From assembly GCF_017833295.1 (NCBI RefSeq), contig NZ_JAFIBW010000001.1, positions 3,238,001-3,302,000 of the forward strand: a stretch of 64,000 nt of DNA, given 5' to 3'. The notes beneath the pieces were generated by a model. That model worked only from the letters and a program-made list of their open reading frames with translations, ran no database searches and was not told the origin of the DNA. The position numbers were made by a program, and so were the translations under genes. Below, piece after piece: positions 1 to 64,000 of this stretch; position 1 is the first letter of the stretch; every line of letters begins with the position of its first letter. This DNA comes from Methylobacterium sp. PvR107 (GTDB lineage: Bacteria > Pseudomonadota > Alphaproteobacteria > Rhizobiales > Beijerinckiaceae).

Positions 1-109
1 CGCCCCGGCCGCGCGGCGCCAAAGATTCGGTGAGCGGTTCTCGCCCGGCGGGGCTTCGCCCGGGATCTCCCCCGGCGACCGGTGCGTGACCCTGGCGGGT
101 GTAGAGACG

Positions 110-1558
110 ATGGTCCCGGTCCTCGGCCGGTACGCGGGGCTGTTGACGGTCGGCCTGCTCGGGCTCGTCGTGTTCGGGCCGCTCGCCGTGTTCCTGCCGC
201 TCTGGAGTGCCCTGACGCTCGGCGTCCTGGCCGCCGGGGTCGCGGGCCTCGCGCTGACCCGCATCGCGATCCTGAAGGGGCGCTGCGAGAAGCTGTCCGG
301 CGAGGTCGACCTGCTGTCCCGCCGCCTGCTCAAGGTCGAGACGGCCGCCGCCACCGCGGCCGCGCAGCTGCGGCCCGAATCGGCCGAGGCGGCGCTCCGG
401 GCGCAGATCGAGGAGCTCACCGTCGAATTCGGGCTCCTGAGCGGGATCGTCCGGGACCTCACCGGGGTGGTGAGCGCCCAGGATGCCGAGATCGCCCGCC
501 TGAACGCCCGGCCGGCCGCGATACCGGATCTTCGAGCCGAGATCCGGGCCGAGCTGGCCGCGTCCGCACCGGAGCCGGTCCCGGCCGCCCTCGCATCCCG
601 CCCGCAGGCCGTCGCGTCCGAGGCGCCGCCCGTCACGGCCGCCCGGCCGATCGTGCCGGCGCCGCCGGCGGCGCGGCCGATTTCGCAACCGCCGATTTCC
701 CCACGACCGATCCCGCCCCGGCCGGCCCGGGAGCCCGAGGGCGAGGCCGAGATCATCCGGGCCTTCGAAGGGGAGGGGCTGGAGATCCATCTCCAGCCTG
801 TCGTCACCCTGCCCCAGCGCAAGGTCGTGGCCTACGAGGCGCTGGCCCGGCTGCGGGTCGGCGGATCGTCGGCGGAGCCCGAAACGTTCCTGCCGGTGCT
901 GGAGCGCCACGGGCGCACCACCGAGCTCGACCGCCGCATGCTGCAGCGGGCGGCCATCGTGACCCGCCACCTCGCCCGGCGGGGCAGCGAGACCATGCTG
1001 ACCTACGGCCTGTCGCCACTGTCGCTGTTCGAGCCCGGCCTGCTGCGCGAGCTGGCCCGCATGGCCGCGGACGATCCCGCCCTGGCGGGTCTGATCATCG
1101 CCCTGCCGCAGGCCAGCTGGCGCGGCCTCGATGCCGGCCAGCGGAGCCTGCTGGCCCCCCTGCGCGGCCGGATCGGCTTCAGCCTCGACCGCCCGGACGA
1201 TCTCCGCTTCGACGCGGCGGAGCTGGCCGCGCTCGGCATCGGACAGGTCAAGGTTCCGGTCGCGATGCTGCTGCACCCCGCCTCCGACCGGGACCGCCTC
1301 GCGGACCTCGCCGTCGAGGATACCGCGCCGGCCCTGGGCCGCGCGGGCATCCGGCTGGTCGCCACGGAGGTCGGCGACGAGGCGGATGTCCCCGACCTGA
1401 TCGACCTCGACGTCCCGTTCGCGCAGGGCTCGGCCTTCGCCACCCCCCGGCCCGTCCGCGCCGAAGTGCTGGCGACGCCCGCCGACGCCCCGGTGCCGCC
1501 CACCGAGCCGGAACCGGAGCGGCGCTCCTTCCGGTCGGTCCTGCGCCGCGCCGTCTGA
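110..1558 (+). CDS. Membrane-anchored degenerate EAL-domain protein
   Basis: About 482 aa. Two hydrophobic segments lie in the first 60 residues, followed by a helical, coiled-coil-like stretch, a Pro/Ala-rich linker and a C-terminal EAL-type domain. The EAL signature is readable (YEALARLR, codons at 836-844), as are the family's conserved Lys (QVKVP), the late Glu (VATEV) and the QG..FA.P ending. The metal-binding Asn of the usual VNLS motif (here YGLSP), the Glu of the usual LEITE motif (here IALPQ) and the second Asp of DDFG are missing. I infer that it does not cleave c-di-GMP and may instead bind a nucleotide or a protein. An in-frame GTG at 86 is an alternative start; I prefer the ATG at 110. 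Confidence 0.75.
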   Translation: MVPVLGRYAGLLTVGLLGLVVFGPLAVFLPLWSALTLGVLAAGVAGLALTRIAILKGRCEKLSGEVDLLSRRLLKVETAAATAAAQLRPESAEAALRAQIEELTVEFGLLSGIVRDLTGVVSAQDAEIARLNARPAAIPDLRAEIRAELAASAPEPVPAALASRPQAVASEAPPVTAARPIVPAPPAARPISQPPISPRPIPPRPAREPEGEAEIIRAFEGEGLEIHLQPVVTLPQRKVVAYEALARLRVGGSSAEPETFLPVLERHGRTTELDRRMLQRAAIVTRHLARRGSETMLTYGLSPLSLFEPGLLRELARMAADDPALAGLIIALPQASWRGLDAGQRSLLAPLRGRIGFSLDRPDDLRFDAAELAALGIGQVKVPVAMLLHPASDRDRLADLAVEDTAPALGRAGIRLVATEVGDEADVPDLIDLDVPFAQGSAFATPRPVRAEVLATPADAPVPPTEPEPERRSFRSVLRRAV

Positions 1559-1593
1559 GGCGGTTTCCGTTCCACGGCTACGGTTGACGAGGC

Positions 1594-1696
1594 TCCCGTC
1601 ATCCCGCGCGCAGCGGCGTGACCCAGGGCGGCGCGACCTCTCGGTGACCGGGGCGCGATTCCGGATGGCTTCGCTCCGCGCGCAAGGATGGCCGGG
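1594..1696. repeat. Composite palindromic repeat (GTCAT...CGCAGCG family)
   Basis: Two inverted half-elements: GTCATCCCGCGCGCAGCG at the left and a diverged complement (GGCTTCGCTCCGCGCGC...GGATGG) at the right. They lie between the EAL gene and the convergent porin gene. The element belongs to the same loose family as the copies near 17.0, 29.4, 35.7, 45.9 and 61.2 kb. Confidence 0.55.
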
Positions 1697-1702
1697 GCGG
1701 CC

Positions 1703-2989
1703 TCACCAGTAGATCTGCAGGCGCCCGATGACCGTATCGACGGAGAACGGCGCGGTGCCGAATGTGTCGGCCTGCGCCGCACCGGGCCGCACGCGGCCGT
1801 GGACGTAATTGGCGATGAGCCGGAGATTCGGTTCGGGGTACCAGCTCAGGCCGAGGGTCACGTCCCGCTCCATCCCGCCGCGCAGGCCCCGATCGTCGAG
1901 GTCGATGGCGCTGAAGCGGGCGGCCAGCTCGAACACGCCGATCCCGCCCCGGGAGACCCGCTGCCCCTCCGGGACGGCCACGCCCTTGAAGGTCGCGTAG
2001 GTGGTGCCGCCGTTCGGGGTGAGCGCGTAGCGGCGGCCCTCCCCGTTCAGCACCAGGGCCGCCTCGACATAGCCGCCCTGGAAGGCCCGCGCGGGCGGCG
2101 CTCCGCCGGGTCCCGCGAAGCGCTCGATCTCGGCCCGGATGTACTCCGCCTGGACCAGGAACGGGCCGTTGCGATAGGCGAATTCCGCGCCGAGCCGCGA
2201 GACGCGCGCCACGTCGGGCAGGTCGCCGGTATCGGCGAACGGTCGCGCGAACAGCGACGCCTCCGCCGGGGTCGAGAAGCTGAAATCGCCGTCGCTCCGG
2301 GACCGGCGGCGGACGATTCCGGCGAGGCCGAAATGCAGGGTCTCGCTCTCCGCCAGGATCGGCGCCACGGTGGCCCGCCCCGCGGCCGCGACCCCGTCCC
2401 CGCCGATGCCGTTGCTGGCGGCGTTGCCGAACACGCCGGCCACGGCGGTCCAGGCTTGGCCGTGATGCCCGACCGCGAAGCCGAAGCGGCGATCCGGCAC
2501 GAAGGCGTTGGCCAGCGAGCGCTCGGTGAACAGGATGTCGTTGTTGCTCTGCAGCCATTCGAGGCTGAACGGCACCTTCATGTTGCCGAGGGTCAGGATC
2601 GTGTCCGGCAGCCCCTTCCAGGCCACGAAGGCATCGTTGATCGGCTGAAGCGGATCGCTGAAATCGTACTGGAAGGCGATCACCCAATCCTTGCCGATGG
2701 TCAGCGTCGGCTCGATCCAGGCCCGGCGCACGGCGAAATTGTCGGGGAAGGCCTCGGGCAGGCCGGGCCGGCTGAAGCCCGCCGCGCCGGCATCGAGGTG
2801 GAGCCGGCCGCCGATATTCAGGCTCACCGCGGGATCGGGAAATGTAAGGGTCAGCCCCTTCTCGTCGTAGCGCAGGCGCTCGCCGTAGGGGCCGGCCATG
2901 CCTTCGAACGCGTCGTCCCCAGCACTGGCCTGGGTCGCGCAGAGGAGGGAGGCGGCCAGGAAGGCCAGGGCGGGGCGCGGTCCGATCAC
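1703..2989 (-). CDS. OprP/OprO-type phosphate-selective porin family protein
   Basis: 428 aa from a GTG at 2989. That start gives a clean signal peptide (IGPRPALAFLAASLLC, cleavage near ASA/GDD); longer reading-frame extensions upstream lack a start near the hydrophobic core. The mature part has the alternating beta-strand pattern of outer-membrane porins, an N-terminal LNIGGRLHLDA strand, an FAVRRAWIEPTLTIGKDW segment typical of the OprO/OprP family, and a terminal aromatic residue (LQIYW) expected for Bam recognition. Anion or phosphate selectivity is a family property and cannot be confirmed here. It is transcribed convergently with the EAL gene. No strong ribosome-binding site is visible at the GTG. 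Confidence 0.82.
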   Translation of the reverse strand: MIGPRPALAFLAASLLCATQASAGDDAFEGMAGPYGERLRYDEKGLTLTFPDPAVSLNIGGRLHLDAGAAGFSRPGLPEAFPDNFAVRRAWIEPTLTIGKDWVIAFQYDFSDPLQPINDAFVAWKGLPDTILTLGNMKVPFSLEWLQSNNDILFTERSLANAFVPDRRFGFAVGHHGQAWTAVAGVFGNAASNGIGGDGVAAAGRATVAPILAESETLHFGLAGIVRRRSRSDGDFSFSTPAEASLFARPFADTGDLPDVARVSRLGAEFAYRNGPFLVQAEYIRAEIERFAGPGGAPPARAFQGGYVEAALVLNGEGRRYALTPNGGTTYATFKGVAVPEGQRVSRGGIGVFELAARFSAIDLDDRGLRGGMERDVTLGLSWYPEPNLRLIANYVHGRVRPGAAQADTFGTAPFSVDTVIGRLQIYW

Positions 2990-3317
2990 GGGGCCAGCAG
3001 AGAGCAGGTCGGCACGGCAGCGCCAACAGCGTGGGATAACAAATGGTGAAAACCCCGGGAGCGTGACCCGGCGGCCACGACGCGGCTCCCAAACGCGCTC
3101 GCCCCGCGCCGCCTGGCTTCGGACCCCGCGGCGCATGTCGCCGGTGCCGTACGGCCCCTGCACCGGCCGGTGACCGGGGACGGCCCTCGGGTGCACCGAT
3201 TTGCGTCGGTGGTTGATCGACCCGGTGCCAGACCAACCTCCGTGATGGAAACCGGCCGCGTTCGGAGCACCCTTGTCCGGCCTGCTCCGGACCTGCAGGC
3301 CTGGAAGGGGCGTGCCG

Positions 3318-3710
3318 ATGTCTGCCGGGTCTCTTTCCCGCCGCCGCGTCCCGGCGGTCGAGGACGAATACGTCATCGCGGAGGCGTTGGAGGAGGCCTT
3401 GCGGCAGGCCGGGGCCACCGTGCTGGGGCCGGTCTCGTCCGTCGATGGCGCCCTCGCCCTGCTCCGAAGCGAGGCGGCACCTGAGGCGGCGATCCTCGGC
3501 GTGAACCTGTGCGGCGAGATGGTCTATCCGGTCGCGGACTGTCTGATCGCCCGCGGCGTGCCGTTCGTGTTCGCCACCGGCTACGATCAGACCGTCCTGC
3601 CCGAACGCTACGCGGCAGCTTGCCGGCTGGAGAAGCCGTTCGCGCCGCCCGAAATCCTTCGGGCACGCGGACGCCTGCTCGCGGGCGTAGCCGCGCCGGA
3701 GCCGGCCTAG
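3318..3710 (+). CDS. Stand-alone receiver-domain protein lacking the phospho-acceptor Asp
   Basis: 130 aa, starting at an ATG preceded by GGAAGGGG 7 bp upstream. A single receiver domain of the FixJ/CheY fold fills the protein: acidic pocket E15-D16-E17, switch Thr87 in FATG, and Lys106 in EKPF. The residue that should be the phosphorylated Asp is Gly61 (AILGVNL where relatives have LDVNL). The codon is GGC, one base from GAC. It probably cannot be phosphorylated in the usual way and may act as a phosphorylation-independent partner or be decaying. Its last codons overlap the end of convergent panC by 4 bp. Confidence 0.8.
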   Translation: MSAGSLSRRRVPAVEDEYVIAEALEEALRQAGATVLGPVSSVDGALALLRSEAAPEAAILGVNLCGEMVYPVADCLIARGVPFVFATGYDQTVLPERYAAACRLEKPFAPPEILRARGRLLAGVAAPEPA

Positions 3711-4555
3711 ACGGCCAGATTGTCGATCAGCCGGGTCCGGCCGAGGAAGGCGGCGGCGAGGACGCGCGCCGGGCCGTCGACCCGCTCGACCGGCGCCAGA
3801 GTCCGGGCGTCGCAGACGGCGAGGTACTGAACCCGGAAGCCCGCGACTTCCAGCGCGGCCCTGCCGGCGGCGATCCGGCCGGCCACCGGGGTGCCGTTGC
3901 GCGAGGCGGCCGCGATCTCGGTCAGCACCGCGTGGAGCCGGGGTGCGGTTGCCCGCTCCTCGGGCGAGAGGTAGCGGTTGCGCGACGACAGGGCGAGGCC
4001 GTCCGGCTCCCGCACGGTCGGCACGCCGCGGATCTCCACCGCGAGATCGAGATCGGCCACCGCCTGCTGGATCACCCGGAGCTGCTGGAAATCCTTCTCG
4101 CCGAACAGGGCGACGTCCGGCCGGACCTGGTTCAGCAGCTTGGTCACCACGGTGGCGACCCCGGCGAAATGACCCGGGCGGAACGGGCCGCACAGGCCTT
4201 CGGACAGCGCCCCGACCTCGATCCGCGTGGCGAAGCCCGGCGGGTACATGGTCGGCACGTCGGGCGTCCAGGCGGCATCCGCCCCCGCCCGACCGAGAAG
4301 GGCCAGATCGGTCTCCACGTCCCGCGGATAGCGGGCGAAATCCTCGTTGGGGCCGAACTGCGTCGGGTTGACGAAGATGCTCGCCACGATGCGCTGCCCG
4401 AGCCTCCTGGCCTCGGCCACCAGGGCGAGATGGCCCTCGTGCAGGGCGCCCATCGTGGGGACCAGGACGACGCGCTCGCCCGCCGCGCGCCACGCCGCCA
4501 CGCAGCCGCGCAGGGCGGCGAGATCGCTGAAACGCTGCGGGGTCGACTCGGGCAA
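3707..4555 (-). CDS. panC: Pantothenate synthetase (pantoate-beta-alanine ligase)
   Basis: 282 aa, the usual length. It condenses pantoate and beta-alanine with ATP in cytosolic coenzyme A synthesis. Visible family motifs are VPTMGALHEGHLALV (the HIGH-like nucleotidyl motif), FVNPTQFGPNEDF, PGHFAGVATVVTKLL, LFGEKDFQQL and SSRNRYLSPEER (the KMSKS-like region). The start ATG at 4555 gives a normal N-terminus. No panB or panD is adjacent. coaE, which acts at the end of the same route, lies about 25 kb away. Confidence 0.97.
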   Translation of the reverse strand: MPESTPQRFSDLAALRGCVAAWRAAGERVVLVPTMGALHEGHLALVAEARRLGQRIVASIFVNPTQFGPNEDFARYPRDVETDLALLGRAGADAAWTPDVPTMYPPGFATRIEVGALSEGLCGPFRPGHFAGVATVVTKLLNQVRPDVALFGEKDFQQLRVIQQAVADLDLAVEIRGVPTVREPDGLALSSRNRYLSPEERATAPRLHAVLTEIAAASRNGTPVAGRIAAGRAALEVAGFRVQYLAVCDARTLAPVERVDGPARVLAAAFLGRTRLIDNLAV

Positions 4556-4652
4556 GGCACGGGCTCCGGGGGCAGTGCCGCCGGTCTAGAGCCGTTTCCG
4601 ATCGCGTTGCAATCGGGAACGACGCAGCGGATCCTCCGCGCCGACGGACCCG

Positions 4653-5009
4653 TCAGGGACAATAGGGCAGGAGCGAGCGGCCGAAGGGATCATCGACGCC
4701 CAGCGGCGGCGTGAAGCCGTAATAGCTCGGATGCGACAGGCCGTATTCGGATCCGACATAGCTCGGATCGTCCGGGGCGTTGGTGGGCACCGGTGCCCGC
4801 CGGGGCGTGCAGCCCACCGGCACCGCCCGCGTCCGGATGGCGTAGACCGGCCGGCGATCGATCCCGTCGCTGCGCGGGAAGAAGCGCGGGCTGCCGCTCA
4901 CCCCGGTTTCGGAGGCTCCGCGGACCTCGAGATCCGCCGCCGCGCCGGGACCACCGGTCAGCAGGGCGAGTGCGAGCACCGCCATCACCCCGCGCCCCAC
5001 GTTCCGCAT
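4653..5009 (-). CDS. Small secreted protein of unknown function
   Basis: 118 aa with a predictable Sec signal peptide (hydrophobic core VMAVLALALLTGG, cleavage near GAAA). The mature part is rich in Pro, Gly, Tyr and Ser, carries two Cys (one at the extreme C-terminus) and has no recognisable domain. It is followed by panC on the same strand with about 100 bp between. I do not recognise the family. Confidence 0.65.
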   Translation of the reverse strand: MRNVGRGVMAVLALALLTGGPGAAADLEVRGASETGVSGSPRFFPRSDGIDRRPVYAIRTRAVPVGCTPRRAPVPTNAPDDPSYVGSEYGLSHPSYYGFTPPLGVDDPFGRSLLPYCP

Positions 5010-5076
5010 GCCGGTCCCACCTCTCAGGAAGCCGCACCGTGCGGGAACGGGGTAAACGCGCCCTTACCCGGCCCGG

Positions 5077-5610
5077 CTAGGCGAGCGGGACGACCCGGGC
5101 GTCCAGCACCGCCACGAGGTCGCCCTCGGTCAGGCGGATCTGAAGGCCGCGGCCGCCGCCATTGACGTGGATCTCGGCACCCGGATCGCCCAGGGAGCCG
5201 GCATCGATCGCCGTCGGAAAGCTCCGCTTCTGGCCGAGCGGGCTGATCCCGCCGACATGATAGCCGGTCAGGCGCTCGGCATCGGCCGGTTTCAGCATCG
5301 CGGCGGCCTTGCCCGAGAAGGCGGCCGCGACGCGCTTCATCGCGACCTCCCTGTCGGAGGCGACCAGCAGGCAGACCGGGCGTCCATCCACCGCCGCCAT
5401 CAGGGTCTTCAGCACGCGGCCGGGATCGACGCCCAGCGCCTCCGCGGCCTGAAGGCCGATGCGCGGGGCATCCGGATCGTAGGCGTAGGTGTGGACGCTG
5501 TAGCGGAACCCGGCCTTGTCGAGGACCTGCGTCGCCCGTGTGATCTTGCTGGGCGCCTTCGCGGCGGTCTTCGCGGCGGTCTTGGCCATGGTCTGTCCGG
5601 TCTCAGGCAC
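5077..5610 (-). CDS. ybaK: YbaK-family Cys-tRNA(Pro)/aminoacyl-tRNA deacylase
   Basis: 177 aa. It is predicted to hydrolyse Cys-tRNA(Pro) formed by mistakes of ProRS. The YbaK/ProX editing fold is recognisable from K-T-L-M (residues 68-71), the LLVASDREVAMKRVAAA segment, GYHVGGISPLG and the GGGRGLQI segment near the end. The N-terminus is a Lys/Ala-rich tail; an alternative ATG lies at 5589. The ATG at 5610 overlaps the stop of the upstream beta-lactamase gene by 8 bp, so the two are probably translated from one transcript. Confidence 0.9.
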   Translation of the reverse strand: MPETGQTMAKTAAKTAAKAPSKITRATQVLDKAGFRYSVHTYAYDPDAPRIGLQAAEALGVDPGRVLKTLMAAVDGRPVCLLVASDREVAMKRVAAAFSGKAAAMLKPADAERLTGYHVGGISPLGQKRSFPTAIDAGSLGDPGAEIHVNGGGRGLQIRLTEGDLVAVLDARVVPLA

Positions 5611-6481
5611 CGGCCGCCCGCGCGGCGACGAGCCGGCCGATCTCGGCGAAGGCCGCCTCGCAGGCCGCCGCGGGGGCCGCCGAACCGGTGAGGTACACGG
5701 TCGCGATCACCGGCGCACGCCCCGGCGGCCGCAGGATCGCCACGTCGTTCACGGTGCCGTTGTCGCCGCTGCCGGTCTTGTCGCCGACCGTCCATTGGTC
5801 CGGGAGTCCGGCGCGGAGCCGCTTGAAGCCGGTCTGACAACCGACCATCCAGTCCTCCAGCCTTGCACGCCTGGGCGGCGACAGCGCCGACTCGAGCAGG
5901 ATCCGCCCGAGGGTCGCCCGCATGGCCTCCGGGGTGGTGGTGTCGCGCGGATCGTCGCGGATCGCGGTGTTCAGGGTCGGTTCGGTGCGGTCGAGCCGGG
6001 TGAGGGGATCGCCGAGGCTGCGCAGCCACGCGGTCAGCCCCTCCGGGCCGCCGAGGCTCGCGAGCAGCAGGTTCGCGGCGGTGTTGTCGCTCCATTCGAG
6101 GGCGGCCGCACAGAGTTCGGCGACCGTCAGGCGGCCGCCGCCGGATTCCAGGGCCTTCCGGGTGACCGGCGCGTAGCTCAGCAGGTCGTCCGGTCCGTAG
6201 GCGATGCTCCGCTCCAGCGTCTCGGACCCGGAATCGACCCGGGCCAGAACCGCCGCGACGGCCAGGACCTTGAACGTGCTGCACAGGGGGAAGCGCTCCC
6301 CGGCGCGATGGCCGATCAGGACGCGCCCGGCCGAGGCCGCCGCGATTCCGAGGCGCCCGCCGAGCCGGCGCTCGATCGCCACGAGTTCGGGCTCGGTTCC
6401 GGCCAGCGCCGGCCGAAGCAGAGGGATTGCGGGGGCCGCCAGCAGGCCGCGGCCGATGCTGCGACGGGTCCAGAGCCTCAT
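5603..6481 (-). CDS. Class A serine beta-lactamase
   Basis: 292 aa with a leader containing a twin arginine (TRRSIGRGLLAAP), so export may use Tat. All four class A motifs are present: S68-T-F-K71 preceded by Cys67, SDN in LEWSDNTAANL, the omega-loop E-x-x-x-N of RTEPTLN, and KTG in VGDKTGSG. A periplasmic penicillin/cephalosporin-hydrolysing enzyme is therefore expected. The spectrum cannot be read from sequence, and the second Cys found in KPC-type carbapenemases is absent. The start at 6481 is chosen because upstream extensions precede a normal leader. It is divergent from mnmE; no ampR-like regulator is adjacent. Confidence 0.93.
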   Translation of the reverse strand: MRLWTRRSIGRGLLAAPAIPLLRPALAGTEPELVAIERRLGGRLGIAAASAGRVLIGHRAGERFPLCSTFKVLAVAAVLARVDSGSETLERSIAYGPDDLLSYAPVTRKALESGGGRLTVAELCAAALEWSDNTAANLLLASLGGPEGLTAWLRSLGDPLTRLDRTEPTLNTAIRDDPRDTTTPEAMRATLGRILLESALSPPRRARLEDWMVGCQTGFKRLRAGLPDQWTVGDKTGSGDNGTVNDVAILRPPGRAPVIATVYLTGSAAPAAACEAAFAEIGRLVAARAAGA

Positions 6482-6623
6482 GGCGATCCCCGATTCGACG
6501 TGCCGTCCATTTCCCCTGGCCCAGCACGATGGCGGCAGGATGGTATAGGACCGGGTGCGTGTTTCACGTGAAATCCCGTCCCGACAGCCCGGCGGCCGCT
6601 GGGCCCCACCCGTATCGAAGACC

Positions 6624-7937
6624 ATGACCGACACCGACACGCTCTTTGCCCCCGCCACCGGCTTCGGCCGTTCCGCGGTGGCGGTGCTCCGCCTCAGCGG
6701 CCCGGCCGCGCGGGACGCTGTGCTGGCCCTGGCGGGGACACTGCCGCCGCCGCGACGGCTGTCGCTCCGGACGCTCCGCGATCCTGCCTGCGGGATGGAG
6801 CTCGACCGGGCCCTGGTCGCTTGGTTTCCGGGACCGGGCACCTATACCGGCGAGGACATGGCCGAGCTGCATCTGCATGGCGGACCGGCGGTGCGCATGG
6901 GCGTGCTCGCGGCGCTCGCGGCCATTCCGGGTTGCCGGGCCGCGGGACCGGGAGCCTTCACCCGCCGCGCCGTGCTGAATGGCCGGATGGATCTCGCCGA
7001 GGCCGAGGCGGTCGCCGACCTGATCGACGCGGAGACCGACGCACAGCGCCGTCAGGCGCTGCGCCAGCTCGACGGCGAACTTAGCCGGCAGGTTGCGGCC
7101 TGGCGCGCCGAGGCGATCGATTGCCTGGCCGCCGCGGAGGCGGCCCTGGACTTCGCCGACGAGGGCGATGTGGACGATGCAGGCCTCGACGCCGCCCTGT
7201 TCGGCCGGGCCGCCGCCCTGCGCGACGCCATCGCGACGGCCCTGCGCGACGGCCGCAGGGGCGAGCGATTGCGCGACGGCTTCACCGTGGTTCTGGCCGG
7301 CGCACCGAATGCCGGCAAATCCACGCTGCTGAATGCCCTCAGCCGGCGCGAGGCCGCGATCGTCTCGGACCTGCCGGGGACCACCCGGGATGCGATCGAG
7401 GTCCGGCTCGATCTCGGCGGCCTGCCGGTCCTGCTGGTCGATACCGCGGGCCTGCGCGACACCGCCGAGCCCGTGGAGGCCGAGGGCATCGCCCGCACCC
7501 GCGCGCGGATCGCGGGCGCCGATCTGGTGCTGCTGCTCGTGCCGCCCGACGGGACCACACCGGACCTCGACACAGTGGCGGTTCCAGCCGTAACGGTTCT
7601 GACGAAAGCCGATCTATTTGCCGGCTCACTTCATGCGGGACTTGCCGTCTCGGCACGGACCGGCGCGGGTCTCGAGGCGCTGCTCGACGCCATCCAGGTA
7701 GCGGCGGAAACCGGGCTCGGCGCCGGCGACGCGCTGATCACCCGAGCGCGTCACCGGGCGGCGCTGGAGGCCTGCGTGGCCCATCTCGACCGGCTGCAGG
7801 CCAGCACCGGCACCCTGCCGGAACTCGCCGCGGAGGACCTGCGGCTTGCCGTCCGGGCGCTCGGCGAGGTCGGCGGCCATGTCGGTGTCGAGGATGTGCT
7901 CGACCGATTGTTTGCCGGCTTCTGTATTGGGAAGTGA
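6624..7937 (+). CDS. mnmE: tRNA modification GTPase MnmE (TrmE)
   Basis: 437 aa. With MnmG it forms the 5-carboxymethylaminomethyl group on wobble U34. The ATG at 6624 opens the standard DTLFAPATGFGRSAVAV N-terminus; longer reading would add an unrelated tail. It shows the folate-binding N-domain (GPGAFTRRAVLNGRMDLAEAE), the G-domain P-loop GAPNAGKSTLLN, the switch II DTAGLRDT and the C-terminal CIGK with its catalytic Cys. mnmE commonly lies near the alphaproteobacterial origin together with rho and hemE, but here mnmG, rsmG and parAB do not follow. Confidence 0.97.
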   Translation: MTDTDTLFAPATGFGRSAVAVLRLSGPAARDAVLALAGTLPPPRRLSLRTLRDPACGMELDRALVAWFPGPGTYTGEDMAELHLHGGPAVRMGVLAALAAIPGCRAAGPGAFTRRAVLNGRMDLAEAEAVADLIDAETDAQRRQALRQLDGELSRQVAAWRAEAIDCLAAAEAALDFADEGDVDDAGLDAALFGRAAALRDAIATALRDGRRGERLRDGFTVVLAGAPNAGKSTLLNALSRREAAIVSDLPGTTRDAIEVRLDLGGLPVLLVDTAGLRDTAEPVEAEGIARTRARIAGADLVLLLVPPDGTTPDLDTVAVPAVTVLTKADLFAGSLHAGLAVSARTGAGLEALLDAIQVAAETGLGAGDALITRARHRAALEACVAHLDRLQASTGTLPELAAEDLRLAVRALGEVGGHVGVEDVLDRLFAGFCIGK

Positions 7938-7988
7938 CGACCGGATCGCGGTGCGCCCGGGTTCGGGACGCGGGTCGGATGGGCATCC

Positions 7989-8468
7989 CTAGCGGGGGAT
8001 CCGCAGCACGCGCGGCCGCCAGATTCCGAGCGCCACGTTCGCGGTGGCGACGGCGAGCAGCACCCAGAGCGTGCCGCGTTCGCCCGGGAGCGAGACCGCC
8101 AGCACGGCGGGATCGAGCGTGCCGGCGAGCGCCTGTGCGCTCTGCTCGGCCTCCCGCTTCATCGGACCCTGCACGTAGACGAGGCCGCCCTCGAACATCA
8201 GGACCCCGGTGGCGAGCTTCAACCACGCCCAGCCGGCATTCAGATAGGCCCGGTTCAGCGCCATCGCGAGCAGGCCCGACATCAGCGTCACGGCCAGGGC
8301 CGGCAGGAAGATCCAGGTGGCGACCGCGCCCATCGCACCCCGGATCGTCGCGTATCCTTGCAGAGCCGCCGGCGCGGGCGCGAGGCTCAGCAGGACGACC
8401 AGCGCGGCCATCGCGCCGAGCAATCCGGCCGATCCCATCGTGTGCAGGAATTTCAGGAGGCGTCGCAC
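7989..8468 (-). CDS. Integral membrane protein of unknown function (DUF2269-like)
   Basis: 159 aa with four apparent membrane segments: near residues 10-30, 45-67, 75-100 and 132-150. The opening MRRLLKFLHTMGSAG resembles DUF2269-type small membrane proteins, but the match is from memory and weak. It is convergent with mnmE and carries no catalytic motif. Confidence 0.6.
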   Translation of the reverse strand: MRRLLKFLHTMGSAGLLGAMAALVVLLSLAPAPAALQGYATIRGAMGAVATWIFLPALAVTLMSGLLAMALNRAYLNAGWAWLKLATGVLMFEGGLVYVQGPMKREAEQSAQALAGTLDPAVLAVSLPGERGTLWVLLAVATANVALGIWRPRVLRIPR

Positions 8469-8553
8469 GGCGTCGTCCCAGGGCCGTTTCGGGGCAGCCT
8501 AACCCGTGTCGGCCGGCGCGGTAAGCGGAGCGGCCGTCGCAGGGCCGAAATGG

Positions 8554-8648
8554 CCGTCGTTGCGAGCGGAGCGGAGCAATCCAGCGACGCGCTCGCTCCC
8601 GAGAAGTCCCGCTACCCTGGGTCGCTTCGCCGCGCTCGCGATGACGCC
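8554..8648. repeat. Composite palindromic repeat (CGTCGTTGCGAG family)
   Basis: Left half CCGTCGTTGCGAGCGGAGCG, right half CGCTTCGCCGCGCTCGCGATGACG, which are imperfect inverted complements. It sits between the small membrane protein gene and the end of the ABC-F gene. This GAGCGnAGCnAAGCAATCC style of element is common in Rhizobiales genomes. Confidence 0.6.
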
Positions 8649-8653
8649 GCCCC

Positions 8654-10276
8654 TCAGCTCCGCAGGCCCGGCGCCTCCTGGCCGGTGCGGGCGACATACT
8701 CGGTATAGCCGCCGCCATACTGGTGGATGCCGTCCGGGGTCACCTCCAGCACCCGGTTCGACAGGGCCGCCAGGAAGTGCCGGTCGTGGGACACGAACAG
8801 CATCGTCCCCTCGTAATTGGCCAGCGCCTCGATCAGCATCTCCTTGGTGCCCATATCGAGATGGTTGGTCGGCTCATCGAGCACCAGGAAGTTCGGCGGG
8901 TCGTAGAGCATCAGGGCCATGACCAGCCGGGCCTTCTCGCCGCCCGAGAGCACCCGGCAGCGCTTCTCGACATCGTCGCCCGAGAAGCCGAAGCAGCCGG
9001 CGAGCGCCCGCAGCGAGCCCTGGCCGGCCTGCGGGAAGGCTTCCTCCAGGGTCTGGAACACGGTGCGGTCACCGTCGAGCAGGTCCATGGCGTGCTGGGC
9101 GAAGTAGCCGAGCTTGACGCTGCCCCCGATCGTGACCGCGCCGTCGTCGGGCGCGGTGGTGCCGGTCACGAGCTTGAGCAGCGTCGACTTGCCGGCGCCG
9201 TTGATGCCCATCACGCACCAGCGCTCGCGGCGGCGCACCGAGAAGTCGAGGCCCTCGTAGATCGTGCGGCTGCCGTAGCGCTTGTGCACGCCCTTGAGCA
9301 TCACGACGTCGTCGCCCGAGCGCGGCGCCGGCTGGAACTCGAAGGCCACCGATTGCCGCCGCCGGGGCGGCTCGACGCGCTCGATCTTGTCGAGCTTCTT
9401 CACCCGGCTCTGCACCTGGGCGGCGTGGGAGGCCCGGGCCTTGAAGCGCTCGATGAAGGCGATCTCCTTGGCGAGCATCGCCTGCTGGCGCTCGAACTGC
9501 GCCTGCTGCTGCGCCTCGTTGAGCTTCCGCTGGCCCTCGTAGAAGGCATAATCGCCCGAGTAGGTGGTGAGCGCGCCGCCGTCGATCTCGATCACCTTGG
9601 TGACGATGCGGTTCATGAACTCGCGGTCGTGCGAGGTCATCAGCAGGGCGCCGTCATAGCCCTTCAGGAACGATTCGAGCCAGATCAGGCTCTCGAGGTC
9701 GAGGTGGTTCGACGGCTCGTCGAGGAGCATCACGTCCGGGCGCATCAGCAGGATGCGGGCGAGCGCCACGCGCATCTTCCAGCCCCCCGACAGGGCGCCG
9801 ACGTCGCCGTCCATCATCGCCTGGCTGAAGCTGAGGCCGTCGAGCACCTCGCGGGCCCGGCCCTCCAGGGCGTAGCCGTCGAGCTCCTCGAACCGGGCCT
9901 GGACCTCGCCGTAGCGCTCGATCAGGGCGTCCATCTCGTCGGCCCGGTCCGGGTCGGCGAGCGCCGCGCCGAGCGCGGCGAGCTCGGCCGCGACCGTGCT
10001 CACCGGGCCGGCCCCGTCCATCACCTCGGTGACGACGCTGCGGCCCGACATCTCGCCGACATCCTGGCTGAAATAGCCGATCGTGATGCCCCGGTCGGCG
10101 GCGACCTGCCCCTCGTCGGGCTCCTCCTGGCCGATGATCATCCGGAACAGGGTGGTCTTGCCGGCGCCGTTCGGGCCGACGAGCCCGACCTTCTCGCCGC
10201 GCTGCAGCGCGGCCGAGGCCTCGATGAAGACGAGCTGGCGCCCGTTCTGCTTGGTGATTTTGTCCAGGCGTATCAT
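8654..10276 (-). CDS. ABC-F family ATPase (Uup/EttA-type ribosome-associated)
   Basis: 540 aa with two ABC ATPase domains and no membrane segment. Domain 1 has Walker A GPNGAGKTT, signature LSGGW and Walker B MLLDEPSNHLD. Domain 2 has GINGAGKST, signature LSGGEKARL and LVLDEPTNHLD. A helical, Gln- and Arg-rich linker (KLNEAQQQAQ... onward) separates them, as in translation factors of the ABC-F class. The start ATG at 10276 begins MIRLDKITKQ, where the first domain begins. The exact subfamily (Uup, YbiT or EttA) is not assigned. Confidence 0.93.
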   Translation of the reverse strand: MIRLDKITKQNGRQLVFIEASAALQRGEKVGLVGPNGAGKTTLFRMIIGQEEPDEGQVAADRGITIGYFSQDVGEMSGRSVVTEVMDGAGPVSTVAAELAALGAALADPDRADEMDALIERYGEVQARFEELDGYALEGRAREVLDGLSFSQAMMDGDVGALSGGWKMRVALARILLMRPDVMLLDEPSNHLDLESLIWLESFLKGYDGALLMTSHDREFMNRIVTKVIEIDGGALTTYSGDYAFYEGQRKLNEAQQQAQFERQQAMLAKEIAFIERFKARASHAAQVQSRVKKLDKIERVEPPRRRQSVAFEFQPAPRSGDDVVMLKGVHKRYGSRTIYEGLDFSVRRRERWCVMGINGAGKSTLLKLVTGTTAPDDGAVTIGGSVKLGYFAQHAMDLLDGDRTVFQTLEEAFPQAGQGSLRALAGCFGFSGDDVEKRCRVLSGGEKARLVMALMLYDPPNFLVLDEPTNHLDMGTKEMLIEALANYEGTMLFVSHDRHFLAALSNRVLEVTPDGIHQYGGGYTEYVARTGQEAPGLRS

Positions 10277-10455
10277 GGAGAGCGGGCGCGGTGTCCGGGA
10301 GGAATCTCCTGGGGCGCTTACGGCATGGATCGAGACGGCGCAAAGACGGGATCGGCTTCGCGGGACGGGCCTGCGCTGCATGCAGGCACGATGCGGGTGC
10401 AGCCCGGGAGCCGAAGCCAGGCTCGGCCGTTACCCCGCGCAACACGAGGAACGCG

Positions 10456-10716
10456 ATGCTGTTCGGTTGGTGGAAGACGGGGATGGACATGGCCATGCTC
10501 GGCCTGGAGGCGCAGGGCGTGATCGCCCAGCGGATGGCGATGTTCGCCCTCGGCGGCCCGGCCGCACAGGCCGAGGCGCAGCTGATGGTGACCGAGAAGA
10601 TGCTGGCTGCCGGCGAGGCCGCCGTGATGCTGGCCACGGGCGCCTCGAACGGCAAGGTGATCCGCAGCTACCGGCGGAAGGTCCAGGCCAATGCGAGGCG
10701 GCTGAGCCGGGGATGA
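10456..10716 (+). CDS. Small helical protein of unknown function
   Basis: 86 aa from an ATG at 10456 with GAGGA 5 bp upstream. It is Met-, Ala- and Gln-rich and entirely helical by inspection, ending with a basic segment (VIRSYRRKVQANARRLSRG). This is the look of small phasin-like or granule-associated proteins of Rhizobiales, but I cannot assign a family. It is divergent from the ABC-F gene. Confidence 0.65.
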   Translation: MLFGWWKTGMDMAMLGLEAQGVIAQRMAMFALGGPAAQAEAQLMVTEKMLAAGEAAVMLATGASNGKVIRSYRRKVQANARRLSRG

Positions 10717-10780
10717 GGGACGCACGCGCTCCCGCAGGTCTGCAGCTCTGCTGAGCACCATCTGACGGAAAGCGGCACAT

Positions 10781-10808
10781 CGCCCTCCCCCGCCGAGGGG
10801 GGAGGGCG
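10781..10808. terminator. GC-rich hairpin between convergent genes
   Basis: Perfect 10-bp stem CGCCCTCCCC/GGGGAGGGCG with an 8-nt loop. It lies between the ends of the 86-aa gene and the metallopeptidase gene. No T-run follows, so it could equally be one of the dispersed CCCTCCCC palindromes in this window. Confidence 0.5.
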
Positions 10809-10821
10809 CGCATCGGGTGCC

Positions 10822-11733
10822 TCAGTTGTTCGCCGTCCGGAACGTGTCGCAGGCCTTGGTCTGGCCGCTCTTGTAGCCGGCTGTAAACCAGCGCTGGCGC
10901 TGGGCCGAGGAGCCGTGGGTGAAGGAATCCGGCACCACGTAGCCCCGGGAGCGCTGCTGCAGCGCGTCGTCGCCGATCTGTGCGGCGGCGTTCAGGGCCT
11001 CGTCGATGTCGCCCTGGTCGAGCTCGGCGTATTTGTCGTTGGAGTTCTTGGCCCAGACGCCGGCGAGGCAATCGGCCATCAGCTCGATGCGCACCGAGAG
11101 GGCATTCGCCTCGGTCTTGCTCGAGGCCTGCTGCTGGCGGGCCTGGACCTTGCCGAGGATGCCGAGCACGTCCTGGACGTGGTGGCCGACCTCGTGGGCG
11201 ATGACATACGCGTAGGCGAAGTCGCCCTTCACGCCGAACTTCGAGGCCATCTCCTTGAAGAAGCCCGTGTCCAGATAGACCTTCTTGTCGAGCGGGCAGT
11301 AGAACGGGCCCATCGCGGCCTGCGCCGAGCCGCAGCCTGAGCGGGTGCCGCCGGTATAGAGCACCAGCGTCGTCGGCGTGTATTGCTTGCCGGTCTGCTG
11401 CGGCAGGATCTGGCTCCACACATCCTCGGTGTTGCCCAGGATTTTCGACGCGAACCGACCGCTCTCGTCGGTCGGGGCCTGACGGCGCTTGGCCTGGGCC
11501 TGGGGGTCGGCCGGCTGCTCCTGCTGGGCGCGCCCGCCGCCGATCCGCTCGGCACCGCCGATCAGGATCGCCGGGTTGATGCCGGTGAAGTAGCTGACGA
11601 TCAGCAGCACCACGATCGTGCCGATGCCGAGCCCGCCGGCACCGCCGCCGGGGAAGCCCATGCCGCCGCCGCCGCCACCCTCGCCCCGACGGTCCTCGAC
11701 ATTGTCGGAGCTGCGTAGATCTTCCCAGCGCAT
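10822..11733 (-). CDS. ypfJ: Neutral zinc metallopeptidase (YpfJ family)
   Basis: 303 aa. A Gly-rich N-terminus and one membrane helix (IGTIVVLLIVSYFTG) are followed by the zinc peptidase domain with HEVGHHVQ (HExxHH) and a downstream Glu (ELMADCLAG). The domain start is marked by the TLVLYTGGTRSGCGSA segment. Probably a membrane-anchored protein with an extracytoplasmic catalytic domain. The substrate is unknown for the family. The ATG at 11733 gives the standard MRWEDLR opening. Confidence 0.92.
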   Translation of the reverse strand: MRWEDLRSSDNVEDRRGEGGGGGGMGFPGGGAGGLGIGTIVVLLIVSYFTGINPAILIGGAERIGGGRAQQEQPADPQAQAKRRQAPTDESGRFASKILGNTEDVWSQILPQQTGKQYTPTTLVLYTGGTRSGCGSAQAAMGPFYCPLDKKVYLDTGFFKEMASKFGVKGDFAYAYVIAHEVGHHVQDVLGILGKVQARQQQASSKTEANALSVRIELMADCLAGVWAKNSNDKYAELDQGDIDEALNAAAQIGDDALQQRSRGYVVPDSFTHGSSAQRQRWFTAGYKSGQTKACDTFRTANN

Positions 11734-11888
11734 GGTTGGGTCCCGCCATCGATGCTGCGCCGGCCGCCTCGGGCAGCCCGCGGCTGTCTGCACGTCGCTT
11801 GGCCCGCCCGGTGGCGGACCACCGGCGGGAACGAAGCTCTAATGGCGGGAGGGGAGACCCGGTTCCGCCAGCCCGGTCAAGCGCGCGG

Positions 11889-12773
11889 TCACGCTTTCCC
11901 GTCGAGCAGCGCGCGCAGGGCGCGGAAATCCCGCCACGCCAAGCGCTTCTGCACCGGCTGGCGCAGCAGGAAGGCCGGGTGGAGGGTCGCCAGCAGCTTC
12001 GCCTCGCGGTTCGGCAATTTGTACGGGAACAGGCGGCCGCGGGTCCGCAGGATGCCGTCCTTGGTGCCGGTCAGCGTCTGGGTCGCGGGCGCGCCGAGGC
12101 AGACGATGATCTCCGGATCGACCAGCTCGATCTGGCGCTCCACGAAGGGCCGGCACACCGCCACCTCCTGGGGCGTCGGGTTGCGGTTGCCCGGGGGCCG
12201 CCAGGGCACGATGTTGCCGATATAGGCGCTGGTCCGGTCCAGACCGATTGCCTTCATCATCTTGTCGAGGAGCTGGCCCGAGCGGCCCATGAACGGCTTG
12301 CCGATCCGGTCCTCGTCGGCGCCGGGCGCCTCGCCCAAGAACATCACCCGCGCCTCCGGATTGCCGTCGGCGAAGACGAGGTTCTTGGCGGTGAAGCGCA
12401 GCGGGCAGGCGTCGAAATCGGCCAGGATCGTCTCAAGCTCGTCGAGCGTCCTGGCCTCCCGCGCCCGGGCGCGGGCGTCGCTCGCGGCCTCGTCGGGCTG
12501 GGCGCTGGCGGCACGGCCGAAGGTGCGCGACGGCGCGGCCGATCCGGGGGGTGGCGATCCGGGGGGGGGAACGAGCGTATTGGCGACCGTGCCGGCCGGC
12601 GGCTCGGCGGCCCGAGGCGCCGCGCGGCGGGGGGCGCGCAGGGTCGGGGCCGGCGTGTCGGCCTCGCCGAAGCGATCGTGCGGCTGCTCGTCGAGCACCG
12701 CGTCGGCCCCGGCCTCCACGTGGAAGTCGAGATAGGCGATCAGGTCGGCTTGCGCGTCGGAGGGGCTCGGCAT
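11889..12773 (-). CDS. Uracil-DNA glycosylase, family 4-like, with N-terminal extension
   Basis: 294 aa. About 110 low-complexity Pro/Ala residues precede the glycosylase domain. The domain has VMFLGEAPGADEDRIGKPF (water-activating motif), NIVPWRPPGNR and the C-terminal HPAFLLR motif of family 4 enzymes. It should excise uracil from DNA. The CxxC pair that opens the 4Fe-4S site in classical family 4 proteins is incomplete: only one Cys is seen in DACPLRF, with Phe three residues before it. This form appears to be common in alphaproteobacteria. The start at 12773 was chosen because the preceding sequence lacks a likely start signal. Confidence 0.87.
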   Translation of the reverse strand: MPSPSDAQADLIAYLDFHVEAGADAVLDEQPHDRFGEADTPAPTLRAPRRAAPRAAEPPAGTVANTLVPPPGSPPPGSAAPSRTFGRAASAQPDEAASDARARAREARTLDELETILADFDACPLRFTAKNLVFADGNPEARVMFLGEAPGADEDRIGKPFMGRSGQLLDKMMKAIGLDRTSAYIGNIVPWRPPGNRNPTPQEVAVCRPFVERQIELVDPEIIVCLGAPATQTLTGTKDGILRTRGRLFPYKLPNREAKLLATLHPAFLLRQPVQKRLAWRDFRALRALLDGKA

Positions 12774-13106
12774 GGAAGAGACTATCTGGGATCCGCGGAG
12801 CCTGTGGACAACGCGCGAAACCCTCCGCGCGGGCAAGGTCTTGCGTGACCGAACAGCGCGCTGCCGGCAGCCCCGGGGACGGATCGTCCCATCCACCCCT
12901 TCATCCTGAGGTGCCGGAGCGCAGCGAAGGCCGCGAAGGCGGGGGAGGGCTCGATCACACCATTAGCCTGCCGTGCGGCAAAGGGAACTTTGCCATAACC
13001 CTGGGCGTCGGCAACTTGCCTTTCTAGCTTGGAATCGCTTGAGACGGCATCAGGAAGGCCGGCCCGGCGACGAACCGGGCGCGGGAACAAAAAAAGGAAC
13101 CCGAGG
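12774..13106. other. Intergenic region with a TTCATCCTGAGG repeat
   Basis: Divergent promoter region between the uracil-DNA glycosylase and ETF-ubiquinone oxidoreductase genes. It contains a copy of the common CTTCATCCTGAGGTGC...GAGCGCAGCGAAG repeat at about 12898-12950. A ribosome-binding stretch (GGAACCCGAGG) stands directly before the ATG at 13107. No further gene was seen. Confidence 0.6.
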
Positions 13107-14780
13107 ATGGCGCTGCCCGAACGCGAGAGCATGGATTTCGACGTGGTCGTGGTGGGCGCCGGCCCGGCCGGGCTTTCCACCGCGATCCGCCTGAAGCAGC
13201 GCGCCGCCGAGATCGGCGAGGAGATCTCCGTCGTCGTCGTCGAGAAGGGCTCGGAGGTCGGCGCCCACATCCTGTCCGGAGCGGTGATCGACCCGAGCGG
13301 CCTCGACCGGCTGCTGCCGGACTGGCGCAGCGATCCGGAGCGGCCGCTGAAGACCGAGGTTCAGCGCGACGAGTTCATGCTGCTCACCAAGAACAGCGGC
13401 GTCACCCTGCCGAACCTGTTCTTCCCCAGGCTCATGTCGAACCACGGCAACTTCGTCGGCTCGCTGTCGAACGTCTGCAAGTATCTCGGGGCCCAGGCCG
13501 AGGCGCTCGGGGTCGAGATCTATCCGGGCTTCCCGGCCTCCGAGGTGCTGTTCGACGGGAACGGCGCCGTGGCGGGCATCGCCACCGGCGATCTCGGCAT
13601 CGGCCGGTCGGGCGAGCCGCGCGAGGACTATACCCGCGGCATGGAATTGCGCGCCAAGTACACGGTGTTCGGCGAGGGCGCCCGGGGCAACCTGACCAAG
13701 GGCCTGATCCAGCGCTTCGAACTCAACCGGCACAGCGACGTGTTCAAGTACGGGCTCGGCGTGAAGGAGCTGTGGCAGCTCGCGCCCGGCAAGTTCGAGC
13801 CGGGGCTGGTGCGCCACACGATGGGCTGGCCGCTGCCCAACAAGGCCGGCGGCGGTTCCTGGCTCTACCACTTCGACGACCACCTGCTCTCGGTCGGCTT
13901 CGTCACGCACCTGAACTACGAGAACCCGACCCTGTCGCCGTTCGAGGAGTTCCAGCGGTTCAAGACCCACCCGATGATCGCCGAGACCTTCGAGGGCGCC
14001 AAGCGCATCGGCTACGGCGCCCGCGCCATCATGGAGGGCGGCTGGCAATCGGTGCCGAAGCTGGTCTTCCCCGGCGGCTGCCTGGTCGGCTGCTCGGCGG
14101 GCTTCGTGAACGTGCCGCGGATCAAGGGCTCGCACAACGCGGTGCTGTCCGGCATGCAGGCGGCCGACGCCATCGCCGATGCCCTGAAGGCGGGTCGTGC
14201 CGGCGACGAGCTCACCGCCTACGAGGCCGGCTGGCGCGACAGCCCGATCGGGCAGGACCTGAAGGCGGTGCGCAACGTCAAGCCGCTCTGGTCGAAGTAC
14301 GGCACGCTGGTCGGCGTCGGGCTCGGCGGCATCGACATGTGGGCGACGAGCCTGCTGGGCGCCTCGCCGTTCGGCACGCTGTCCCACGGCAAGCCCGACC
14401 ACGCCTGCCTCAAGCCGCTCTCGGAGGTGACGCCGATCGTCTACCCGAAGCCCGACGGCAAGCTGACCTTCGACCGGCTCTCCTCGGTCTACCTGTCGAA
14501 CACCAACCACGAGGAGGACCAGCCGCCCCACCTCAAGGTCCGCGACCTGGAGCTGCAGAAGCGCTCCGAGCACGACGTCTATGGCGGGCCCTCGGGCCGC
14601 TACTGCCCGGCGGGCGTCTACGAGTGGGTGGCGGACGCGTCCGCCAGCGACGGCGTGCGCTACCAGATCAACGCGCAGAACTGCGTCCACTGCAAGACGT
14701 GCGACATCAAGGATCCGAACCAGAACATCGACTGGGTGACGCCGGAGGGACCGGGCGGTCCGAACTACCCGAACATGTGA
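13107..14780 (+). CDS. Electron transfer flavoprotein-ubiquinone oxidoreductase
   Basis: 557 aa. It passes electrons from reduced ETF (acyl-CoA and other dehydrogenases) to ubiquinone at the inner membrane. The FAD-binding motif VVVVGAGPAGLSTAIRL is at the N-terminus, GAHILSGAVIDP follows, and the C-terminal 4Fe-4S ferredoxin-like cluster motif CVHCKTCDIKDP is complete. The ending GPGGPNYPNM is the family's typical C-terminus. The start ATG at 13107 has a good ribosome-binding site; earlier in-frame codons give no family sequence. No etfAB is nearby. Confidence 0.96.
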   Translation: MALPERESMDFDVVVVGAGPAGLSTAIRLKQRAAEIGEEISVVVVEKGSEVGAHILSGAVIDPSGLDRLLPDWRSDPERPLKTEVQRDEFMLLTKNSGVTLPNLFFPRLMSNHGNFVGSLSNVCKYLGAQAEALGVEIYPGFPASEVLFDGNGAVAGIATGDLGIGRSGEPREDYTRGMELRAKYTVFGEGARGNLTKGLIQRFELNRHSDVFKYGLGVKELWQLAPGKFEPGLVRHTMGWPLPNKAGGGSWLYHFDDHLLSVGFVTHLNYENPTLSPFEEFQRFKTHPMIAETFEGAKRIGYGARAIMEGGWQSVPKLVFPGGCLVGCSAGFVNVPRIKGSHNAVLSGMQAADAIADALKAGRAGDELTAYEAGWRDSPIGQDLKAVRNVKPLWSKYGTLVGVGLGGIDMWATSLLGASPFGTLSHGKPDHACLKPLSEVTPIVYPKPDGKLTFDRLSSVYLSNTNHEEDQPPHLKVRDLELQKRSEHDVYGGPSGRYCPAGVYEWVADASASDGVRYQINAQNCVHCKTCDIKDPNQNIDWVTPEGPGGPNYPNM

Positions 14781-14812
14781 GGGGCGCTCTCGGCCGAGGC
14801 GCCGAGGCGCCC

Positions 14813-14902
14813 CGCCCTCGCGCGCGCAGCGGAGCCATCCAGCGGCGCCACGCTTTTTTGCGGCGGCGCCGCCCTGGCTCGCTGCGCTGCGCTCGCGACG
14901 AC
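14813..14902. repeat. Composite palindromic repeat with internal T-run
   Basis: CGCGCGCAGCGGAGCCATCCAG on the left and CTGGCTCGCTGCGCTGCGCTCGCGACGACGG on the right form a long imperfect hairpin just after the ETF-QO stop. The centre holds TTTTTT. It may help transcription end, but it belongs to the dispersed repeat class. Confidence 0.55.
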
Positions 14903-15059
14903 GGGAACGCGGACGACGCGCTCGGCCCCTCCGCGCCATCCTTTCGCCTTGCGGGGCTGGCGGGATGGGTTCAGTGTCCCCAACGTTTTTTCGGGGACGC
15001 CCCGCCATTCTCGCGCCCGGCCCTCTTGCGAGCCGGCGCCCAGGAGCCGCGATCGGTTC

Positions 15060-16928
15060 ATGATGACATCTCGCGCCCGCCGGAGCGTTTCGGCGCTTGC
15101 CCTGCTGCTCGCCGCCGGGCTTCCGCAGACCGGGCTCGCCGCGCAGCCGAAGGAATCGACCCCGGTGCTCGACTTCGAGCCCGCGGATTCGCTCGAGGGC
15201 AACTTCCTCTCCGCCTACATCGCGGGCGCGTCCCGCGACACGGCGGCGGCGGCGACCTTCTACCGCGAGGCGGTCAAGGCCGACCCGCGCAACGCCGAGC
15301 TGGTCGAGCGCGCCTTCATCTCGCTCTTGGCCGACGGCGCCCTGCCGGACGCGTTCCGCGCCGCCGAGAAGCTGATCGCCCGCGATCCGACCAACGGGCT
15401 GGCCAACCTCTCCCTCGGGGTGCGCCAGATCAAGGCCGGCCAATGGGCCGCCGCCCGTCAGAATTTTTCACGCAGCGGCCGGGGCGCCGCCACCGATTTG
15501 ACCGCGACGCTGCTCACCGCCTGGTCGTATGCCGGTGCGGGCGACGGCAAGAAGGCGCTGGAGACGGTCAACAAGCTCCGCGGCGAGCGCTACTACAACA
15601 CCTTCCGCGACTACCATGCCGGCCTGATCGCGGCGGTGACCGGCGACAATGCCGAGGCCGAGCGCCGGCTGAAGGCGGCCTACGAGGCCGACCGCAACAC
15701 CCTGCGCATCGTCGATGCCTACGCGCGGATGGAGGCGAGCCTGGGCCGCACCGATCTGGCGATCCAGGCCTATTCCGATTTCGACCAGCTCTCGCCCCGC
15801 CATCCGCTGGTGCGCGACGCCCTCGACAAGCTCAAGGCCGGCAAGCCGCTGACCCGCCTGGTCGCCACCGCCCAGGAGGGCGCCGCCGAGGTTCTGTACG
15901 GGCTGGGCTCCGCGGGCTCGACGCAAGGGGACGAGCTGCCCGCCGTGATCTACCTGCGGCTGGCGCTCTACCTCGCCCCCGACCATGCGCTCGCCCGGCT
16001 GACGCTGGCCGACACCCTCGACCGGATGAAGCAGCCCGAGCGCGCCAACGAGGCCTACGCGCAGATTCCCGCCACGTCCCCGCTCAAGCTCAACGGCGAC
16101 ATCCAGATCGGCCAGAACCTGGAGCAGATGGGCAAGGGCGACGAGGCGCTCGAGCATCTCGACGCCACCATGAAGGCGCATCCGGACGACATCGACGTGA
16201 TCACCGCGCTCGGCAACGTCCAGCGCGCGCGCAAGAAGTACGAGGAGGCGGCGGCGACCTATAGCCGGGCCATCGACCTGATCGGCGACCGGCCGCAATC
16301 CAATTACTGGACGACCTACTACTTCCGCGGCACCGCCTACGAGCGCGCCAAGCAATGGCCGAAGGCCGAGGCCGACCTGAAGAAGGCCCTGTCCCTGGTG
16401 CCGGCCAGCCAGCCGGCCGCCAAGGCGCAGGTGATGAACTACCTGGGCTATTCCTGGGTCGACCAGAACACCAACATCGACGAGGCGTTCAAGCTGCTGC
16501 AGCAGGCCGCCGACGCGAGCCCCCGCGACGGCATGATCGTCGACAGCCTCGGCTGGGCCTATTTCCGCCTCGGCCGCTGGGACGACGCGGTGCGCGAACT
16601 GGAGAAGGCGGTCGAGCTGAAGCCCGGCGATCCGACCATCAACGACCATCTGGGCGACGCCTACTGGCGCGCGGGCCGGCGGCTGGAAGGCAAGTTCCAG
16701 TGGCAGCATGCCAAGGACCTGAACCCCGAGCCGGACGACCTCGCGCAGATCAACGCGAAGCTGAAGGACGGCCTGCCCGACATCGAGAAGCCGACCGCCA
16801 CCGCCGAGACCGTGCCGGCCCCGGTGGCCGCCCCGCACAACGCCGAGAACCCGGAGCTGCCGAAGGGCGCGCCGCAGCCGCACGAGGCGCCCGGCGCCGC
16901 CGACAAGGCCAGGAAGTCGGGGGGCTGA
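15060..16928 (+). CDS. Exported tetratricopeptide-repeat protein
   Basis: 622 aa. It has a Sec signal peptide (SVSALALLLAAGLPQTGLAA) followed by many TPR units from residue 40 to about 570, for example LSAYIAGASRDTAAAATFYR, EALEHLDATMKAHPDDIDV and WDDAVRELEKAVELKPGDP. A Pro/Ala-rich tail closes it. Probably a periplasmic or lipid-anchored scaffold; orthologs are widespread in Rhizobiales, but I know no assigned function. The start is the first of two adjacent ATGs (15060, 15063). Confidence 0.85.
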   Translation: MMTSRARRSVSALALLLAAGLPQTGLAAQPKESTPVLDFEPADSLEGNFLSAYIAGASRDTAAAATFYREAVKADPRNAELVERAFISLLADGALPDAFRAAEKLIARDPTNGLANLSLGVRQIKAGQWAAARQNFSRSGRGAATDLTATLLTAWSYAGAGDGKKALETVNKLRGERYYNTFRDYHAGLIAAVTGDNAEAERRLKAAYEADRNTLRIVDAYARMEASLGRTDLAIQAYSDFDQLSPRHPLVRDALDKLKAGKPLTRLVATAQEGAAEVLYGLGSAGSTQGDELPAVIYLRLALYLAPDHALARLTLADTLDRMKQPERANEAYAQIPATSPLKLNGDIQIGQNLEQMGKGDEALEHLDATMKAHPDDIDVITALGNVQRARKKYEEAAATYSRAIDLIGDRPQSNYWTTYYFRGTAYERAKQWPKAEADLKKALSLVPASQPAAKAQVMNYLGYSWVDQNTNIDEAFKLLQQAADASPRDGMIVDSLGWAYFRLGRWDDAVRELEKAVELKPGDPTINDHLGDAYWRAGRRLEGKFQWQHAKDLNPEPDDLAQINAKLKDGLPDIEKPTATAETVPAPVAAPHNAENPELPKGAPQPHEAPGAADKARKSGG

Positions 16929-17342
16929 AGGGGTCCCAGGCCTCTCCTGCCCCTTGCCGCTAGGGGTTGGACACCGTGCCATGTTCGTCTTCGGTACGGG
17001 GAGACGGCGACCGCTTCCCCCCGTCATTCCGGGGCCGCGCAGCGAAGCCCGGAATGACGGCGTGGATCTCCGGCCTGAGACCGTCAACACGGAGATGAAT
17101 CGTCTAAACCCTGTCGCCTTGAGCCCTCGTGGAACGGCGAGACCGGGGCGGATGGGGGCCACCACCCTTTCCGGATCGACAAGAGTATTTTGTCGGCCAC
17201 CTCATAAAAATCGACGCGCATTTCCGAACGGTTTGACGCACAGTGCGCAGCCGTTCGCGGGCGGCTGCCCGCACGACCGGTCACCCGCACGGCAACAGCC
17301 GGCGGTCGGGCGCCGAGCCCGCAATCCAGGGAGGGAACGCCC
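16929..17342. other. Intergenic region upstream of fhs
   Basis: 414 bp with no convincing gene. It contains the perfect palindromic repeat at 17021-17060, then an AT-richer stretch (17165-17240, AAGAGTATTTTGTCGG...CATAAAAATCGACGC) that is the likely promoter region of fhs. The ribosome-binding site GGAGGGAACG stands just before the ATG at 17343. Confidence 0.6.
17021..17060. repeat. 40-bp palindromic repeat CCGTCATTCCGGG(N14)CCCGGAATGACGG
   Basis: Arms of 13 bp are perfectly inverted around GCCGCGCAGCGAAG. The copy at 61232-61271 differs from it by one loop base. It is intergenic, upstream of fhs. Confidence 0.9.
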
Positions 17343-19016
17343 ATGCCGTCAGACATCGAGATCGCCCGCGCCGCGACCCTGAAGCCGATCGCGCAGGTCG
17401 CCGAGCGACTCGGCATCCCGGATGACGCGCTCCACAATTACGGCAAGCACATCGCCAAGATCGACCACGGCTACATCGCCGGGCTGGAGAGCCGGAAGCC
17501 CGGCAAGCTCGTGCTGGTCACCGCGATCTCCCCGACCCCGGCCGGCGAGGGCAAGACCACCACCACGGTGGGCCTGGGCGACGCCCTGAACCGCATCGGC
17601 GAGAAGACCATGATCTGCCTGCGCGAGCCCTCGCTCGGGCCGTGCTTCGGCATGAAGGGGGGTGCGGCCGGCGGCGGCAAGGCGCAGGTCGTGCCGATGG
17701 AGCAGATCAACCTGCACTTCACCGGCGACTTCCACGCCATCACGTCGGCCCACAGCCTCGCGGCCGCGCTGATCGACAACCACGTCTACTGGGCGAACGA
17801 GCTCAACATCGACGTCCGCCGCATCCACTGGCGCCGGGTCGTCGACATGAACGACCGGGCTTTGCGCCAGATCACCCAGTCGCTCGGCGGCGTCGCCAAC
17901 GGCTTCCCCCGCGAGGACGGGTTCGACATCACGGTGGCCTCCGAGGTGATGGCGGTGTTCTGCCTCGCGCGTGACCTCGCCGACCTGGAGGAGCGCCTCG
18001 GCCGGATCGTCATCGCCGAGACCCGCGACCGCAAGCTCGTCACCCTCAAGGACGTGAAGGCGACCGGCGCCATGACGGTGCTGCTCAAGGACGCCCTGCA
18101 GCCGAACCTCGTGCAGACGCTCGAGGGCAACCCGGCGCTGATCCATGGCGGCCCCTTCGCCAACATCGCCCATGGCTGCAACTCGGTGATCGCCACAAGG
18201 GCCGGCCTGCGGCTCGCCGACTACACGGTGACGGAGGCCGGCTTCGGCGCCGATCTCGGCGCCGAGAAGTTCTTGGACATCAAGTGCCGGCAGGCGGGCC
18301 TGACCCCGTCGGCGGTCGTGGTCGTGGCGACGATCCGCGCCCTCAAGATGCACGGCGGCGTCGACAAGAAGAGCCTGGGCGGCGAGAACATCGACGCCCT
18401 GGAGAAGGGGTTCGCCAACCTCGCCCGGCACGTCACCAACCTGCGCGGCTTCGGCCTGCCGGTGGTGGTCGGCGTCAACCACTTCCACGCCGACACCGAC
18501 GCCGAGCACGCCAAGCTGAAAGAGCTGTGCCGCGAGCGCCTCGACGTCGAGGCGATCACCTGCCGCCACTGGGCCGAGGGCGGCGCCGGGGCCGAGGAGC
18601 TCGCCCGCGCGGTGGTGAAGCTCAGCCAGGCCGAGCCGGCGCCGATCCGCCACGCCTACGAGACCGAGAGCCGGCTCACCGACAAGATCCGGGCGATCGC
18701 CACCAAGCTCTACGGCGCCGCCGACATCCAGATCGAGACGAAGGCCCAGGCCAAGCTCGCCACCTTCGAGAAGGACGGCTACGGCCACCTGCCGATCTGC
18801 ATGGCCAAGACGCAGTACTCGTTCTCCACCGACCCGACCCTGATGGGCGCCCCCGAGGGCCACATCGTCGGCGTGCGCGACGTCCGGCTCTCGGCCGGCG
18901 CGGGCTTCGTGGTGGCGATCTGCGGGGAGATCATGACCATGCCGGGCCTGCCCCGGGTGCCGGCCGCCGACACGATCCGCCTTGACGCCAACGGGCAGAT
19001 CGACGGGCTGTTCTGA
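17343..19016 (+). CDS. fhs: Formate-tetrahydrofolate ligase
   Basis: 557 aa, normal length. It makes 10-formyl-THF from formate, THF and ATP; in Methylobacterium (where it is called ftfL) it is the entry of formate into assimilation by the serine cycle. Motifs include the ATP-binding loop [48 protein letters not shown], the [12 protein letters not shown] segment, and the terminal MPGLPR. It stands alone, without mtdA or fch next to it. Confidence 0.97.
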
Positions 19017-19024
19017 GGGACGTC

Positions 19025-19057
19025 GCGCCCGCCCGTCCCCCAGAGGAGGGCGGGCGC
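19025..19057. terminator. Bidirectional GC-rich hairpin
   Basis: Perfect 10-bp stem GCGCCCGCCC/GGGCGGGCGC with a 13-nt loop. It lies between the convergent ends of fhs and the deaminase gene. There is no T-run, so termination may need Rho. Confidence 0.6.
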
Positions 19058-19073
19058 CGTTCCGGGATGCGCC

Positions 19074-20441
19074 TCACACCGTCCCGAACAAGTCCACCGC
19101 CAGCCGCGAATGGGCCTCGCGCAGGCGCCCCGTATCGACCCCGAGCGGCTGCCCGTCGATCACCCGCCAGCGCCCCGCCACCATCACCCGGTCGGCCCGG
19201 GTGGCGCCGCACAGGACCAGTGCCGCCAGCGGGTCGTGGGCGCCGGAGAAGCGCAGTTCGTCCAGGGTGAACAGCGCGAGGTCGGCCTCCCGGCCCGGCG
19301 CGATCCGGCCGATATCGGAGCGGCCGAGGCACGCTGCCGAGCCCTCGGTCGCCCAGCGGAGGGCATCCCGATGGCTCACGGCCTCGGCCCCGTAGGTCAG
19401 CCGGTTGATCATCAGGGCGTGGCGCACGCCCTCCATCAGGTTCGAGCTGTCGTTCGAGGCCGAGCCGTCGACCCCGAGGCCCACGGGCGCGCCCGCCGCC
19501 TCCAGCTCGCAGGTGCGGCAGCGGCCGGACGCCAGGGTCATGTTCGAGGTCGGGCAGTGGCACACGCCGACGCCGGCCTGGCCCAGGCGCGCGACCTCGG
19601 CATCGGTGAAATGGATGCCGTGGGCGAGCCAGACCCGGTCGCTCAGCCAGCCGACCTCCTCCAGGTACTCCACCGGCCGGCAGCCGAACATCGACTGGCA
19701 GTAGGCATCCTCGTCCAGCGTCTCGCCGAGATGGGTGTGGAGCCGGCTCCCGTGCCGGGCGGCCAGCGCGGCGCTCTCGCACATCAGGCGCTTGGTCACC
19801 GCGAAGGGCGAGCACGGCGCGAGCGCGACCTGCACCATCGCGCCGGGGGCGGGATCGTGGAACAGGTTCAGCACCCGCTCGCAATCCGAAAGAATCGTGT
19901 CGTCGTCCTGCGTCAGCGCCTCGGGAGGCAGGCCGCCCTCCCGGTCGGAGAGGCTCATGGAGCCGCGGGTGATGGCGGCGCGGATCCCGAGGGCCCGGGC
20001 CTCCGCGACCTGGACGTCGATCGAATCCTCCAGACCCTTCGGGAACAGGTAGTGGTGGTCGCCCGCCGTGGTGCAGCCCGAGAGGAGCAGCTCGGTGAAG
20101 GCCACCTGCGTGGCGAGCCGGAACGCCTCCGGGGTGATCCGCCCCCAGACCGTGTAGAGCGCCTTCAGCCAGGGGAAGAGCGGCTTGTTGATCGCGAGCG
20201 GATGGGCGCGGGTGAGGGTCTGGAAGGCGTGATGGTGGGTGTTGATCAGCCCGGGGATGACCACGTGGCGCGACGCGTCGAAGGTCTCGTCGACGGGAGC
20301 CGCGGGCTTCGCGCCCGCCGGCACGTGCTCGACGATCCGGGTTCCCGCGACCACCACCCCGCCGGCGGCCCCCTCGGCCAGGATGGCGAGCGGATCGCGG
20401 ATCCACAGGCGGCGGGGGCCCGGTTCAGCTGCCTCGGCCAT
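19074..20441 (-). CDS. 8-oxoguanine deaminase-type amidohydrolase
   Basis: 455 aa of the amidohydrolase superfamily (AtzB/TrzN-like group). The metal ligands are visible in NTHHHAFQTLTRA (HxH), HTHLGETLDEDAY, the later His of LAHGIHF and Asp in VGLGVDGSASND. The ligand set together with INKPLFPWLKALYTVW fits 8-oxoguanine deaminase, which converts 8-oxoguanine to urate. Guanine deaminase or another aminohydrolase remains possible. It stands alone; no xanthine dehydrogenase or permease genes are nearby. Confidence 0.8.
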   Translation of the reverse strand: MAEAAEPGPRRLWIRDPLAILAEGAAGGVVVAGTRIVEHVPAGAKPAAPVDETFDASRHVVIPGLINTHHHAFQTLTRAHPLAINKPLFPWLKALYTVWGRITPEAFRLATQVAFTELLLSGCTTAGDHHYLFPKGLEDSIDVQVAEARALGIRAAITRGSMSLSDREGGLPPEALTQDDDTILSDCERVLNLFHDPAPGAMVQVALAPCSPFAVTKRLMCESAALAARHGSRLHTHLGETLDEDAYCQSMFGCRPVEYLEEVGWLSDRVWLAHGIHFTDAEVARLGQAGVGVCHCPTSNMTLASGRCRTCELEAAGAPVGLGVDGSASNDSSNLMEGVRHALMINRLTYGAEAVSHRDALRWATEGSAACLGRSDIGRIAPGREADLALFTLDELRFSGAHDPLAALVLCGATRADRVMVAGRWRVIDGQPLGVDTGRLREAHSRLAVDLFGTV

Positions 20442-20524
20442 GCTCTCGGTCGCTCCGTCCGCCCAACCCGGGATGCGTAGCGGAGGGGCCGGACCACCCG
20501 CAAGCCTGCGCCGGGCGCGGCGCG

Positions 20525-20985
20525 CTAGCGGATGCCCGCGCCCGGTGCCCAGGACTGGCCGCGCATCGCCGCGCGGGTCCCGGCCTCGGCCGCCTGGCTC
20601 CGGAAGGATCCGGCCGTCTGGACGTGCTGCGGCGCCCCGCCGGCCGGCACGGCGGCGCCCCGCCGGGTGAGCCAGGCCTCCATCTCGGCGAGCTGACGGG
20701 TCCAGGGATCCGTCGCATGCCCGAGGCCGACCTGCGCCATCGCGATCGCGCCCTGGTGATGGGGGATCGTCTGACGCCGGAAATCGACGTCCGGATCCCC
20801 GTATCGGGAAGGAACCGCCCTGGCGCGCATCATCGCGCCGTGCGCGGCCTTGAAGCCCTGCGCGGGGTATCGCGGAACCCGGGTACCGAAGGGCCGTGAG
20901 ACGAAGGCTGCGCGCGGGCCAGGCTCGCGGTCAGAACAAGCCCGAGGCTCAGAGGCGGCCGAGATGTCGCATGCGCGTTGTCCAC
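20525..20985 (-). pseudogene. Frameshifted DUF305-family periplasmic protein
   Basis: The DUF305 core reads in one frame (GDPDVDFRRQTIPHHQGAIAMA..., residues downstream of 20833). Upstream, the same frame continues with family-like sequence (YPAQGFKAAHGAMM) but has no start. The matching signal peptide (LSLGLVLTASLARAQPSS, GTG at 20985) is in the neighbouring frame, which ends at a TGA at 20830. The shift lies between about 20880 and 20920. The core is also shortened: LAEMEAWL directly follows RQ where relatives have about 12 more residues. Two lesions suggest a decayed gene; a sequencing indel could explain only one. Confidence 0.6.
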
Positions 20986-21128
20986 CCGTGCAGGGTTCGA
21001 TTCGGGCGCGCTACGGGTTACCACGGTGGGACGGTCAACGCCCCGGCACCGATCAGGGTTGACGGGCCCGGCCGTGCTTGGGAAACGTCACGGAGACTGA
21101 CCTATCACCCGTTGGGAGCGGCCGCGCC

Positions 21129-21704
21129 GTGACACGGACAGCCCCGCGCGAAGGGTCCTTCGCGGCCAAGCCCGTCCCGGGCGCCACGCCGGCCACCCTC
21201 GGCAGCGACGACCTGATCGAGCTCCTGTTCTTCGCCTACCGGGATTTCGTGGGCGATCCCGACCGGATCCTGGCGGATTACGGCTTCGGCCGGGCGCACC
21301 ACCGGGTGCTGCACTTCGTCGACCGCTATCCGGGCCTGACCATCGCCGAGCTCCTCGACATCCTGCGCATCACCAAGCAGAGCCTGAACCGGGTGCTCAA
21401 GGACCTGATCGGCCAGGGCTACATCGCGCAGAAGCCGGGTTCGAGCGACCGGCGCCAGCGCCTCCTGTACTGCACGGAGGCCGGCGCCGGGCTCGCGGCC
21501 GACCTCACGCGGGTCCAGGCGCGCCGCCTCGCCCGGGCCCTCGCCGCACCGGACGCGCGCGGCTCCCCGGAGGACTTCCTGATGGCGATGATCGAACCGG
21601 AGGACCGCCCGGCGGTCCAGCGCCTGATGGCGCGGCGCGGCCGTGCGGCCGATACCCGTGCAGCCGACCCGCGCGCGGCCGATTTCCGCGGGGGCGGCGC
21701 GTGA
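21129..21704 (+). CDS. petP: MarR-family regulator, PetP-like
   Basis: 191 aa from a GTG at 21129 with GGGAG about 9 bp upstream; an in-frame TTG at 21078 is less likely. The winged-helix MarR core is clear: LADYGFGRAHHRVLHF, LTIAELLDILRITKQSLNRVLKDLIGQGYI, and the wing PGSSDRRQRLLY. The following OmpR-type regulator overlaps by 4 bp. This MarR/OmpR pairing corresponds to petP-petR of Rhodobacter, where the pair is linked to the bc1 operon. No bc1 genes are present here. The gene names rest on this pairing. Confidence 0.75.
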   Translation: MTRTAPREGSFAAKPVPGATPATLGSDDLIELLFFAYRDFVGDPDRILADYGFGRAHHRVLHFVDRYPGLTIAELLDILRITKQSLNRVLKDLIGQGYIAQKPGSSDRRQRLLYCTEAGAGLAADLTRVQARRLARALAAPDARGSPEDFLMAMIEPEDRPAVQRLMARRGRAADTRAADPRAADFRGGGA

Positions 21705-22405
21705 CGGCCGCCCGGGCCGAGCTGCCCGACGAGGCGCCGCATGTCCTCGTGGTCGACGACGACCGCCGCCTGCGCGACCTGCTCGCCCGCTACCTCACCG
21801 ACCAGGGGTTTCGGGTCACCACGGCGGCGAGCGCCGCCGAGGCCCGGGCCCGGGCCCAGAGCGTCGTGTTCGACGCGATGGTGCTCGACGTGATGATGCC
21901 CGGCGAGAACGGCTTCGACTACGCCCGCAGCGTCCGCGAGACCTCCCGGGTGCCGATCCTGATGCTCACCGCCCGCTCCAACCCGAACGACCGGGTGATG
22001 GGCCTGGAGATCGGCGCGGACGATTACCTGCCCAAACCCTTCGAGCCCCGGGAGCTGACGCTCCGGCTCAACAACATCATCCAGCGCGGCCTGCGCCCGC
22101 GCGCGGCGACCGCCGAGGCCGTGACCTTCGGGCCGTTCGCGTTCCGGATCGACCGGGGCGAGCTGCGCCGGGACGACGAGCTGATCCGGATCACCGACCG
22201 CGAGCGCGAGATCCTGACGATCCTGGCCATGGCCGGGGGCGGCAATGTCGAGCGCGAGCAGCTCGCCGGCTCCGGCGGGGCGGCCATGGAGCGCACGGTC
22301 GACGTCCAGATCAACCGCCTGCGCCGCAAGACCGAGGTCGATCCCGCCAACCCGCTGTTCCTGCAGACCGTCCGGGGCGTCGGCTACCGGCTGGCGGTGG
22401 ATTGA
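21701..22405 (+). CDS. petR: OmpR-family response regulator, PetR-like
   Basis: 234 aa. The receiver domain has the acidic pocket VVDDD, phospho-acceptor Asp in VLDVMMPGENG, Thr in LTARS and Lys in LPKPFEP. The C-terminal winged helix has ITDREREIL and VDVQINRLRRKTE, ending in VRGVGYRL. It starts with GTG inside the stop of the MarR gene (translational coupling). No sensor kinase gene is adjacent, so its phosphodonor is not visible. Confidence 0.82.
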   Translation: MTAARAELPDEAPHVLVVDDDRRLRDLLARYLTDQGFRVTTAASAAEARARAQSVVFDAMVLDVMMPGENGFDYARSVRETSRVPILMLTARSNPNDRVMGLEIGADDYLPKPFEPRELTLRLNNIIQRGLRPRAATAEAVTFGPFAFRIDRGELRRDDELIRITDREREILTILAMAGGGNVEREQLAGSGGAAMERTVDVQINRLRRKTEVDPANPLFLQTVRGVGYRLAVD

Positions 22406-22662
22406 GGACGGGTCTGAACGAAATCAGCTTAGCCGCGGTGATGTCCGAGATGGGTGGTTCTCCGCCCCTCCGCTCTCAAATGGCCATCGTGTTAATGCGG
22501 ACCCTCACGTACCGCGCAGTCGCTCGTCTGTGCGGAATTCGAGATCGACTGCCTGCGCTTTAGCGACTAGGGGCCCTATCGAGAGACCACTCGACTATAG
22601 ATTTCCAACAATTCGACATATGCTCGTCCCGTCAGGCAACACCCGATTTTTCTGGAGAGACG
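22406..22662. other. Start of a lower-GC patch
   Basis: Base composition drops clearly after petR and stays lower to about 24.3 kb. The gap itself carries no gene that I can support. A good ribosome-binding site (GGAGAG) stands before the ATG at 22663. Confidence 0.6.
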
Positions 22663-23652
22663 ATGCCGACCCGCCGTACAGCGATTGGTGTGGTGGCGGC
22701 GATGGGGCTCATTCCTGATTGCTCGAATGCGCAACCTGTAAGGGAAAACCGACGCCTCGGAATCCTGATGCCATCCGGCGAGGCCGATCCGGAGACGAGC
22801 CGGCGCCTTGATGCCGTTCTAGCCAAGCTTGACGAGCTTGGCTGGAAGACCGGTTCAAACCTAGACATCACGATCAGATACGTTGGTGGAGACCCCAACA
22901 AGGCGGCCGGATTGGCCAGGGACCTCGTCGCCGCCCACGTGAACATCATCCTGACAGCAGGAACCGAGGCGTCCAGAGCCGCGCTCGCTTCGACCAGGGA
23001 CTTGCCGATCGTCATGGCGACGATTGGCGACCCCGTCGGGATCGGTCTGGCCCAGAGCCTGTCGCACCCCGGCGGAAACATGACCGGGTTCAGCCTCAAT
23101 GCGTCGGATCTGAGCGCCAAGAGGGTGGAGTTTGCCCGCGAGTGCATTCCGGAGACACGCCGCATCGCTGTCGTCGGCAACATGAGCAACGACAGCGTTC
23201 TGCTCAAAGCGAAGAGCATCGCGGAGGCGAGCGCCGCCTATGGCATCGATACGAAACGCTTCGACATTTCGGGGCCTTCAGCGATGAGCGGTGTCCTTGT
23301 CGGCGTCCGGGATTGGAGGGCGGACGTCATCTTGACCACGGAAGACGCCGTGGTCGTCGCGAACAGGGATGCTTTCGTCAAATTTGCGACAGACCACAGG
23401 ATCCCCGTTATGTCGGAATTCGCGGTTCTGGCGGACGCTGGCGCAGTTCTGAGTTACGGGCCTGCTACGATCGACCTGTGGCGGCGCTCGGCCATCTACA
23501 TCGACAAGATCCTCCGCGGTACGGCGCCCGGTGTGCTGCCGATCGAACAGCCGAACAGGTTCGAGTTGGTCCTGAACCGAAGGTCGGCGAATACGCTCGG
23601 CTTGCGTTTTCCTCTAAACATTGAGAGCTTTGCCGACAGAGTTATCGAATAG
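22663..23652 (+). CDS. Orphan ABC-type substrate-binding protein (ABC_sub_bind family)
   Basis: 329 aa. A short N-terminal leader (PTRRTAIGVVAAMGLIPDC) is followed by a two-lobed periplasmic-binding fold of the type often called YtvB/TrpX-like: LGILMPSGEADPE, LTAGTEASRAAL, IGDPVGIGLAQSLSHPGGNMTG, and the closing RFELVLNRRSANTLGLRFP. No permease or ATPase gene accompanies it. Codon use and base composition differ from the neighbours (many A/T third positions), which suggests acquisition by transfer. Such orphan binding proteins are common in Bradyrhizobium-like genomes. The ligand is unknown. Confidence 0.88.
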   Translation: MPTRRTAIGVVAAMGLIPDCSNAQPVRENRRLGILMPSGEADPETSRRLDAVLAKLDELGWKTGSNLDITIRYVGGDPNKAAGLARDLVAAHVNIILTAGTEASRAALASTRDLPIVMATIGDPVGIGLAQSLSHPGGNMTGFSLNASDLSAKRVEFARECIPETRRIAVVGNMSNDSVLLKAKSIAEASAAYGIDTKRFDISGPSAMSGVLVGVRDWRADVILTTEDAVVVANRDAFVKFATDHRIPVMSEFAVLADAGAVLSYGPATIDLWRRSAIYIDKILRGTAPGVLPIEQPNRFELVLNRRSANTLGLRFPLNIESFADRVIE

Positions 23653-23957
23653 TCGATCCAGCTTTCGTGCACCTGGGTCGATGCAAATGCAAACTGAACA
23701 GACTCATGTGCGACGGACCTGTCTATCCGGTGCAGCGGCAGGTTTTGTTCCCAGGATGTTTGGGAGTGATACCGAAACATCTCCATGGCTGTGGAAGGCA
23801 CCTGCCTGACCATTACGCCAAGCCGACATCCGGCAGCGGCATGGCGGCTTTCGGGACGCAACGAAGATTACTTGTGCGTCCGACTTGGATCGAGCGCAGC
23901 CACCTCACGCCCAACCCGGATGGGTTCAGACTCTACGGGGATCGCAGCCTGGGAGCG
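23653..23957. other. Non-coding part of the lower-GC patch
   Basis: 305 bp with mixed composition. I find no open frame with convincing codon use, no inverted terminal repeats and no transposase remnant. Confidence 0.5.
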
Positions 23958-24197
23958 TCACACCGGATGCGGCTCGTCGGGCTTCAGCTTGAGCGCCTTG
24001 GCGATCCGGGCGGACAGGCTGCCCACGATGGCCAGGGCCGCCCGGGAATCGACCCGCGCACGCACGGCCTCCAGCGCCTCCTCGGGACCGGGCTTCATCA
24101 CCGCATAGACGAGGGTGCTCGCCCCATTGCCGCGCGACCGTTCCGCCGCGACGGAGACGAGGAAGGCTGTGTAACGTCTCCGCGGGCGACCAGGCAT
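23958..24197 (-). CDS. Small hypothetical protein
   Basis: 79 aa from an ATG at 24197. A basic N-terminus (PGRPRRRYTAF) precedes a helical, Ala- and Glu-rich part (MKPGPEEALEAVRARVDSRA) and a Lys-rich helix near the end (IAKALKLKPDEP). Third-position GC is high in the second half, as in real genes of this genome. I do not recognise it. Confidence 0.5.
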   Translation of the reverse strand: MPGRPRRRYTAFLVSVAAERSRGNGASTLVYAVMKPGPEEALEAVRARVDSRAALAIVGSLSARIAKALKLKPDEPHPV

Positions 24198-24317
24198 GTT
24201 TCCGCATGTGGCATGTCGGCTAACTATCGCCAATGCCTGATTCCGGCAGCCACTCCGGGACTCGGCACGCATATCCTACATCAACCCGGGCCGGGCTCTT
24301 CAGATCATTCAGACCGT

Positions 24318-25142
24318 TCAGATTATCGCAAGGTCGATGCCGGGAAGCGGAAGCCCGTCCAGCCGCGCGCGCCAGCTCTGGCCGCGGACGATCGGCAGCG
24401 CGTCGGTCAGGGTGCCGGTGGTGACGATCTCGCCGGCCGCGAGCGGCGGGGCGGCCGGATCGTTAGCCAGCACATCGACGAGATGGCCGAGGGCCGCGAG
24501 GGGGCCGGTGCCGAGGACGTTCCGGCCGCCGCCCCGGTCCGCAATCGCCCCGTCCCGCAGCAGATCGACGGTGAAATCCGCGAGGCGGCCGATCCAGGCC
24601 TGCCCGTCTGCGGGAACGATCCGCACCCGCTCGCCGACCACCAGCAGCCCGTGCAGCCCGAAGGCCGCGACCGTGTCGGGGGCCGCGAAACGCCAGCCGG
24701 GATAGAGCGACTGCACGATCTCGAAGCCGGCGGCCGCCCAGTCGAGGCAGCCGATCAGGGCCTGTGCGTCCATGCCGGGCTCGGGCGCGCGGGCCAGCCC
24801 GAACACGATCTCGGGCTCGATCCGGGGCTCCACGAAGGCCGCCAGAGCGACCGGACCCGGCAGCGCGTCGCGGTCCCGCAGGGTGGTGTCGTAGACGTGA
24901 CCCCAGATCGGCGCGTGGACGCCGTAGCGGTCCCAGAGGGTCGTGTTGGTGAAGCCGATCTTGCGGCCGACCGCCCGCTCGCCCCGGGCCGCGCGCAGGC
25001 GCCGGACCTCCTCGGCGATCCGGTAGGCGGCCGGCAGGTCGAGGCTCCGATCCCACCCGGTCAGCGGCGGGATCTGGCGGCGATGCTCGTGCGCGGCCAG
25101 GATGGTCCGGGCGTGGTGCGCGGCGGAGAGGGGCTCGGTCAT
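24318..25142 (-). CDS. 2-keto-4-pentenoate hydratase / FAH-superfamily protein
   Basis: 274 aa from the ATG at 25142. The fold of the MhpD/TodG hydratases is seen in KIGFTNTTLWDRYGV, the metal-ligand segment FVEPRIEPEIVFGL, and LADFTVDLLRDG. These enzymes add water to 2-hydroxypenta-2,4-dienoates in aromatic meta-cleavage, or decarboxylate related oxoacids. No meta-pathway genes are nearby, although a dienelactone-hydrolase-type gene diverges from it. The substrate is therefore open. Confidence 0.82.
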   Translation of the reverse strand: MTEPLSAAHHARTILAAHEHRRQIPPLTGWDRSLDLPAAYRIAEEVRRLRAARGERAVGRKIGFTNTTLWDRYGVHAPIWGHVYDTTLRDRDALPGPVALAAFVEPRIEPEIVFGLARAPEPGMDAQALIGCLDWAAAGFEIVQSLYPGWRFAAPDTVAAFGLHGLLVVGERVRIVPADGQAWIGRLADFTVDLLRDGAIADRGGGRNVLGTGPLAALGHLVDVLANDPAAPPLAAGEIVTTGTLTDALPIVRGQSWRARLDGLPLPGIDLAII

Positions 25143-25329
25143 CGACAGGGGCTTCCTGGGTCGGGCTGTTTGGCTCCGGAGCCGCGCCGGAGGCGCCGAG
25201 GTTCGACGCGCGCGGGAGACCATCCGCTCTGGACGGGCCCTAGACAAACCGGACCGACCGGTCACGCGCGCCCCTGGCGGTTTCCGGAGACCGGGCGCAG
25301 AAGGGTCCGGCCCCGTTGAGGAACACCGC

Positions 25330-26073
25330 ATGAGCGTCGAGCAGGTCGCGATCCAGACCCGGGACGGCCTGTGTCCGACGCAGGTCGTCACCCCGGACGG
25401 CGCCGGACCCTGGCCCGCCGTGATCCTCTACATGGATGCCGGCGGCATCCGGCCGGCCATGGTCGACATGGCGCGGCAGCTCGCGGCCGGCGGCTATCTC
25501 GTGCTGCTGCCGGACCTGTTCTACCGCTACGGGCCCTACGCGCCGTTCGTGCCCGCGGAGGTGTTCAAGGGCGACTTCCGCGCGATCCTGGGCCCGCTGA
25601 TGGCCACGACCGACAACGTCAAGGCGGCGGCGGATACCGGCGCCCTGCTCGCCCATCTCGACACGCGCGGCGACGTCACCGGCCGGAAGGTCGGCGCGGT
25701 CGGCTTCTGCATGGGCGGCCGCATGGCGCTGACCGCCGCCGCGACCCATCCCGACCGGTTCGCGGCCGCGGCGAGCTTCCACGGCGGCCATCTCGCCACC
25801 GACGAGGCGACGAGCCCGCACCGCCTCGCGCCGCAGTTGAGGGCCGAGCTCTACATCGCGGCGGCCGAGAACGACGGCAGCTACCCGCCCGCAATGGCCG
25901 CGCGGCTGGAAGGGGCGCTGTCGGCGGCGGGCATCCGCTACGGGGCGGAGACCTATCCCGCCCAGCATGGCTGGATGATGCCGGATTTCCCGGTCTACGA
26001 CCGGGCCGCCGCCGCGCGCGGCTGGACGGCGCTGCTCGGCCTGTTCGACCGGACGCTCCGCCGCGACGGGTGA
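25330..26073 (+). CDS. Dienelactone hydrolase family protein
   Basis: 247 aa, alpha/beta hydrolase of the DLH type. The nucleophile is Cys in VGFCMGGRMAL, as in true dienelactone hydrolases; Asp (ENDGSYPP) and His (PAQHGWMMPD) complete the triad. The N-terminus from the ATG at 25330 (MSVEQVAIQTRDG) is standard. It is divergent from the hydratase gene, with 187 bp between. It may act on a lactone or ester; the actual substrate is unknown. Confidence 0.88.
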   Translation: MSVEQVAIQTRDGLCPTQVVTPDGAGPWPAVILYMDAGGIRPAMVDMARQLAAGGYLVLLPDLFYRYGPYAPFVPAEVFKGDFRAILGPLMATTDNVKAAADTGALLAHLDTRGDVTGRKVGAVGFCMGGRMALTAAATHPDRFAAAASFHGGHLATDEATSPHRLAPQLRAELYIAAAENDGSYPPAMAARLEGALSAAGIRYGAETYPAQHGWMMPDFPVYDRAAAARGWTALLGLFDRTLRRDG

Positions 26074-26087
26074 GCCCGCGCGGGCCG

Positions 26088-26966
26088 CTACCAGACGAGC
26101 CGCTCGATCACCGCGTCCGGGCGCACCGCCTGCCGGCCGAGCCAGTCCGCCACGTCGCCGAGGCGGTGGTGCTCGGCGGTGACGCCGAGTTCCTCCGCGT
26201 GGATGCCCCGTGCCACCAGCAGGCTCGCGATGCCGAAGCCGCGGGCGCCGGCGATGTCGGTGCGGATCGCGTCGCCGATCGCCAGCACCCGGGCCGGATC
26301 GACGGGGGCGCCGGCGAGGTCGCGGCCCTTGGCGAGGGCCGCCTCGTAGACCGGCCGGTGCGGCTTGCCGGCATAGACCACCGCGCCGCCGATCTCCGCG
26401 TAGGCCGCCGCGATCAGGCCCGCGCAGGGGATCAGCCGGTTGCCGCTCTCGACCACGAGGTCGGGATTGGCGCAGATCAGCGTCAGCCCGCGGGCGGCGA
26501 GCCGCTCGAGCTCCGGCCGGTAATCGTCCGCGGTCTCGCTGCGGTCGTCGAACAGGCCGGTGCAGACGATCAGGTCGGCCTCCGCCTCCGGGACGAGGCT
26601 GAGGTCGAGGCCCTGGAAGATGCCGAGGTCGCGCTCCGGCCCGAGATGCCGGATCCGGGCGCCCGGGCGGGCGGCGATGAGGTCGTGGGTGAGGTCGCCC
26701 GAGGTCAGGATCGCGTCGTAGGCCTCCCGCGGCACGCCGAACCGGTCGAGGATGCGGCCGACGCCGTCCCCGGGCCGGGGCGCGTTCGAGACGAGCACGA
26801 CCCGGCGGGGCCGGTCTCCGGGGAGATTGCGGAAGCGGATCAGCGCCTCGCCGGCGGCCCGATGGGCCTTCTGGCCGTCATGCAGCACGCCCCAGACGTC
26901 GCAGAGGATCAGGTCGTACCGGTCGGCGATCTCGGCGAGGCCGTTCAGGGTCGGGATGGCGGTCAT
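26088..26966 (-). CDS. HAD-superfamily class IIA phosphatase
   Basis: 292 aa. Motif I is CDVWGVLHDG (first Asp replaced in position by the family's D-V-W-G form), motif II is the VSNAPRP Ser/Asn region, motif III Lys lies in AGKPHRPVYE, and motif IV is AIGDAIRTDIAGA. This is the alphaproteobacterial subfamily related to NagD and phosphoglycolate phosphatases. The substrate is not predictable from the sequence. Confidence 0.87.
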   Translation of the reverse strand: MTAIPTLNGLAEIADRYDLILCDVWGVLHDGQKAHRAAGEALIRFRNLPGDRPRRVVLVSNAPRPGDGVGRILDRFGVPREAYDAILTSGDLTHDLIAARPGARIRHLGPERDLGIFQGLDLSLVPEAEADLIVCTGLFDDRSETADDYRPELERLAARGLTLICANPDLVVESGNRLIPCAGLIAAAYAEIGGAVVYAGKPHRPVYEAALAKGRDLAGAPVDPARVLAIGDAIRTDIAGARGFGIASLLVARGIHAEELGVTAEHHRLGDVADWLGRQAVRPDAVIERLVW

Positions 26967-26986
26967 GATCGTCCGTGGAGGTCTCA

Positions 26987-27110
26987 GGTTTCAAAAGCTC
27001 CGGGACCTTTTGCGGGTGCAGGGCGGAGCCCTGCAAGCGGGCGGAGCCTGTTCAAATGCCAGGGCTCCGCCCCGGCGACCCGCCAAAGGGCTGTGCCCTT
27101 TGGAAACCCG
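26987..27110 (+). repeat. Mosaic multi-hairpin repeat, copy 1
   Basis: Three stem-loops in a row: CAAAAG...CTTTTG, GCAGGG(CGGAG)CCCTGC and CCAAAGGG(CTGTG)CCCTTTGG. It fills the gap between the HAD phosphatase start and the esterase stop. An inverted copy with the same order of hairpins is at 43795-43903. Confidence 0.85.
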
Positions 27111-28337
27111 TTACCGGCGTTGCGGGCCCAGCCGGTGCTCGGCGAAGAAGTCGAGCATGGCGCGCGAGGCGTCGGGTCCCTCGCGATCGGTGTAGCTGCC
27201 CTCCGGGCGGCCGCCCGACCAAGCGTGGCCGGCGCCGCGCACCCGCCAATCCTCGACGACGGCGCGGCCGGTCTCGTCCAGGTAGCGGGTGCGGGTGAAG
27301 GGATGGCCCCGGCCCTCGATGGTCTCGGACCGCGCCGTCAGCCCGGCGATGCTGGCCTGCGCCAGGACCTGATCGGCGTTGCGCACGCTCACCGTGCCGT
27401 CATCCTCGCCGTGGAAGACGATCGTGGGCACCCGCCGCGCCGCATCCGGTGCGCCGAATGGCGTCGTCGTGCCGAGCCCCGGCGCGCCGACCTGCATGGC
27501 CATCAGCGCCGAGCCGAGATCGCGGGCGCAGCCGGCCGCGAGGCCCGAATGGACACCCACGGCGGCGTAGAGGTCCGGATAGGCGCGGGCGATGTTGAGC
27601 GCGGCCGCGCCCCCCGCCGAGAGGCCGGCGATGTAGACGCGGGCCGGGTCGATCGGGTGTTCGGCCATGATCGCGCGGGTGAGGCCCGCGATGATCGCCG
27701 GCTCGCCTGAGCCGCGGGCCTGATCCCGGGGCTCGTACCAGTTCCAGCAGCGCTGCGCGTGGGCCTGACGGCTCTGGGCCGGGTAGGCGACGAACACGCC
27801 GGCCCGCTCGGCCAGGACGTTCATGCCGGTGCCGGCGGCGAAATCGTCCGGGTTCTGCGTGCAGCCGTGCAGCATCACGATCAACGGCGCCGACGCTTCC
27901 GGATGGCTCGGGATGAACAGCTTGTAGTCGCGGGTGCCGGCGGAATCCGCGTAGCTGAGGAGCTCGAAGCCGCCGCCGGAGGCGGGCTTCCGGTCGGCGG
28001 CCGGCGCGGGCTGGCGCAGGGAATTGCCAAAGCCCTTCAGCACCGGCGCAAGGCCGCGCACGACCTGACCGACCATGTCGCCGACCACCTCGCGCACCCG
28101 GGCGCCGGATTCGGGCGCGGAACTTCGCGTGGCCTCGGCCCGGTTCTCGCCGGCGGATTCGTCGCGCTGCGCTGGGGCGCCGGCTGGGGGCGCGGCTCTG
28201 GGGCCCGCGAAGCTGCGCTGGATCAGGGCGGTCGCCTCCTCGAGGCGGCCGAGGCCGGTGAGGCGTGTCGCCTCGATCATGTCGGTGAACGGCGAAGCGC
28301 CGCCCTTCTCGTCGCGGCTACCGAAATCCTCGGTCAT
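27111..28337 (-). CDS. PHB-depolymerase-type (LpqC) esterase
   Basis: 408 aa. About 140 N-terminal residues are low in structure (Ala/Pro/Glu-rich). The alpha/beta hydrolase domain follows: IVMLHGCTQNPDDFAAGTG (oxyanion region), nucleophile Ser in IAGLSAGGAAAL, Asp in VFHGEDDGTVSV, and His in VRGAGHAWSGG. This is the intracellular or exported poly(3-hydroxybutyrate) depolymerase / feruloyl-esterase-like family. Methylobacteria store PHB, so a role in PHB turnover is plausible. No signal peptide is seen at the ATG at 28337. Confidence 0.87.
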   Translation of the reverse strand: MTEDFGSRDEKGGASPFTDMIEATRLTGLGRLEEATALIQRSFAGPRAAPPAGAPAQRDESAGENRAEATRSSAPESGARVREVVGDMVGQVVRGLAPVLKGFGNSLRQPAPAADRKPASGGGFELLSYADSAGTRDYKLFIPSHPEASAPLIVMLHGCTQNPDDFAAGTGMNVLAERAGVFVAYPAQSRQAHAQRCWNWYEPRDQARGSGEPAIIAGLTRAIMAEHPIDPARVYIAGLSAGGAAALNIARAYPDLYAAVGVHSGLAAGCARDLGSALMAMQVGAPGLGTTTPFGAPDAARRVPTIVFHGEDDGTVSVRNADQVLAQASIAGLTARSETIEGRGHPFTRTRYLDETGRAVVEDWRVRGAGHAWSGGRPEGSYTDREGPDASRAMLDFFAEHRLGPQRR

Positions 28338-28541
28338 GCGTGCGCGCCTCGTTGCCTCAGGATTGCTGTCGCGGTCGGAACCGGCACGCCTGCGCCACCG
28401 CATGACCGGACCTCGCCCTCTCGCCAGATGGGGCATCGACCCTCTTTTGTGCATTGCAATAAACGCCGATGTGCGCTGCGGCAACAGCCCCCGGCGCAAC
28501 CCTCCGGACAGGCGGTCCGGCGTCACGCGGGGGTCGGCGGA

Positions 28542-29264
28542 TCAGGCTGGGTCGTCCGCGCCGATGTAATCGGCCCAGATCGCGGCGGGACCGAGGCTGG
28601 CCCGGAAGCCGTCGTGGCGGGCGCGCTCCGCATCCGTCAGGCGGCTGCGATAGGGACGGGGCGCAGCGGGGATCGCCTGTCGCGTCGCCGATCCGGCACT
28701 CGGGACGGCGGCCTCTGCGGCGAGGAGCCCGAGGCTGGTCTGCTTGCCGCCGAGCAGCTCGACATAGACCTCCGCGAGGATCTGCGCGTCGAGGAGTGCC
28801 CCGTGCTTGGTGCGCTTCGTGTTGTCGATGCCGTAGCGGGTGCAGAGGGCGTCGAGGTTGTTGGCCGCCCCCGGATGCTTGCGCCGGGCCATCGGCAGGG
28901 TGTCGACCACGTCCTCCAGCCGGATCGGCGGCGGGGCGTTGGCCCCGAGCCGGGCATATTCCATGTTGAGGAAGCCGACATCGAAGGGCGCGTTGTGGAT
29001 GACGAGGCGCCCCTCGGCGAGGAAGTCCAGGAGCTCGCCCAGGATCTCGGCGAAGAGCGGCTTGTCGGCCAGGAACGCGTCGGACAGGCCGTGGACGTTG
29101 AACGCGCCCTCGGAGACCGCCCGCTGCGGGTTGCAGTAGCGGTGGAAGGTCCGGCCCGTGGGGATGTGGTTGAGGAGCTCGACGGCGCCGATCTCGATCA
29201 GCCGGTCGCCGCCCTTCGCCTCCGTGCCGGTGGTCTCGGTGTCGAGGACGATCTCGCGCAGCAT
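28542..29264 (-). CDS. dnaQ: DNA polymerase III epsilon subunit (proofreading exonuclease)
   Basis: 240 aa, standard length. DEDDh exonuclease motifs are complete: ExoI IVLDTETTGTEA, ExoII VIHNAPFDVGFLNMEY, ExoIII TKHGALLDAQILAEVY with the catalytic His. The C-terminal part (RSRLTDAERARHDGF...) should bind the alpha subunit. It lies downstream of coaE on the same strand, as in many alphaproteobacteria, but a small secreted-protein gene and a repeat-rich gap separate them here. Confidence 0.97.
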   Translation of the reverse strand: MLREIVLDTETTGTEAKGGDRLIEIGAVELLNHIPTGRTFHRYCNPQRAVSEGAFNVHGLSDAFLADKPLFAEILGELLDFLAEGRLVIHNAPFDVGFLNMEYARLGANAPPPIRLEDVVDTLPMARRKHPGAANNLDALCTRYGIDNTKRTKHGALLDAQILAEVYVELLGGKQTSLGLLAAEAAVPSAGSATRQAIPAAPRPYRSRLTDAERARHDGFRASLGPAAIWADYIGADDPA

Positions 29265-29597
29265 GGGTCTCGCGGCTCGCAGATGGGTGACGGACCCTAG
29301 CCCGATAGCCCGGCGCGGTTAAGCTCCCGTGCCCCTCACAGGGGGGGGGGGTCATCGCGTCAGAGGCGATTGTGCCGAAATGCCGGAGGCGCCTTCATCA
29401 ACCACCCCGTCATTCCGGGGCCGCGCAGCGAAGCCCGGGATCCAGGACCGCAGGAGGAGCCGGACTTCGCGCTGCCGGCGGCTCTGCATTCTGGGCTCGC
29501 CTGCGGCGTCCCGGAACGAGGGGGTGGCGGCTTGAACGTCAACCCGACTCCCGCGTGCAGGGGACAATGCGACGTCCGGGAGCGATGGCTCTGCCCC
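29265..29597. other. Repeat-rich gap upstream of dnaQ
   Basis: 333 bp without a gene. It contains an 11-G homopolymer (29341-29351) and the 124-bp composite palindromic repeat (29405-29528). The dnaQ promoter, if separate, must lie here. Confidence 0.6.
29405..29528. repeat. Full-length composite repeat of the CCGTCATTCCGGG family
   Basis: Left half CCGTCATTCCGGGGCCGCGC...AAGCCCGGGATCCAGG, right half a diverged complement (GGGCTCGCCTGCGGCGTCCCGG). This shows that the shorter 40-bp copies elsewhere are trimmed versions of a longer hairpin. Confidence 0.75.
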
Positions 29598-29837
29598 TCA
29601 ACGGGACATGTTGCGGTAGACGCAGACGCGGCCCTGGTCCTCGTAGCCGGCCGGACAGGCGGTGACGCAGGCGCCCGCGGCGAGTTTCTTCGGCGCCGGG
29701 CAGGCCGTGGCGTACTGGGCCTGGGCCGGCGCGGCGGCGAGCAGCGCCAGGACAGCAAGGGTCAGGACAGCGAGGGTCAGGACGCAGCCGGACCGAACCG
29801 GACCGATTCCTCTGAGACGCCGCGCCATCACATCCAT
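29598..29837 (-). CDS. Small Cys-rich secreted protein
   Basis: 79 aa. The signal peptide has an unusually repetitive core (LTLAVLTLAVLALLA) and a likely cleavage at AQA. The mature part is about 38 residues with four Cys (C-P-A-P-K-K, GACVTAC and RVCVYR). The pattern resembles small eight- or four-Cys periplasmic proteins of Methylobacterium, but I cannot name a family. An alternative ATG is at 29828. Confidence 0.62.
   Translation of the reverse strand: MDVMARRLRGIGPVRSGCVLTLAVLTLAVLALLAAAPAQAQYATACPAPKKLAAGACVTACPAGYEDQGRVCVYRNMSR
29748..29783. repeat. 15-bp tandem repeat inside a signal-peptide coding region
   Basis: CAGGACAGCAAGGGT and CAGGACAGCGAGGGT stand in tandem, followed by CAGGAC. 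They encode the repeated LTLAV block of the small Cys-rich protein. Confidence 0.85.
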
Positions 29838-29893
29838 CCTGCACTCGGTCGACCCCCGGACTGCAACCACAGATATGCAACGGCCAAGCCGGA

Positions 29894-30532
29894 TCACCCG
29901 CCGACCCGGTGCGGCGGCGCACGCCCCTCCGTGAGGGCGGCCACGATCCGCGCCACCGCGGCCTCGGCGGCGGGAAAACCCCGGCTCGTGTCGATGACGA
30001 AATCCGCCCGGGCGCGCTTCTCGGAATCGGGCAGCTGCTTGGCCAGGATCGCCGCGAAGGCCGCCGCGTCCATGCCGGGACGGGCCAGGACCCGGGCGCG
30101 CTGAATTTCGGGCGGGGCGCTCACCACCACGACCGCGTCGCAGCGGCCCGCGCCGCCGGTCTCGTAGAGGAGCGGGATGTCGAGGACGACGAGCGGCGCG
30201 TCCGCGTGCCGGGCCAGGAATTCCGTGCTCGCCGCCCGGACCAGCGGGTGGACGATTTTCTCGAGGGCCGCCATCCGGTCGGGGGCGCCGAGCACGGCCT
30301 CACGCAGGCGCGTCCGGTCGACGCCGCCTTCCGCGTCGAGCACGCCGGGAAAAGCCAGTCCGATCGCCGTCGCGGCCGCGCCGCCGGGCCCGTAGAGGGC
30401 GTGGACGGCGGCGTCGGCGTCGTGGACCGGGATGCCGAGCCGCGCGAACATCGCCGCGGTGGCCGACTTGCCCATGCCGATCGAACCGGTCAGCCCGAGG
30501 ATGACGGGCCCGGAACCGGCTTTCGGCCTCAT
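29894..30532 (-). CDS. coaE: Dephospho-CoA kinase
   Basis: 212 aa. Last step of coenzyme A synthesis. The P-loop GLTGSIGMGKSATAAMF, HDADAAVHALYGPGG and the LLYETGG lid segment are all present. The ATG overlaps the aroE stop (ATGA), so the two are translationally coupled. Confidence 0.97.
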   Translation of the reverse strand: MRPKAGSGPVILGLTGSIGMGKSATAAMFARLGIPVHDADAAVHALYGPGGAAATAIGLAFPGVLDAEGGVDRTRLREAVLGAPDRMAALEKIVHPLVRAASTEFLARHADAPLVVLDIPLLYETGGAGRCDAVVVVSAPPEIQRARVLARPGMDAAAFAAILAKQLPDSEKRARADFVIDTSRGFPAAEAAVARIVAALTEGRAPPHRVGG

Positions 30533-31395
30533 CGGGTGAGATCCGCCACGATCCGGTCGCGCAGGGCCGGGGTGACCGCGGGGCGCAGGCCGAACCAGGC
30601 CTCGAAGCCGGGCACCGCCTGGTGCAGCAGCATGCCGAGCCCGTCCACGGCCGCGAGCCCGCGCCGACGCGCGGTGGCGAGGAGGCCGGTCTCCAGGGGC
30701 GCGTAGACGATGTCGGCCACGGCCGCGTCCGCCGGCATCGGGGCAAGGTCGAGGGCGAGGGGCGGCTGCCCCTTCATGCCGAGCGAGGTCGTGTTGACGA
30801 GGAGCCCGGCCTCCGCCAGCGCCGCCGGCAGGTCGTCCCAGGCGAGGGGTTCGCCGATGCCCGGCGCCAGGGCCGCCACCGCCTCGGCTCGGGATACCGT
30901 GCGGTTGGCGACCCGGATGCGCCGGACCCCGCGCTCGGCAAGGCCCACGACGATCGCCCGCGCGGCGCCGCCGGCCCCGAGCACCACGGCGGTGCCGCCC
31001 GCGCGTTCCGGCCAGGCCGTGCCCAGGCTCTGGTCGAGATGGGCGCAGAAGCCCGGCGCGTCGGTGTTGTCGCCACGGATCCGGCCGTCGGGCTCGACCA
31101 CCAGGGTGTTGACCGCCCCGATCGTTTTCGCCCGCGGCGTGAGCGTGTCGACCAGCGCGAAGGCCGCCTCCTTGTGGGGGATGGTGACGTTGCCGCCCCG
31201 GTAGCCGGAGGCGGGCAGGGCGCGGATGAAGTCCGGAAACGCCGCCGGGGCCACGTCCAGGCGCTGGTAGGAGCCGGGGATCCCGTGCTCGGCGAGCCAA
31301 TGGCCGTGGATCAGCGGCGAGCGCGAATGCGCGATCGGGTGGCCGACCACGAAGGCGCGGCGATCGGTGCCGCGCGAGTCCGGCACGCCGCTCAT
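30529..31395 (-). CDS. aroE: Shikimate dehydrogenase
   Basis: 288 aa. Reduces 3-dehydroshikimate with NADPH in the aromatic pathway. Substrate motif HPIAHSRSPLIHGHWL, catalytic Lys in NVTIPHKEAAF, the Asp of GDNTDAPGF, and the cofactor loop GAGGAARAIVV with NRTVSRAE (NADPH-type) are visible. Both ends overlap neighbours by 4 bp (CDF gene upstream, coaE downstream). Confidence 0.97.
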   Translation of the reverse strand: MSGVPDSRGTDRRAFVVGHPIAHSRSPLIHGHWLAEHGIPGSYQRLDVAPAAFPDFIRALPASGYRGGNVTIPHKEAAFALVDTLTPRAKTIGAVNTLVVEPDGRIRGDNTDAPGFCAHLDQSLGTAWPERAGGTAVVLGAGGAARAIVVGLAERGVRRIRVANRTVSRAEAVAALAPGIGEPLAWDDLPAALAEAGLLVNTTSLGMKGQPPLALDLAPMPADAAVADIVYAPLETGLLATARRRGLAAVDGLGMLLHQAVPGFEAWFGLRPAVTPALRDRIVADLTR

Positions 31396-32378
31396 GCCGC
31401 GCAATCCTGCGCGAGGCGACAGGCCGGGCCGCCGGCCTCCTCGATCTGCAGGGTCGCGTGGCCGATGCCGAAGCGCGCGCGCAGGCCCTCGGCGGTCTCG
31501 GTGAGGAAGCCGTTGCCGGGCAGGCGGTGGGCCTGATCGCCCTCCGCCATCACGAGATGGACCGTCAGGGCGACGCTGGTGGTGCTCATGGGCCAGATAT
31601 GCAGGTCGTGGAGGCCGGCGACGCCGGGCCGGCCGAGGAGGAAGCCCGTCACCGCATCCGGGGAGATCTCGGGCGGCACGGCGTCGAGGGACATGGCCAC
31701 GCTGTCGCGCAGCAGGCCCCAGGTCGCCCAGACCACCAGGGCCGCGATCACGAGGCTGACCGCCGGGTCGAGCCAGGCGAGTCCGGTGAGCTGGATCACG
31801 AGGCCCGCCACCACGACCCCGGCCGAGACGGCGGCGTCGGCCGCCATGTGGAGGAACGCCCCGCGGACGTTGATGTCGCCCTTGGCGCCGCTGGCGAAGA
31901 GCCACGCGGTCAGGCCGTTCACCAGGATCCCGATCGCGGCCACCACCATCACGGTCGTGCCCGCCACGGGCTCGGGATGGACCAGCCGGACCAGCGCCTC
32001 CCAGATCACCGCCCCCATGGCGATGAGCAGGAACACGGCGTTGAACAGGGCGGCCAGGATCGAGGAGCCGCGATAGCCGTAGGTGAAGCGCGCGGTGGCC
32101 CGCCGGCGCACCAGGATGGCGGCGATCCAGGCCGCCGCGAGGCCCAGTACGTCCGAGAGGTTGTGGCCGGCATCGGCCACCAGCGACATCGAATTGCTCA
32201 GATAGCCGTAGGCCGCCTCCACCACCACGAAGGCGGTGTTGAGCACGATGCCGATCGCGAAGGCCGGCCCGAAATTCTTTGGCGCATGGACGTGGCCGCC
32301 GTGACCGCCGTGCCCATGACCGCCGTGCCCATGGCTGCCGTGCGAATGGCCGCCGTGCGAATGGTCATGCCCGGCCAA
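31392..32378 (-). CDS. CDF-family metal cation efflux protein (CzcD/ZitB-like)
   Basis: 328 aa with a His/Gly-rich N-terminus (about 28 residues), six membrane segments and a C-terminal cytosolic domain. The metal site has the zinc-type layout: H-x3-D in DAGHNLSD (segment 2) and H-x3-D in HMAADAAVS (segment 5). The exported ion is likely Zn2+, possibly Co2+ or Cd2+. It overlaps aroE by 4 bp and follows maf by 12 bp, so it is part of the maf-aroE-coaE transcript. That is not its usual place. Confidence 0.93.
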   Translation of the reverse strand: MAGHDHSHGGHSHGSHGHGGHGHGGHGGHVHAPKNFGPAFAIGIVLNTAFVVVEAAYGYLSNSMSLVADAGHNLSDVLGLAAAWIAAILVRRRATARFTYGYRGSSILAALFNAVFLLIAMGAVIWEALVRLVHPEPVAGTTVMVVAAIGILVNGLTAWLFASGAKGDINVRGAFLHMAADAAVSAGVVVAGLVIQLTGLAWLDPAVSLVIAALVVWATWGLLRDSVAMSLDAVPPEISPDAVTGFLLGRPGVAGLHDLHIWPMSTTSVALTVHLVMAEGDQAHRLPGNGFLTETAEGLRARFGIGHATLQIEEAGGPACRLAQDCAA

Positions 32379-32390
32379 ACGATGCTCCCT

Positions 32391-33002
32391 TCAGAAATCC
32401 AGACAGCCGGCGGCGCGCAGGCGCGCGAGGAGCGGCAGCAGCGGCAGGCCCAGCACGGTGCTGTGGTCCCCGACCACCGATTCGAACAGGTGGATCCCCG
32501 GCCCTTCGAGCTGGTAGCCGCCGACGCTCGACCGCACGCGCTCCGCGCCGGCACACTCCACATAGGCCGCGATCGCCCGTTCATCGAGGGGGCGCAGGGT
32601 CAGCCGGGCGGTCTCCACGAAGGCGTCCCGCACCGCCCCGGCCAGGACCACGGCGGAATGCAGGGCGTGGCTGCGGCCGGCGAGCCGGGCGAGCTGCGCC
32701 CGGGCGGCGGCGGCATCGGCCGGCTTGTGGAACACGGTGCCGTCGCAATCGAGCACCTGATCGGCGCCGAGCACGATCCGCCCCGGGAAGCGTGCCGCCA
32801 CCGATTCCGCCTTTGCGCGGGCGAGCAGTAGGGCGAGGTCGGGCGCGGACAGGCCGGCGCTCGCCGCCTCGAGGGCGCGCTCGTCGACATCGGGCGACGC
32901 GGTCTCGACCGGCAGGGCGGCGCTCTCCAGCAGGAGACGCCGGGTCGGGCTGGTCGAGGCGAGGAGGAGCGGTTGCGGACCGGTCCAGGGCGAGCGGGGC
33001 AT
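32391..33002 (-). CDS. maf: Maf-family nucleotide pyrophosphatase
   Basis: 203 aa. Hydrolyses dTTP/UTP or modified nucleotides. LLLASTSPTRRLLLE, LARAKAESVAARFPG, the catalytic VLGADQVL and the GDHSTVLGLPLLPLL C-terminus identify the Maf/YceF group. First gene of the maf-CDF-aroE-coaE run. Confidence 0.93.
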   Translation of the reverse strand: MPRSPWTGPQPLLLASTSPTRRLLLESAALPVETASPDVDERALEAASAGLSAPDLALLLARAKAESVAARFPGRIVLGADQVLDCDGTVFHKPADAAAARAQLARLAGRSHALHSAVVLAGAVRDAFVETARLTLRPLDERAIAAYVECAGAERVRSSVGGYQLEGPGIHLFESVVGDHSTVLGLPLLPLLARLRAAGCLDF

Positions 33003-33389
33003 CGCGCCAGTGTCACGGATCCGGGCGTGCGTGCAAGCCGGGAGCCGGGAGCCGGGCTGCGACGAGCCCCGCCGCCGGGATCGACCGGGCGGCGGGGCTG
33101 TCGCGGCGCCGATACGCGACTTGGCGCCTGGTGATGATCCTGGCAGGGACCGGTTAGGGGAAGGTCAACGGCCGGAAATCGGGGCCACCGTGTTCCGTGC
33201 CGCGGCGGGACAACGGATCCGAGGATTTCCGTCCCCTCGCAGGCGTGCGGAGTCACTCATCAGCGGCGGTGATACGGCCGCAGGATGCGGCGCGGGTCCC
33301 CTCTCCCGCGCGGGAGAGGGGCGCGTGGCGCTCCGTCACGAGCCTCGGTCTTGAACCCGTGCGCGGAAGGAGGGTGTGCGGCCCCCGCC
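33003..33389. other. Gap between rho and maf
   Basis: 387 bp; no gene supported. It contains the 24-bp perfect palindrome described at 33298-33321 just after rho. The maf promoter should be in the remainder. Confidence 0.55.
33298..33321. terminator. 24-bp perfect palindrome downstream of rho
   Basis: CCCCTCTCCCGC followed by its exact complement GCGGGAGAGGGG, with no loop bases. It lies 69 bp beyond the rho stop codon. It may be a terminator, or one of the dispersed CCCTC palindromes. Confidence 0.55.
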
Positions 33390-34739
33390 TCAGGTGTTCA
33401 TCGAGTCGAAGAAGTCGCCGTTGCTCTTGGTCTGGCGCAGCTTGTCGAGCAGGAACTCGATCGCGTCGGTGACGCCCATCGGGTTGAGGATGCGGCGCAG
33501 CACGTAGGTCTTCTTGAGCGCGTCCGGCGGGACCAGCAGCTCCTCCTTGCGGGTGCCCGAGCGGGTGATGTCGATCGCTGGGAAGATGCGCTTGTCGGAG
33601 ACCTTGCGGTCCAGGATGATCTCGGAATTGCCGGTGCCCTTGAACTCCTCGAAGATCACCTCGTCCATGCGCGAGCCGGTGTCGATCAGCGCGGTGGCGA
33701 TGATCGAGAGCGAGCCGCCCTCCTCGATGTTGCGGGCCGCGCCGAAGAAGCGCTTGGGCCGCTGCAGGGCGTTGGCGTCGACACCGCCGGTCAGCACCTT
33801 GCCGGAGGACGGCACCACGGTGTTGTAGGCGCGGCCGAGGCGCGTGATCGAATCCAGCAGGATCACCACGTCGCGCCCGTGCTCCACGAGGCGCTTGGCC
33901 TTCTCGATCACCATCTCGGCGACCTGAACGTGGCGGGTGGCCGGCTCGTCGAAGGTCGAGGCGATGACCTCGCCCTTCACCGAGCGCTGCATGTCGGTGA
34001 CCTCCTCGGGCCGCTCGTCGATGAGCAGCACGATCAGGTAGCACTCGGGGTGGTTCAGGGTGATCGACTGCGCGATGTTCTGCATCAGCACGGTCTTACC
34101 CGTGCGCGGCGGCGCCACGATCAGGGCGCGCTGGCCCTTGCCGATCGGCGCCACGATGTCGATGATCCGCGGCGAGAAATCCTTCTTGGTCGGGTTGTCC
34201 AGCTCGAGCTTGAACCGCTTCGTCGGGAACAGCGGCGTCAGGTTGTCGAAATGGACCTTGTGCTTGATCTTCTCGGGGTTCTCGAAATTGATCGTGTTGA
34301 CCTTGAGGAGCGCGAAGTAGCGCTCGCCGTCCTTGGGGCCGCGGATCGGGCCCTCGACGGTGTCGCCGGTCCGCAGGCCGAAGCGGCGGATCTGGGTCGG
34401 CGAGATGTAGATGTCGTCCGGGCCGGGCAGGTAGTTCGAGTCGGAGGAGCGCAGGAAGCCGAAGCCGTCCTGCAGCACCTCGACGGTGCCCGAGCCGATG
34501 ATCTCGACCTCCTTGGCAGCGAGCTGCTTCAGGATGGCGAACATCAACTCCTGCTTGCGCATGGTCGAGGCGTTCTCGACCTCGACCTCCTCGGCGAAGG
34601 CCGTCAGGTCGGTGGGCGTCTTCGACTTGAGGTCCTGGAGCTTGACCTCGCGGACACCGATGAGGGCGGCGGGCATGGCGGGCGCGTCGGCCGGCTCCGC
34701 AGTCTCGATATCGGCGAGGTCGTCGGGGTGTGGCGTCAT
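33390..34739 (-). CDS. rho: Transcription termination factor Rho
   Basis: 449 aa. Hexameric RNA helicase. It has the N-terminal Rho domain ([19 protein letters not shown]), the cold-shock-like RNA-binding domain ([20 protein letters not shown]), the P-loop [15 protein letters not shown], Walker [12 protein letters not shown], the Q-loop [11 protein letters not shown] and the R-loop. The start ATG at 34739 gives an N-terminus slightly extended relative to E. coli. Its long leader (to 35130) may hold autoregulatory sites, as known for rho in other bacteria, but no motif is readable. Confidence 0.98.
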
Positions 34740-35130
34740 GGGTGTCTTGCAACCGACGAAGAAGGTGGGAGGGCCGGTTCTGAGCCAAGCACCCGGGGGA
34801 CGGGCGCTGAAGGGCGGGCCGCGCTGCGGCGAGGGGCCCGTGAATCAGGGTGGCGAAACCGGTCTGGCAGGACCCTCACGGCTCACGGGCGCGCTGTGGC
34901 GCAGACCTTGTGGTGAGGGCCCCGCACAGATAACGCCTTTTTTCCCCGATCTCAAGGCCCTGGGCGCGACCCGCTCCCGGGCCTCGCCGCGGCGTCCCGC
35001 CGGCGATAGACAGGCCGACGCCGCGCGGCGGCTTTCGGGCCGGTTCCGGAACCGTGCCGGCGCGCGGCCGTTGCCCGTCCCGGCGCTGCACTGCAGCAGA
35101 TCCTCGCACCGAAAGCCCCCCACGACCATC
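34740..35130. other. Divergent promoter region of rho and the DUF3429 gene
   Basis: 391 bp with no supported gene. One AT-rich patch (CAGATAACGCCTTTTTTCCCC, about 34926-34946) is present and is the likeliest promoter-leader segment for rho. Confidence 0.5.
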
Positions 35131-35634
35131 ATGCGCGACGACGCCACCGGACGCACCCTGACCACGCACGAGCCGCGCCGGATCCCGTGGCTCGACATCG
35201 TCTTCGGCTTCGGCCCGATGATGCCGATCGCGGTCGGCGCCGCCGCGGCGTGGTGGCTCAACGGGCAGCCGCTCGATTACCTGGTGGCCCTGTTCACCCT
35301 GATCTACGCGGCCTCGATCCTGCTGTTCCTGGCCGGTGTCCACCGGGGCGTCAGCTTCCGGACCGAGGGCGGCCCGCAAGCCTCGCAGATCGTGACGATG
35401 CTGGTGCTGTACGCGCTCGGCCTGTTCAGCCTGTTCGCGGCGGTGATGGGCAAGGCGGTGCCGGCGCTGGCGATGCTGATCCTCGGCTACGCCCTGATCG
35501 GGATCCTCGACCCGATCGCGGCGCGCGCCGGCACGGTGCCGCTGGCCCATGCCCGGCTGCGCCCGCTGCAGATGCCGATCGCCGTGGTCAGCCTCGCGGC
35601 CCTGCTCTGGCTCAAGCTCACGGCGCCGTACTGA
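35131..35634 (+). CDS. DUF3429 integral membrane protein
   Basis: 167 aa with five predicted membrane segments, starting after a short polar N-terminus. The GFGPMMPIAVGAAAAW opening, the RGVSF segment and the spacing fit DUF3429 (TMEM69-like) proteins of unknown function. It diverges from rho. Confidence 0.72.
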   Translation: MRDDATGRTLTTHEPRRIPWLDIVFGFGPMMPIAVGAAAAWWLNGQPLDYLVALFTLIYAASILLFLAGVHRGVSFRTEGGPQASQIVTMLVLYALGLFSLFAAVMGKAVPALAMLILGYALIGILDPIAARAGTVPLAHARLRPLQMPIAVVSLAALLWLKLTAPY

Positions 35635-35651
35635 TCGCGCCCGCTTCCGCC

Positions 35652-35686
35652 CCGTCATCGCGCGGCCGCGCAGCGGAGCCCGGGAC
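35652..35686. repeat. Diverged half copy of the CCGTCAT...CGCAGCGGAGCCCGGG repeat
   Basis: CCGTCATCGCGCGGCCGCGC followed by AGCGGAGCCCGGGA; the right arm is missing. It lies upstream of hisS. Confidence 0.65.
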
Positions 35687-35918
35687 CGAGACACGCCGGG
35701 GCGGCCGGTCCTGACACTCAGGTCGTCCATGACGGTACGTCCCGCGACGTCCCGCGCGCGATGGCGGCGATGACCTTGCGCCGAGGGCCTTCGGAAACCG
35801 AATTCCCCTTTCCGATCGCATGCTCTAGAGCCCGGCCCCAGGATCTCCGCCCGGCGGAGACGACTCAGATCCGATGCCGGACCCGGGCTCCGGGTCCGCG
35901 GGAAGCGAACGCGCGCAC

Positions 35919-37481
35919 ATGTCCAAGGCCAACACCCCCAAGCCCGACACACCCAAGGCCGAGAAGGCCGAGACCCTGAAGCCCCGCCTGCCGCGCGGCT
36001 TCGTCGACCGGCGCGCCGGCGAGATCGCCGCGCAGGGGCGGATGCTGGAGACGATCCGCAGGAGCTTCGAGCTCTACGGCTTCGAGGCCCTGGAAACGCC
36101 TTTCGTCGAGTACACCGAGGCCCTGGGCAAGTTCCTGCCCGACCTCGACCGTCCGAACGCCGGCGTGTTCTCGTTCCAGGACGACGACGAGGCGTGGCTG
36201 TCGCTCCGCTACGACCTGACGGCGCCGCTCGCCCGGTTCGTGGCCGAGAACTACGATGCGCTGCCCAAGCCCTATCGGAGCTACCGGGCCGGCTACGTCT
36301 TCCGCAACGAGAAGCCGGGGCCAGGCCGGTTCCGGCAGTTCATGCAGTTCGACGCTGACATCGTCGGCGCCGGCAGCGTCGCGGCCGATGCCGAGACCTG
36401 CATGCTGATGGCCGACACGCTGAACCGGCTCGGGCTCGGCGGCCAGTACGTGGTCAAGGTCAACAACCGCAAGGTGCTCGACGGCGTCATGGAGGCGATC
36501 GGGCTCGCCGGTCCCGACAAGGCCGGGCAGCGCCTCACCGTGCTGCGGGCGATCGACAAGCTCGACCGGCTCGGCGTCGACGGGGTGCGCGACCTCCTGG
36601 GCGCCGGCCGCAAGGACGAGAGCGGCGACTTCACCAGGGGCGCGGGCCTCGACGCGACCGCGATCGGCCGGATCCTCGCCTACGTGTCGTTCCAGGCGGA
36701 CGCCGCGAACGGCGCCGACAAGATGGCGTTCTGGGAAAAATTCTTCGCCGGCTGGCACGACGCGGTCGGCGATTCGGAGACCGGCCGGGAGGGCATCGCC
36801 GAGCTGCACGCGATCATGCGCCTCTGCGCCGCCGCCGGCTACGGCCACGACGTGATCCGGGCCGATCCGAGCGTGGTGCGCGGCCTCGAGTACTATACCG
36901 GCCCGGTCTACGAGGCCGAGCTGACGTTCCCGGTCACCAACGAGGACGGCCAGACCGTGCGCTTCGGCTCGGTGGCGGGCGGCGGGCGCTACGACGGACT
37001 CGTCGGGCGGTTCCGGGCCGAGCCGGTGCCGGCCACCGGCTTCTCGATCGGCGTCTCGCGGCTGTTCTCGGCGCTCCAGCTCGTGAACAGCCCGCTGCTC
37101 GCCGGCGCCGAGGCGCCCGGGCCGGTGGTGGTGCTGGTCCTCGACCGGGAGAACATGGCCGATTACCAGCGCCTCGTCGCGCTCCTGCGCGCCGACGGCG
37201 TCCGGGCCGAGCTCTATCTCGGCGCCGCCGGCATGAAGGCGCAGATGAAATACGCCGACCGCCGCCGCGCCCCGGTGGCCATCATCCAGGGCTCGAACGA
37301 GCGGCTGGCCGGCGAGGTCCAGATCAAGGACCTGATCGCGGGCGCCCAGGCGGCCGAGTCCATCGCCAGCAACGCCGAGTGGAAGGCGGCACGGCCCGCG
37401 CAGGTCTCGTGTCCCGAGGCCGACATGGTGGCGCAGGTCCGCGCCGTGCTGAGCCGGCATTTCCCGGCCGCCGCGCAGTAA
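35919..37481 (+). CDS. hisS: Histidyl-tRNA synthetase
   Basis: 520 aa. Class II motifs: motif 1 around [21 protein letters not shown], motif 2 [20 protein letters not shown], the His-A motif [15 protein letters not shown], and motif 3 FSIGVSRL. The C-terminal anticodon-binding domain follows. The ATG at 35919 with GGGAAGCGAA upstream gives a Lys/Pro-rich tail before the catalytic core; an ATG at 35874 is less likely. The gene is grouped with hisZ and hisG, an arrangement common in alphaproteobacteria. Confidence 0.96.
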
Positions 37482-37548
37482 GGCCCTCCGCATCGAACGC
37501 GGCGGCTCCGGCGGCGTTGTCGTCGATCGGTGCCGTGGAGATGGCGGG

Positions 37549-37791
37549 ATGTGCGCGAAGATCCTCATCCTGTCGGCCGGGCTGATCTGCGCCGGCGCGG
37601 GACCCGTCTGGGCCGCCCGTCCGGTTCCCGACCGGCTGCCCAGCGCCGTCGCGCAGGCCACCCCCGGGACCGGGAGCGCGCCGATCCTCAGCGCCGGGAT
37701 CGCGGGGGCGCCCGCCGTGACCGTGCTCGCCCGCCGCAAGCCGGTCCGGCGCCCGCGCGGGGCGCGCCTCGGCAGCCTCCGGCCGCTCTGA
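37549..37791 (+). CDS. Small secreted basic protein of unknown function
   Basis: 80 aa. Signal peptide (ILILSAGLICAGAGPVWA) and a short mature part ending in a strongly basic tail (ARRKPVRRPRGARLGSL). It is inserted between hisS and hisZ, same strand. It has no recognised domain, and its coding status rests on the leader and frame. Confidence 0.55.
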   Translation: MCAKILILSAGLICAGAGPVWAARPVPDRLPSAVAQATPGTGSAPILSAGIAGAPAVTVLARRKPVRRPRGARLGSLRPL

Positions 37792-37948
37792 GCCGGTCAC
37801 GTCCTTGATTCCGTAGCGGATATTGGGTCCCGGTGCAGAACCGCCCGGGACTGCGCAGTTCTGCGCGGCGCGCCGGCCCGACGCCGCCGCGCTGCGTGTC
37901 GCCAAGTCCGGTCGCGGTTGCTACAGAGCGCCCGCGAGGTGGATTGCG

Positions 37949-39091
37949 ATGACACGACCGGAGGCAGGCGAGACGGGGGCGGGGGACGCGGCGCGCACGC
38001 GGCTGTCCGCGCATCTGGCGGCGGCGGGCTACCGGCCGGTGACGCCGCCGGTGCTGCAGCCCCTCGAGCCGTTCCTGGAACTGTCGGGCGAGGATATCCG
38101 CCGGCGGATCTTCGTCACGCAGGATGCGGGCGGTGCCGAGCTGTGCCTGCGGCCCGAATTCACCATTCCGGTCTGCCGCCTGCACCGGGCCGAGGCCGAC
38201 GGCCGGGCGGCCGATTACAGCTATTGTGGCCCGGTCTTCCGGCTCGCCGCCGACGAGCCCGACGAGTTCTTCCAGGCCGGCATCGAGTCGATCGGGCGAA
38301 CCGACACGCCGGCGGCCGATGCCGAGGTGCTGGGCCTCGCCCTGGAGGGCCTCGCGCTGTTCGGCCGGACCGATCCGGCGGTGCGGCTCGGCGATATGGG
38401 CCTGACCGTGGCGCTCCTCGACGGCCTCGCGGTCCCGCCCGCCGCCAAGCGCCGGACGCTCCGGGCGCTGGCGGCCGGACGCTCGCTGGACGCCGTCACC
38501 AACGGCGCCGAGGGGACCCGCCCCGAGGATCCCCATGCCGGCCTGCTGGCGGCGATCCAGGGCCAGGACCCGCAGGGCGTGCGCGCCTTCGTGGAGGACG
38601 TGCTGGCGATCGCCGGGATCTCGGCGGTGGGCGGGCGCAGCGCCGGCGAGATCGCCGAGCGCTTCCTCGCCAAGGCCTCCGCGCAGGCCCATGGCGGGGC
38701 CGGGCTCAACGCCGAGAACCGCGCGATCCTCGACCGCTACCGGGCGATCGCCGGCCATCCGGACGCGGCCGCCCGCGACCTGCGGGCGCTGGTGGCCGAC
38801 GCCGGCATCCGGCACGACGCCCTCGCGGCCGCCCTCGACCTGTTCGAGGAGCGCACCGGCTTCATCGCGGCCCGCGGCCTGCCGATCGAGCGCGTCCGCT
38901 TCCAGGGCGACTTCGCCCGCAACCTCGACTACTACACCGGCTTCATCTTCGAGGTGACCGAAGGAGACGGCCCGATCCTGGTCGGCGGCGGCCGCTACGA
39001 CGGCCTGCTCGGCCATCTCGGCAGCCCGGCGCCGCTGCCGGCGGTCGGCTGCACCTTCTGGATCGCGCGCGTGGCGGGAGCCGGCCGATGA
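37949..39091 (+). CDS. hisZ: ATP phosphoribosyltransferase regulatory subunit
   Basis: 380 aa. HisRS-like protein without synthetase activity that pairs with HisG to form the first enzyme of histidine synthesis. It shows truncated class II features: RPEFTIPVCRLH (motif 2 region), YCGPVFR, NLDYYTGFIFEV and [14 protein letters not shown]. The anticodon-binding domain is absent, as expected. The ATG overlaps nothing upstream; its stop overlaps the hisG start (ATGA). Confidence 0.95.
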   Translation: MTRPEAGETGAGDAARTRLSAHLAAAGYRPVTPPVLQPLEPFLELSGEDIRRRIFVTQDAGGAELCLRPEFTIPVCRLHRAEADGRAADYSYCGPVFRLAADEPDEFFQAGIESIGRTDTPAADAEVLGLALEGLALFGRTDPAVRLGDMGLTVALLDGLAVPPAAKRRTLRALAAGRSLDAVTNGAEGTRPEDPHAGLLAAIQGQDPQGVRAFVEDVLAIAGISAVGGRSAGEIAERFLAKASAQAHGGAGLNAENRAILDRYRAIAGHPDAAARDLRALVADAGIRHDALAAALDLFEERTGFIAARGLPIERVRFQGDFARNLDYYTGFIFEVTEGDGPILVGGGRYDGLLGHLGSPAPLPAVGCTFWIARVAGAGR

Positions 39092-40080
39092 GTGCCTCGG
39101 ACGCGACCGCCATGCCGCTGATCCTCGCCGTCCCGTCCAAGGGCCGCCTGCAGGAGAATGCCAGCGCGTTCTTCGGCCGGGCCGGGCTCAAGCTCGCACA
39201 AGGAGCCGGCGCCCGCGACTACCGGGGCAAGCTGCTCGGCGTCCCCGACGTCGAGGTGCGCTACCTCTCGGCCTCCGAGATCGCCGCGCAGCTCGCCTCG
39301 GGCGCCGCCCATCTCGGGGTGACCGGCGAGGACCTGATCCGCGAGACCCTGCCGGACGTGCGCGGCCAGGTCGAGCTGCTGACGCCGCTGGGCTTCGGCA
39401 ACGCCACCGTGGTGGTGGCCGTGCCCCAGGCCTGGATCGACGTGCGCGACATGTCCGATCTCGACGAGGTCGCGGCCGGGATGCGGACCCGCCACGGGCG
39501 GCGCCTGCGGGTCGCCACCAAGTACGTGAACCTGACCCGCCGGTTCTTCGCCGAGAAGGGCGTCGCCGATTACCGGATCGTCGAGAGCCTGGGCGCCACC
39601 GAGGGCGCGCCGGCCGCGGGCTCGGCCGAGATCGTGGTCGACATCACCACCACGGGGGCGACGCTCTCGGCCAATGCGCTGAAGGTGCTGGACGACGGCA
39701 TCATCCTGCGCTCGGAGGCCAACCTCGTCGCCTCGCTCAAGGCCCCCTGGGGCGAGGGCCAGCGGGCGGCACTCCGCACGGTGCTCGGCCGCATCGCCGC
39801 CGAGGAGCGCGCCCGGACCACCCGGGAGGTGCGCGCCGCCCTCCCGGAGAGCGGCACGATCGACCTCGCCACCCTGGCGGGCCTGCACGAGGCCGAGCTG
39901 CCCTACGGCGCGCCGCGCGGGCCGGACGGCGAGATCGTGCTGCGCTGCCCGGAGGCCGCGGTGTTCGACCTCGCGGGCGCCCTGGTCGAGGCCGGGGCCC
40001 GGGCCGTGACGGTGCGGCGCGTGGACTACGCCTTCGCGGCCGAGAACCCGCTGGCGGAGCGGCTTCTGGCGCGGTTGTGA
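39088..40080 (+). CDS. hisG: ATP phosphoribosyltransferase catalytic subunit
   Basis: 330 aa. It catalyses the first committed step of histidine synthesis. It has the PSKGRLQENA opening, GVTGEDLI, the RVATKYVNLTRRFF motif and the PRPP loop DITTTGATLSAN. After residue about 225 comes a further segment of roughly 100 residues (ending in VRRVDYAFAAENPLAERLL). HisZ-dependent HisG proteins are usually described as short forms without a regulatory domain, so this extension is notable. Coupled to hisZ by a 4-bp overlap. Confidence 0.94.
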   Translation: MSASDATAMPLILAVPSKGRLQENASAFFGRAGLKLAQGAGARDYRGKLLGVPDVEVRYLSASEIAAQLASGAAHLGVTGEDLIRETLPDVRGQVELLTPLGFGNATVVVAVPQAWIDVRDMSDLDEVAAGMRTRHGRRLRVATKYVNLTRRFFAEKGVADYRIVESLGATEGAPAAGSAEIVVDITTTGATLSANALKVLDDGIILRSEANLVASLKAPWGEGQRAALRTVLGRIAAEERARTTREVRAALPESGTIDLATLAGLHEAELPYGAPRGPDGEIVLRCPEAAVFDLAGALVEAGARAVTVRRVDYAFAAENPLAERLLARL

Positions 40081-40468
40081 CAGCCCGGTTCATCGGCGGA
40101 TGCGGGGCCGGAAAGCTGGAAGACCCACCAGCCGGGGCGTCGATCTCTCGTGCCGGCGGCACGGTGATATTCTGCCTGCCGCAGCACCGTCATCCTGGTG
40201 GATGGCGGGTGCGACCTGCGGGGTTCCGGCAGGCCCCGCCCCACGGCGTCAGGAGGCGTCGGCCTCCTTTCGCGTTTTCAGGGCCCTGGTCGAAGGATCG
40301 GATAGGGCTTTCACAGCTCTCGCCGGAGATCTCGTTCGCGCATCCTTCAGAACGCGACGCGGTAAAGCTCGTGCCCGTGTCGCACCTGGAATGATTCAGC
40401 ATTTCTGAGAATGGCTCGGCAACCATGGTCGCCAAGATTGTGTCGGTTGTACCGAAGTAAGACCTTCT
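40081..40468. other. Gap downstream of hisG
   Basis: 388 bp between the convergent hisG and DUF1311 genes. It contains the hisG terminator at 40251-40278. The rest is AT-richer than average and shows no gene with convincing codon use. Confidence 0.55.
40251..40278 (+). terminator. Rho-independent terminator of the hisZG transcript
   Basis: Stem AGGAGGC/GCCTCCT with a 4-nt loop (GTCG), then TTTCGCGTTTT. It is the best intrinsic terminator in the window. Confidence 0.78.
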
Positions 40469-40816
40469 CTACTGCGGCCCCTGCTTGGCAAATTCTGAAA
40501 GCACCCCGCGCAGCACCTTGAGCCGCGCGTCGTAGGCCGCGGTGAGGCAGGTCACGTCGGCGCCGCAGGTCCGGCGCTCCTGCAGCCACGCCTCCTGGTC
40601 GTCGCGCAGCTTGCCCTGTCCGCCCATCGGCAGCACGGCCTTCAGGATCTCGAACCGGGTCGCCATCTCGACGTCCCGGTCGTTGAGGGGCAGGTGCGCG
40701 CAGATGGCCTTCTCGTCGGGCGCTCCGGCCTTGTCGCAGGGAAAGCTCGCCGCGTAGGCCGAGGGACTGGACCCGAGGGGGGCGAGCAGCAGCAGGAGGA
40801 CGAGCGGTTTCGACAT
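40469..40816 (-). CDS. LprI/DUF1311-type periplasmic protein
   Basis: 115 aa. A signal peptide (VLLLLLAPLGSSPSAYA) is followed by a DUF1311 (LprI N-terminal) domain: SFPCDKAGAPDEKAICAH and QEAWLQERRTCGADVTCLTAAYDARL, with four Cys probably in disulfides. Some relatives inhibit host lysozyme; this cannot be claimed here. Confidence 0.82.
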   Translation of the reverse strand: MSKPLVLLLLLAPLGSSPSAYAASFPCDKAGAPDEKAICAHLPLNDRDVEMATRFEILKAVLPMGGQGKLRDDQEAWLQERRTCGADVTCLTAAYDARLKVLRGVLSEFAKQGPQ

Positions 40817-40898
40817 GGGCTCAGAACGAACCGGCCGGCGAAAGGCTCCCGCGCGGCGGCGGCGGCGGGAATCGGACCCGGATCACAGGATCCCGGGA

Positions 40899-41330
40899 TC
40901 AGAGGCCCGGCTTGACGATCGCCAGGATGACGATGCCGATCATCAGCAGCGTCGGCACCTCGTTGAGCACCCGGTAGAACCGGTGGCCGCGGGTGTTCCG
41001 GTCGGCGGCGAAATCCTTGACCATCCGGGCGAGCCAGCCGTGGATCCCTGACATCGCGAGCACCAGCACGAACTTCGCCTGCAGCCAGGGGCTCGCGTAG
41101 AAGCCGCTCATCCCGGCGAGGGCCAGCCCGAAGACCCAGGTGGCGATCAGCGCGGGGTTCATGATCGCCCTGAGCAGGCGGCGCTCCATCACCTTGAAGG
41201 TCGCCGATTGCGCCTCCGAGCCCGGCGGCAGGCTCGCGTGGTAGACGAACAGCCGCGGCAGGTAGAGCATCCCGGCCATCCAGGCGATCAGGCTGATGAC
41301 GTGGCCGGCCTTGATCCAGTCGTACAGCAC
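40899..41330 (-). CDS. hemJ: Protoporphyrinogen IX oxidase HemJ
   Basis: 143 aa from a GTG at 41330, giving the usual VLYDWIKAGHVISLIAWM N-terminus. Four membrane segments. The conserved His of KAGHVIS and the Lys of LQAKFVLVL are present, as is the LNEVPTLLMIGIV C-terminus. It is only 7 bp after the hemE stop, so the two form a haem-synthesis operon. Confidence 0.92.
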   Translation of the reverse strand: MLYDWIKAGHVISLIAWMAGMLYLPRLFVYHASLPPGSEAQSATFKVMERRLLRAIMNPALIATWVFGLALAGMSGFYASPWLQAKFVLVLAMSGIHGWLARMVKDFAADRNTRGHRFYRVLNEVPTLLMIGIVILAIVKPGL

Positions 41331-41337
41331 AGGCGGC

Positions 41338-42483
41338 TCAGCCCCGCAGCCGCGCGAGCATGCGCTCGACATGGGCCACCGGCGTCTGCGGCGTGATGCC
41401 GTGGCCGAGGTTGAAGATGTGCGGCAGGCCGTCGGTCGCCGCCAGCACCGCGTCCACCGCCGCGTCCAGGGGGGCGCCCCCTTCGATCAGCGTGTCCGGA
41501 TGCAGGTTGCCCTGCGTCACCATGGTGGCCGGCACCCGCGCCCGCAGGGCCCTCAGGTCCACGCCCCAATCGACCCCGACCGCGTCGGCGCCGGTTTCCG
41601 GCACCACCCGGGCATGGCCGTCGAGGCCCGAGCCGCGGGCGAACACGATGATCTTGGCCCCCGGCACTTTTTCGCGCACGCCCGCGATCATCCGGGCGAT
41701 CGGCCTCAGCGACCAGCGGGTGAGGGCATCCGCGGACGCATCCGGCAGGGCGCTCTCGGCGACGTCGCCAACGGGCTCGACCGTGCCGCCGGAAGCCGAA
41801 ACAGCACGCGGCAGGGTGCCGGCATGGGATTCGAAGATCTGCACCGCGTCGGCGCCGGCCTCGAGCTGGCGCACGAGGTAGTCGGTCTGCACGGTGACGA
41901 GGCGGTCGATCAGGGAATCGACCAGGGCGGTGTCGCCCTCGGCCAGCGCCCGCGCGGGGGCGAGGTCCGGGGTGCCGCGGCCGCCGATCATGTAGCTCGC
42001 CACCGTCCAGGGGGCGCCGCAGAAGCCGAGCAGCGTGGTCTCGTCCGGCAGTTCGGCGCGCAGTCGCGTCACCGTCTCGAAGACCGGCGCGAGATGGGTC
42101 ATCACCGCCGGGTCGCCGGCCTCGCGCAGCTGCGCGAACGCCTCGCGGCCGTCGAGCGGGTCGAGGCGCGGGCCCTCGCCCTCGACGAAGCGCACGTCCT
42201 GGCCGAGCGCATGCGGGACGACGAGGATGTCGGAGAACAGGATCGCCGCGTCGAAGCCGAAGCGGCGGATCGGCTGGAGCGTCACCTCGACGGCGAAGTC
42301 CGGGCTGTAGCAGAGGTCGAGGAACGAGCCGGCTTCCGCCCGGGTCGCCCGGTATTCCGGCAGGTAGCGGCCGGCCTGGCGCATCATCCAGGCGGGCGGC
42401 GGTCCGATCGCTTCGCCCTCGAGGACGCGCAGCACCTTCCGCTCGGACGTCTTCCGCCCGGACCCGCGCTCCGTCCCCGTCAT
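41338..42483 (-). CDS. hemE: Uroporphyrinogen decarboxylase
   Basis: 381 aa from the ATG at 42483 (an ATG at 42495 is also possible; longer extension would run into the origin region). It makes coproporphyrinogen III. The [16 protein letters not shown] motif with the substrate-binding Arg, [20 protein letters not shown] and the closing [11 protein letters not shown] are all present. In many alphaproteobacteria hemE marks one side of the replication origin. Confidence 0.97.
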
Positions 42484-42958
42484 GGTCGTTCCCATCCCGT
42501 CTCCGTCATCCCGCATGCCCGTCGGCGCGCGTCCTGTCGAGTCGCGGCGCGCCGATCCCCACACAGGCCCCTTCGAAAAGAAAAGAGAGATTCTAGGACT
42601 CTGTTTTTTCTATTGGGGGGCCGAATCGCGGGGGCACAAAAGCGTCCACAGGCGGTCCCCGACGCCGCGCCGTTAACGAGGCTTTAAAGGATTCGCTCCA
42701 TCTTGCGAGAACCGGATGGTCCGACAGCACCTTGGCAACGCCGAGTCGTGTACGGGCCCCGGTTGCGTCCCGGATTCTCCCAGAGGCCCGGATTCCGCGC
42801 GTCCCGCCCGCCTGCCTGTGAACGGCGGAGTCGATAGCGCGCGAGAGAATCGGCCTGGACCGGCCCGGTCGGGCATCCTATCCACATTCATCGACTCCCC
42901 TGGCGGCCGGCGGTGGATAACGTTGGTGCCGCGCCAGTCGACCGCAGAGGCGATCGGA
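42484..42958. other. oriC: Candidate chromosomal replication origin (oriC)
   Basis: 475-bp gap between divergent hemE and the PPSR gene, the same gene pair that borders Caulobacter oriC. It holds an AT-rich tract (42571-42616), DnaA-box-like sites CTATCCACA (42878-42886) and its reverse form GGTGGATAA (42912-42920), a weak box at 42642-42650, and one full CtrA-type site (42673-42687). It also holds eleven GANTC sites beginning at 42539, 42589, 42597, 42623, 42690, 42743, 42773, 42791, 42828, 42847 and 42893. Seen: all motifs. Inferred: origin function. dnaA itself is not in this window. Confidence 0.7.
42673..42687. promoter_or_regulatory. CtrA-type binding site TTAA-N7-TTAA
   Basis: Exact match TTAA-CGAGGCT-TTAA, 3 bp before a GANTC site (42690). 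It may repress initiation, regulate hemE or PPSR, or both. Confidence 0.65.
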
Positions 42959-43789
42959 ATGGGCCGCAGCTACTTCCACCTCCACCTCGTCTCCGATTCC
43001 ACCGGCGAGACGCTGATCAATGTCGGGCGCGCCGCGGCCGCGCAGTACGAGGGCGTGTCGGCGATCGAGCACGTGTACCCGCTGGTCCGCTCGGCCGCGC
43101 AGCTCGACCGGGTGATCTCGGAGATCCGGGCGGCGCCGGGCCTCGTCCTCTACACCCTGGTCGGCGGCGACCTCGGCGAGCGGCTGGAGGACGTCGCCCG
43201 CGAGACCGGCTCGCCCTGCCTGTCGGTGCTGCGGCCGGTCCATGACCTGCTGCGCGCCTATCTGGGCGCCGAGACCACGGCGCGGCCCGGCGCCCAGCAC
43301 ATGCTGAACGCCGAGTATTTCAAGCGCATCGACGCGATGAACTTCACGCTGGCCCACGACGACGGCAACCTGCCGGACGATCTGGAGGAGGCCGACGTGA
43401 TCCTGCTCGGCGTCAGCCGGACCTCGAAGACGCCGACCTCGATCTACCTCGCCAATCGCGGCCTCAAGACCACGAACCTGCCGCTGGTGCCGGGCATGCC
43501 GCTGCCGCCGGCGATCGAGCGCGCCCGGAAACCCCTCGTCGTCGGCCTGTTCGCCTCGCCGGAGCGGATCGTGCAGATCCGCCAGAACCGGCTGTCCAGC
43601 CTCAACGCCGACGAATCCTCCCTCTACGTCGACCGCTCGGCGGTGGCGGACGAGATCACGATGTCGCGCCGCCTGTTCGTCAAGAACCGCTGGCCGACGA
43701 TCGACGTGACCCGCCGCTCGATCGAGGAGACCGCGGCGGCGATCGTCGACCTCCACCGCGACCACCGGCTGAAGTTCATCGCCGATTGA
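42959..43789 (+). CDS. Pyruvate,phosphate dikinase/PEP synthase regulatory protein (PPSR/PDRP)
   Basis: 276 aa. Bifunctional ADP-dependent kinase and phosphorylase that switches PEP synthase or PPDK off and on. The family signature is [14 protein letters not shown] at the N-terminus and the P-loop-like [15 protein letters not shown] near residue 155. Starts further upstream (to 42716) would read through the origin motifs, so the ATG at 42959 (MGRSYFHLH) is chosen. In Caulobacter the ortholog is the first gene beside the origin. A role in PEP supply for the serine cycle is an inference. Confidence 0.93.
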
Positions 43790-43794
43790 GTCCC

Positions 43795-43903
43795 GGGTTC
43801 CCAAAGGGCTCGGCCCCCTGGCGGAGGCCAGGGGCGGCGCCCCTGGGTCTATGCAGGGTTCCACCCTGCACCCGCGAAAGGTCTCGACCTTTCGAAACCG
43901 GGA
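43795..43903 (-). repeat. Mosaic multi-hairpin repeat, copy 2
   Basis: Inverted relative to copy 1 at 26987-27110. Read on the minus strand: GGTTTCGAAAGGTC...GACCTTTCGCGGGTGCAGGG...CCCTGCA, then a CCAGGGGC/GCCCCTGG stem, then CCCTTTGGG. It lies between the ends of PPSR and crcB. Confidence 0.85.
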
Positions 43904-43907
43904 CGTC

Positions 43908-44297
43908 TCAGCTGCCGCTCAGGACCGCCCGCACCAGGGCGAGGCCCGCCACCAGGCCCACGAGGCCGGCGGCGACCGAGGCCACGACGTAGAGGGCGGC
44001 CATGCCCGTCTCACCCCGCTCGTACAGGCTGATCGCGTCGAGCGAGAAGGTCGAGAAGGTGGTGAAGCCGCCCAAGATTCCGGTGGTCAGGAACAGCCGC
44101 GTCGGGTGGCCGGCCGCGCCCCGCAGGGCAAAACCCTCGGCGAGCACGCCCATCAGGAACGAGCCCAAAACGTTGATGATCAGCGTGGCCAGGGGAAAGC
44201 CGAGGCCCGGCAGCAGCCGCGCCACCGCGACGTTGACCCCGTGGCGGGCCCCGCCGCCGAGCCCGGCCCCGAGGATGACGATGAGGGTGTTGATCAT
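43908..44297 (-). CDS. crcB: Fluoride channel CrcB (Fluc)
   Basis: 129 aa, four membrane segments; a dimeric fluoride exporter. GAGLGGGARHGVN, the LIINVLGSFLMGV segment with the conserved Asn, and TTGILGGFTTFSTFSLDAI (the Phe-box and Na+-site region) are present. A fluoride riboswitch precedes it. Confidence 0.96.
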   Translation of the reverse strand: MINTLIVILGAGLGGGARHGVNVAVARLLPGLGFPLATLIINVLGSFLMGVLAEGFALRGAAGHPTRLFLTTGILGGFTTFSTFSLDAISLYERGETGMAALYVVASVAAGLVGLVAGLALVRAVLSGS

Positions 44298-44384
44298 GTC
44301 TGCCCTTCCTGTTCGGTCGGGCGGCCGCGTCGTGTCGCGGCTTCGGCGCATGGCCCCACCGCGGACGGCGGAGGGCACGCCCGT

Positions 44385-44470
44385 TCGGTAGGAGCCATCA
44401 GCCCGGCAGGGCGGCCAGGAGTGGCGACCGCCAGGCGGTTGTCGGGGAGCTCCATCCCCATCGCCGACAG
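44385..44470 (-). ncRNA. Fluoride riboswitch (crcB motif)
   Basis: On the minus strand the leader reads GGCGATGGGG, then a short hairpin (GGAGCTCC), ACAACCGCC, and about 30 nt later GGGCTGATGGCTCCTACCG. These are the conserved 5' GGCGATGG block, the central AACCGCC pseudoknot strand and the 3' CTGATGGCTCCTAC block of the fluoride-sensing class. It ends about 88 nt before the crcB ATG at 44297, as expected for a cis regulator. Confidence 0.92.
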
Positions 44471-44550
44471 GCTTAGCGCAGGATGCGCGGCAGGGAAATC
44501 GGGTTTTCCGAACGCCCGCGCGCCGCGAGACGATGTTCACCGAGCGCCTG

Positions 44551-44660
44551 TCCCTCCCCCTTGTGGGGAGGGATGGGGGTGGTTCGGGATCGCGCGTTCC
44601 GGTGCCGCTTGCGCCACCCCCGCCTCCAACGCCTCCCCACAAGGGGGCGGGGAGCGGGGT
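44551..44660. repeat. Composite CCCTCCCC palindrome
   Basis: CCCCCTTGTGGGGAGG (44556-44571) and its exact complement CCTCCCCACAAGGGGG (44632-44647) form a 16-bp perfect outer stem. It lies upstream of the riboswitch, just after the end of the 169-aa gene. Confidence 0.8.
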
Positions 44661-44682
44661 CCGGAGGGAGGCCCGCGCCGGC

Positions 44683-45192
44683 TCAGCGGGCGAAGGCGAA
44701 GTGGCTGCGCTGCTCGATCTGGGCGGCGTAGAAATCCTCGATCACCTCGCGGACCACCTCGGCCAGCTCGTCGCCCCGGTGCTCGTCGAGCTGGATGTCG
44801 CTGCCGACCGTCCGGCCGATCGCGCAGCTCGCGGCCCCCGGTACGAGGCGCTCGTTGTAGCGCTGGTTCAGGCCCGAGACCGAGATGTAGTTGCTGCCGC
44901 CGAGTTCGGGCCCGTACTTGATCTTGATCTTCTGCTCAGACTCGGTGCCGCGCAGCTGCGCGCAGAGGCTGATGAAGTTGTCCTGATCGATCTTGGCCTC
45001 GAGCCCGGTGATGCTGCCGTGGACGTTGTCCTCCTCGTTGAGGACCTCGGCCATCAGGTGCAGCACCCCGACCACCGGTTCCAGCGCCCGCGCGCCGTCC
45101 TCCAGGAGCTTCTTGCGGAAGTCGTTGCTGCGGGCATCGGCCTCCTGCAGCCGCGCGCGGAACCTGTCCTTGACCTCGTTCACGCGTGCCAT
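44683..45192 (-). CDS. Cytosolic protein of unknown function downstream of the lanmodulin homolog
   Basis: 169 aa, no signal peptide. The N-terminal 60 residues are helical and charged (VKDRFRARLQEADARSNDFR), followed by a mixed beta part (KIKIKYGPELGGSNYISVSG) and an acidic helix near the end. Codon use is typical of this genome. I do not recognise the family. It lies 180 bp downstream of the lanmodulin-like gene on the same strand, with a marked inverted repeat between them. Confidence 0.75.
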   Translation of the reverse strand: MARVNEVKDRFRARLQEADARSNDFRKKLLEDGARALEPVVGVLHLMAEVLNEEDNVHGSITGLEAKIDQDNFISLCAQLRGTESEQKIKIKYGPELGGSNYISVSGLNQRYNERLVPGAASCAIGRTVGSDIQLDEHRGDELAEVVREVIEDFYAAQIEQRSHFAFAR

Positions 45193-45309
45193 CGCGCGCC
45201 TCCCTGGTGGTTCAAGCCGATGCTTTGATGCTCGGACATTGAGAACCTACGGAGGCCCGACAGATGATGCAAGATCGTGCAAAATATTGATGCCTGATTA
45301 TAACTTGAG

Positions 45310-45351
45310 CCGTTGCACAGGAATAATACTTGCTCACGAACTGTGCAACGG
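45310..45351. repeat. 11-bp perfect inverted repeat in an AT-rich spacer
   Basis: CCGTTGCACAG and CTGTGCAACGG are separated by 20 bp that include AATAATACT. It lies 22 bp after the stop of the lanmodulin-like gene and about 120 bp before the 169-aa gene. It could be a terminator stem or an operator. A second short repeat (TGCA-N6-TGCA, near 45267-45280) is next to it. Confidence 0.75.
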
Positions 45352-45372
45352 TGTCCGTCCGGGCGGCCGGGC

Positions 45373-45804
45373 TTACTTGAGGAGCTGCAGCAGGCTCCGT
45401 CCGGCCGGGGTCTTGAGTTCCTTGGCGTCGAGCGTGCCGTCGTTGTCGGGATCGGCAGCCTTGAAGCGCTGCTCGACCAAGGCGAGGTATTCCTTGCGGT
45501 CGAGGGTGCCGTCGGAATCGGGATCGGCGGCCTTCAGGTCCTTCTTGCTGAGCCGGCCCTTCAGTTCCTTGGCGTCGACGGTGCCGTCCTTGTCGGTCTC
45601 GGCGGCGTCGAAGACCTTGCCGGCGGCGGCCTGCGCCTCGGCCAGATCGATCGTGCCGTCATGGTCGGTGTCGACCGCTTTCAGCGTGCGCTCGGTGCCG
45701 GCGGACCGGGCCAGGGCCGAGGCCGGCAGGGCGGCCGGGACGGCCAGGCCGAGGGCGAGGGTCGCGGCCAGCGCGCGGGCATGTGTGGTCAGGATCGCGG
45801 GCAT
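45373..45804 (-). CDS. lanM: Lanmodulin-family EF-hand protein (lanthanide-binding)
   Basis: 143 aa, ATG at 45804, with a signal peptide (LAATLALGLAVPAALPASALA) and a mature part of about 110 residues. Four EF-hand loops: D45-E56 (DTDHDGTIDLAE), E69-E80 (ETDKDGTVDAKE), D94-E105 (DPDSDGTLDRKE) and D118-E129 (DPDNDGTLDAKE). Spacers are 12, 13 and 12 residues, as in M. extorquens lanmodulin and half those of calmodulin-like proteins. All loops keep Asp at position 9, a lanmodulin trait. The position-2 Pro is present only in loops 3 and 4, and loop 2 begins with Glu. The segments DAKELKGRLS and SPAG/TPAG-like near the end also match lanmodulin. Periplasmic Ln(III) binding is expected; Ca(II) selectivity cannot be excluded for loops 1-2. 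Confidence 0.87.
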   Translation of the reverse strand: MPAILTTHARALAATLALGLAVPAALPASALARSAGTERTLKAVDTDHDGTIDLAEAQAAAGKVFDAAETDKDGTVDAKELKGRLSKKDLKAADPDSDGTLDRKEYLALVEQRFKAADPDNDGTLDAKELKTPAGRSLLQLLK

Positions 45805-45929
45805 GCGCGAAATCTCCAGTGGCAATCAGCGTCGGCAGCCCAAGCCGTCATGCGGTGTGCCGTTCCCGGAGGCGCGTTCACAAGCTGACGATCATCAACG
45901 GCGGGCAGGGCGGGGCCGCGCTCCGGCAA

Positions 45930-45971
45930 CATCCCGGCGCCCGGGCTCCGCTGCGCCCCCGGGATGACGGA
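45930..45971 (-). repeat. Diverged copy of the CCGTCAT...CCGGG palindromic repeat
   Basis: Read on the minus strand: CCGTCATCCCGGGGGCGCAG, CGGAGCCCGGG. It lies between the lanmodulin-like gene and the upstream BatD-like gene. Confidence 0.65.
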
Positions 45972-46037
45972 GCGACCGTTCCCGCCTCGGAAAGCGGAAG
46001 GCGGTTCCCCTTTCGCTGCCGATCCCCGCTCCCGTGA

Positions 46038-47486
46038 TCAGCGCGCGGGGCCGTCCAGCGGCGCCAGCCGCTCCGGCCCGGGCGGCCCGGCGACTCGTTC
46101 CGGGCGCGACAGCGCGCGGGCCAGGGCCGGCAGGTCCGGGACGGGAGCGCCCGAAGCTCCGAAGACCGATCGGTCGAGCGCCGCCAGGGCTGCCGCCACG
46201 TCCGGCCGCCCCCGCCAGATCCCGGCGAGGTCCGGGGCGTCCCGCATCGCCGCGTCCAGCGCGGCGCGGAACCCGGCCGGATCGCCCGACCGGGCCGCCG
46301 CGCGCAGGGCCCGGCGGGCGGGAGCGGACAGGCGCAAGGCCGGCCGGCCGAGACCGAAGCCGATCAGCGCCAGGCCCAGCCCGAAGGCGGCGAGCGCCGC
46401 GGCGGCGGTCACGAGCGGCGAGGGGATCGCGGGCGGCGCCCGGTCGGCCTCACGATCGGGCAGGCCGCCGCCGATCTGCCGGGCCGGGATCTCGGTCTCG
46501 CGCATCGTCCGGGTGGCGGTGTCGAACCACGGGATCGCGATGGCGTCGAGGGGGATGATCTCCGGCACGCCGGGCTTCACGTCCCACTGGTAGGTGGCCC
46601 GCGCCACCGGTCCGGAGGGGGTCAGCAGGGTCTCGCGGGTGACGGGGCCCGCGAAGGTGATGATGCCGCGGGTGCGCATCACCGGCCGCGGCGGCAGGCC
46701 TTCCGCCACCATGCCCTGCGCCTCCAGGGTGACGATCCGGCGGGCGGTCTCGCCGACCTTGATGGTCTCGGGGTCGGGGCTCCAGGAATCCGTGATCGCA
46801 ACGTCCTTGGCGGGCAGCCACCAGGGCTCCTTGGCGTCGGGACCGCCGGTGGGCTCGGTCCATGGCGCCACCGGGAACGGGATCGGCTTCGAGCGCACCT
46901 CGACCAGCCGCCGCTCGCCGACATCGTTGACCGTCAGCTTGTGGATGAACGGCTCGATGGTGAATTGCCCGGCATGGTGCGGGAACACCGCGACGGTGCG
47001 GTCGAACGCGATGGCGCTCTGGCCGTCGGGGAGCTTGGTCCGGCTCCAGTGGTCGCGGCCGAGCTGGGTCCACGAGAAGTTGGCGAGCGAGGGCTGCACC
47101 ACCTCCTCCAGCAGGATCGGCTGCTTGTAGACCCCGTGGATCTTCAACAGCACCATCTCGCGGGAGAAGGGCGCGCTGTTGCCGTTCAGCTCCGCGGTGA
47201 CCGTGAGGGTGAGGTCGCCGGGCTCGATCTCGGCCTGGGCGGGGAGGGGGTTGAGGGCGAGGACCAGGGCGAGGTGCCAGACGGGCGTCCCCCGCCCCCC
47301 TCGGCGGGGGAGGGTACCCTGCGGAGCAGGGGGGGAGGGGGGCAGCGCGACCGTGCAGGTCTCAGCGCCGGTCGTGACCTCTCCGGAAGCGTCGCTCCCC
47401 TCGCCCGACCGCCTTCGGGGGTCCCCCTCCCCCGCAGAGGGGGGAGGGGGGCGGCGCATCTCGGAAACCCCAAAACAACTCACCAC
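46038..47486 (-). CDS. BatD-like membrane protein (last gene of MoxR operon)
   Basis: 482 aa. After a hydrophobic segment (WHLALVLALNPLPAQA, residues about 70-85) comes a large periplasmic part of beta-rich BatD type (IEPGDLTLTVTAELNGN, VYKQPILLEEVVQPSL, a segment IVTLEAQGMVAEGLPP), a membrane helix near residue 345 and a cytosolic tail. Residues about 12-66 are encoded by a dispersed repeat, which places a Pro/Arg-rich tail ahead of the leader. The start overlaps the stop of the TPR gene by 7 bp. BatD proteins act with vWA proteins in MoxR systems. Confidence 0.8.
   Translation of the reverse strand: MVSCFGVSEMRRPPPPSAGEGDPRRRSGEGSDASGEVTTGAETCTVALPPSPPAPQGTLPRRGGRGTPVWHLALVLALNPLPAQAEIEPGDLTLTVTAELNGNSAPFSREMVLLKIHGVYKQPILLEEVVQPSLANFSWTQLGRDHWSRTKLPDGQSAIAFDRTVAVFPHHAGQFTIEPFIHKLTVNDVGERRLVEVRSKPIPFPVAPWTEPTGGPDAKEPWWLPAKDVAITDSWSPDPETIKVGETARRIVTLEAQGMVAEGLPPRPVMRTRGIITFAGPVTRETLLTPSGPVARATYQWDVKPGVPEIIPLDAIAIPWFDTATRTMRETEIPARQIGGGLPDREADRAPPAIPSPLVTAAAALAAFGLGLALIGFGLGRPALRLSAPARRALRAAARSGDPAGFRAALDAAMRDAPDLAGIWRGRPDVAAALAALDRSVFGASGAPVPDLPALARALSRPERVAGPPGPERLAPLDGPAR
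47288..47453. repeat. Mosaic palindromic repeat translated within the BatD-like gene
   Basis: Contains the shared core GGGGGAGGGTACCC, then GCGGAGCAGGGGGG, and closes with a CCCCCTCCCCCGCAGAGG/GGGG stem. The same core and order occur at 51901-52077 in the DUF58 gene of the same operon. Confidence 0.85.
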
Positions 47487-48400
47487 GGGTTGCTCCCGGC
47501 GGGAATCGCGGTGCCGGCCTCGACCCGGCGGGTCTGCTCGGCGCGCAGGCGCAGCTTGAGATAGCGGCCGGGATCGTCCGGCAGGGTCTGGAGCCAGAGC
47601 CGATCCGGGCGAATCTCGTGTGCCTCGAAGCTCTTGGTCACCCGGCGGACCTCGCGCTCGGGCGCCTCGGCCACCATGGCGGCGCCGCCGCCGGTGCGGC
47701 CGCGGCCGGCCGCGTCGCCGGCCGAGCCGCGGGCCTGGCCCTTGCCGGCGTCGATCGATTGCTGCTCGGCCTTGCCGCGGCGGGCGACCTTGCTGTTGCC
47801 CGGCAGCGACGCGCTGGCGTTGGATTCCTTGTTGCCGGCCAGGCCCTCGCCGCTGGAAGCGGCGTTGATGTCGTTGTTCTGGTCCTGGTTGGCGGTGTTG
47901 TTGTAGCGGGCACCGTACTGGGCGGTGCCGTTGGCGATGCCGCCGCCGGGGCCGCGGTCGATCACCTCGGCCTGCATCCGGGCGATCAGCGAGCGGTTGG
48001 CCTGGGCGTCGGCGTCGCGGGGGTTGAAGCGCAGGGCCTCGTCGTAGGCCGCGAGGGCGCCGGCGAGGTCGCCCGATTTCGCCAGCGCGTTGCCGAGATT
48101 GTAGCTCGCCCGGCGGCCGCCGGTGCGGAACAGCGCGATCGCCGCGTCGTAGCGCCCGGCTTCATAGAGCGCGGCGGCGCGCCAAGCCGGATCGTCGAGC
48201 ACCTGCGCGGCGAGGCCCGGCAGGCCCAGGCCCATCAGCAGCCGCCCGAAGCCGGTGCGCGGCTGCGAGACGGCGAGCAGCGCCAGGAGGCCGAGGCTGG
48301 CGAGCGCGAGCCCGGCGAGCCGGGCGCGGCGCCGCCAGCGCGGCGGCAGGCCGGCCCGGAGCGGGGCGGCGAAGCCGGGATTGGGAAGGGTCAGCCGCAT
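47480..48400 (-). CDS. TPR membrane protein of MoxR operon (BatC-like)
   Basis: 306 aa. One membrane helix near residues 27-45, then TPR units (AALYEAGRYDAAIALFRTGG, YNLGNALAKSGDLAGALAAY), an Asn/Gly/Ala-rich low-complexity stretch (NNTANQDQNNDINA) and a basic C-terminal domain (RLWLQTLPDDPGRYLKLRLR) that matches BatC/vWA-TPR proteins. Between the vWA gene and the BatD-like gene, with a 13-bp gap upstream. Confidence 0.8.
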   Translation of the reverse strand: MRLTLPNPGFAAPLRAGLPPRWRRRARLAGLALASLGLLALLAVSQPRTGFGRLLMGLGLPGLAAQVLDDPAWRAAALYEAGRYDAAIALFRTGGRRASYNLGNALAKSGDLAGALAAYDEALRFNPRDADAQANRSLIARMQAEVIDRGPGGGIANGTAQYGARYNNTANQDQNNDINAASSGEGLAGNKESNASASLPGNSKVARRGKAEQQSIDAGKGQARGSAGDAAGRGRTGGGAAMVAEAPEREVRRVTKSFEAHEIRPDRLWLQTLPDDPGRYLKLRLRAEQTRRVEAGTAIPAGSNPW

Positions 48401-48413
48401 CGCGCGCTCCTCA

Positions 48414-49343
48414 TCAGGCGCTTCTGCGGAACAGGATCAGGGCCGGCACGGCCGCGAGCAGCAGCAGCCAGCGCCCGAGATCCGCGTAGGCCAGCACGCC
48501 GTAGCCGCCGGCCGCGAGGTGCTGACTGAGCCCGGCCCCGACCGCGTCGAGCACCGGGCCGGGGCTCGCGATGTCGGCGATCGTGCCGCCGCCGGATCGC
48601 GCGAGGGCGTCCAGCGCCGTCCGGTCGGGCTTCGGCGCACCGGGCGGGAGCGGCTTGTCGGCGGGGACGAACAGGGCATGGAGGCGCCAGCCGTGCTCCG
48701 CGATGGCGCGCGCCTCGCGGGTCGCGGCCTCGCCGATGCCGTCGCCGTCGCTGATCAGCACCACGTCGGCCGCGACCACGCTGGCCTCCGCGAGCGTACG
48801 GCGGGCGAGCGCCAGGCCGCGCTCCGGATGGGAGCCGCGGTCCGGCACCGTGTCGGCGTCCAGGGCGAACAGGGTGGTGCCGAGGCTGTCGCGGTCGGTG
48901 GTGGGCGAGGCGGCGAGGTAGGCGTCGCCGGCATAGACGACGAGCGACACGGCCCGGGTGCCGGCGGCCTCGGCCACCGCGGCTGCGGCCTGCCGGACGC
49001 CCTGGAGGTTGCCGCCCTCGGCGACCGAGCGGGACAGGTCGACGACGAGCACGGTCTCGTCGAGGTTGCGGAAGGTGCGCCCGTCGGCGCGTTCCACCGC
49101 GGGGCCGGTGAGCGCGAGGGCGATCAGCCCGGCCGCGAGCGCGGCGGCGCGGTTCGCCTGCCGCCGCCCGCCGAGCACCGCGCCGGTCCGGGCGAGATGG
49201 GCCATCAGCGCTGGATCGACCGCCCGGGCCCAGTCGCCGAGCGGCGCCGAGCGCCACGCGGCGCGCAACGCCAGCAGGGCGACGACCGGGATCGCCAGGA
49301 ACCACCAGGGGCGCAGCAGCGCGAAGGCGTCGAGGAGGCTCAT
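48414..49343 (-). CDS. vWA-domain membrane protein (BatB-like)
   Basis: 309 aa from the ATG at 49343. Membrane helices at residues about 12-28 and 67-82 and at the C-terminus flank a von Willebrand A domain with MIDAS DLSRS (VLVVDLSRSVAEG) and later Asp (LISDGDG). A periplasmic metal-dependent protein-binding domain is expected. Confidence 0.84.
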   Translation of the reverse strand: MSLLDAFALLRPWWFLAIPVVALLALRAAWRSAPLGDWARAVDPALMAHLARTGAVLGGRRQANRAAALAAGLIALALTGPAVERADGRTFRNLDETVLVVDLSRSVAEGGNLQGVRQAAAAVAEAAGTRAVSLVVYAGDAYLAASPTTDRDSLGTTLFALDADTVPDRGSHPERGLALARRTLAEASVVAADVVLISDGDGIGEAATREARAIAEHGWRLHALFVPADKPLPPGAPKPDRTALDALARSGGGTIADIASPGPVLDAVGAGLSQHLAAGGYGVLAYADLGRWLLLLAAVPALILFRRSA

Positions 49344-49373
49344 CGGGCCGGTCCGCAGAGCGCGCGCGCCGTG

Positions 49374-49408
49374 CGCCCTCCCCCCCCTGCGGGAGAGGGG
49401 GGAGGGCG
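49374..49408. repeat. CCCTCCCC palindrome between the two vWA genes
   Basis: CGCCCTCCCC...GGGGAGGGCG stem around CCCCTGCGGGAGAGG-type loop, in the only sizeable gap (124 bp) of the operon. Confidence 0.7.
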
Positions 49409-49467
49409 AAGCGTCGTGGGCCAGCAGCATGTCGCGACCCGCTCGGTCGGCGTAAATCCGTCCCGCA

Positions 49468-50505
49468 TCACGCCCCCCTCCGGCTGGCGAGCAGCGCCGC
49501 GACGGCCAGCAGCGCCAGGGCAGCCGGCCAGGGCCAGAGGTCCCGGCGCAGCGGCAGGGGCGGCGCCAGGGCGCGGCCGCCCTCCAGCCGGTCGATGGAA
49601 TCCGCGACCCGGACGAGGTCGTCCGTGGTGCGGACCCGGAACGCCTCGCCGCCGCTAGCCTGAGCCATGTCGCGCAGGGTCTCGGTGTCGACCACGTCCT
49701 GCTCGCCGTCGGCATCGGCCATGTCGCGGGGCCCCAGCGCGATCGTGTAGACCTTGATGCCCAGCTCCCGGGCGAGTTCTGCCACGTCCTTGGGGGCGGT
49801 CTGCCCGGCATTGTTGGCGCCGTCCGAGAGCAGGATCACGGCCTTCGCGGCCTTCTCGCCGGGCTTGCTCCCGGATGCGGCCTCGCCCCCGGCATCCCGG
49901 GGATCGAGCCGCCGCAGGGCGAGCCCGAGGCCGTCGCCGATGCCGGTGGAGCGGCCGCTGATGCCGATCGTGGCCTCGTCCAGCGCCCGGGCGACCGCCG
50001 CGGTGTCGAAGCTCGGGGCGGCGGCCACGTAGGCCTGGTCGGCGAAGATCACGAGGCCGATCCGGTCGCCGGCCCGGCGCCGGATGAAGTCGGTGCCCAC
50101 GCGCTTGACCGCGGTGAGCCGGTTCACGGTCTCGCCGTCGAGGGCGAAGTCGCGCCGCTCCATGGAGCCCGACAGGTCCATGGCGATCATGATCTCGCGG
50201 CCCGAGGCTGGGAGCGCGGCGGCCGGCAGGACGAGGCGCGGACCACTCAGCGCCGCCACCAGGGCGATCCACAGCGTCCAGGTCAGCAGGGCCCGCCGCC
50301 GCCCGCGAGCGGCCAGATCGGCGCCGGTGCGCCCGTCGCCGACCAGCGTGCCGGGCACGCGGAGCGCCCCGCTGCCGCCCTCCGGCTCGGGTGGGATCAG
50401 GCGGGCGGCCAGCAGCGGCAGGGGCAGGGCCAGCAGCGCCCAGGGCGCGGCGAGGTCGAAGGCCGACAGGAGAGCGCTGAGCCAGGCGGGCAGGAGGGCG
50501 GTCAT
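49468..50505 (-). CDS. vWA-domain membrane protein (BatA-like)
   Basis: 345 aa. N-terminal helices, a vWA domain with complete MIDAS (AMDLSGSMERRDF, Thr in GRSTGIGDGL, Asp in LLSDGANN) and a C-terminal helix (WPAALALLAVAALLA). The VKRVGTDFIRRRAGDRIGLVIF segment is the usual BatA pattern. It is adjacent to the DUF4381 gene (7-bp gap). Confidence 0.88.
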   Translation of the reverse strand: MTALLPAWLSALLSAFDLAAPWALLALPLPLLAARLIPPEPEGGSGALRVPGTLVGDGRTGADLAARGRRRALLTWTLWIALVAALSGPRLVLPAAALPASGREIMIAMDLSGSMERRDFALDGETVNRLTAVKRVGTDFIRRRAGDRIGLVIFADQAYVAAAPSFDTAAVARALDEATIGISGRSTGIGDGLGLALRRLDPRDAGGEAASGSKPGEKAAKAVILLSDGANNAGQTAPKDVAELARELGIKVYTIALGPRDMADADGEQDVVDTETLRDMAQASGGEAFRVRTTDDLVRVADSIDRLEGGRALAPPLPLRRDLWPWPAALALLAVAALLASRRGA

Positions 50506-50512
50506 GCGGCGA

Positions 50513-50986
50513 TCATGCCCGCAGCCGTCCGATCAGGCGGCCGAGCTCGGCGTCGAGGGCATCGAGGTCGGGATCCTGCCGCCGGTACAGGCCGTCGGCG
50601 AGCACCCGTCCGGCACCCCGCGTGAAGAAGTCGGTCCTGAACAGCCCGTCGAGGCGGGCGGCCCAGTCCGCGCCCGTGGCGCCGGCCTCGGCATCGCCGC
50701 CGAGGGTCCGGCCGAGGCGACGCAGCAGGCGCGCCTGGGCGACGAGGCGCGCCTCCGGGTCGAGGCCGCGGCTGCGGGCGAGTTCGGCCAAAGCCGCCCG
50801 GCGGAGGCTGGCCCCTGCGCGGCCGCGCCCGTAGCGCACCAGCCCGACCAGCAGGGCGGCGAGGAAGCCGAGGGCGGCCGCCGCGATGATCTCGCCCTGC
50901 ACGGCGCCCGCGGCGCCGCCGGGCAGGTGCAGGCCGCGGAGCTGGTCGAGGGTCAGCGGCGTCTCGGCGGGCGTGACGGGATTCAT
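50513..50986 (-). CDS. DUF4381 membrane protein of MoxR operon
   Basis: 157 aa. A proline-containing N-terminus (TLDQLRGLHLPG), one membrane helix (IIAAAALGFLAALLVGLV) and a basic helical cytosolic part (RLLRRLGRTLGG). DUF4381 proteins sit between DUF58 and vWA genes in Bat-type operons. In methanol-oxidation clusters MxaA holds a similar place. Confidence 0.78.
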   Translation of the reverse strand: MNPVTPAETPLTLDQLRGLHLPGGAAGAVQGEIIAAAALGFLAALLVGLVRYGRGRAGASLRRAALAELARSRGLDPEARLVAQARLLRRLGRTLGGDAEAGATGADWAARLDGLFRTDFFTRGAGRVLADGLYRRQDPDLDALDAELGRLIGRLRA

Positions 50987-51010
50987 CGGGAGGGACCGCC
51001 GGTTCCGGCC

Positions 51011-52099
51011 TCACAGCACCGCATCGAGGCGCTCCATCAGCGGCGCGTAGGCCTCCGGCCCGGTCTCGACGTCGAGGCGCACGCCCGCGATGCCCCGGCG
51101 GGCATAGTCGGCGAGCCGGGCCTCGGCGGAGTCCCCCGATGCGCCGGCCGTCGGCAGCGCCGTGCCGCGGCGGCCATCGGCGAGGGCGAAGGGGTAATAG
51201 CCCGGCGGCCGGGTCCGCTCGAAGGCGTCGCTGACCAGGATCAGCCGGATCGCGATCCGCTCGGCGAGCAGCGTCAGCAATTCGTCGAAGCCCGGGCCGG
51301 GATCGTCGAGGGCGCTGGCGATGACGAGGTGGCCGCCGGCGGGCAGCAGGCTGCGGGCGAGGCCGAGCGTCGCCTCGAGAGGCGGCTCCGCGCCGGATTC
51401 GGCCCCGAGGGCGTCGGCATGGGCCTGGGCCAGCGCCCCGGTGACCGCGATCATGGCGCGCTCGCCGCCCGCCGGCCGCAGCACGGTCGGCGCGCCCGCC
51501 GAGGCCACCGCGAGGCCGACCCGGCCGCCATCGGCCGCGACCCGCCAGCCGAGCAGCGCCAGGGCCTCGGCGGCCGCGACCGAACGGAGCGCCCGGCGGG
51601 TGCCGAACAGCATGGAGGATCGGAAATCGGCGAGCAGCACCACGGCGCGGTCGCGCTCGTCGTGGTGGGTGCGGACGTGCAGCTGCCCGGTGCGGGCGGT
51701 GGCGTTGCGGTCGATGAAGCGGCGGTCGTCGCCCTCGGACCAGAGCCGGACATCCTCCGGCTCGGAGCCGCGCCCGCGGCGCCGTGTGACGATGCCGCCG
51801 GGCAGGCCCGCCAGCGTCCGGGTCGCGGGCGCGGAGCCGCGCCGGGCGAGGTGGCGCAGGCCCATCAGCGCCTCGCCGGAGAGGTGGATGCCGCCGCTGA
51901 TCCCTCCCCCCTCTGCGGGGGAGGGTACCCCGCGGAGCAGGGGGGAAGAGGCGAGCGCCGTTTCAGGCACGGTCGCGCCTGATGGAAAGGCCGCAGCCTC
52001 ATTCGGCACCGTCGCGCCCCGCTCCCGACCCCCGCTCACGCGGGGGCCACCCGCTCCCGTGGCGGGGGGAGGGGATCGGCGGCGCGCGAAGCCGAACAC
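51011..52099 (-). CDS. DUF58 protein of MoxR operon
   Basis: 362 aa from a GTG at 52099, two bases after the MoxR stop. The DUF58 core is GSEPEDVRLWSEGDDRRFIDRNATARTG... (residues about 115-140) and the vWA-like VVLLADFRSSMLFGTRRAL. The leader of about 70 residues is encoded largely by a dispersed repeat. An internal ATG at 51865 (MGLRHLARR) would give a 284-aa form without it, and the true start is therefore uncertain. Confidence 0.8.
   Translation of the reverse strand: MFGFARRRSPPPATGAGGPRVSGGRERGATVPNEAAAFPSGATVPETALASSPLLRGVPSPAEGGGISGGIHLSGEALMGLRHLARRGSAPATRTLAGLPGGIVTRRRGRGSEPEDVRLWSEGDDRRFIDRNATARTGQLHVRTHHDERDRAVVLLADFRSSMLFGTRRALRSVAAAEALALLGWRVAADGGRVGLAVASAGAPTVLRPAGGERAMIAVTGALAQAHADALGAESGAEPPLEATLGLARSLLPAGGHLVIASALDDPGPGFDELLTLLAERIAIRLILVSDAFERTRPPGYYPFALADGRRGTALPTAGASGDSAEARLADYARRGIAGVRLDVETGPEAYAPLMERLDAVL
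51901..52077. repeat. Mosaic palindromic repeat translated within the DUF58 gene
   Basis: Same core as the copy at 47288-47453 (GGGGGAGGGTACCC, then GCGGAGCAGGGGGG), same orientation, bounded by CCCTCCCC and GGGGGGAGGGG stems. It codes for residues about 8-66 of the DUF58 protein. Confidence 0.85.
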
Positions 52100-52101
52100 C
52101 G

Positions 52102-53115
52102 TCAGAGCGCCCGTACCCGCTGCACCAGCTCGCCGACGAGCCCCCGCGCGGTCCTGCCCTCGGCGGCCGCCCGCCAGGTCAGGCCGATGCGGTGGGAGAG
52201 GGCGTCGCGGGCGAGCTCGGTGACATCCTCCGGGATGACGTGGTCCCGGCCGCGCAGCCAGGCCCGGGCCTTGCCGGCCATCATCAGCGCCAGGGTGCCG
52301 CGCGGCGAGGCCGGGTGCTCGATCATCGCCCGCAGGTCCGGGGCGGCCGCGTCGGTGCGGGTCGCCGCCACCAGCCGGACGAGGTAGTCCTTGAGCGCCG
52401 GCGACACGTAGGTGGCGAGCGCGGCCTCCCGGGCGGCGCGCACGTCGGCCAGCGACAACCGCATGGTCATGGCATCGACATGGTGGGTGATCTCGCCCTC
52501 GACCAGGTCGAGGATCGCCCGCTCGGTGGCCTCGTCGGGCATGTCGACCACGACGTGGAGGAGGAAGCGGTCGAGCTGCGCCTCCGGCAGCGGGAAGGTG
52601 CCGGCATGCTCGATCGGGTTCTGGGTCGCCACGACCATGAACGGGTCGGACAGCCGATGGGTGGTCCCTGAGACCGTCACCTGCCCCTCGGCCATGGATT
52701 CGAGCAGCGCCGACTGCACCTTCGGGGGGGCGCGGTTGACCTCGTCGACCAGCACGAGGGCGTGGAACAGCGGCCCCGGCAGGAACTCGAACGTGCCGCT
52801 GTCCTGCCGCCAGACGGTGGTGCCGGTCAGATCGGCCGGCATCAGGTCCGGCGTGCACTGGATGCGCGCGAAGGAGCCGTCGAGCCCGTCGGCGAGCCGC
52901 TTGACCGCGCGGGTCTTGGCCAGCCCCGGCGCGCCCTCGATCAGCAGGTGGCCGCCGGTCAGGAGCCCGATCAGCAGGCGCTCGACGAGGCCGGCGCTGC
53001 CGATCAGGCCGCGCTCCAGCCCCTCGCGCAACGCCATGACGCGGCCGTGCAGATCCGCATCCGGGAGGCTCTCGGGCCGGCGTTCGGCAAGGGCCCCGCT
53101 CAGCATCCCACTCAT
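52102..53115 (-). CDS. moxR: MoxR-family AAA+ ATPase
   Basis: 337 aa from the ATG at 53115. Walker A is GAPGLAKTRAVKRLA (an AAA+ variant of GxxGxxKT), Walker B VLVDEVNRAPPKVQ, sensor 1 VVATQNPIEHAG, and the arginine-finger region LPEAQLDRFLLH. MoxR proteins are chaperone-like AAA+ ATPases for protein complexes with metal cofactors. First gene of the operon, divergent from mgtC. Confidence 0.95.
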   Translation of the reverse strand: MSGMLSGALAERRPESLPDADLHGRVMALREGLERGLIGSAGLVERLLIGLLTGGHLLIEGAPGLAKTRAVKRLADGLDGSFARIQCTPDLMPADLTGTTVWRQDSGTFEFLPGPLFHALVLVDEVNRAPPKVQSALLESMAEGQVTVSGTTHRLSDPFMVVATQNPIEHAGTFPLPEAQLDRFLLHVVVDMPDEATERAILDLVEGEITHHVDAMTMRLSLADVRAAREAALATYVSPALKDYLVRLVAATRTDAAAPDLRAMIEHPASPRGTLALMMAGKARAWLRGRDHVIPEDVTELARDALSHRIGLTWRAAAEGRTARGLVGELVQRVRAL

Positions 53116-53348
53116 GCGGCGAACGATCCGACGCGGATCGAATCCGCTGCCGCGGCCGTTTCCCGGGCCATCGTGTGGGCCGTGTGCTGCATCCTGCACG
53201 TCTCCTCGGCCGGGTCCCGAATTCTTAAGGGATCCTCAGGCTCTTGCCGGTGTGCCCGCTGCCCGGTGCGGCCGTCAATCCCGCTTCGGACACGCTGTCC
53301 GGTCCGGGCCGGGCCATGGTGTCACGGTTCCGTCACCTCCCCGCTCCC

Positions 53349-54071
53349 ATGAGACCGCGGATGACCAGCTACGCCGCCCTCCCCGAAGAACTGAAATCCG
53401 GCATCGGCCTGCTCGTGGCCTTCGTGCTCGGCACGATCATCGGGGCCGAGCGGCAGTACCGGCAGCGCACGGCCGGCCTGCGCACGGCCGTGCTGGTGGC
53501 GGTGGGCGCGAGCGCCTTCGTGGATCTCGGCATGCGGCTGACCGGCCCGGACGGGGGGGTCCGCACGGTGGCCTACGTGATCTCCGGCATCGGCTTCCTC
53601 GGCGCCGGCGTGATCATGAAGGAGGGCATGAACGTCCGCGGCCTCAACACGGCCGCCACGCTGTGGTGCTCGGCCGCCGTCGGCGCGTTCTGCGGCGCCG
53701 ACCTGCCGCTGGAGGCCGTGTTCGTGATGGTGACGGTGCTGGCCTGCAACACGGCGCTGCGGCCGCTGGTGAACGCCATCAACCGCGCGCCGATCCGCGA
53801 ATCCGCCACCGAGGCGACCTACGAGGTCCAGGTCACCACGGCACCCGGCGAGGCCGGGCCGGCCCAGGACCTGCTGGTCGAGCGCCTGGAGGCGGCCCAT
53901 TACCCGGTCAGCAGCGTCGCGGTCGAGGAGCGCGGCGAGCGCGCGGTCGACGTGGTGGCGACCCTCACGGCCAGCGCCGTGAAGGCGGAGGAGCTCGACG
54001 CCGTCACCGCCGAGCTCGCCCGCGCCCCGGGCATCCGCCACGCCACATGGTCGATCCAGACCGCCGACTGA
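53349..54071 (+). CDS. mgtC: MgtC/SapB-family membrane protein
   Basis: 240 aa. Five membrane segments with the family signature GAERQYRQRTAGLRTAVLVAVGASAF, ISGIGFLGAGVIMKEG and NTAATLWCSAAVG, followed by a soluble ACT-like C-terminal domain (residues about 150-240). MgtC inhibits the F-type ATPase in some pathogens and is linked to Mg2+ limitation. ATG at 53349 preferred; another at 53361. Confidence 0.88.
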   Translation: MRPRMTSYAALPEELKSGIGLLVAFVLGTIIGAERQYRQRTAGLRTAVLVAVGASAFVDLGMRLTGPDGGVRTVAYVISGIGFLGAGVIMKEGMNVRGLNTAATLWCSAAVGAFCGADLPLEAVFVMVTVLACNTALRPLVNAINRAPIRESATEATYEVQVTTAPGEAGPAQDLLVERLEAAHYPVSSVAVEERGERAVDVVATLTASAVKAEELDAVTAELARAPGIRHATWSIQTAD

Positions 54072-54504
54072 CGTTTCCAGGGTCGAAGCCCGATCGGCCC
54101 GGTATCTGCGCGCATATCACCTCAAGCGTCGTCCACGCGGCGCGACGACCGTCCAATGTCGGTCAAGGTCACGCACCTCCGAGGACGGTGAGCACGGGAC
54201 CTGGCCACGCGCCTCCATACCGTCGCGGTCGCGCCGCTCCCGACTTCGGACGTCCGGGTTCTGAAACGCGCGCCTGTTGAACGCTCGCGCGGGGCTTCAA
54301 TCCTCGCGGGCCGCCCCCGGAGACCTTGAGGCGCACGCTTTTCGCGTCCCGCTCGGACGTCACGACCCGTCGGATGGGCGCCTGTCGCGTTCGGCAGACC
54401 GCCCTGCGACCCCGAACGGGCAGTGGTGTTCCGGCGCAAGAAGGCGCATAGCCCCACGATCCCGCCGCGCAAATCCGTGCCCTGGGCGACGAAACGGAGC
54501 CGAG
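54072..54504. other. Gap with no supported gene
   Basis: 433 bp between mgtC and a 51-aa gene. It carries no long frame with typical codon use and no repeat of the window's families. The last 20 bp contain the ribosome-binding site GGAG for the next gene. Confidence 0.5.
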
Positions 54505-54660
54505 ATGGCACGCGAATTCACGACCGGCAAAGCGCAGGCCGTCACCCCCGAGGATTTCAACGAGCGGGTGAAGCGACTCCTGGCCAACAAGCCTGAGCTT
54601 CTCAGGCCTGAACCGAAGACCAGAAACTTCAAGACCAACCGGCAACCGCCGAAGGCCTGA
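54505..54660 (+). CDS. 51-aa conserved-looking basic peptide
   Basis: Too short for confident assignment. ATG at 54505 with GGAG 6 bp upstream. Sequence is basic and helical (TPEDFNERVKRLLANKPELL) with a Lys/Pro tail. Codon use looks genuine. Confidence 0.5.
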   Translation: MAREFTTGKAQAVTPEDFNERVKRLLANKPELLRPEPKTRNFKTNRQPPKA

Positions 54661-54815
54661 GGTCGCGTCCCGGGCGGCGTCTGCCCGGATCGCGGGCGTC
54701 GATCGGTCGCGCTCTGATCCCCTCCGAGGCCCGCGCCTTCGAGGAGCGCCGGTGACGCGATGCTCGCGGCCGGCGCCCTGAGCATCACCGCGCGCAGGAC
54801 GTTCCGCACCCCAAC

Positions 54816-55337
54816 GTGCCGCAACCCGACAGTGAGAGCAGGCCGATCACGATCGAAACAGGCGACCGCGCCGGCGGACGAGCAGCGCCACCGCGATCGG
54901 CCCCGCCCTCGGTTTCGGATCGATCCTGCGGTTCGTGCACGCTGTGTTGCCGGGTTCTGGAGATCCCGGTCCTCGACAAGCCCGCGGGAATCCTGTGCCG
55001 CCACAACACCGGAACGGGATGCGGGATCTACCCCGAGCGCCCGGAGATCTGTGCCCGATGGCATTGCCTCTGGCGCCGGATCGAAGCGCTGCCGGCCGCG
55101 CTGAGGCCCGATCGCTCGGGCGTGATCTTCTCGTTGGAGAGCCGAGCACCGGTCGCAGGGGCTCCCGACGCGGCCTGCATCGTGGGCCGTGCCGTGGACG
55201 GAGCGCAGGCCTTCGATCGATGGGAGGTGATCGAGGCGTTCGCCATGTTCGTTCGCGAGGGATCGCTGCAGGTTTGGAAGGCGTCCGACGGCGAGGCCAC
55301 CCTGCTGAACCCCGGCCCGGAGATCCCGGCCCGCTGA
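54816..55337 (+). CDS. YkgJ-type Cys-cluster protein
   Basis: 173 aa. The YkgJ/zinc-chelator motif is C-G-S-C-T-L-C-C near residue 40 followed by CRHNTGTGCGIYPERPEICARWHCLW, giving eight or more Cys that are predicted to bind Zn or an Fe-S cluster. The first 35 residues are low complexity. Function unknown. Confidence 0.82.
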   Translation: MPQPDSESRPITIETGDRAGGRAAPPRSAPPSVSDRSCGSCTLCCRVLEIPVLDKPAGILCRHNTGTGCGIYPERPEICARWHCLWRRIEALPAALRPDRSGVIFSLESRAPVAGAPDAACIVGRAVDGAQAFDRWEVIEAFAMFVREGSLQVWKASDGEATLLNPGPEIPAR

Positions 55338-55473
55338 CGGCGCTGGTGAGCGGGGTCGAGGGGGACGTCAACGTCACCGGCGCGCTGATACGCGACGCGG
55401 CGCGCGGCGCGGATGTCAGATCCGTTCGGACGAAGCGGGATGACGCACACGCGCCATCCCGACAACGAAAGCC

Positions 55474-55683
55474 TCAGGCGCTCTTCAGGTTGGCAGCGCT
55501 CTCCTTGCCGCTACGCCGGTCAGCCTCGACATCGTAGTCGACCTTCTGACCCTCGATCAGATTGCGCATCCCAGCGCGCTCGACAGCAGAGATATGGACG
55601 AACACGTCCTTGCCGCCGTCGTCGGGCTGGATGAATCCGTAGCCCTTGGTCTCGTTGAACCACTTCACAGTACCGGTAGCCAT
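55474..55683 (-). CDS. cspA: Cold-shock-domain RNA/DNA-binding protein
   Basis: 69 aa. RNP1 KGYGFIQP and RNP2 DVFVHISAV of the cold-shock fold, opening [14 protein letters not shown]. Binds single-stranded nucleic acid as an RNA chaperone. ATG at 55683. Whether it is cold-inducible cannot be seen. Confidence 0.96.
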
Positions 55684-55957
55684 AGCGGTAACCCTGGTCG
55701 CCAGCACGCCAACGCGGCGTGCCGTGAAGTTCGAACCCCCTGGGTCGTCTGCCCGTTCCATGCATGGCCCAGATCAGATGACGCCGAAGGGATGATTGCA
55801 GGAACCTTGACAGCGCGACCGGCCTTCGTTCCGGCTGCCGCATCATCCGAGCTATCTTTGCGGCGCACCGAGGCGCAGGATGTCGGCCTCGGCGGTTTCC
55901 GTGCCGCGCGCGCGCCGCCGGGGCTCGTGTTCTCGACTGCAGCGAACAGGCACGCGA

Positions 55958-56236
55958 ATGGCAGACGTCGTGAGCTTTCCAGCCGGCCGCCGTTCGTCCT
56001 GCGCACTCACACCCTACCGGGCCTACCGGTTCGCGCCGGATGGCAGCGTCAGCGCGACCATACCGATCGAGGCCGCCACCGACGCGGAAGCTGCGGAATG
56101 CGCCTTTCATCTGAGCGACGGAGACCGCGTCGAACTCTGGTCCCGTGCCCGCTTCGTCGCCCATGTGGGACCGCTCGACGGTCCGATCGCGGCCTCGATC
56201 GCGTTGCTCGAGGAGGAGCCAACCCCCGATCCCTGA
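55958..56236 (+). CDS. Hypothetical protein
   Basis: 92 aa from the ATG at 55958. It has a YRAYRFAPDGSVSA...IEAATDAEAAECAF pattern and GDRVELWSRARFV, which I recall only as recurring in uncharacterised Methylobacterium proteins. It diverges from cspA. Confidence 0.62.
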   Translation: MADVVSFPAGRRSSCALTPYRAYRFAPDGSVSATIPIEAATDAEAAECAFHLSDGDRVELWSRARFVAHVGPLDGPIAASIALLEEEPTPDP

Positions 56237-56717
56237 GCGCGGCCTTCCGCCGGCGAGGCCGACCGGACAACAGGATCGCGGCGACTGAGAAGTCGCGCGG
56301 CCGCCGGTTGGCCGGATCTCGCCCATCGGGATGGCGGCGTCCGGCGCGTGCCTGACCCGGGACGCGCGCCCGTCAACGGCGGGCCGTCGATATCCCGTCT
56401 CGGACGCCATCGCGCAGACAGGCCCGCATCGGCGCGCCGGCGGGACGCAAGCGGCGCTTCCGGTCAGCCTCGGCCGCTCGATGGCCGGGCCAGTCTTCAC
56501 GCTTCTCCCCACGTGACGGTGACGTCCGCTTCAACGCACCGGGCGTTCCGAAGCGGACCGGCGGACATCCACGCGACCCGGACCTTCCCCGGTCAAGCCG
56601 GCTGCGTTCGAACCCTGGAACGCGGCCCGATCGGGGCCTGCCCAAGCCGGGGCCTGCCGGGTCACGAAACCTCCTGGCCCGATCGGACCTTATCCGGCCG
56701 ATGTCCGGAGACCGACC
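56237..56717. other. Gap with no supported gene
   Basis: 481 bp upstream of the SDR gene. No coding frame with typical third-position GC, no structural RNA that I can fold by eye, no family repeat. Short direct repeats of GGCCTGCC occur near 56635-56660. Confidence 0.5.
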
Positions 56718-57404
56718 ATGACCCAGTCCCAGAAGAGCGCGCTGATCGTCGGGGCCTCCCGCGGCCTCGGGCTCGGCCTCGTCGAGACCTTCCTGGCGCG
56801 CGGCTGGCGCGTCACCGCAACCCAGCGCACGCCGTCCGCCCAGCTCGGCCGCCTGAGCGCGGAGGCGCTGCGCATCGAGACCGCCGACATCGACGACGAT
56901 GCGGGCGTCGCCGCCCTCCACGACCGCCTGGCGGGCCAGTGCTTCGACCTGATCTTCGTGGTGGCCGGCGTCGCCACGCAGGCGCACGATCCGCTCCACG
57001 CGGTGCCCCGGGCGGTGGCCGCGCAGGTCTTCCTCACCAACGCGGTCAGCCCGATCCGCTTCGCCGAGGCGTTCCTCGACCGCCTTGCCCCCGGCGGCAG
57101 CCTCGCGCTGATGAGCTCGGTCCTCGGCAGCGTCGGCCTCAACGACAGCGGCGGCTGGGAGACCTACCGGGCCAGCAAGGCGGCGCTGAACACCCTGGCG
57201 CGCAGCTTCGAGATCCGCCACCGGGCCGAGAACCTGTCGGTGCTGATCCTGCACCCGGGCTGGGTGCGCACCGAGATGGGCGGGGCGGAGGCCGACATCG
57301 ACGTGGAGACCAGCGTCACGGGGCTCGCCGACGTGATCGCGGACCGGCTCGGCCGGCCGGGCGCCCATTACCTCGACTACACGGGCAAGACACTGCCGTG
57401 GTGA
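56718..57404 (+). CDS. Short-chain dehydrogenase/reductase
   Basis: 228 aa. Cofactor motif IVGASRGLGLGL (GxxxGxG), catalytic Ser in LMSSVLGS, and Y-x-x-x-K in YRASKAAL. The dinucleotide loop ends with ATQRTPS, compatible with NADP(H). The substrate is unknown; csgA-like or carbonyl reductase groups are candidates. Confidence 0.9.
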   Translation: MTQSQKSALIVGASRGLGLGLVETFLARGWRVTATQRTPSAQLGRLSAEALRIETADIDDDAGVAALHDRLAGQCFDLIFVVAGVATQAHDPLHAVPRAVAAQVFLTNAVSPIRFAEAFLDRLAPGGSLALMSSVLGSVGLNDSGGWETYRASKAALNTLARSFEIRHRAENLSVLILHPGWVRTEMGGAEADIDVETSVTGLADVIADRLGRPGAHYLDYTGKTLPW

Positions 57405-57439
57405 CACGGCTGTGGTGACGCGGCCCCGGGCCGGGTCGC

Positions 57440-57793
57440 TCAGCGGCGCGGGTCGAGAGGCCGGACCCGGCGCTCGATCACCACGGTCGGGCGGGTGCGC
57501 CGCTCGACGACGACGGTGCGGGGCGCCCGGCTCGGGCTCGCATGGGTCAGGATCCGCTCAGAAACGCGCTCGGGCTTGGCCCTCTTGGCCGCCAGGACGT
57601 GCGGGCGGACCTCGTCGGCGGGCAGGCCGATCAGGCCCGCGGCGATCTCGACCTGCTGCTCGACATCGTCGGCGAGGTCCTGCGCGGCGGCGACCGCCTC
57701 GTTCACGGTCGGCGGCTCGCGGCGAACCCGGATCGGGGGCAGGTCGGCGAAGCTCTTCTGCGTCTTCTTCACGGGGCGACTCGCGGTCTTCAT
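57440..57793 (-). CDS. Hypothetical basic protein
   Basis: 117 aa from the ATG at 57793. Helical middle (NEAVAAAQDLADDVEQQVEIAAGLIGL), then a basic C-terminal tail with a repeated VVVERRTRPTVVIERRVRPL pattern. No known family. Confidence 0.6.
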   Translation of the reverse strand: MKTASRPVKKTQKSFADLPPIRVRREPPTVNEAVAAAQDLADDVEQQVEIAAGLIGLPADEVRPHVLAAKRAKPERVSERILTHASPSRAPRTVVVERRTRPTVVIERRVRPLDPRR

Positions 57794-58058
57794 CCGGAAG
57801 ACATAGCGCTTTCCAGCCGGGTTGTGCAGTGCATCAAAAACCGTTGACCGCCGTGCCGGACACATGCCTGGGGGGCGCCTGCTGCAGGAATGGGCAGGGC
57901 GGGAGCGGCCGGCTCAAGCACACGAACAATCCTTCGGCAGAATCCTTCCGGCCTCGCACAGGATGCGGCATAGGAGCGCAGCACACTTCGTGCGACGTCC
58001 GTCGCCACCGTCTCACCGGCGAGGCCGTCATTAAGGCCGCCCGTGCTAGCATCGCCCG

Positions 58059-58904
58059 ATGACCGCGATTCTCGATCCCCGGCTCACCCCGGCGCGTGCC
58101 GACCTCGCCGATCTGCGCCTGCGCGGCCGGGTCGCCGCGGCGCGCTACGTGGCGGCCGCGCCGCGCCGGGTGACGGCGCCGGCGGCGCCGCTGCGGCGGG
58201 CGCCATCCCAAGCGGCCGGGCTCGACACCGAGGCGCTCCTCGGCGACGCCGTCGACCTCTACGACGAGGCGGACGGCTTCGCCTTCGTGCAGCTCGTGCG
58301 CGACGGCTATGTCGGCTACTTGCCGGCCGCGAGCCTGGGCCCGGCCGCGCCGGAGCCGACCCACCGGGTCACGGCCCTGCGCACCTTCCTGTATCCCGAG
58401 CCGGACCTGAAGCGGCCGGTCCGCGCCCATATAAGCCTCGGGGCGCGCCTCGTGGTGACCGGGGAGACGGACGGATATCTGGAGACCCCCGGCGGCTTCG
58501 TCTTCGCCCGCCATTGCGCGCCGGTGACGGCTCGCGAGCCGGACTACGCGGCCACGGCCGCCCGGCTTCTCGGGACGCCGTATCTGTGGGGCGGGCGCAC
58601 CAGCCTCGGGCTCGATTGCTCGGGCCTCGTGCAGCTCTGCCTCGACGCGGCGGGGCTACCCTGCCCGCGCGATGCCGACCTGCAGGAGCGGGACCTCGGC
58701 CAGGCGCTGCCCCGCGATGGCGCGGCCCTGCGCCGGGGCGACTTCGTGTTCTGGCGCGGCCATGTCGGGCTGATGCTCGATGCCGAGACGCTGATCCACG
58801 CCAACGGCCACCACATGGCGGTGGCGGCCGAGCCGCTGGCCGAGGCCAGGGCCCGGATCCAGGCCAACAGTTTCGGTGCCGTGACCGGCTTCCGGCGCCT
58901 TTGA
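58059..58904 (+). CDS. NlpC/P60 family cell-wall peptidase
   Basis: 281 aa without an obvious signal peptide. An N-terminal SH3-like segment (LGDAVDLYDEADGFAFVQL) precedes the cysteine peptidase domain: Cys in LGLDCSGLVQLC, His in WRGHVGLML, and His in LIHANGHHM. Probably a gamma-D-glutamyl-diamino acid endopeptidase of the peptidoglycan recycling type. Confidence 0.87.
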   Translation: MTAILDPRLTPARADLADLRLRGRVAAARYVAAAPRRVTAPAAPLRRAPSQAAGLDTEALLGDAVDLYDEADGFAFVQLVRDGYVGYLPAASLGPAAPEPTHRVTALRTFLYPEPDLKRPVRAHISLGARLVVTGETDGYLETPGGFVFARHCAPVTAREPDYAATAARLLGTPYLWGGRTSLGLDCSGLVQLCLDAAGLPCPRDADLQERDLGQALPRDGAALRRGDFVFWRGHVGLMLDAETLIHANGHHMAVAAEPLAEARARIQANSFGAVTGFRRL

Positions 58905-59036
58905 CCCGGCCGGGGTCCAATTCGCGCGGCAATCGTGCTACAGAGGCGCCCCGCGGCCGTCTTCCTGCCCGGTTCCTGCCCTGTTCATGGGCCAGGAATG
59001 TTGACAGGACAGCCCCGCCCTCGCCACATCCCCAGC

Positions 59037-60041
59037 ATGACCGCCGATATCGCGATTTCTGAGCCCGTTCCGGGCACCGCCGCCGGCAAGCCGCCGCTGG
59101 AGATCCTGCTCTGCGCCCCGCGCGGCTTCTGTGCCGGCGTGGTGCGGGCCATCGACGTGGTGGAGCGGGCGCTCGCCATCTACGGGCCGCCCGTCTACGT
59201 CCGCCACGAGATCGTGCACAACAAGTACGTGGTCGAGAGCCTGAAGCGGAAGGGCGCCGTGTTCGTCCGCGAGCTCGACGAGGTGCCGGACGGCGCCGCC
59301 CCGGTGATCTTCTCGGCCCACGGCGTTGCCAAGACCGTGCCGGCGAATGCTGATTCGCGCGGGCTGACCACGATCGACGCCACCTGCCCGCTGGTCACCA
59401 AGGTCCACCGCGAGGCCGAGATCCACCACAAGCGCGGCCGCCACGTGCTGCTGGTCGGCCATTCCGGCCATCCGGAGGTGGTGGGCACGATGGGCCAGCT
59501 GCCCAAGGGCTCGATCACCCTGGTGGAAGATCTCGAGCAGATCGCGGCCCTGACCCCGGCCAATCCCGACAACCTCGCCTGGGTCACCCAGACGACCCTG
59601 TCGGTGGACGACACAAGGCACATCGTCGAGGCGCTGAAGAAGAAGTTCCCGAACATCACCGGGCCCCACAAGGACGACATCTGCTACGCCACCACCAACC
59701 GCCAGGAGGCGGTGAAGCAGGTGGCGCCGCTGGTCGACGCCCTGATCGTCGTGGGCTCGTCGAACTCGTCGAACTCGCAGCGCCTGCGCGAGGTCGCCGA
59801 GCGCGTCGGCTGCCCGATCACCCGCTTGGTGCTCCGCGCCGAGGAAATCGACTGGCCGGCCTTCGAGGGCATCCGCAAGCTCGGCCTCACCGCCGGCGCC
59901 TCGGCCCCCGAGGTGCTGGTCGAGGAGATCATCGACGCCTTCGCGGCCCGCTACGACGTGATCGTCGACACCGTCTCGACGGTGATCGAGGACATGGTCT
60001 TCCCGCTGCCGCGGGAGCTGCGCAGCGAGGCCGCCGAGTAG
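59037..60041 (+). CDS. ispH: 4-hydroxy-3-methylbut-2-enyl diphosphate reductase
   Basis: 334 aa. Last step of the non-mevalonate isoprenoid pathway. The three cluster-binding Cys are in [19 protein letters not shown] and [11 protein letters not shown]. The ATG at 59037 is preceded by a short leader; an upstream start at 58935 would add an unlikely tail. thrB follows after 91 bp. Confidence 0.97.
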
Positions 60042-60075
60042 GCGGCCTGGACACAGGCGTGGCAGGCTTTATGCG

Positions 60076-60093
60076 GGGGCGCTTCGGCGCCCC
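60076..60093 (+). terminator. UUCG-tetraloop hairpin after ispH
   Basis: GGGGCGC-TTCG-GCGCCCC, a perfect 7-bp stem. No T-run follows, so it may attenuate rather than stop transcription into thrB. Confidence 0.45.
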
Positions 60094-60132
60094 TCGTCGT
60101 ATCGAAGTTCCAAAAATTCAGAGCGCGAACAC

Positions 60133-61098
60133 GTGGCCGTCTACACCGAGGTATCCGACGCTGCGCTCGCCGACTTCCTGTCGGCCTACGCGATCGGCGG
60201 CCTGCTCTCCTACAAGGGCATCGCCGAGGGCGTCGAGAACTCGAACTTCTTCCTGCACACCACCGGCGGCTCCTACATCCTGACCCTTTACGAGAAGCGG
60301 GTCCGGGAACAGGACCTGCCGTTCTTCATCGGCCTGATGGAGCATCTCTCGGCCCGCGGCCTCGCCTGCCCGCAGCCGGTGCGGGACCGGGCCGGTCAGG
60401 CCCTTGGGCAGCTCTGCGGCCGGCCCGCCGCCATCGTGAGCTTCCTGGAGGGCGTCTCGGTCAAGGCACCGGGCGCGGAGCATTGCCGAGAGCTCGGCCG
60501 GGCGCTGGCCGCGCTCCACGAAGCCGGCCGGGACTTCGCCATGGTGCGGGACAACAGCCTCTCGGTCTCGTCCTGGCGGCCGCTGTTCGCGCAGGCCGAG
60601 GCCCAGGCCGATTCGGTCGAGCCCGGCCTCGCGGCGCGCACCCGGGCCGACCTCGCCGTTCTCGAGGCGCAGTGGCCGCTGGACCTGCCGGGCGGCGTGA
60701 TCCATGCCGACCTGTTCACCGACAACGTGTTCTTCATCGGCGACGCGCTGTCGGGCCTGATCGACTTCTACTTCGCCTGCACGGATGCGTTCGCCTACGA
60801 CCTCGCGGTCTGCCTCAACGCGTGGTGCTTCGACCCCGACGGCACCTTCCACCGCGACAGGGCGGCGGCCCTGATCGCCGGCTACGAGGCGGTGCGGCCG
60901 CTCGAGCCCGCCGAGGTCGCGTCCCTGCCGATCCTGTGCCGGGGCGCGGCCTTGCGCTTCATGCTGACCCGCCTGGTCGACTGGCTGAACGTGCCGCCGG
61001 GCGCCCTGGTGAAGCCCAAGGACCCGCGGGAATTCGATCGTCGGCTCACCTTCCACCGGCAGGCGCGGGACGCCCGGGATTACGGGCGGCCGGGCTGA
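60133..61098 (+). CDS. thrB: Homoserine kinase (ThrB, aminoglycoside-phosphotransferase-like type)
   Basis: 321 aa from a GTG at 60133. This is the APH-fold homoserine kinase of alphaproteobacteria, not the GHMP type. It shows GIAEGVENSNFFLHTTGG near the N-terminus, catalytic region VIHADLFTDNVFF, and the metal-binding GLIDFYFACTD (Brenner motif). In the usual ispH-thrB-rnhA order rnhA should follow; it does not, and a repeat comes instead. Confidence 0.92.
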   Translation: MAVYTEVSDAALADFLSAYAIGGLLSYKGIAEGVENSNFFLHTTGGSYILTLYEKRVREQDLPFFIGLMEHLSARGLACPQPVRDRAGQALGQLCGRPAAIVSFLEGVSVKAPGAEHCRELGRALAALHEAGRDFAMVRDNSLSVSSWRPLFAQAEAQADSVEPGLAARTRADLAVLEAQWPLDLPGGVIHADLFTDNVFFIGDALSGLIDFYFACTDAFAYDLAVCLNAWCFDPDGTFHRDRAAALIAGYEAVRPLEPAEVASLPILCRGAALRFMLTRLVDWLNVPPGALVKPKDPREFDRRLTFHRQARDARDYGRPG

Positions 61099-61437
61099 GA
61101 CCGAATGAGCCCCGCGGGGGCCGAGCCCTTCCAGCCGAACTGGCGAACCGCTGGACAACCGGGTTGATGAAGCCGTTCAAGCGGCGGCGAGCACGGATCC
61201 ATCTGCCGCGACCGGTTTGAAGGAGGCCACCCCGTCATTCCGGGGCCGCGCAGCGGAGCCCGGAATGACGGGGTTCGCGACTGCGATGCTTTCCTACAGA
61301 GACGACGACCAGGCGATCTGCGCGCACGGGCGATGAAAACTGCACTGTGCGCAGTCCTTCGTCCGCCGGGAAGGGAGCGCGGGAAGGGAGCGGCGCGGAG
61401 CCGATTGCTCCCGTTCTCGACCGAACGAATCGGCCGC
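61099..61437. other. Gap with palindromic repeat between thrB and zwf
   Basis: 339 bp between convergent genes. Holds the 40-bp repeat at 61232-61271; no gene supported in the rest. Confidence 0.55.
61232..61271. repeat. 40-bp palindromic repeat, CCGTCATTCCGGG family
   Basis: Both 13-bp arms are identical to the copy at 17021-17060; only one loop base differs (GCGGAG instead of GCGAAG). Confidence 0.9.
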
Positions 61438-62964
61438 TCAATCCGTCTCCCCGTCCAACCCCAGCCAGTGCCGCCCGTCCCGGGCCAGGAGGTCGTCGGC
61501 CTCCTTCGGGCCGGGGCTTCCGGCCGGATAGAACGCGACATCCGCCTGCGGCCAGCCCTTGAGCAGCGGCTCCACCGCCGCCCAGCCGGCCTCGATGTTA
61601 TCGGCGCGCTGGAACAGCGTCGCGTCGCCGGTCATGCAATCGTAGAGCAGCGTCTCGTAACCGACATTCGGCCGGTCGGCGAAGAAGTCCTTGTAGCGGA
61701 AGCCGGAGCGTACCCGGCCGATCTTCATCTGCGGCCCCGGCACCTTGACGTTGAACTCGGTGCTGACCCCGTGGTCGGGATCGATCAGGATCCGCATCAC
61801 GGTCGGCCCGAGGTCGGCGGTCGGCGTGTCCTCGAACATCTTGAACGGGGCCGGCTTGAACAGGATCGCGATCTCGGTGCGCCGCCCGGTCATGCGCTTG
61901 CCGGTGCGGATGTAGAACGGCACGCCGGCCCAGCGCCAGTTCTCAATGTTGAGCTTCAACGCGATGTAGGTCTCGGTGACCGAATCCTTGGCGACGTGCG
62001 GCTCGTCCCGGTAGGCCGGAACGTCGCGTCCCTCCGAGGTGCCGGCCGTGTACTGGCCGCGCACCGCATCCTCCGGTGGGATCGGCCGCACCGCCTCGGC
62101 GAGCTTCGCCTTCTCGGTGCGCACGGCCTCGGCGTCGAAGGAGTTCGGCGGCTCCATGCCGACCATGCAGAGCAGCTGGAACATGTGGTTCGGCACCATG
62201 TCGCGCAGCGCCCCGGTCGGCTCGTAGAAGCCACCGCGCTCCTCGACGCCGACCGTCTCGGCGGCGGTGATCTGGATGCTGTCGATGTATTCCCGCCGCC
62301 AGACCGGCTCCAGCAGCCCGTTGGCGAACCGGAACGCCATGATCGACTGCACCGTCTCCTTTCCGAGGAAATGGTCGATCCGGAAGAACTGGCTCTCGTC
62401 GCCCTGTTTGAGGATCCGGGCATTGAGGGCCCGGGCCGAGTCGAGATCGGAGCCGAACGGCTTCTCGATGACCACGCGGCGGAAGCTGTCGCCCTCTTGG
62501 CGGAGCAGCCCGGCCTGCCCGAGCCCGTCCACGATCGTCCCGAAGAAGCGGGCCGCCACCGCGCAGTAGAACACCGCGTTGCCGGTGACCCGCTGCTTCA
62601 CGGCGGCGTAGGTCTCGGGCTTCTCGAAATCACCCTTGAGGTAGTGCAGGCGCTCGCGGATGAAGCCCCAGCTCGTCGGGTCGATATGGTCGGCGTGAAA
62701 CTCGGAGGTCGGGTCCTTGCTGAACGCCTCCAGCGTCTGGGTGAGGTTTTCGCGGAGGGATTCGTCGGTGCCGTCGTTGTGGTCGATGCCGAGGATCGAG
62801 AAGCCCTCGGCCAGGAGCCCGGCGCCCGCGAGGTTGTAGAGCGAGGGCATCAGCAGGCGCTTGGTCAGGTCGCCGCCGGCCCCGAAGATCACCAGCGTGC
62901 AGGGCGGCGCCGGCTCGGTGCCGCAGGCTGCCGTGTCCTTGAGGGCTGTCGTCGGCTCGGCCAT
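61438..62964 (-). CDS. zwf: Glucose-6-phosphate dehydrogenase
   Basis: 508 aa. Oxidises glucose 6-phosphate with NADP+ in the pentose phosphate / Entner-Doudoroff entry. Cofactor loop FGAGGDLTKR, VIEKPFGSDL, and the catalytic RIDHFLGKE segment are present. No pgl or edd gene is nearby. Divergent from the CDF gene. Confidence 0.96.
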   Translation of the reverse strand: MAEPTTALKDTAACGTEPAPPCTLVIFGAGGDLTKRLLMPSLYNLAGAGLLAEGFSILGIDHNDGTDESLRENLTQTLEAFSKDPTSEFHADHIDPTSWGFIRERLHYLKGDFEKPETYAAVKQRVTGNAVFYCAVAARFFGTIVDGLGQAGLLRQEGDSFRRVVIEKPFGSDLDSARALNARILKQGDESQFFRIDHFLGKETVQSIMAFRFANGLLEPVWRREYIDSIQITAAETVGVEERGGFYEPTGALRDMVPNHMFQLLCMVGMEPPNSFDAEAVRTEKAKLAEAVRPIPPEDAVRGQYTAGTSEGRDVPAYRDEPHVAKDSVTETYIALKLNIENWRWAGVPFYIRTGKRMTGRRTEIAILFKPAPFKMFEDTPTADLGPTVMRILIDPDHGVSTEFNVKVPGPQMKIGRVRSGFRYKDFFADRPNVGYETLLYDCMTGDATLFQRADNIEAGWAAVEPLLKGWPQADVAFYPAGSPGPKEADDLLARDGRHWLGLDGETD

Positions 62965-63080
62965 CCCTGACTCCCGTGTGGCTGCGGTGCAGCAAACCGG
63001 CCTGACAACCCGCCGCGGCGAGGGCCGTTCCGGTGCCCGTTGGGCTATGCTGCGCCGAGTCTAGGATCAAGGAACCCCGC

Positions 63081-64000
63081 ATGCATACCCATTCCCTCGA
63101 ACCCTGGGCTCACAGCCACGTCTTCCTGGGCAACCGGCACGAGCGGCACGCGCGCCGGACCTGGGCGGTGGTCGGGCTGACCGCCGCCACCATGGTCGCC
63201 GAGATCATCGGCGGCACGTGGTTCGGCTCGATGGCGCTGGTCGCCGACGGCTGGCACATGTCGACCCATGCGGCCGCGCTCGGCATCGCCGCCCTCGCCT
63301 ATCATTTCGCCCGACGGCACGCGGAGGATCCCCGCTTCAGCTTCGGCACAGGCAAGTTCGGGGATCTGGCGGCCTTCGCCAGCGCGATCATCCTCGGGCT
63401 CATCGCGCTGCTGATCGGCGCCGAGAGCCTCGACCGTCTGCTGCACCCGGTGGCGATCGGCTTCGGGCCGGCGATCCCGATCGCCATCCTGGGGCTCGCC
63501 GTGAACGTCGCCAGCGTCTGGCTGCTCCACGACGATCACGACGACGACGAGGGTCACGGAGACCACGCCCACGGGGGACACGCCCACGGGGGACACGCTC
63601 ACGGGGGACATGGCGGACACGGCGGGCACGACACCAACTTCCGGGCCGCCTACATCCATGTGCTCGCCGACGCGCTCACCTCGGTCCTGGCCATCGCGGC
63701 CCTGCTCGGCGGGCGCTATCTCGGCCTCGCCTGGCTCGATCCGGCCATGGGGCTGGTCGGCACGGCGGTGATCCTGGCATGGTCGTGGAGCCTGCTCCGC
63801 ACGGCCGGCCTCGTGCTTCTCGATGCCCGGCCCTCGCCCGCCGCCACCCGGGAGATCCGGGAGCGGCTGGAGATTGACGGCGACCGGATCAGCGACCTGC
63901 ATCTCTGGCAGGTCGGGCCGGGCCACCGCGCCGCCGTGATCGCCCTCGTCAGCGACGATCCCCGGCCGCCGGCCCACTACAAGGCCCGGCTCGCCGGGGT
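63081..64000 (+). CDS. dmeF: DmeF-like CDF metal exporter, truncated by the window end
   Basis: At least 306 residues; the 3' end lies outside. Membrane segments with metal sites DGWHMSTHAAAL (H-x3-H/D type) and HVLADALTSV, preceded by a His-containing N-terminus (HTHSLEPWAHSHVF) typical of the DmeF group (Co2+/Ni2+ exporters). A long His-rich loop (HDDHDDDEGHGDHAHGGHAH) holds a 15-bp tandem repeat. The exported ion is an inference. Confidence 0.87.
   Translation, partial: MHTHSLEPWAHSHVFLGNRHERHARRTWAVVGLTAATMVAEIIGGTWFGSMALVADGWHMSTHAAALGIAALAYHFARRHAEDPRFSFGTGKFGDLAAFASAIILGLIALLIGAESLDRLLHPVAIGFGPAIPIAILGLAVNVASVWLLHDDHDDDEGHGDHAHGGHAHGGHAHGGHGGHGGHDTNFRAAYIHVLADALTSVLAIAALLGGRYLGLAWLDPAMGLVGTAVILAWSWSLLRTAGLVLLDARPSPAATREIRERLEIDGDRISDLHLWQVGPGHRAAVIALVSDDPRPPAHYKARLAG
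63564..63608. repeat. Three 15-bp tandem repeats encoding HAHGG
   Basis: CACGCCCACGGGGGA repeated three times in frame (third unit with one synonymous change), within the His-rich loop of the CDF gene. Confidence 0.9.

Follow-up and report, generated by a model that had tools for sequence, protein, structure and literature searches.

The 64,000-nucleotide stretch of Methylobacterium sp. PvR107 DNA analyzed here (hereafter the window) carries a small gene for a protein with four EF-hand loops. Only two of these have a proline at position 2, the residue of lanmodulins (LanMs) proposed to help reject calcium. We therefore asked whether this gene encodes a true lanmodulin, and whether its mixed loops give it a metal preference of its own, as was proposed in a preliminary description of the same DNA. 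The gene and its parts are as follows.

45373..45804, minus strand: lanM paralog (window gene), 143 aa, ATG start, 174.7 bits with the NCBIfam LanM model NF053806
45709..45804, minus strand: probable signal peptide, residues 1-32, cleavage after ALA judged by eye
45376..45708, minus strand: mature four-EF-hand domain, 111 residues
45637..45672, minus strand: EF loop 1, DTDHDGTIDLAE, T at position 2
45565..45600, minus strand: EF loop 2, ETDKDGTVDAKE, E at position 1 and T at position 2
45490..45525, minus strand: EF loop 3, DPDSDGTLDRKE, P at position 2
45418..45453, minus strand: EF loop 4, DPDNDGTLDAKE, P at position 2
45805..46037, minus strand: intergenic region 5' of lanM, with a GGAGA ribosome-binding site and no sigma-70-like match on the minus strand

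On the minus strand, the ATG lies at 45804, the last codon ends at 45376 and the stop codon occupies 45375-45373. The ribosome-binding site stands 8 bases 5' of this ATG, and a longer start at a TTG (45825) is possible. By eye, the N terminus reads as basic residues followed by a hydrophobic stretch ending in ALA-RS. Every sequence detail that the preliminary description gave for this gene was correct: four loops separated by 12, 13 and 12 residues with Asp at position 9 in each, Pro restricted to loops 3 and 4 (T, T, P, P at position 2), and Glu opening loop 2. The promoter search gave a single weak sigma-70-like site, which lies on the opposite strand and was rejected, and no terminator.

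With the LanM model, the window protein scored above the cut-off of 135 bits, which bears out its assignment as a lanmodulin homolog, whereas nine EF-hand proteins from other bacterial families within the same order reached 35.8 to 51.8 bits (ten of twelve EF-hand proteins were scanned, L176 and L185 being left out and L175, the tenth, being of the Hans type). A phmmer comparison with M. extorquens LanM (Mex-LanM, PDB 6mi5) gave an E-value of 4.6e-37, and 68 of 107 core residues are identical to those of L050, which groups with Mex-LanM in our tree. The resemblance to the M. extorquens protein, previously described for segments, is thus real but spans the whole mature protein; judged on sequence, the likeness of the window protein to lanmodulins is far beyond chance. 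According to PMC10232371, the hallmarks of lanmodulins are four EF-hand motifs in fewer than 200 residues, neighboring EF hands 12-13 residues apart and at least one of them with a position-2 Pro. The window protein has four loops in 143 aa, the 12/13/12 spacing rather than the approximately 25 residues given by the same source for calmodulin-like Ca(II) proteins, and Pro in two loops. Its predicted structure has the LanM fold, a three-helix bundle with peripheral EF sites, and among the matches listed in the structure comparison it matches lanmodulins far above calcium sensors.

Given these scores, we regard it as highly improbable that the gene product is an ordinary EF-hand protein that binds calcium, akin to calmodulin or XopAW, and resembles lanmodulins by chance. 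EF-hand Pfam models do match the window protein, and the names seen among the 120 relatives listed were EF-hand, Ca2+-binding, hypothetical and, once, histidine kinase, with "lanmodulin" in none of these partial source names. However, the LanM score far from those of the nine other EF-hand proteins, the structural matches among those listed, and a score of only 37 bits with the XopAW-type effector family NF041410 (cut-off 120) argue against this reading. The spacing is weaker evidence: L180 (G051:C13), an EF-hand protein without position-2 Pro and with 47.8 bits in the LanM model, has the same 12/13/12 arrangement, which alone is therefore not diagnostic of a lanmodulin. In a second tree of lanmodulins and other EF-hand proteins (34 rows taken from the 108 in the first tree, plus nine new ones; L176, L179 and L185 left out), the very long-branched L180 fell among the lanmodulins when the search was free; constraining the lanmodulins to one group improved the score, and this topology was not rejected. 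Phylogeny is taken as support for, and not as proof of, a LanM clade separate from the ordinary EF-hand proteins. The NCBIfam LanM model can itself miss lanmodulins of the Hans type, since L175 (G046:C7:80971-81345), with NKDGDD and NPDGDT loops, scored 96 bits against the cut-off of 135. Generic EF-hand Pfam models were unusable as a genome-wide EF-hand census because both lanmodulins of the genome were missed.

The second of these lies at C1:4099391-4099774 (186.1 bits) of the window genome (G000), a single contig of 6.36 Mb, in which the LanM model found nothing beyond these two up to an E-value of 10. The window protein is therefore one of two lanmodulins found in this genome, and its description as a paralog stands. 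The other copy, looked for as a canonical one with Pro in all loops, proved to read T, K, P, P at position 2; since it also lacks Pro in loops 1 and 2, no canonical copy was found from which the window LanM could have diverged. The two copies share T at loop 1 position 2, Glu opening loop 2, Pro in loops 3 and 4 and 67 of 107 core residues, but copy 2 differs by K instead of T at loop 2 position 2, by its clade and by its gene neighborhood. In the larger LanM tree, in which 53 of 105 inner branches were unresolved, the window LanM falls in a clade of 14 cores and copy 2 in a separate clade of 20 cores, both with an SH-aLRT of 99. Four-loop proteins were recovered by pattern from 149 of 152 loci, the exceptions being L046 (a broken gene), L149 and L076. 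By its synteny, L076 is of the window type, but it stands outside the 14 cores. Duplicate removal left 105 distinct cores, so that three window-clade loci (L075, L080 and L082) were not counted separately. Among named genomes, the best match to the window protein was in M. fujisawaense, whose ortholog reads T/T/T/P at position 2.

As a family member the window LanM is ordinary, a LanM over the family cut-off being present in 110 of 111 Methylobacterium genomes. At least two matches were found in 55 of the 111 at an E-value of 0.001 and, by our own count among the matches listed, at least two over the cut-off in at least 38; among 14 control genomes, one had a match, under the cut-off. A broken lanM, with parts in different frames, was observed in G018 (L187, G018:C1:4640534-4640907), which has an intact copy elsewhere. 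Are the loops, then, exceptional? Methylobacterium in the wide sense contributed 83 of the 105 cores, and because the window protein served as the query for collecting them, the following shares are not free of sampling bias. Loop 1 has T at position 2 in 67 cores and loop 2 a residue other than Pro in 67; Pro occupies this position in loop 3 of 71 and in loop 4 of 82. The most frequent arrangement has Pro confined to loops 3 and 4 (53 of 83, against 14 with Pro in all loops), and Glu opens loop 2 in 65. The label "divergent" was therefore not sustained: mixed loops are already described and common in the genus. At loop 3 position 9, Thr replaces Asp in 19 of the 105 cores (L014, L099 and L117, for example), including some from Methylobacterium and Bradyrhizobium.

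The idea of two lanthanide-like and two altered sites, taken as a split in metal preference, is likewise unsupported, because the LanM of M. aquaticum 22A, with T2 in loop 1 and K2 in loop 2, binds La at 3.65 per molecule (PMC9260416). The 22A protein compacts on binding and is itself La-induced; like the window LanM, it comes from the same genus and has four EF loops, T2 in loop 1, a residue other than Pro in loop 2, two of four prolines (PMC12603986) and a gene outside the lut cluster (PMC9260416). It differs in that a single lanM is described in that text, in its neighborhood, and in K instead of T at loop 2 position 2; M. aquaticum DSM 16371 locus L104, aligned in place of the 22A sequence, reads T/K/P/P. 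Deletion of lanM in 22A caused no methanol growth defect (PMC9260416), so that what LanM does in the cell is not settled even where an ortholog has been studied. In contrast to the window protein, Mex-LanM of M. extorquens AM1 (PDB 6mi5, 8fns) has Pro as the second residue of every loop, opens loop 2 with Asp and is encoded in the lut cluster (PMC9260416), and its loop 4 is described as a weak site (PMC10232371). Hans-LanM of Hansschlegelia quercus (PDB 8dq2), 38% identical to the window protein in structural alignment, differs in that its loops 1-3 carry Asn 1 and Glu 9 and in forming a metal-dependent dimer (PMC10232371).

Taken together, the window gene very probably encodes a true, exported lanmodulin that folds with lanthanides and buffers or passes on Ln(III), as one of two in a cell with Ln-type methanol oxidation. 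By analogy with characterized LanMs, it would be exported to the periplasm, where the metal-free protein would become a compact four-EF-hand protein on Ln binding, mainly at loops 1-3, and the Ln-bound form would buffer or pass on Ln(III). The function is thus likely that of other LanMs. The cell setting would be given by the methanol-type dehydrogenases detected, which are of Ln type. In G000, three PQQ alcohol dehydrogenases exceed the family cut-off, all with the Ln-type WDYDG motif, and further matches under the cut-off occur at two places. No match to MxaI was found in G000, nor in the relative G016; it is present in 19 of 22 other genomes of the genus searched. With no MxaI found and WDYDG in all three dehydrogenases, methanol oxidation in G000 looks Ln-dependent only, although a plasmid absent from the assembled single contig could alter this picture. 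With less confidence, we infer that Thr for Pro in loops 1 and 2 would leave Ln affinity intact and place Ca(II) discrimination below that of Mex-LanM; a shifted Ln/Ca preference is possible by the same analogy.

Within the window clade, the loop-3 Pro is gone in 10 of 14 distinct cores, which are related and so do not represent ten loss events, leaving Pro only in loop 4; by contrast, all 20 copy-2 cores read T/K/P/P and none lacks Pro throughout loops 1-3. In three of five genomes compared, the window-type copy has lost this Pro and its copy-2 partner has kept it. Since Pro-to-Ala changes in Mex-LanM are reported to have lowered Ln selectivity over Ca with Ln affinity kept (PMC12603986, citing earlier work), window-clade LanMs with fewer prolines may discriminate less against calcium. 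These observations would suit a paralog becoming a mixed Ca/Ln protein, in which the loss of Pro loop by loop weakens calcium rejection and copy 2 keeps the strict Ln role. We nevertheless consider this unlikely for the window protein: its own copy still has the loop-3 Pro, Thr differs from Ala, Hans-LanM works with one of four prolines (PMC12603986), and the tagged, Thr-2-bearing 22A LanM gave a smaller gel-filtration shift with Ca than with La (PMC9260416).

Alternatively, the window gene could be redundant: a nearly neutral surplus copy that persists chiefly because of recent ancestry and adds only LanM dosage. Two or more LanM copies are common in the genus, the gene has been lost in G016, and in G018 a different LanM copy is broken. 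However, the median dN/dS within the window clade is about 0.16 (91 non-independent pairs) and Asp or Glu is kept at loop positions 1, 3, 5, 9 and 12 across its 14 cores; window-clade LanM is under purifying selection, and redundancy seems doubtful. Beyond the preferred reading of a true lanmodulin, we propose very tentatively a division of roles in one periplasm, the copy-2 lineage being a strict Ln binder and the window lineage, which would be shedding Pro from its high-affinity loops, a less calcium-discriminating or faster-exchanging Ln buffer. If so, the window clade would be a natural experiment on the function of the position-2 proline. The value of the window LanM is comparative: its clade offers natural LanMs with two or only one proline beside a two-proline paralog in the same cells, and the role of the proline is therefore testable without designed mutants. 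Proline erosion in this clade is a modest, testable addition that may be new, no report of LanM paralogs of one genome with differing proline counts having been found among the open-licence papers searched.

Around lanM, the following genes were identified.

46038..53199, minus strand: upstream neighbors, with DUF58, DUF4381, two VWA and one TPR protein (Pfam), a BatD-like gene (named by position, with a sub-threshold DUF7939 match only) and a MoxR-like gene (named by eye)
44683..45192, minus strand: downstream neighbor of 169 aa, no Pfam or NCBIfam match

We take these neighbors to resemble mxaRSACKL. A location in an mxa cluster (Ca-type methanol dehydrogenase) was rejected, as no mxa-type NCBIfam name occurs among the ten neighbors scanned (40472-51940), MxaI has no match in the genome, and MxaI and the window-type lanM of G002 are approximately 97 kb apart. 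No known lanthanide gene was found among the same ten neighbors. The 169-aa protein occurs in 18 of the 61 genomes searched, and all 18 belong to the genus. Where contigs reach, window-clade loci have the BatD-like gene, lanM, the 169-aa gene, CrcB, PpsR and a hemE-like gene in common (the BatD-like and hemE labels being our own); CrcB was not found in the window-type neighborhood of G002. A functional link of lanM with its neighbors was not retained: the 169-aa and TPR genes lie close together also in relatives without lanM, so the neighborhood looks like backbone synteny. A plasmid origin was also rejected, with matches in only 2 of 72,556 plasmid records, at 65-67% identity.

In G007, G020 and G030, the two flanking genes are 166-178 bases apart with no lanM match between them. 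G016, whose 169-aa and TPR neighbors are the closest of the relatives compared (98.8% and 96.1%), retains a lanM remnant between the BatD-like and 169-aa genes (L165, G016:C15, about 4919-5380). This consists of an exact 20-base piece near the lanM 3' end and a 65-base stretch 85% like the gene of G025; the upstream region is decayed and most of lanM is gone. The window-type lanM is thus dispensable, only this remnant being left in G016, and the simplest reading would have the gene gained once at the subclade's base and later lost in G016. An inverted repeat, CCGTTGCACAG ... CTGTGCAACGG, lies at 45310-45352 of the window, 5' of the 169-aa gene. It shows few changes in three other lanM-bearing loci compared and in G016, is partial in others, and is a possible candidate for a regulator site.
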